DNA from: a virus
Reading direction: 5' to 3' (one strand)
IMG/VR virus record: IMGVR_UViG_3300046010_004066
Location: 1-23,789 of that record
Length of the DNA stretch: 23,789 bases
The notes under the pieces are model-generated. The model made no database searches, was not told the DNA's origin, and saw only the letters and a program-made list of their open reading frames with translations. Numbering within the stretch: position 1 is the stretch's first letter; each line of letters starts with the position of its first letter. The position numbers and the translations under genes are program-made. Of this stretch, positions 1-23,789 are shown one piece after another.

Positions 1-1504
1 AGGGTACGTCTCCTACGGTAGGAGATGATTTTCCAGTTTGTGCTACCCAATCGAAGGTAGGTGAATAGTAAGTATATGGCCATGTTATAGTAACGTCGAA
101 GTATAATTCGTAGCCAGGCTGAATGACAACAGGGAAACCATATACTGGAGTGCCTTTACCATTTTCTTTTGCTTTTACTGAAGCAATTCTCATATTAGAA
201 ACAGTAGTTGTCATTGCATTAGCCCAACTACTACCAAATCCAGGAGACAACAATTGGTCATTCGACTGAGAAACTGTAATTCCTGTAATGGTTCCACTTC
301 CAGAACCATTGTTTTCTATTTCGTATGTTAGTGTATGAGAACCGGCAGGAAACTGTAAGAATCCATCACCTAAGTTTACATACTTTTTTGTTCCGTCAGC
401 ATTAAGAGTTCTCCAATTATCGTGGCCATACTGTCCCCATATTTTTGCATTTGTTGGTGAATTTAGAGGTTCGTTCAATACTGCATTTCGACGAGTATGT
501 TCATCGTTCCAATGTACATATCCAGTATTACCATCCATTTTAGGAGGAATGATAGATTTCTTAGATGAGTCAGTATACTCAATAGAAAACTTAGCTTTAC
601 CTTCAACTACTGTTACTGAAGGTGGCATGATTTGGTCCCAAGTAGTTGTACCAAACGAACTAACAACTAATCGTGCTCTTTGTGGATCTGCCTTTGTTTT
701 ATTGAATCGGAATTTAGTTGGATTATTTTTGGATGGAGTTTCTGTTTTTTCTTTAATAACAATTGATCCATTACCTACTCTTTGTTGCCAAGTCGCCATA
801 TCACTAATGGTGCCTTTTATTGACCAATAATTTGGTTTCTCGAGAGTACCACCGGTACCTGCAACTGGAGTAGAACTACCGTCCCAGAACAGTTGAAATG
901 CAGTTGGTCTATCAAAGGCTGAATTCACATTAATTCCACATTCTCCAGTAGCAGTGGTAAAGTCAAGAACATACTCATCCACTCTAACCTTATCAACCAC
1001 GCCAGAAGAGACGCCAGAAGTAGCTGTAGAAGCAGGGGCTGTAGTAAAATCGTAACTGTCGTATCCTTCCCAACTAATCCAGTTTGTATCTTTAAATATT
1101 CCTGGTGTAAAAGTAATACAATATTTTGTACTAGGAGACAGACCACCTGCTATTTGTGATATTACTACAGTAGAACCTATATCACTTTTCATTCCCAATT
1201 GAGTAAATATTTCTACACCCGAAACGTTATTGCGTGGATCGTTACTAACCTGCCAAGCATCAACCATAGGTCCGGTTTTAGAATCTTTAGTTATTGTAAT
1301 TCTTCCAGTAAATCTCTGAATGTCTCTATTGAATACTAGTTTTATAGTATCTAAATTGTGATTAATATCAATGGAACCATTAGAAGGTTCCCATCTAATA
1401 ACTTCTATTGGTGGAGGAACTTCATTGATTGTATAAGTTGGACTATCGCCAACTGAATCACCAAGACTAGTTAATGATATTGATGCTTTGAATAGTTCTG
1501 TCAT
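1..1504 (-). CDS. Partial fibre-like structural protein with SbsA-type Ig-like domain (runs off left edge)
   Basis: An open frame of 501 codons starts at the ATG at 1504-1502 and stays open to the window edge, so the C-terminus is missing. It begins 17 bp after the stop of the giant Calx-beta gene. Only a weak ribosome site (CGAGAT) is visible, so translation may be coupled to the upstream gene. Residues about 31-156 (PIEVIRWEPSNG ... LVFNRDIQ ... YDFTT) look like an SbsA/Big_5 Ig-like domain, the same type as in the neighbouring giant protein. The rest is rich in Gly, Ser, Thr and Asn, with segments such as HTLTYEIENNGSGSGTITGI that suggest beta-structure. I recognise no catalytic motif. Position after the baseplate genes suggests a virion surface or fibre component; this is inference. 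The exact family is not recognised. Confidence 0.8.
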   Translation of the reverse strand, partial: MTELFKASISLTSLGDSVGDSPTYTINEVPPPIEVIRWEPSNGSIDINHNLDTIKLVFNRDIQRFTGRITITKDSKTGPMVDAWQVSNDPRNNVSGVEIFTQLGMKSDIGSTVVISQIAGGLSPSTKYCITFTPGIFKDTNWISWEGYDSYDFTTAPASTATSGVSSGVVDKVRVDEYVLDFTTATGECGINVNSAFDRPTAFQLFWDGSSTPVAGTGGTLEKPNYWSIKGTISDMATWQQRVGNGSIVIKEKTETPSKNNPTKFRFNKTKADPQRARLVVSSFGTTTWDQIMPPSVTVVEGKAKFSIEYTDSSKKSIIPPKMDGNTGYVHWNDEHTRRNAVLNEPLNSPTNAKIWGQYGHDNWRTLNADGTKKYVNLGDGFLQFPAGSHTLTYEIENNGSGSGTITGITVSQSNDQLLSPGFGSSWANAMTTTVSNMRIASVKAKENGKGTPVYGFPVVIQPGYELYFDVTITWPYTYYSPTFDWVAQTGKSSPTVGDVP

Positions 1505-1521
1505 TTAATTATCTCGTTATG

Positions 1522-4500
1522 TTAATCAGCGTTGATAGCAACTTGTTTGGTGAACGTACAAACGCCAGATGTTCTATTTGGTATTGTTCCTGAATTTCCA
1601 CCTTCAAAGTTAACAGTAGCTCCGAAATCGCCTGATGTTATATTAATCCCATTTAGATTGTAATATAGCGGTGTTGTATCAGATACATTAGTAGTAGTTA
1701 CTGTAAAGGTAACGATATCACCTTCAATAAATTCAGATTTATCAGCTTCAATTCTATAGGTAGGAACAGGAGAATCGACTATTGTTATGTTATTAGAAGA
1801 ACCTAAGCACTCGTTAGGTAATTTATTAGAAGTTGAGTATATTTTTAATTGGCAACTTTCATCCGGCTCTATCAATTTATCTTTAAATGTTTCAACAGTA
1901 AATAATATATCAGATCCAGTCACAGTAACAACACCTGAAGTTTGAACAAAGTCCAAATCTGATGTTGCTGACGTTCCCACACCAACAATACTCCAATATA
2001 TTTTTTGACCAATGACAATATTCTTGGTAGTCAATTTTACATCAATGTGATTGCCTTCGACCACAGCCTTCGATGCTGTTAGTATATATTCAGGCATAGG
2101 TGGTACTGCCGCCTCAACTTTGGTTTCGTATGTGGTAACCGAAGCTGTAGTGTGAAGTAAAGTTCCTGATAATGACGTTTTATAAATGTCGATAGCCCAA
2201 AGTTCAGTACCTTCAATAGTAGCATCAATATTGGTAGTAAATGTTGGAAGATCGACAGTTCCTAGTGCATTTGTAGTTACGGAACCACTAATAGAACCAG
2301 AAAGGAAATCTGTTGCATTAGTGCCGCCAGTACCTTTATCAACTACTTTCCAATATAATGTTGTGCTTAGTAAATTACTAGCTAAAGTACAAGTAGTAGT
2401 TTGACCTTCGGTCAATACCGGTGAAGTAAAACTAGATGCTACATAATCAACTACACTATTATCTCTTACGGTAACCGAAGCTGTAGTATGAAGTAAAGTT
2501 CCTGATAATGATGTTTTGTAGATTTCAATTGCCCAAAGTTCAGTACCTTCAATAGTAGCATCAGAATTAGTAGTAAATACAGGAAGAGATGCATTTCCAA
2601 GTGCATTTGTAGTTACGGTTCCAGTTAAAGATCCAGAAAGGAAATCTGTAGCATTAGTACCACCAGTACCTTTATCGACTACTTTCCAATATAGTGTTGT
2701 ACTTAACATATTACTAGTTAAAGTACAAGTAGTAGATTGACCTTCGGTCAATACCGGTGAAGTAAAACTAGATGAAACTGAGTCAACTACACTATTGTCA
2801 TATAGTGATACTGTAGCTGTAGTATGAAGTAAAGTTCCTGATAATGATGTTTTGTAGATTTCAATTGCCCAAAGTTCAGTACCTTCAATAGTTGCATCTG
2901 TATTAGTAGTAAATGGAGGAGAAATTATTGCACCACCAGAACTATTTGTAGTTACGGTTCCAGTTAAAGATCCAGACAAGAAGTCTGTTGCATTAGTGCC
3001 GCCAGTACCTTTATCGACTACTTTCCAATATAGTGTTGTGCTCAACAGATTACTAGTTAAAGTACAAGTAGTAGATTGACCTTCGGTCAAAGTATATGAA
3101 CTAAAACCAGAATTGACAAAATCTGGAACTACAGTTACTCCGTCCAAAACTGATATATTTGTTGTGGTATGAAGTAAAGTTCCTGATAGAGATGTTTTGT
3201 AGATTTCGATAGCAAATTTTTCTGTGCCTTCTACAGTTGCATCTGTATTAGTAGTAAATACAGGAAGAGATGCATTTCCAAGTGCATTTGTAGTTACGGT
3301 TCCAGTTAAAGATCCAGACAAGAAGTCTGTTGCATTGGTACCACCAGTACCTTTATCAACAACTTTCCAATATAGTGTTGTACTTAACATATTACTAGTT
3401 AAAGTACAAGTAGTAGATTGACCTTCGGTCAAAGTATATGAACTAAAACCAGAATTGACAAAGTCTGGAACTGCAGTTACTCCCTCCAAAACTGATATAT
3501 TTGTTGTGGTATGAAGTAAAGTTCCTGATAATGATGTTTTGTAGATTTCGATAGCAAATTTTTCTGTGCCTTCTACAGTTGTATCAGAATTAGTAGTAAA
3601 TATCGGTAAAGTACCTGATCCAGAACTATTTGTAGTTACGGTTCCAGTCAAAGATCCAGACAAGAAGTCTGTAGCATTAGTACCACCAGTACCTTTATCG
3701 ACTACTTTCCAATATAGTGTTGTACTTAACATATTACTAGTTAAAGTACAAGTAGTAGATTGACCTTCGGTCAAAGTATATGAATTAAATGAACTATTAA
3801 TAAAGTCTGGAACTGCAGTTACTCCGTCCAAAACTGATATTGTAGATGTAGTATGAAGTAAAGTTCCTGATAGAGATGTCTTACGAATTTCGATAGCCCA
3901 TTGTTCTGTAGTTTCTACAGTTGCATCTGTATTAGTAGTAAATGTTGGTAAGATTGCACCACCAGAACTATTTGTAGTTACGGTTCCAGTTAAAGATCCA
4001 GACAAGAAGTCTGTTGCATTGGTACCACTAGCACTAATATCAACTACTTTCCAATATAGCGTTGTGCTCAACAGATTACTAGTTAAAGTACAAGTAGTAG
4101 ATTGACCTTCTGTCAAAGTATATGAACTAAAACCAGAATTGACAAAGTCTGGTGCTAATGGAACTGCAGCATTGTATACCGATACTGTAGATGTAGTATG
4201 AAGTAAAGTTCCTGATAGAGATGTCTTACGAATTTCGATAGCCCATTGTTCTGTAGTTTCTACAGTTGCATCTGTATTAGTAGTAAATATCGGTAAAGTA
4301 CCTGATCCAGAACTATCAGTAACTACTGTTCCAGTTAAAGATCCAGACAAGAAGTCTGTTGCATTGGTACCACTAGCACTAATATCAACAACTGTCCAAT
4401 ATAAAGTAGAATTGTATTGGTTACTAGTTAAAGTACAAGTAGTAGATTGGCCTTCGGTCAAAATATATGAACTAAAACCAGAATTGACAAAGTCGGCTGC

Positions 4501-7485
4501 TGCTGATGGAACTGCAGCATTATATACTGATACTGTAGATGTAGTATGAAGTAAAGTTCCACTCGTCGAATTTTTGCGAATTTCGACAGCCCATTGTTCA
4601 GTTCCTTCTACATTGGTGTCTGTATTTGTATTAAATATTGGTAAGATTGCACCACCAGAACTATCAGTAAGCACTGTACCAGTTAAAGATCCAGAAAGGA
4701 AATCCGCTGCATTAGTACCACTAGCACCAATATCAACAACTGTCCAATATAATGTTGTATTTTTTAAATTGGTATTCAATGAACAAGTAGTAGATTGGCC
4801 TTCTGTCAAAGTATAAGAACTAAAACCAGAATTGACGAAATCTGGAGGGGTAGTAGCTGTGTCAAAAATAGCAACACTTGAAGATGTGTGTACTAAAGTT
4901 CCACTCAAACTACCAGTAAAGAAATTGATAGAGAATTTTTCTGTGCCTTCAATAAGAACGTCAGGATTAGTAGTAAATATAGGAAGAGTTGCGGATCCAG
5001 AACTATTAGTGGTAATGGTTCCAGTCAAAGTTCCAGACAAGAAGTCAGCTGAATTTACACCGCCTGTACTAGTATCGATAACACTCCAATATAATGTCGT
5101 GCTTAATAAATTACTAGTTAAAGTACAAGTAGTAGATTGGCCTTCTGTTAAAGTATTTGATGTAAAATTAGTTACAACAGTAGCAGTTGGTGGGATACTA
5201 TTTGAATCGTATATAATAACAGATCCTGATGTATGTAATAGAGTTCCAGTTAATGAATCTTTATAAAAGTTGATAGCGAATTTTTCTGTATTTTCGACTA
5301 CACCATCACTAGACATAGATATACTAGAATCAAAATTGCCATTGCTATCAGTAGTAATAGAAAACGTCACGTGGCCCGAGCCATCAGTACCTTGTATCAA
5401 ATATCCACCAAGATCTGTGGAAGTTATTCCTCCAGTGCTAACATCAATAAATTTACCATATAATTTAGTATTTGGTAAATTGGATCTAATATAGATTTGA
5501 GTAGAAGCACCTTCATTCACGGTATTATTAGAGAATGTAGTACTCACCCAATCTGGAATTGAAGCTTGAACTTCTAATGAATCAAATGTTTTCTTATAAT
5601 CTATAACATTTAAATTTGGAGAAGTGTGGACAAGATTTGTTTGGTTTGCATCTGAGTAAATCTCTACAGCAAATTTCTCAACGTCTTCTATTGTACTATC
5701 TTTATTCACGAAGAATGTCGGTAAAGTAGCAGTCCCAAGATTATTAGTAATTACTGAACCGTTCATCGGAATATCTATAAAATCAACACTGTCTATTCCA
5801 AATACATTGATTATTTTCCAATACAACTCTGTGTTCAATAGATTTGAAGAAATTGTACCAGTAGTAGAGTTTCCTTCCATGATGGAATATGCACTGAATG
5901 TAGTAGTTACATAAGGAGATATAGGAAGGTCTAATATTGTTATAGTTTCTGTAGAATGTACTGCAGCACTTCCTAAGGTTTCGTACAATTGAATATTAAA
6001 TTTTTCTGGTGATTCTGTACCATCACTACTAGTAGTATCGAGACGCACTGTATTTTGATAAGTTGAATCAACTATAAAGAATCCACTATATGAGTTTGAT
6101 GTAGATGCAAAATCACTAGTATTCAATGTAGAAGATACAGGAACGACACTGTAATAAAGTTTAGTACCAACTGCAACATTGGTCATCTTGAATATTACTG
6201 AAGCTTGAGCACCTTCATATATTGTAGTATTGACGACAGTTGAATTATAAATTGGTTTAGGTATTACAACAGGAAGTTCTGTAGTAATCTGGTAATCAGT
6301 ACTACCTGGAAATTTATTACCAGTAGAATCTCTTACATAATCAGTAGGAATGTTAACCTGATATACTGTACTTTTATCCAATGTTTTTGTTGGAGTTACT
6401 GTAAGAGTATTCCCACCTGATAACACTGCGGTAGAAGGAATAACAGTACCATTGGATTTGGTTAATGTTACTGTGCCAGCATTAGCAACTACGGTATCAT
6501 CGAATGTAAAAACAATATTAGATGAAATTGAAACTCCAGTAGCACCTTTTGATGGAGAATAATTGATAATATATGGTGCAGTTTGGTCAACGGTAATAAC
6601 CACTGGATTGACTGCTGATACTGCTTGAGGTGCAATAGAAGTTCCCGCTACTTCAGTCGTCGAGGACTTCAACATTGGATTGATAGTAACTTGATTGATT
6701 CTAGTAGATAATGTTTGTGATTGTTTAGACACAGACATACCACTAGCATAATACATGAATTCGGCAGATGTTGTTATTTCTACGCCATTATTGGTAGAAC
6801 TATCACATAATAGAAATGGTCTTGTTCCTGTATTAAATTTCTTTGAAGGAATCATGAACGTGCCAGCAATATAACCATTCTCGTCAGTAGTCAGTGTAGT
6901 GGATTTACTAGCAGAGACAACAGTATAGGTTATACCATCCCAAGAAAAGGTATTAGTAGCTTCGAGATAACCATTTGCATTAGTACTGATAATCGGAGTT
7001 TGATTAACATAAATGGTAGTACCTTTAGCAAATAACACTTCAACATTACTATTGGTTCTTGAAAAAGTTTTAGATCTGTTAGTATGAACTACTTTGTTTA
7101 ATACTATTCTATAAGCAGAATCAACATATTCTGAAACATTTACATTATCAAAGAATGCGTACAATCTAGTAAGTGGTTTTAGATGATATGCTGAAAAATA
7201 AACATTTCTTGATTGGATAGTTGTCAATAGAGAAGTATCAACTACTTTTTCTCCAAGATTAGTATTGAATGTGGATTGTGTAGACGAGAATCCTAACCCA
7301 ACTTGGGATTGAGTTGTTGATGTATTGTATGTAGCACTAGAATCTATAGTAACCACTGGAGGAACTAGAGCTGCTTGTAATGCAGCTTTAGCCAAATCTC
7401 TTGCTACCATATCTGCTGAATTGGTAGGAGTAGTTGATGTTTGGGTAGAAGTAGTACCTGGATTAGTTGCTGATGTATCTGCCAC
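1522..7485 (-). CDS. Giant 1987-aa tail/baseplate surface protein with about 14 Calx-beta-like repeats
   Basis: The start is GTG (7485-7483), supported by AAAAGGAAC seven bases upstream. Residues 1-290 hold a low-complexity Thr/Ser N-terminus, then a region (HLKPLTRLYAFFDNVNVSEY at about 101-120, later GTRPFLLCDSS) of a type I associate with structural proteins beside DUF4815 genes in marine T4-like phages. Residues about 302-402 form an SbsA/Big_5 Ig-like domain (TAPYIINYSPSKGATGVSIS). From about 405 to the end come some 14 Calx-beta-like units of about 112-115 residues. Each has a YxLTEGQSTT-type strand, LYWxVVD, DFLSG, the acidic E-G-T-E-[KLQ]-[FW] motif and SGTLLHT. Units 4-12 are nearly identical; 1-3 and 13-14 are diverged, and the last is cut short. 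Calx-beta and Ig-like folds are common in adhesins and phage surface proteins, often calcium-binding. A long flexible adhesion fibre or baseplate decoration is the likely role, by inference. Confidence 0.85.
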   Translation of the reverse strand: MADTSATNPGTTSTQTSTTPTNSADMVARDLAKAALQAALVPPVVTIDSSATYNTSTTQSQVGLGFSSTQSTFNTNLGEKVVDTSLLTTIQSRNVYFSAYHLKPLTRLYAFFDNVNVSEYVDSAYRIVLNKVVHTNRSKTFSRTNSNVEVLFAKGTTIYVNQTPIISTNANGYLEATNTFSWDGITYTVVSASKSTTLTTDENGYIAGTFMIPSKKFNTGTRPFLLCDSSTNNGVEITTSAEFMYYASGMSVSKQSQTLSTRINQVTINPMLKSSTTEVAGTSIAPQAVSAVNPVVITVDQTAPYIINYSPSKGATGVSISSNIVFTFDDTVVANAGTVTLTKSNGTVIPSTAVLSGGNTLTVTPTKTLDKSTVYQVNIPTDYVRDSTGNKFPGSTDYQITTELPVVIPKPIYNSTVVNTTIYEGAQASVIFKMTNVAVGTKLYYSVVPVSSTLNTSDFASTSNSYSGFFIVDSTYQNTVRLDTTSSDGTESPEKFNIQLYETLGSAAVHSTETITILDLPISPYVTTTFSAYSIMEGNSTTGTISSNLLNTELYWKIINVFGIDSVDFIDIPMNGSVITNNLGTATLPTFFVNKDSTIEDVEKFAVEIYSDANQTNLVHTSPNLNVIDYKKTFDSLEVQASIPDWVSTTFSNNTVNEGASTQIYIRSNLPNTKLYGKFIDVSTGGITSTDLGGYLIQGTDGSGHVTFSITTDSNGNFDSSISMSSDGVVENTEKFAINFYKDSLTGTLLHTSGSVIIYDSNSIPPTATVVTNFTSNTLTEGQSTTCTLTSNLLSTTLYWSVIDTSTGGVNSADFLSGTLTGTITTNSSGSATLPIFTTNPDVLIEGTEKFSINFFTGSLSGTLVHTSSSVAIFDTATTPPDFVNSGFSSYTLTEGQSTTCSLNTNLKNTTLYWTVVDIGASGTNAADFLSGSLTGTVLTDSSGGAILPIFNTNTDTNVEGTEQWAVEIRKNSTSGTLLHTTSTVSVYNAAVPSAAADFVNSGFSSYILTEGQSTTCTLTSNQYNSTLYWTVVDISASGTNATDFLSGSLTGTVVTDSSGSGTLPIFTTNTDATVETTEQWAIEIRKTSLSGTLLHTTSTVSVYNAAVPLAPDFVNSGFSSYTLTEGQSTTCTLTSNLLSTTLYWKVVDISASGTNATDFLSGSLTGTVTTNSSGGAILPTFTTNTDATVETTEQWAIEIRKTSLSGTLLHTTSTISVLDGVTAVPDFINSSFNSYTLTEGQSTTCTLTSNMLSTTLYWKVVDKGTGGTNATDFLSGSLTGTVTTNSSGSGTLPIFTTNSDTTVEGTEKFAIEIYKTSLSGTLLHTTTNISVLEGVTAVPDFVNSGFSSYTLTEGQSTTCTLTSNMLSTTLYWKVVDKGTGGTNATDFLSGSLTGTVTTNALGNASLPVFTTNTDATVEGTEKFAIEIYKTSLSGTLLHTTTNISVLDGVTVVPDFVNSGFSSYTLTEGQSTTCTLTSNLLSTTLYWKVVDKGTGGTNATDFLSGSLTGTVTTNSSGGAIISPPFTTNTDATIEGTELWAIEIYKTSLSGTLLHTTATVSLYDNSVVDSVSSSFTSPVLTEGQSTTCTLTSNMLSTTLYWKVVDKGTGGTNATDFLSGSLTGTVTTNALGNASLPVFTTNSDATIEGTELWAIEIYKTSLSGTLLHTTASVTVRDNSVVDYVASSFTSPVLTEGQTTTCTLASNLLSTTLYWKVVDKGTGGTNATDFLSGSISGSVTTNALGTVDLPTFTTNIDATIEGTELWAIDIYKTSLSGTLLHTTASVTTYETKVEAAVPPMPEYILTASKAVVEGNHIDVKLTTKNIVIGQKIYWSIVGVGTSATSDLDFVQTSGVVTVTGSDILFTVETFKDKLIEPDESCQLKIYSTSNKLPNECLGSSNNITIVDSPVPTYRIEADKSEFIEGDIVTFTVTTTNVSDTTPLYYNLNGINITSGDFGATVNFEGGNSGTIPNRTSGVCTFTKQVAINAD
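2112..5195 (-). repeat. Nine near-identical tandem coding repeats, period 336-348 bp
   Basis: The EGQ-encoding landmark (plus-strand ttgaccttc or ttggccttc) recurs at 2401, 2737, 3076, 3418, 3760, 4102, 4447, 4795 and 5137, giving spacings of 336, 339, 342, 342, 342, 345, 348 and 342 bp, all multiples of three. Nucleotide identity between units is visibly high, for instance around 2570-2740 and 3250-3420. Length changes keep the reading frame, so units can be lost or gained without breaking the gene. Outer boundaries are approximate to within about 15 bp. Confidence 0.93.
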
Positions 7486-7490
7486 GTTGA

Positions 7491-7499
7491 GTTCCTTTT
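7491..7499 (-). promoter_or_regulatory. Ribosome binding site that fixes the GTG start of the giant gene
   Basis: The minus strand reads AAAAGGAAC here, with AGGA ending seven bases before the GTG at 7485. The first in-frame ATG is only at codon 26 (SADMVARD). The GTG is therefore the better start. Confidence 0.7.
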
Positions 7500-7513
7500 A
7501 TAATAATTTTAAT

Positions 7514-7521
7514 TATTTATT
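7514..7521 (-). promoter_or_regulatory. Possible variant late promoter box (AATAAATA)
   Basis: The minus strand reads CTAATAAATAATT, one mismatch from the T4 late consensus TATAAATA. The box overlaps the TAA stop of the DUF4815 gene and lies 29 bp before the giant gene. The same arrangement occurs at 10667-10674. The match is short and AT-rich, and the same octamer also occurs inside coding sequence, so the call is weak. Confidence 0.3.
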
Positions 7522-10500
7522 AGTTAACAGTAACCTGCGATTTCACGCTCACATTATTTTTCAGTGCTAGGTTTGTAATACCAACGCCAGTAGTTTGCCA
7601 ATCAGACCATATTTGAGCATTGCCAGATGCTGCTTGAACTAAATGATCAAATTCACCATTTAAATTTACAGTAGCCATTGGTAGAACTGAAGTATCTGTC
7701 CAAATATCAGTAGGTGGATCCATAGCCATAATACCATTCCAATTGAATACCGCAAATGGCTGTACGGATTCTGTTTCAGATGCTGCAGTTTGTGATATAG
7801 CAGAAACTTCAGTATAATCCAACATTACTAAATCATTACTATTAACAACAGAAGTACTAGCATTGCTATCAAATTGATAAGCAAAAGAATTACTATTGAA
7901 TCCCGGTCTCAGATATCTCGATTGGTAATCGATGGCACACGTATAGTATGGATTGAATACATCACCAACGCTATGCCCAGCAAAAGAATCTACCAAAATA
8001 CCATTTTTAAACTTATCGATGCCAGGAACATCCGAAGGTATAGACTCATCTGTTGCTTGTTTTTCTAATAACGACAATGTAGTATAATATTCTAATCTCG
8101 ACACTCTTGTATCGATGGCAGCAATGTCCTTCATAGTATATCGTTTATTATCCACATATTCAACGATGATATCAGAAATACTAAATGTGTATGCTGGAAT
8201 CGTTAATACATAAAGTGTCATTGAGTCGCCAGAATCTGGAACTAATGGATACTTAGCAGGAATGCCTTTTGTAATCTCTAACTTTTTAGATGCAGTAGAT
8301 ATAATAGCCTTATCAATTCTAGGCAAATAATATTCATAATCGGTAGTTAAGGTACTGCCAAAATGAGGTTTCTTATAACTATCAAATATTAAAGAAGTTG
8401 AACTGTCAGTTCTTCTTGGTCTAAAATCCATAACATCAGTCAATCTTAATATCTCACCGGCCTTTGTTCTATAGGATTGGATATCGCTATAATCTACCAA
8501 CCCATTATAAGAATCGACAGTTAATGGTCCTGTGCCAGTATGACTATAATAATCGAACGTTATAACCAATGAAGTAATATCTGGATCTGTAGTCAAAGGT
8601 GACTTATTTGGGTTGATTAATTTAATGTAAGCGTGATCATAATAATAATCTTTTTGTCCAGTATTAAACGAGTATTTGTCTATATGATCAGTTCCGTTAT
8701 TATCAATGACGCTAGTCAAACTTATACCATCAGCTTTCAGTAATGAGATTGTAGAACTACTCATATTTGATCCAGTCACTGTCAAAGTAGAACCAGTATG
8801 GAGTACTTTATTTCTAAATGTTGATGTTGATTCACCGATAACAACATATACATCAAGTACCATATTGTAATCAACAGGAACAGTAACTACAGCAGAAGTA
8901 TCTGATGAGACATTTACTGTACCGTTTTCTAACTTGAAAACTTGACCAACGGCAGGTGGAGTACCAGAGCCAGATCCGACCGAGCGTACAGTAGCATACC
9001 ATTGAGATGATACAGTCGACGAAGATAATATTCCACTTCCTATAAAGAATTGTGTACCGCTTAAGGTCAGTGTAGCCGACGACGAACCAGCACTTCTAGC
9101 AAACGATGTGCTAGTAAATGATTTGTAATATTGGTAAGTAATATCGGTTAAATTTGTGCCACTGTTCACGTGGGTCTTTACTGGAGTATTGCCTAACTTA
9201 AATAGTTGAGTGTAATTCTGTGAGTTTTGTATAGTAACATCAGTAGTGGTAGCACCTAATATAGTAGTTTTATCATAAGATTCTGTACTGTACTGAGCAT
9301 AGAATGTCCAACTATAGGTACTTGATCCCGTTGTAACTACAAAACTTCTAGCATTGCTGATAGAAGCAGTAGCATCTAGGGCAATGTCAGTCAAGAATAA
9401 TTTGTAGGTATTAGTAGTGCCGGTATTAGTACTATCATACACAGTTCCAAACGCAGTAGCAGTACCAATTTTAGTTTTAACGTAATTAGTAGCAGAATTA
9501 GATGGTGTTATTACATTATGGATATCAATGGTGACCATCGAGTATGGCGATATCAAACCAGTAAGATTCTCAACTAGAATATACGGGCCTTTATCAATTT
9601 GAATCTGACTATTATTCAAAAACGCAGTAGTTCTTGCTTTATCTATAATGAGTGAAGTTGGACCTTCTGTAGCTACTTGATATCCCTGAACAAATGCACT
9701 ACCTGTATCTAATTTAAATACAAATTTAGATTCATCTGATGGATGGTCGATAACTTGACCAATAAATGGTTTAACTGTATAATCGCCAGATTCCTGGTAT
9801 GTTCTATCTGCTAGATGCTTTTCGAGATCGGAATATTCAGGTGCATTAACATTACCAATCATAACACCATCTCTATAGGATGCTATTAAGAAATGTTTGC
9901 TATTGGTAGATATGCCAGTACCTGCCATAGTAGTTTCTAATACCAATTCTATAGAATGTCTGTCAGCACCAGGAGCAGCATAGTTGGGTGAACCATAAGC
10001 ATTATCAAGTAATGATTCATCTTCATTATAGGAAATAATATACTCATAAGCAACCAAATAAACATCAAAGGATGCTTTGTTGGAACTATATGAACCTACA
10101 ATAATTTGATCTTCTACTCTAACGAAAGCACCATTTACAAAGTATATGCCAGACTTAATTTCGTGGAGCATAGCATCGCCGTACACAATTGTGTTAGCCG
10201 ACGATTCTGAAGTTAATGAATAGTTGGCATAGTCTTGTACAAGAATGGTAGCATTTTCTTCAATGTTACCATCAGTTACATCAGTAGTAAACAAGTAATA
10301 GTTATCATTATTAATGGCAGTATGAACTACTCGTTTTTTTACTGAACCGACATATATGATTTTATCTTTGAAGAACGTGAAGTCAGTAGTTCCGGTAAAC
10401 GAAGCAATGGCAATAGCATTTGCTTTGAGTGGGGCATGTTTACCGTCATGAACTACTGAACCATCAGTAAAAATATGTGAACCAAATCTATCAATCTGTG

Positions 10501-10630
10501 CTTGAATGATAGATTGCATTTGAGTCAATTCTCTTGCTTGAACCGCATAACCAGGTTTAAACAAGATCTTTTGGAAATGTTTGGTCTCATCGAAATCATC
10601 ATAATATGGTTCGACGTTCAGATTAATCAT
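7520..10630 (-). CDS. DUF4815 family virion structural protein (baseplate/fibre adaptor)
   Basis: This 1036-residue protein opens with the recognisable DUF4815 signature: MINLNVEPYYDDFD, then FKPGYAVQARELTQMQ and a helix ending in RFGSHIFTDGSVV (residues 1-60). Near residues 870-905 it carries the second conserved block, DKFKNGILVDSFAGHSVGDV and SRYLRP. This follows a helical stretch (RVSRLEYYTTLSLLEKQA). The middle is a long Ser/Thr-rich beta region. DUF4815 proteins are regularly found in the late region of marine T4-like phages next to gp8 and are virion components, but no precise function is established to my knowledge. The conserved N-terminus and placement between gp8 and the giant repeat protein suggest an adaptor that joins the wedge periphery to fibres (inference). 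The ATG at 10630 has AAAAGGA upstream. Confidence 0.85.
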   Translation of the reverse strand: MINLNVEPYYDDFDETKHFQKILFKPGYAVQARELTQMQSIIQAQIDRFGSHIFTDGSVVHDGKHAPLKANAIAIASFTGTTDFTFFKDKIIYVGSVKKRVVHTAINNDNYYLFTTDVTDGNIEENATILVQDYANYSLTSESSANTIVYGDAMLHEIKSGIYFVNGAFVRVEDQIIVGSYSSNKASFDVYLVAYEYIISYNEDESLLDNAYGSPNYAAPGADRHSIELVLETTMAGTGISTNSKHFLIASYRDGVMIGNVNAPEYSDLEKHLADRTYQESGDYTVKPFIGQVIDHPSDESKFVFKLDTGSAFVQGYQVATEGPTSLIIDKARTTAFLNNSQIQIDKGPYILVENLTGLISPYSMVTIDIHNVITPSNSATNYVKTKIGTATAFGTVYDSTNTGTTNTYKLFLTDIALDATASISNARSFVVTTGSSTYSWTFYAQYSTESYDKTTILGATTTDVTIQNSQNYTQLFKLGNTPVKTHVNSGTNLTDITYQYYKSFTSTSFARSAGSSSATLTLSGTQFFIGSGILSSSTVSSQWYATVRSVGSGSGTPPAVGQVFKLENGTVNVSSDTSAVVTVPVDYNMVLDVYVVIGESTSTFRNKVLHTGSTLTVTGSNMSSSTISLLKADGISLTSVIDNNGTDHIDKYSFNTGQKDYYYDHAYIKLINPNKSPLTTDPDITSLVITFDYYSHTGTGPLTVDSYNGLVDYSDIQSYRTKAGEILRLTDVMDFRPRRTDSSTSLIFDSYKKPHFGSTLTTDYEYYLPRIDKAIISTASKKLEITKGIPAKYPLVPDSGDSMTLYVLTIPAYTFSISDIIVEYVDNKRYTMKDIAAIDTRVSRLEYYTTLSLLEKQATDESIPSDVPGIDKFKNGILVDSFAGHSVGDVFNPYYTCAIDYQSRYLRPGFNSNSFAYQFDSNASTSVVNSNDLVMLDYTEVSAISQTAASETESVQPFAVFNWNGIMAMDPPTDIWTDTSVLPMATVNLNGEFDHLVQAASGNAQIWSDWQTTGVGITNLALKNNVSVKSQVTVN

Positions 10631-10666
10631 TTGATATTCCTTTTCTATACACAGTAATTATAGTCG

Positions 10667-10674
10667 TATTTATT
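10667..10674 (-). promoter_or_regulatory. Possible variant late promoter box (AATAAATA)
   Basis: The minus strand reads TTTTAATAAATACGAC, a 7/8 match to TATAAATA. It overlaps the TAA stop of gp8 and lies 36 bp before the DUF4815 start, so it could begin a separate late transcript for DUF4815 and the giant gene. The short motif makes this tentative. Confidence 0.33.
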
Positions 10675-12694
10675 AAAACTTCAGGATAGTTTGTAATATT
10701 ACCGTTTGGTCTTCAGTTTGATAGAATGCTGAACGATTATCAATATACAACAAATCACCACTATATCTATCAACTGAAGGTTCGTAGTTGATATCAGAAA
10801 TGTTAACCACTATAGATTCGTGTGTTAAATTCATGCCTATTTCTAATATAGAGTTATCTCTGGGCTGTAATAGTAACGAAGTATCCGATTTAGCAATTAC
10901 TACAAAGTTATTACCACTGGAATCTGTAAGTATCATATCTTCTACTATAATACCATTAGAAACGGCAACATCCACTGAATAGCAAGCAGTACCAATAGTA
11001 TTGTATAACGATTGAGTCGAACCAAATTCATTTGGATTTTTAATAATGCCAAATTGGCGATAATCGTTATTCAAAGCAAATCCAGTACTATTCGATTGAG
11101 CAATATCTGAATAGAACATTAATGTGCTAGCAAATAATTCTGATAGAGCATTCTTACCGTGGCCATATTTTGGCGATATAATTGCCCTTGCTGTTGGAGG
11201 AGTAGCATTCGTACCACCTTGAGGAGTTAAAGTGACATTAGCATAGGTGTAACCAGATCCTCTATTAGTTATAGTAATAGATCGTACCGAACCCGCAACA
11301 AGATTTGCTGTAGCAGTTGCTCCAGTGCCGTCACCTGCAATAGTAACATTGATATTAGAATAACCATTGCCACCATCTATAAGTTTAATGTAATCGATAG
11401 TACCATCAACTGTTAATAATTCTACATTAGCCTGAATTGTATCAAGTTTTCCTCCAGACACATTAGCAATTAATCTAGCGCCAGAACCTCCAATACCTGT
11501 AGCAGTAATCTTAGCATCTTTGTATCCGTATCCAGGATTATCAATAATCACATCTACTATCTGACCAGACTGTACTATAGGAGTTAAATGAGCATCCAAT
11601 CCAGTTGAACTTATAATTGATAAGTTGGTAGCATTGTTATTATAATCTTTGCCAGGATCATTTATAATAACGTGAGTAATTACACCATTGGTCATTACTG
11701 GTGTAATTAAAGCGGTAGCATTCCCAGTAAATTTACCAGTTCCGTCTCCAGATAATGTTAAAGTGGTGCCTGATGGATATCCAGTACCACCATTAGTAAT
11801 TTTAACAGAAGTAATTGACCCATCAATGGAAGATATACGAGGAGTCATGATTGCTCCTCTGCCTTTTACTATAGCACCGGTTAAAATAGAACCATTAGTA
11901 GCAGCAGTAAATGTAGATCCTATTGTATAAGTCGTGCCAGTTGTTCCGGCAACAGTATTCCATTTTGTCTGAAGTGATGACGCAGTACCAAGATTCGTAA
12001 TGATGTAGGATTGACTTATAACAAATGAACCTGCTAGTATATTTGGACTCGTCACAGTTATTGCAGCAGTCGTATTAGAAGGATAACCAGTTCCTGTATT
12101 ATCAATTATAATATTATCAATGGCACCATTATTATAAAAAATATTATTGACCGCATTAGTGATAGGCATGTATAAATTAGTCAAGAATTTAGATCTTAAT
12201 GATAATGGAATATTCATAACATATTTCCATTTATAACCATCGCTAGTAGTAAATGGAAGAACGTCGTATCCGGTCGGCAAAACTAATGACGGACTATCAT
12301 AGTTATTATCTAAACACATATAGACATTATAATTAGAAGTCAATACATAAAATTTAGCATCATTTATACTAGTGGCACCAGACTGAGAAGGAGTGCTTAC
12401 TGAATACGAATCATCGTAGTGGTCATATATTTCCCCTTGAACCCAGTCAATTCTCGGAACGACATAACTCACATCATTATTGGTTATTGATTTCATAGAA
12501 ATAATATCTCTACGCGTAGATAACTCATATTTGTAAGTTGATGAAGGTACTTCTACTAACTCAGAACCATTTACAATTTCTAAGGGAACTGTTTTGCCCA
12601 AGAAAGAATAATACTTAGCCGATTTTGACACAATACTATTATAGATAGAATCTGCTATAGCATTATGCATTAATGGACAAATAGCTGCGGTCAT
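10673..12694 (-). CDS. gp8: gp8 baseplate wedge protein with large GxGY-repeat insertion
   Basis: The 673-residue protein brackets a T4 gp8-like core around an insertion; T4 gp8 has 334 residues. Core features are SYVVPRIDWVQGEIYDHYDD (about 76-95), YNVYMCLDNN, the TTSDGYKWKYVMNIP block (about 149-163), NNDYRQFGIIKNP (about 542-554, compare T4 FRQISIITNP) and the C-terminus YSGDLLYIDNRSAFYQTEDQ, which parallels T4 HSGEMIYMENRPPIIMAMDQ. Residues about 188-515 hold roughly six imperfect repeats of the type G-x-I-x-x-I-x-I-x-x-x-G-x-G-Y with Gly/Ala-rich beta segments. Gp8 dimers join the wedge and contact gp10/gp7 in T4. The start ATG has AAGGAAG that overlaps the stop of the upstream gene, so translation is probably coupled. 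Confidence 0.87.
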   Translation of the reverse strand: MTAAICPLMHNAIADSIYNSIVSKSAKYYSFLGKTVPLEIVNGSELVEVPSSTYKYELSTRRDIISMKSITNNDVSYVVPRIDWVQGEIYDHYDDSYSVSTPSQSGATSINDAKFYVLTSNYNVYMCLDNNYDSPSLVLPTGYDVLPFTTSDGYKWKYVMNIPLSLRSKFLTNLYMPITNAVNNIFYNNGAIDNIIIDNTGTGYPSNTTAAITVTSPNILAGSFVISQSYIITNLGTASSLQTKWNTVAGTTGTTYTIGSTFTAATNGSILTGAIVKGRGAIMTPRISSIDGSITSVKITNGGTGYPSGTTLTLSGDGTGKFTGNATALITPVMTNGVITHVIINDPGKDYNNNATNLSIISSTGLDAHLTPIVQSGQIVDVIIDNPGYGYKDAKITATGIGGSGARLIANVSGGKLDTIQANVELLTVDGTIDYIKLIDGGNGYSNINVTIAGDGTGATATANLVAGSVRSITITNRGSGYTYANVTLTPQGGTNATPPTARAIISPKYGHGKNALSELFASTLMFYSDIAQSNSTGFALNNDYRQFGIIKNPNEFGSTQSLYNTIGTACYSVDVAVSNGIIVEDMILTDSSGNNFVVIAKSDTSLLLQPRDNSILEIGMNLTHESIVVNISDINYEPSVDRYSGDLLYIDNRSAFYQTEDQTVILQTILKF

Positions 12695-12703
12695 AATTCT
12701 TCC

Positions 12704-13150
12704 TTAAGAAATAGTAATATTCCAAGTAATAATAATTGAATCGCCTGCCGCTTTATTTACTACAGGAAATACTGTACGACATAACATAGTGCCAGAAGTT
12801 AATGCATTGAAAATACCTGCTTCAGTAATAGCACCAGTAGAAACGCCTGCAGCAAACGTGCCAACATAAGTTACTGAGTTTGAAGATTGTGTTGCTGATG
12901 TTAGAGCAATTCGAGCACCTAATGCAATTTCTAATGCAGTATTACCAACAACTGGACTAGTAATACCTGTACCGACACCCATATGCGTCATTACACCATC
13001 AGTAGTTCCTAATAATCTCGAAATCATTAATGATTTACCAGAAGTCACCACGAGATTAGGTATTTTTCTTTTTTCAACTAATTTACCACTAATATCATAT
13101 CTATCAATGGTTAATTCACCTTTCATTGCTATCGTTTCTTGATTAAACAT
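12704..13150 (-). CDS. Small conserved phage virion protein between the gp7-like and gp8 genes
   Basis: The 148-residue protein shows a pattern known from small structural proteins of many tailed phages: IPNLVVTSGKSLMISRLLG, MGVGTGI, NTALEIALGARIAL, then AITEAGIFNALTSGTMLCRTVFP and a final WNITIS. No enzyme motif is present; the predicted character is beta-rich. Placement within the wedge gene cluster suggests a minor baseplate or fibre-attachment protein (inference). The ATG at 13150 has AAGGAAC seven bases upstream; Met9 is a less likely start. It lies 11 bp after the upstream stop. Confidence 0.8.
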   Translation of the reverse strand: MFNQETIAMKGELTIDRYDISGKLVEKRKIPNLVVTSGKSLMISRLLGTTDGVMTHMGVGTGITSPVVGNTALEIALGARIALTSATQSSNSVTYVGTFAAGVSTGAITEAGIFNALTSGTMLCRTVFPVVNKAAGDSIIITWNITIS

Positions 13151-13161
13151 TTTTTGTTCCT

Positions 13162-14802
13162 TTAGTTTGTTAATGCAATTGAGTATGTAGATCCAGCATG
13201 AGTAATTACAGGTTCTATATTATTGTCTGTGTAGTTTTGATCGGCGTACGAGGAATCCCAATACACGATTCCTAAAAACGATACCATATCTGCCATAGGT
13301 TTAGTTAGTATAGATGCAAAAGATTCATCTACTGATAACGTTTCTTGATGCCCCTTTGATAATTCACAAGATGGACTATCAGTAACGCTCAGAGTTTCTG
13401 TAAGTATCTTATTAAATGATAAAGTATTAGACTCAATAGCCGATAATAAATCTTCTATTGGCTTAGTTAAACTATATTTATTATCATCAACTGGATCAAC
13501 AGAATTATCAAAAGCATTTTGAAAATATCTGTTTACTAACTGAATATCGCCCATGACATCAAATGTATTAGTAAGAATTTGATTACCAAACAGTTTCAAT
13601 CCGGATGGATGTAATAATGCTTTTACTACACTTCTGTATTTTTCAATAGATTCGACACAAGATATTACATAAGAATTTGTCTGGTAATAATGTCCATCTT
13701 GAATATAATAGGCATCAGATACAAAACCAGAACTGTCTGAATAGAACCCAGGATATCTTCTTATAGCGCCGATTGAAACATATAATGTAGCAGTCTTTTC
13801 ATCATCTGATCTAGTACCTTCAGGAACATCAATTCGAGTATAGAATTCTCTTATGATATCGCCAGAATACGATCCATTAGCATAATCAAGTTCAGCGTAG
13901 AAGTTAGATGATACAAATCCTGAATCAACAAATCCTAATGTCTGAGAATTGAATTGACCCGATACTACTATTTTAGGTGTCGAACCAGATACTAAAGTTG
14001 TGTAGAAGTCGGAATTATAACCAGTACCAAAATCTATAATTTGAGCATTTATCAATTCACCATTTGGACCAACTTTAGTTACTTTTATTCTAGCATCGGC
14101 ACCAATGTACGATGGTATAGTAAACAATTGACCAACATAGAATCCAGATCCTGATTTATAAACTTTAACACTAGATACAGTTTCAACCACAGTAGCATTA
14201 ACGTCATTCATTGATAGAATGCTACCAATTGAAATCAAATCTCTTTGGAATTTATCAAGGAATATTTCATAATGGCCATCTTCTAACAATCTTACTCTAT
14301 TAGCAACAACAGGAAATATTTGGCTATTGGTGCTTATTAGTGTAGTTTGGTCAATGACGTCAAAAATATTACCAGAAGTGACATTAACAAGAACTGAAAT
14401 ATCTTGAACCCATTTGCCATCAGAAGCTATTAATATTTGTTCTTTGGGATACGTAAAGTCGATTTCAGTATCATACAGATGTCTGAATAGCATTCGAAAA
14501 GATTCTTCACTTCCTTTAGTAGAATAGAATTCTTTAATATGTTTTAAGAAATATCTATCATTAGGAATGCTAGTCCTTGGTACATTGATACCAAATTGTT
14601 TCCATAAGGCATCGATGAATTTATCAAGGGTGGTATCTATATCTTGCAGTTCGTCAAAATTCTCACCAATGCCAGATATTCGGTTTTCATTTATGTGTTT
14701 ATAGTACAATTCTATAAATTTTATAAAACCAGGATAATCCTCTCGAGTAAACTCAGGGAACTGATTTAGTACAACTGATAATGCTGGTATTTTATAAGTC
14801 AT
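13162..14802 (-). CDS. Baseplate wedge protein, likely gp7 / P2 gpI equivalent
   Basis: The 546-residue protein starts with a helical N-terminus (LNQFPEFTREDYPGFIKFIE, about 12-31), then DIDTTLDKFIDALWKQF and HIKEFYSTKGSEESFRMLFR (about 88-107). The FY-x-x-KG-[ST]-x-x-S-x-x-x-LFR pattern resembles the KGT-x-x-A-x-R segment of P2 gpI-type tail proteins, and DYPxF proteins of this kind sit directly after gp6 in marine T4-like phages. Gp7 is the third chain of the (gp6)2-gp7 wedge unit. Two GxGY beta repeats occur at about 208-275, like those in gp8. The C-terminal part (about 440-510) carries a degenerate repeat around ETLSVTDSPS and ETLSVDESFA. It is about half the length of T4 gp7 (1032). The gp7 assignment rests on gene order and one motif. 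The ribosome site is weak; the start lies two bases after the gp6 stop. Confidence 0.62.
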   Translation of the reverse strand: MTYKIPALSVVLNQFPEFTREDYPGFIKFIELYYKHINENRISGIGENFDELQDIDTTLDKFIDALWKQFGINVPRTSIPNDRYFLKHIKEFYSTKGSEESFRMLFRHLYDTEIDFTYPKEQILIASDGKWVQDISVLVNVTSGNIFDVIDQTTLISTNSQIFPVVANRVRLLEDGHYEIFLDKFQRDLISIGSILSMNDVNATVVETVSSVKVYKSGSGFYVGQLFTIPSYIGADARIKVTKVGPNGELINAQIIDFGTGYNSDFYTTLVSGSTPKIVVSGQFNSQTLGFVDSGFVSSNFYAELDYANGSYSGDIIREFYTRIDVPEGTRSDDEKTATLYVSIGAIRRYPGFYSDSSGFVSDAYYIQDGHYYQTNSYVISCVESIEKYRSVVKALLHPSGLKLFGNQILTNTFDVMGDIQLVNRYFQNAFDNSVDPVDDNKYSLTKPIEDLLSAIESNTLSFNKILTETLSVTDSPSCELSKGHQETLSVDESFASILTKPMADMVSFLGIVYWDSSYADQNYTDNNIEPVITHAGSTYSIALTN

Positions 14803-14804
14803 AG

Positions 14805-16610
14805 TTATCTACTTGCAGTAAAGGTATGAACTAGTCCTGAATTTGCGCTTTCTGGTATTGCAGTTACTGTCAATAAACTTGGATCAATATTAACGACATG
14901 ATCCCTAACCGATACTACATCGTTGGATTGTAATTTGAAGGTTAATGCCATATAATTACTGGCTAATCTAGTAATGTGAAAATTAGTCAATGATATTTTT
15001 CCAATGGAATAATCGACTGTTCCTTGATTAGTATTAGTGACTACAGGCTTCAATGATATTGGATCAATATAGTATCTTTGAATAATTCCGTATCCGTCAT
15101 CTTTCAGATACTGTACATTTGTTGAATCACCAAATACATAGAATCCATTTGAAGTTACTGCATCTTCAGGAACTCCCGCACTGTAAATTGGATTATCAAT
15201 ATGGAATGTATAGTTAGTATTAACATTGAATTTTACTGACAAATTTCTATCAACAACTAAGGTAGTAATATTACCTGTTATAGCACTGTCTGAATTATCA
15301 ATCGCAGCAATCAATTTAGAATATCTTAATACTGAATCAAATTGTCTTAGATTTGCGGTATTATAATCGAGTATAGCATTAGTAGCAATAACAGACAATT
15401 CATTAGCAGTTTTTGATGTATTATTAGGATCGTAGTATATTGCCGTAGTTAATCGAATATTCAAATAGAATGGATCCACGAACTTTGGTGTAATAGTTAC
15501 CATCTTTCTGGATTTAAGAATATCGTTTACTATAACGTCTTTTTCAGTAGAAGTCAATACTGAATTTGATTTAGGGAGAATCGATATGAATACACTACCG
15601 TACACTGGAGGAAGATTATCTTCTCCGCCCCATACATTTATAGAGGCAATATTAGGAAATCTAGCAAGCAGTAGTGATCTATAATCTTCTGCAGTTACTG
15701 CTCTATTAGTAGAATTGAATAATCTTGGTGCATTGAACTTGATATCATCAATCGATTCCATATCAGAACCGCCTTGAGATTGATATAAGGTAACAATAGT
15801 AGCATTAGTACTAAGATTTGGCGATGTGAATAATCTAGCACCATTTGCAGTAGCTTTCTTAGATACGAAGTAGTTGATAACTACGATATTGCCAGGCGAT
15901 ACAGATTTGCCTATTCTATCATTACCAAATTGCACCTCATATTTTCCGCCCTCAATTTCCTTTAGAAAGAATACTGTATCTGTAGCAGTAACATTCAATA
16001 TGTCAGTTGATCTAGTATATTTCACCTTGGTAGTAGAATTCAAACTATCATAAACGTCAACTGATATTGTACTAATATCCACATTAGTATTAGAAATGGT
16101 ATAAGTCGTATTATCTGATACTGTATAAGTTTGAGTTAATGGTGTCCCTTCAGTTATAACAAGATCACTAAATTTATAGATTCCATTTACGCTAGTGGCT
16201 ACACTAGGTTCCATATTATAGAATGAGAAATTAGAACCATTAACTGTAGTATTGAATGCAGTAAGTGATGGAATCGAGACTATGCCAGGATTGCCAGATA
16301 CATTAGTAAGAGTAATATTAACCACTGCTTTAGCAGAAGTTGCTGATTTTGGAAGGTATCCAAGTTCAAATGCTTTAGAGACAACACTATTTCTTATAAC
16401 AGCAGAATCGAGAAAAGATTCATTGACTGCTAAGTTGAGATACAGATTGTTGTAGTGAGTATTATATGCTAAGACATCCAACAACAAGGATAAACCAGAA
16501 CCTTCAAAATTATAATCTGATAAGTCTGTTTGACCTTGTAGAAATGTCTTTAAATTAGACTTGATTTTATCAAAATCTAAATCTTGAGTGGTTATCTGTT
16601 TGTTTGCCAC
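14805..16610 (-). CDS. gp6: gp6 baseplate wedge protein (P2 gpJ family)
   Basis: The 601-residue protein matches the T4 gp6 / baseplate J family; T4 gp6 has 660 residues. Diagnostic is the N-terminal block DFDKIKSNLKTFLQ (13-26), the FEGSGLSLLLDVLAYNTHYN stretch (about 35-54), then LAVNESFLDSAVIRNSVV and AFELGYLPKSATSAKA. In the middle, GGSDMESIDDIKFNAPRLFN and NRAVTAEDYRSLLLARFPNI are the usual J-family signature before the C-terminal domains. Gp6 forms the iris-like ring that joins the wedges and opens on contraction. The start is GTG, supported by AAGGA; no in-frame ATG occurs for more than 100 codons after it. It lies between gp25 and the gp7-like gene, its partners in the wedge core. Confidence 0.95.
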   Translation of the reverse strand: MANKQITTQDLDFDKIKSNLKTFLQGQTDLSDYNFEGSGLSLLLDVLAYNTHYNNLYLNLAVNESFLDSAVIRNSVVSKAFELGYLPKSATSAKAVVNITLTNVSGNPGIVSIPSLTAFNTTVNGSNFSFYNMEPSVATSVNGIYKFSDLVITEGTPLTQTYTVSDNTTYTISNTNVDISTISVDVYDSLNSTTKVKYTRSTDILNVTATDTVFFLKEIEGGKYEVQFGNDRIGKSVSPGNIVVINYFVSKKATANGARLFTSPNLSTNATIVTLYQSQGGSDMESIDDIKFNAPRLFNSTNRAVTAEDYRSLLLARFPNIASINVWGGEDNLPPVYGSVFISILPKSNSVLTSTEKDVIVNDILKSRKMVTITPKFVDPFYLNIRLTTAIYYDPNNTSKTANELSVIATNAILDYNTANLRQFDSVLRYSKLIAAIDNSDSAITGNITTLVVDRNLSVKFNVNTNYTFHIDNPIYSAGVPEDAVTSNGFYVFGDSTNVQYLKDDGYGIIQRYYIDPISLKPVVTNTNQGTVDYSIGKISLTNFHITRLASNYMALTFKLQSNDVVSVRDHVVNIDPSLLTVTAIPESANSGLVHTFTASR

Positions 16611-16616
16611 GTCATA

Positions 16617-16621
16617 TCCTT
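16617..16621 (-). promoter_or_regulatory. Ribosome binding site that fixes the GTG start of gp6
   Basis: The minus strand reads AAGGATATGACGTG. AAGGA sits six bases before the GTG at 16610. The intervening ATG is out of frame with gp6, so GTG is the only reasonable start. Confidence 0.7.
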
Positions 16622-16627
16622 ATGCTG

Positions 16628-17275
16628 TTATCTGGTTCGAGTAAGAACTAGATCGATTTGTAATGGTTCTGTTGTATTTATTACTTGAAAATAGATGCTA
16701 ACATTGACGTTGTATGATTCGGGTTGGAAATTAACGACCACCTCTAATAGAACGACTCTTGGCTCAAATGCAGTAATCGTATTAATTATAGACTGTTTTA
16801 ACATTATACCACTCATGGGAGTAGCAAGTTCAAACATCATGGCTCTTGCCTGAGAACCAATCTTACTATTAAACGGCCTCTCATGATTCATAGTAAGAAT
16901 AAGATGTTTGATTGATGCCTTTATAGCATTCTCATCAAATCGTACAGCAATGTCACCTGGAGTAGAATACTTGAATGTGTGTCCAGAAGAAGTATCAATC
17001 TGAAATTGTGTTATACAGTTATTGAATAAAGTTAGTTGAGTATTGGATTCGATAGATTTAATTTTACCTATGAAAATACTATCCACATATAGATTATCAT
17101 TTGGTTTAATCATGTATTGGAATAAAGTGGATTCTCCAACAATGATAGGAGATTCCTTAACTCCAGTAATGATTACCGATCCAGTATTATCAACGGGAAC
17201 ATCGTATCTGTCGTAAGCAGATGGTACTGGTGTGAAGTTTAAATCTATGTCTGAGAATGTTCTTGTTTTTTTCAT
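16628..17275 (-). CDS. gp25: gp25 baseplate wedge protein with extra inserted domain
   Basis: The C-terminal half (about 112-215) matches gp25/gpW: NAIKASIKHLILTMNHERPF, where ERPFNSKIGS parallels T4 SRPFDPEFGC. The family's conserved EPR motif lies at 171-173 (AFEPRVVLLEVVVN). T4 gp25 has 132 residues; this one has 215. The extra length is a segment at about 31-108 (VIITGVKESPIIVGESTLFQ, then VDSIFIGKIKSIESNTQLTL, KYSTPGDIA) placed between the short N-terminal piece (SDIDLNF) and the core. The insert looks like a small beta domain. Gp25 starts sheath assembly and binds the (gp6)2-gp7 core. Stop of PAAR and start of gp25 are four bases apart, with AGGA inside the end of the PAAR gene. Confidence 0.92.
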   Translation of the reverse strand: MKKTRTFSDIDLNFTPVPSAYDRYDVPVDNTGSVIITGVKESPIIVGESTLFQYMIKPNDNLYVDSIFIGKIKSIESNTQLTLFNNCITQFQIDTSSGHTFKYSTPGDIAVRFDENAIKASIKHLILTMNHERPFNSKIGSQARAMMFELATPMSGIMLKQSIINTITAFEPRVVLLEVVVNFQPESYNVNVSIYFQVINTTEPLQIDLVLTRTR

Positions 17276-17279
17276 TTAA

Positions 17280-17588
17280 TTATCCTGAGTAAACGTCTGT
17301 TGAGCCTGATGATATAGAACCTGCATCAGCACTGTCGGTGTCTCTAGCTATAGCAATTCCATCGACAAACACAGTAGAAGAACTTCCAGTTATTTTAGCA
17401 GTATGAGGAACACAACTGTTGCCAACTTTATGATTGTGAATTGTAATTGCGTCACCTAATCTACAAACACCTTTACCATTAACAAACACCGATGAAGAAC
17501 ATACGTCAGTGGTAGTTGTAGCATCACATTGATGACCAGTTGATACAGTATCCTTTCCTGAACCTCGTGCTACGCCTTTACTTGCCAT
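17280..17588 (-). CDS. PAAR-repeat spike tip protein (gp5.4-like)
   Basis: This 102-residue protein has the PAAR layout: GVARGSGKDTVSTGH, SSSVFVNGKGVCRLGDAIT, HNHKVGNSCVPHTAKI and STVFVDGIAIARDTD. His and Cys residues in the middle (H52 and H54 of IHNHK, plus C59 and H62) could supply the metal site known at the apex of PAAR cones. PAAR proteins cap the gp5-type beta-helix as a sharp tip; T4 gp5.4 has 97 residues and also sits between genes 5 and 6. It follows the spike gene by 81 bp, the second largest gap in the window, and is preceded by AAGGA. Confidence 0.93.
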   Translation of the reverse strand: MASKGVARGSGKDTVSTGHQCDATTTTDVCSSSVFVNGKGVCRLGDAITIHNHKVGNSCVPHTAKITGSSSTVFVDGIAIARDTDSADAGSISSGSTDVYSG

Positions 17589-17606
17589 ATTATTTCCTTA
17601 ATAATG

Positions 17607-17636
17607 TTGACAAGACCCATTAGAATCGTATATAAT
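17607..17636 (+). promoter_or_regulatory. Perfect sigma70-type promoter pointing antisense
   Basis: The plus strand carries TTGACA at 17607-17612 and TATAAT at 17631-17636, separated by 18 bp. Both boxes are exact consensus. It lies in the second largest non-coding gap and points against all genes, so a transcript would start near 17643 and run antisense into the 3' end of the spike gene. The -10 box lies in the loop of the palindrome at 17615-17649, which could be an operator. No likely coding frame follows. Activity is inferred from the sequence only. Confidence 0.45.
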
Positions 17637-17649
17637 ATATCTAATGGGT
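17615..17649. repeat. Inverted repeat with 10-bp perfect arms between spike and PAAR genes
   Basis: ACCCATTAGA at 17615-17624 is the exact reverse complement of TCTAATGGGT at 17640-17649, with a 15-bp AT-rich spacer. As RNA on the coding strand it could form a stem-loop in the spike-PAAR intergenic region. The coding-strand side is followed by CTTGTC, not a U-run, so it is a poor intrinsic terminator for the late transcript. On the plus strand it is followed by TTTT. It may be an RNA stability or processing element, an operator, or a weak terminator for antisense transcripts. Confidence 0.8.
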
Positions 17650-17657
17650 TTTATCAA
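17629..17657 (-). promoter_or_regulatory. Weak candidate promoter for PAAR and downstream wedge genes
   Basis: The minus strand reads TTGATA (17657-17652), a 17-bp spacer, then TATATA (17634-17629). This matches 5/6 and 4/6 of the sigma70 boxes and faces PAAR, gp25 and gp6. It shares its -10 region with the stronger opposing promoter. The region is very AT-rich, so a chance match is plausible. Confidence 0.22.
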
Positions 17658-17669
17658 TACATTTGTTAA

Positions 17670-20558
17670 TTAATCCTTTGCAAAGAACTTAAATAAACCT
17701 ACTTGAGTTCCTGGTTTACCAGATGATGTTACTGGAGTATTATTAATCATAGTAAATGCACGTTTCTGATTACCTTGGGTTGAATATGAAACATGAATCC
17801 AATTAGAAGCACCAGCATTTTGATATTCAAATATCAATTGATTATAAGGTAATATTTTTTCTAGTTTCATCACCAAAGTATACATTTCTGTAATAGATCG
17901 TTTTGGATGCAATTGGAAATCACATGCACGACCTTTGTTATGATCTGAACCATCACCCGAACCTGGAACATTACCAGGATTACGCAAACCGGAATTTATT
18001 TTCCAAGTGCCATTACTACTCATATCAGTACAGGGTCCTAATAGATCGTATATTGGTTCAAGGACATTTTCACATAATGCTGCCAAATTAGCAACCAATT
18101 CTTGTTTAGTGTACATGCGAGTAGGTGTTCCAGCTTTTTCACTTTTACCACCAGGCAGTGCCTGATCTCGTAGCACATTCTTATCCTTAATGAGCATTCC
18201 AAGAGTAAAGTGTTTGGATAGTTGGTAACTCATTGGGAAATCAGTTTTAGAATCAATTTCAGCTTTCTTATCAGAAGATAATCCTTTTGATGAATCCGAA
18301 CCACCTGACAATGCGGGTGCATCTTCTCTTGCCCCACTATCATTATTGATTGTATTAACTGAAGGTTGTCTATTTGACAATTCATCCTTTGCTTCTTCTG
18401 TATTATTTTGAGCAGCAATTGCTTTAGCACCTTTTACGCTAGAAGCATCTTCTTCAGTATCATATCTCATTTCTGATATTCTATCTGGCGATGGTAAATT
18501 ATCAATGATTGCACTGTTGGAGATTGCTATTGGAGGTGGTACCAATCTATTTCTAGTAGAACCAGCAGCTTGCAATGATGTTTTATTTTCAACTGGAGCA
18601 TCGGCATATTTTTTATCATATATGTCTGGTTTAGAACTACCTAACATCCCTTTAAGTGTATCTGATAAAGGCAAGTTATTAAGAATAGAATCTACTAATG
18701 AATCGTTTAATGTATTTGGATTATAGTTTCCAGCTGGATTCAGTGTTGTGTCTACCAAGACATGTTCTTCATCTCTGTCTTTAATTTCTTCACCTTTGAA
18801 ATCAACTGGTTTCTTTTTCTCTCCAAGTTTATCAAGTGCTTTTATTGCTGTTGGTGATTCGCTACCATTTAGACTAATTTTCTTACCCTTTCCAACAAGA
18901 TTGCCTGTAGCATTAAGTGTAAGTGTTTCACTAGTATCCGATTGTAATGTTTTAGATTTGATTTCAATTGCTTCTGCAATATCTAACTTGAATGATTTGG
19001 ATTTAATTTGGTAAGCACCATCTGTTTCTATTTTAATATCGCCTGAAAGTTTCATAAGAGTTTCAGCGGTAGATTGAGTATCTCCACCTTCCATACTGAT
19101 ATTCTTTTGAGTTTTCAATTTCAATGCATCATTGGATTCGAGAGACATTGTACCAACAGTACGAGTATTGAATGTCTTACCAACTTCAAGATTATAGTTA
19201 CCTTCAACAAGAACATTCATGTCACCACCGACAGCAATATTCAAGTCTTTAGCAACACCAATATTAGCATCATTATGAAGAATAATATCACTAGTACCAT
19301 TTACTTCAACGGTAGCATCTCCGCCACATAACAGATTGGTATTACCATTGATTGTAATATTACAACATCCATTAACAAATATGTTACCATTATGTTCTAC
19401 GATATAATACCCATCGCCAATAATATGATTGACTTGAGTACCATTAGCATCAATTTCAATGAATGTACCTTTCTTATGATACAAGTTTACTCGCTCACCA
19501 GCAGGACTATCATCAAATTCAAGAACATGACCACTTTCAGATTCAAACACTTTATTGTATGGATAGACAGAACTAAATCCTGCTCTAGGTTGTTCGTAAC
19601 TTCCTCCATTAGGAGTTGGTATTGATTTATGTCTAGTCTGGTCTTTATATTCTACATTTGTACCTTTAAGAATTCCACGAGCAAGACGATTGGTATCTGG
19701 CTCATTCATGTAATCCCTTAAAGGATACTTACCTTCTGGATCGGTAAAACCATTCTTATCAAAATTCTCTTCTCTTGATTCAGTGTACGCTTCTTTCTTA
19801 TGAGGAGGAGCAGTAGCAATTTCTTTAGGAGTCTTCTGAATAGTAGATGTAGCTGGATCTTTATCTGATGCCGGAGCAGGAGCAGGTTTACCACCTAAAA
19901 AGTATTCATTATATCTTCTCTTTAATGGCCATCTTTTATCATCACCGCCAACTGCACTTAATGCAATATCCATAAATCCAGGATTGTGTTGTACAGTTTT
20001 CCAATCCTTTAGTTTCCATTTCAAAAATGCTACAACATACTTTGCATTTGTAAGAATTGCCTCATCACTTTCACCTTCAAGTAATTCTGGATTTGCATAT
20101 AAATCTATTGTTGGATCATTTATCCTTTTTGACATTGCTTTATAAGCATCTGAAAAAGTCAGTTGGATATAACCTCGACCATAGTAATTACCTTCAGATG
20201 CTGGTTTATGTTTTCTAGTACCATACAACCAACCAAAATATTCTACAGCAGTATTTCCATTCTTCTTGCTAAATTTACTGTATTTTTCTGCATCTGCTTC
20301 AGATACATTACTAAACGTACCACTTAGTAGTTTTTGTTTACTATGTGGCCAGAATTCCCCAATACATTGCCAAGACGATTCACCGCCAGCAATAGCCAAC
20401 ATAGCACATTGAGCATATTTTGAAGTAAATCCTCCAGCAATCATTTGTTCTTTGATTGCCTTAATACCTTTCATAGCAATCTTGGCTTTGTGTCCAGTCA
20501 GTTTTGCTTCAGGTGGCGGAGTATCTGGTATAGGTGCATCTACTATTGGATCTGCCAT
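17670..20558 (-). CDS. Tail spike needle: GH19-like muramidase + gp5 beta-helix + M15 peptidase
   Basis: The 962-residue protein has three parts. Residues about 28-222 look like a GH19 chitinase/lysozyme domain: AIAGGESSW with the candidate catalytic Glu at 60, and YYGRGYIQLT at 125-134. Residues about 327-570 match the gp5 C-terminal spike. They open with FSSVYPYNKVFESESGHVLE and FDDSPAGERV, typical of T4-like gp5, then run into short VxG-type beta-helix repeats (IFVNG, ITING, VEVNG, LVEG). After a low-complexity linker (about 580-775), residues about 776-935 resemble zinc peptidase M15: SGLR at 856-859, SDHNKGRACDF with H873 and D880, and WIHVSY with H922. The protein would act in the periplasm on glycan strands and peptide crosslinks. 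It lacks the gp5 OB domain, which is the preceding gene. The M15 domain at the C-terminus, after the helix, is unusual. Confidence 0.9.
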   Translation of the reverse strand: MADPIVDAPIPDTPPPEAKLTGHKAKIAMKGIKAIKEQMIAGGFTSKYAQCAMLAIAGGESSWQCIGEFWPHSKQKLLSGTFSNVSEADAEKYSKFSKKNGNTAVEYFGWLYGTRKHKPASEGNYYGRGYIQLTFSDAYKAMSKRINDPTIDLYANPELLEGESDEAILTNAKYVVAFLKWKLKDWKTVQHNPGFMDIALSAVGGDDKRWPLKRRYNEYFLGGKPAPAPASDKDPATSTIQKTPKEIATAPPHKKEAYTESREENFDKNGFTDPEGKYPLRDYMNEPDTNRLARGILKGTNVEYKDQTRHKSIPTPNGGSYEQPRAGFSSVYPYNKVFESESGHVLEFDDSPAGERVNLYHKKGTFIEIDANGTQVNHIIGDGYYIVEHNGNIFVNGCCNITINGNTNLLCGGDATVEVNGTSDIILHNDANIGVAKDLNIAVGGDMNVLVEGNYNLEVGKTFNTRTVGTMSLESNDALKLKTQKNISMEGGDTQSTAETLMKLSGDIKIETDGAYQIKSKSFKLDIAEAIEIKSKTLQSDTSETLTLNATGNLVGKGKKISLNGSESPTAIKALDKLGEKKKPVDFKGEEIKDRDEEHVLVDTTLNPAGNYNPNTLNDSLVDSILNNLPLSDTLKGMLGSSKPDIYDKKYADAPVENKTSLQAAGSTRNRLVPPPIAISNSAIIDNLPSPDRISEMRYDTEEDASSVKGAKAIAAQNNTEEAKDELSNRQPSVNTINNDSGAREDAPALSGGSDSSKGLSSDKKAEIDSKTDFPMSYQLSKHFTLGMLIKDKNVLRDQALPGGKSEKAGTPTRMYTKQELVANLAALCENVLEPIYDLLGPCTDMSSNGTWKINSGLRNPGNVPGSGDGSDHNKGRACDFQLHPKRSITEMYTLVMKLEKILPYNQLIFEYQNAGASNWIHVSYSTQGNQKRAFTMINNTPVTSSGKPGTQVGLFKFFAKD

Positions 20559-20566
20559 AATGTATC

Positions 20567-21256
20567 CTAAAAATTAGTTTCGAAATAAGAAGAAATTGAA
20601 TCTATAGTATCAAATTCTTTCGGTAATGCAAATGGAGTATATTGTTCTACTGTATATTTTTCTTGATTCAGTAAAGTGACTTCATATAGATTGGTGTATT
20701 CGTTTATGAGTGCAGTGCCAATAATCGTACTATCTTCCATATTAACAATATTATAAGTAGTAACAGGACCATTAGATGTCTGAACTGTAACAGCTTTTAT
20801 TTGGTATTTGTCACCTCGTTTCTGTTCAGTACCCGAATCAGCATTGATTTCGTCAGCAATCTGAGATACTAAATCAGTAACGATATCTCCAGTAGAACTA
20901 ATAAGATCACCATCTTCGTCGGTCGATACAACACCATTAGTAACTTCAGCAATTAATGCAGCAGATTGAGTCATTGGAATACCACCAATAGTACCAAGCA
21001 TAATTGGTTGCTGTTGATATTCATCCAGGAATATAATAATAACCCAAGTACCTTGAACTACTCCAGTAGGTGACCAACCAATACCATTCATCGACGCACT
21101 AGTAATTGGTCCCATAGGATGAGCCCATGGTAAATCTTTTGTTGGCAACAATACCTTATCATGAGTATGCAATCCAACAATTCTTACTTGGCATCTGCCT
21201 AGCATAAGTGGATCTGCTCTCGATTCAACACATCCAGTATAAAAAACTTGGCTCAT
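20567..21256 (-). CDS. gp5 N-terminal OB-fold domain as a separate hub protein
   Basis: Residues 1-95 match the gp5 N-terminal OB domain of T4-like phages: FYTGCVESRADPLMLGRCQV, RIVGLHTHDK, LPTKDLPWAHPMGPITSASM, GIGWSPTGVVQGTWVIIIF and QQPIMLGTIGGIP. In T4 this domain forms a collar under the gp27 ring and is fused to lysozyme and beta-helix. Here the gene stops at residue 229. The tail (96-229) has an acidic stretch (VSTDEDGDLI), an Asp/Ser-rich helix and a beta segment (KYQIKAVTVQTSNGPVTTYN), with no lysozyme or helix. The stop codon overlaps the ribosome site of the spike gene, so the two products are probably co-translated and assemble together. This gene has the strongest ribosome site in the window (GGAGG). 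Confidence 0.9.
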   Translation of the reverse strand: MSQVFYTGCVESRADPLMLGRCQVRIVGLHTHDKVLLPTKDLPWAHPMGPITSASMNGIGWSPTGVVQGTWVIIIFLDEYQQQPIMLGTIGGIPMTQSAALIAEVTNGVVSTDEDGDLISSTGDIVTDLVSQIADEINADSGTEQKRGDKYQIKAVTVQTSNGPVTTYNIVNMEDSTIIGTALINEYTNLYEVTLLNQEKYTVEQYTPFALPKEFDTIDSISSYFETNF

Positions 21257-21260
21257 TTAG

Positions 21261-21265
21261 CCTCC
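21261..21265 (-). promoter_or_regulatory. Strong Shine-Dalgarno (GGAGG) of the OB-fold hub gene
   Basis: The minus strand reads ATTATGGAGGCTAAATG. GGAGG lies four bases before the ATG at 21256 and is a longer match to the anti-Shine-Dalgarno than the AGGA-type sites of the other genes. It would let this gene be translated well even though the upstream neighbour is a homing endonuclease. Confidence 0.7.
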
Positions 21266-21298
21266 ATAATAACATTAGTAGAATCTACAACTATCAAA

Positions 21299-22081
21299 CT
21301 AGTAATACATTTTAAACTCTGGATAGTATTTGGATAAATTAGGTTTATCATATGTCTTTTTAGTCTCAATTATAGATAAGAATTTGATTTTAAGAATTCC
21401 TTTAGTAGAAGCAGATTGTTTTGCTTTTGATTCTTCTGACCGAGGTCCATTAGAAATACCTTTCTTTGAAGCAGATATTTTATTTTTAGTTTCTTCTAAG
21501 TGAGGACTTCTTTTCTTACCAGTCATTGTAGCAGATCTTTTAGCATTAGATTCAATAGATTGTATTTTACCCATAAGAGCAACAGAAATTTTAGCACCAA
21601 ATCCTTCTGGTTTAGGAATACCTTTTAGTGCATTAGATATATTTACTTTGCGTTCTTCTGTACATGGACCAGTTTTCTTTCCTTTCTTTGCTTTAGATAC
21701 ATTTGGCTGTTTCTTTCCTTTCTTTACCATTGATATTTTTGCTTTAGTTTCTTCAGAAAGAGGTCCAAATGATCCGCCATCTAATCCATTTTCTAGTTTT
21801 AGATTTGCCCATTCTTTAGATTCTATTATATTATATTCAATAGAAAAATTAAGTGCAAATTCAGATATTGATGTATTGAAATATGGTTCCGATATCCATA
21901 AAGTTTCAATATATTCTTTGCCATATTTCTTTATATGTCTTTTCCAATATTTGCCGGATCCGTTATATTTGTACGGATCGACTTTTGAAGTTTTGCCAAA
22001 ATATTTCATTCCTGTAATAGAATGTTGTTTGATATAGAGATAAGTTGGTACGATTGGCTGATATATAGTTTGGCTGGTCAT
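21299..22081 (-). CDS. Free-standing GIY-YIG-like homing endonuclease with NUMOD3 repeats
   Basis: Residues 13-100 look like a divergent GIY-YIG nuclease domain as found in T4-like phage endonucleases. YLYIKQHSITGMKYFGKTSK carries the paired YLY and YFG elements, followed by DPYKYNGSGKYWKRHIKKYG and a candidate acidic residue in the SIEYNII segment (E82). Residues about 106-230 hold six or seven short repeats of the NUMOD3 type, for example GPLSEETKAKISMVKKGKK and GPRSEESKAKQSASTKGI, which are DNA-binding modules of homing enzymes. It is Lys-rich, unlike its neighbours. It lies between two conserved virion genes, 42 bp before the OB-fold gene, which is typical of a mobile gene that targets a conserved site nearby. 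Target and activity are unknown. The ATG has a weak GGAA-type ribosome site. Confidence 0.87.
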   Translation of the reverse strand: MTSQTIYQPIVPTYLYIKQHSITGMKYFGKTSKVDPYKYNGSGKYWKRHIKKYGKEYIETLWISEPYFNTSISEFALNFSIEYNIIESKEWANLKLENGLDGGSFGPLSEETKAKISMVKKGKKQPNVSKAKKGKKTGPCTEERKVNISNALKGIPKPEGFGAKISVALMGKIQSIESNAKRSATMTGKKRSPHLEETKNKISASKKGISNGPRSEESKAKQSASTKGILKIKFLSIIETKKTYDKPNLSKYYPEFKMYY

Positions 22082-22116
22082 GATAATTCCTATAATTGTC
22101 TTGAAGAATGATTAGT

Positions 22117-22147
22117 GCTACTGGATGCTTGTAACATCGCGAGTAGC
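22117..22147 (-). promoter_or_regulatory. Hairpin in the leader of the homing endonuclease transcript
   Basis: On the minus strand GCTACT (22147-22142) pairs with AGTAGC (22122-22117), and inside it GATG (22138-22135) pairs with CATC (22127-22124) around a 7-nt loop, with a small 3x1 internal loop. It lies between the late promoter box and the start codon, about 35 bases before the ATG. It has no U-run and does not cover the ribosome site, so it is more likely a leader structure than a terminator. Confidence 0.45.
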
Positions 22148-22162
22148 TTTTTGTACTATATG

Positions 22163-22170
22163 TATTTATA
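22163..22170 (-). promoter_or_regulatory. T4-type late promoter (exact TATAAATA)
   Basis: The minus strand reads CTTTTATAAATACATA, with an exact match to the T4 late promoter octamer recognised by the gp55 late sigma factor with gp33 and gp45. It sits in the largest non-coding gap of the window, 13 bp past the hub gene stop, and 81 bp before the homing endonuclease ATG. It would drive the homing gene and then the OB-fold and spike genes. Confidence 0.7.
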
Positions 22171-22182
22171 AAAGTTGGCATA

Positions 22183-23457
22183 TTATGTTGTCTGACACAT
22201 CGTCGAGTCTTTAATGAGCTCGAAAATGCACTTGTGAGATGTTCTATCAATAAAGTGCTTAATAGAAGAAATAATATAGTCACCAGAAAATACCAAGTCG
22301 TCAATATCTTTGTCTTCTTTATCGATAGGTTTTATTTGATTGAAGTATACGTTAATCTTTTGGCCAACAGTATAATCAGTTCTACCCAATACAGTAATTT
22401 CAATCTTAGCACTATCGGCCAAAGTCAACAATGATCTTCTCTTCTGGAATATCTTAGAATTCGTAATATCATTATTACCAGGAAGTACTCCATTAGCTTT
22501 GTGAATAGTAGCAATTGCTGCAGCAGGAGAATGTAGGATATTCTTGCTAATCAATGGATACTTGTTAAGCCTCTTGTCATCCTCATAATCTTTTAGGAAA
22601 TCGAACCCGGCATAATTGTAAGTCTTGGTTGTAATATCATGAGTAATCAAAGTAGAAGCAAATGCTCCATTAGTAATTCTATCTATGTAATCAAATGCTA
22701 CTGGAATATTGACATCAATAACCTGACTGAAATCCTTCTCAATATTTCTTATCGAACCATTAGAAGCAGGAATATAGTCTCTTGAATAATCATTACAGAT
22801 GAAGTTTCTTACTACCGGATAGGTATAAAGTTCTCCTAATGAAACAAAGTTCAGTCCATTTCGATTCTCAAAGAACAAGAATGTTGGTGAGTTGTGATTA
22901 CTAATAGCATGTTCAGCAAGATAATTTAGATTCTTGACGGGAGACCAATAATTAGAAACATAAGTTACTGCATTGATTGTTGGTTCTATATGGAATCTTT
23001 CTGGATCACTTATACTACATTCGGTAAGAATAGATGCTACAATATCACTAATATTACCAGTATATGCTTTACTCAATTTCAAGTTCAGATCCATGATGGC
23101 TTCAGATGAAATGAAATGAAGCATGTACCCAACTACACGATTACCAATCATTTCTCGATTAGACATTTTATAGATTTTACAGTTTAAATCAATGATACCT
23201 TTCTTATCAGTAAATCCTGGAGTCGATAGTTTTATCTTTATAGTTTCATCACCTACCAACGGAAAGAAGTTAACAAGATCGAGAGCATCCTTAACTACTA
23301 TAGTACCAGTAATAAATGGTGAAAATATATCTTCATATATGTTAAGTGAAACAACTTGGTTTCTTATATTCAACGAGTTGAGTTTTGATGATATAATCTC
23401 TATGAATTCGATATTAACATCGCCAGCATATTGTAAATCTGTAGTAATTTCTGACAT
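22183..23457 (-). CDS. gp27-like baseplate hub protein
   Basis: The 424-residue protein has the layout of gp27 / late-control gpD-type hub proteins. An N-terminal beta-barrel part shows LNIYEDIFSPFITGTIVVKD (38-57), FPLVGDETIKIKLSTPGF and VVGYMLHFISSEA. A central helical part has SDIVASILTEC and WSPVKNLNYLAEHAISNHNS (171-190), followed by PTFLFFENRNGLNFVSL. The C-terminal barrel has EITVLGRTDYTVGQKINVYF (353-372) and SGDYIISSIKHFIDRTSHKC (391-410). T4 gp27 has 391 residues; its trimer forms the pseudo-hexameric ring that carries gp5 and ends the tail tube. The next virion gene encodes the gp5 OB domain that would bind it, which fits. Its ATG overlaps the stop of gp53 (TAATG). The family call is from pattern and context. 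Confidence 0.75.
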   Translation of the reverse strand: MSEITTDLQYAGDVNIEFIEIISSKLNSLNIRNQVVSLNIYEDIFSPFITGTIVVKDALDLVNFFPLVGDETIKIKLSTPGFTDKKGIIDLNCKIYKMSNREMIGNRVVGYMLHFISSEAIMDLNLKLSKAYTGNISDIVASILTECSISDPERFHIEPTINAVTYVSNYWSPVKNLNYLAEHAISNHNSPTFLFFENRNGLNFVSLGELYTYPVVRNFICNDYSRDYIPASNGSIRNIEKDFSQVIDVNIPVAFDYIDRITNGAFASTLITHDITTKTYNYAGFDFLKDYEDDKRLNKYPLISKNILHSPAAAIATIHKANGVLPGNNDITNSKIFQKRRSLLTLADSAKIEITVLGRTDYTVGQKINVYFNQIKPIDKEDKDIDDLVFSGDYIISSIKHFIDRTSHKCIFELIKDSTMCQTT

Positions 23458-23789
23458 TATAATTTACTCAATTCTGCTGCCACTTGTTCAATTATTGTAG
23501 GAGAAATTATCTTGATTACCCTTTTACTTTCGTTTACTGAGTACTCGTAGTCTGAATTAGATACCGCAACAACATATGGATTAGGTTCTTCGTTATTCCA
23601 GGCCATATTAGAATAAGTACTTCGACTTACTCCACCTGGGTCCTGAGATACTATAAATATCTGACCATCTATAGTGGCTTGATAGTGATGAACATCATAC
23701 ACGTGATCCTCTCCATACTTGTCTGATATCATTTTAGGCATTGATCTTTCTGCTAGTGGAAAATCATTCAAGTAGTCATACATATCTTC
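23457..23789 (-). CDS. gp53: gp53 baseplate wedge protein, C-terminal part (runs off right edge)
   Basis: The frame is open to the window edge: the codons before the visible Met at 23783 are GAA and GAT, without a stop, so the true start very likely lies outside. About 110 residues are visible, against 196 in T4 gp53. The pattern HVYDVHHYQATIDGQIFIVS, then NPYVVAVSNSDYEYSVNESK and RVIKIISPTIIEQVAAELSK, parallels the C-terminal half of T4 gp53 (YHVNENGEKFYNLISYDDNP ... YEAAVLENEKLRQIKIIAKS). Gp53 clamps neighbouring wedges around the hub. Its stop overlaps the hub start by one base, so translation is probably coupled. Confidence 0.78.
   Translation of the reverse strand, partial: EDMYDYLNDFPLAERSMPKMISDKYGEDHVYDVHHYQATIDGQIFIVSQDPGGVSRSTYSNMAWNNEEPNPYVVAVSNSDYEYSVNESKRVIKIISPTIIEQVAAELSKL

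Follow-up and report, generated by a model that had tools for sequence, protein, structure and literature searches.

A tandem array of Calx-beta-like Ig units between two Big_5 domains of a VrlC-type phage baseplate protein

We found that an array of 14 Calx-beta-like Ig units encoded by a T4-like phage is, judging from sequence comparison, a domain insertion between two Big_5 domains of a baseplate-type protein, at a site already enlarged in its clade. Our main reading, to which we give a probability of about 55%, is that the array is a tandemly grown reach or adhesion arm inserted into a VrlC-type baseplate protein and kept under selection. The window (the whole stretch of DNA analysed, a viral record 23,789 bases long) is rich in T4-type baseplate genes, including several wedge subunits, a hub/lysozyme and a PAAR protein, and such genes surround the array ORF (ORF1). 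Since a wedge protein (14805-16610) has its nearest matches in Pelagibacter phage HTVC008M and the Methylophilales phages Melnitz (~40%), the phage is probably pelagimyophage-like, and we infer a T4-like source akin to pelagimyophages and cyanomyophages. Elsewhere in the window, the gp5-type hub/lysozyme was divided over two ORFs of 229 and 962 aa (17670-22170, minus strand), with a homing-endonuclease-like ORF (21299-22081, phrog_314) just upstream, preceded by TATAAATA at 22163-22170. As a late promoter, TATAAATA gave 2 matches against 5.8 expected.

ORF1 (7485..1522; 1987 aa, GTG start) carries an N-domain, a Big_5 domain and the array; it and the window features described below are on the minus strand. 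Directly upstream lies a 1036-aa DUF4815 protein (7520..10630; PF16075 E 4.7e-59, phrog_358 E 6e-198), the predicted counterpart of the N-terminal half of a VrlC-type baseplate protein. The conserved N-domain (ORF1 aa 40-300, 6586..7368), homologous to the middle of VrlC, is followed by Big_5 domain 1, of the SbsA-type Ig-like kind (aa 300-402, 6280..6588; PF13205 E 7.5e-15). A unit profile gave 14 significant units over 6264-1525, 13 of them full length (~114 aa each) and the last one truncated. Three divergent units (units 1-3, 5194..6264) are followed by nine that apparently multiplied more recently (units 4-12, 2107..5193) and were also detected by Tandem Repeats Finder (2146-5167, period 342 nt, 8.8 copies, score 2784), then by the divergent unit 13 (1774..2106) and by unit 14 (1525..1773), which a stop codon cuts in or near the loop preceding the conserved 'E..E.F' strand.

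These results bear out an earlier note on this DNA as to the roughly 14 tandem units and their order, an SbsA-type Ig-like domain ahead of them, a phage-specific N-terminus (the N-domain has homologues in 149 ORFs of the fetched loci) and the position directly after DUF4815. The extent it gave, 1522-6273, fits the location of the array but not the protein, whose ORF starts at 7485 and which goes on in another frame in ORF2 (1504..2). What it overlooked is the apparent internal insertion in a VrlC-type protein, the second Big_5 domain in ORF2 and the frame break in unit 14. Several family matches to the repeats were discounted: those to Pfam AGS_C and DUF7578 were sums of weak repeat matches in which no single stretch passed, and NCBIfam HK97 gp10 and PHROGs 21840, 21808 and 28642 were likewise sums of weak matches. 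The HK97 gp10 and AGS_C scores on 1522-7485 are a trap for automatic annotation.

The case for an insertion comes from close relatives. In L004 (with L005 and L006), L010 and L008, the DUF4815 ORF is followed by one ORF of 1478-1702 aa. ORF1 aa 5-405 and the beginning of the L004 protein had 63% identity, and ORF2 aa 36-491 were 36% identical to L004 residues 426-850 (212 bits). From these collinear matches, ORF1 and ORF2 together are equivalent to the initial portion of the L004 protein, the array standing between its two Big_5 domains, and because the N-domain and ORF2 are collinear with a single array-free ORF, we interpret the array as inserted. ORF2 encodes at least 501 aa and runs off the contig, with a possible end of unit 14, Big_5 domain 2 (aa 32-155, PF13205 E 4.8e-6) and a region common to L004 and L010. 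Both Big_5 matches pass the PF13205 cut-off of 23.6 bits, with 56 bits in ORF1 and 27.7 in ORF2. The remainder of an L004-like protein, including the conserved DPLAQ region, would lie past the contig end.

The N-domain was 63% identical to that of L004 and 27% identical to S-CRM01 g9 and P-SSM7 VrlC (for S-CRM01, 26.9% over 264 columns, E 3e-15). Its model (pLDDT 82.4) has two ~30-residue strands enclosing a small beta domain. No PDB entry matched it significantly (the lowest E was 0.021 and the highest Z 6.8, with rmsd 2.5 over 78 residues), a result that leaves room for an unlisted fold. Both ends of the L004 protein match the C-terminal half of S-CRM01 g9 and P-SSM7 VrlC, which lack the Big_5 region, as do most cyanophage and other homologues. 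Because DUF4815 sits in a separate upstream ORF in the window, as in L004, L008 and L010, ORF1 and ORF2 appear homologous to the C-terminal half of VrlC and not to the whole protein. Big_5 was observed in 3 of 32 relatives scanned, chosen from 73 non-redundant ORFs and related ones. The DPLAQ motif was not found in 51 of 118 ORFs; in the 67 that have it along with the N-domain, the two were separated by a median of 28 aa. Six separations were above 150 aa, four of them in the L004, L005, L010, L008 clade (623, 625, 625 and 836 aa) and two in L175 and L115 (229 and 289 aa). Units were found in none of the 149 other N-domain ORFs, of which 125 were distinct and 118 had a complete 3' end, and by this survey the window holds the only N-domain ORF with an array so far.

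One study describes VrlC as an integral part of the two-layered baseplates of pelagimyophages and cyanomyophages, common to all 35 of its genomes, and places a hypervariable host recognition cluster always between VrlC and gp14 (PMC7029224). The VriC protein of Ackermannviridae is described as suspected of forming downward prongs (PMC11721090), and 311 VriC spectra are given for virions of phage Sajous1 (PMC10892097). By title, no paper on DUF4815 in the open-licence literature dealt with phage baseplates.

The break at 1505..1524 consists of the ORF1 stop TAA (1524-1522), a weak GAG, and a TAA right before the ORF2 ATG in its frame. There is no overlap between the open stretches of the two frames, ORF1 being closed before ORF2 begins, so no one insertion or deletion accounts for the break. 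Ahead of ORF2 a GAG stands alone at the usual place; most window genes have AGGA or GGA. The peptide following the ATG, TELFKASI, resembles TEKFAIEI, the expected next strand of the unit, and within the first 34 residues of ORF2 the profile aligns residues 3-23 with positions 85-106, where they would be expected. The match was weak, ranking 122nd by score in the 1806 sequences reported for the fragment and its shuffled copies, and the start of ORF2 is possibly the end of unit 14. The junction 30-mer was observed in no other viral contig, and no independent contig covering it was found.

AlphaFold2 modelled two units (57 rows; pLDDT 93.9, pTM 0.60) as two Ig-like sandwiches, in line with the Ig-like fold proposed earlier. 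Foldseek against the PDB placed NCX1 calcium-binding domains at ranks 2-5 and 7 (E 1.3e-7) and CALX 3rb7 at rank 35, and also returned antibodies and complement domains. Superposed as two domains, the model and CALX 3rb7 gave a VIA Z of 9.3 (rmsd 8.1 over 187 residues), with complement and macroglobulin domains slightly above (Z 10.3 vs 9.3). The predicted unit fold resembles the NCX1/CALX calcium-binding domains, yet not exclusively Calx-beta. Among the top fold matches of the two-unit model was the hub/lysozyme protein of cyanophage S-CAM3 (BFVD A0A1D8KIR0), which suggests that Ig units may also sit in gp5.

The Calx-beta family profile PF03160 (cut-off 27 bits) had no match at E<=1 for ORF1 or for any of the 14 units. 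A unit-profile search returned 15 viral loci, including L087, a 4447-aa phage ORF (3500-16843) that contains 33 Ig units, has a glycine-rich end and showed no match among phage records for its first 533 aa. Window and L087 unit profiles matched at 99.5% probability. The whole L087 array scored 51.7 bits with PF03160, no single stretch passing the cut-off, and 7 of 32 L087 units matched at E<=0.1 (best 4.1e-4). Against the L087 profile, CALX 3rb7 gave E 0.01 with DF, D..E..E.F and the final D in register, and PDB entry 9ncf gave E 5.9e-8, with most of the match in the first half of each unit. Alignment to the CALX fragment (hhalign) reached 6% probability with the combined phage units and 15% with the L087 units; the Big_5 profile comparison gave 0.2%, and CALX was absent among matches of the combined-unit profile at E<=0.1. 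Because the fold and the L087 link are present but the sequence and profile matches are absent or weak, we describe the units as Calx-beta-like and refrain from assigning them to PF03160. The name 'Calx-beta' given earlier thus finds backing in the predicted fold, the conserved acidic positions and the homologous phage arrays, but not in the family profile search.

Positions E17 and D50 were acidic in all 14 units, and D78, E82 and E85 were kept in all 13 whole units, the last unit position being D in nine, N in two and E in two of the 13; because the end of unit 14 aligns uncertainly, this unit was not counted for D78, E82, E85 or the final D. Through the L087 profile, the near-invariant DF, D..E..E.F and last D of the window units align with CALX at positions that we take to be calcium ligands. 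We consider calcium stiffening of the arm plausible.

Units 4-12 were 54-89% identical among themselves, with 73-89% mutual identity in units 7-11 and a drop outward from there, while units 1-3, 13 and 14 were only 19-46% identical to anything. The inner nine look like the products of later tandem duplication, and with a dN/dS of 0.21-0.56 across the 36 pairs of units 4-12, growth of the array fits tandem duplication under purifying selection. A scan of genome contigs for arrays that might be a bacterial source gave 11 pattern matches and no relative. At L096 (1763-5883) three neighbouring ORFs carry one unit each, as though one array had been distributed among several genes.

In the mechanism we propose, an array-free stage with two adjacent Big_5 domains, as in the ORF of the close relatives, would have come first, followed by the entry of 14 Calx-beta-like Ig units between them and later duplication of the inner nine. 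The N-domain would be held in the baseplate and the units would form a beaded arm, which at ~4 nm per Ig domain might measure some 50 nm if stretched. Such an arm could set the reach and give many weak contacts with cell-surface glycans before receptor binding, and the acidic cluster, with one residue adjoining each linker, may bind calcium and stiffen it. With the stop in unit 14, the arm would have a free far end, and what remains would be a second chain that may be lost or may join up again through the split unit. A role in reach or weak binding is suggested by the baseplate and virion reports on VrlC/VriC and by likeness to the bacterial adhesin BapP, in which 7 of 12 Ig-like repeats match Calx-beta and which is described as calcium-dependent (PMC12153261).

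Calcium may also play no part, with the units a plain Ig-like spacer that lengthens or shields a baseplate prong. The fold matching many Ig-like families about equally and the missing Calx-beta HMM match speak for such a spacer, and the near-invariant acidic residues at CALX-aligned places speak against it; we regard it as possible, with the odds clearly on the other side. An improbable alternative is that the array grew by recombination and ended in a disrupted gene with no function, or that solely the N-terminal part of ORF1 matters. The stop inside unit 14, the other frame of ORF2 with just a weak GAG before its ATG, and the lack of an array in 149 N-domain ORFs would agree with this, whereas the dN/dS of units 4-12, the 501 open codons that ORF2 keeps with 36% identity to L004, and the report of VrlC in all 35 genomes of one study (PMC7029224) speak against it.

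The contig is a metagenome assembly, in which the array length or the break at 1505-1524 could be wrong. Exact repeats of up to 107 nt occur within the array and the junction 30-mer has no second viral contig, but the units are distinct enough to place, the divergent end units join coherently to conserved flanks, and one indel cannot produce the break; we think an artefact quite improbable. Our boldest version of the arm, that it is a calcium-set rope whose reach is altered by tandem copying of units and in which ORF1 ends and ORF2 starts in one surface loop, forming a working split-domain joint at the break in unit 14, is a long shot; if true, two chains would click together or let go mid-arm.

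If the inserted-arm reading is right, a conserved baseplate component beside the host recognition region acquired adhesin-like repeats through the nested insertion of an array, and reach or adhesion may evolve by copy number, not by tail-fibre swapping alone. The analysis also links proteins scattered across cyanophages and other phages to a single Ig-unit family with up to 33 units per chain. In the open-licence literature we found no paper joining Calx-beta, bacteriophage and tail, and by title none of the Calx-beta/phage papers listed was on phage tails.

Among known systems, the Calx-beta proteins (PF03160; NCX1/CALX CBD1-2 and the adhesins BapP and LapA) share with the window units the Ig-like sandwich and the pattern EG, DF, D..E..E.F and final D, but the window units lack a PF03160 match and their carrier is a phage baseplate-type protein. 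The arrays of L087 (33 units), L088/L089 (12-13), Sf-FP1 (3) and P-SSM2 Q58ME0 have units homologous to those of the window (Q58ME0 fits the two-unit model with rmsd 1.5 over 113 columns at 32% identity) but sit in other carrier proteins. DUF4815 is a separate gene in L004, L008, L010 and the window and is fused to the C-terminal half in cyanophages and most other relatives. L004, L008 and L010 share with the window this split after DUF4815, the N-domain (45-63% to ORF1 aa 1-412) and two Big_5 stretches, and differ in a single C-half ORF without an array. The VrlC/VriC-type DUF4815 proteins of cyanophages, pelagimyophages and Ackermannviridae, like the window version, follow a gp8-like gene and have a DUF4815 N-terminal half and a homologous middle domain, whereas the window version is divided into DUF4815, ORF1 and ORF2, with two Big_5 domains and 14 Ig units apparently inserted.
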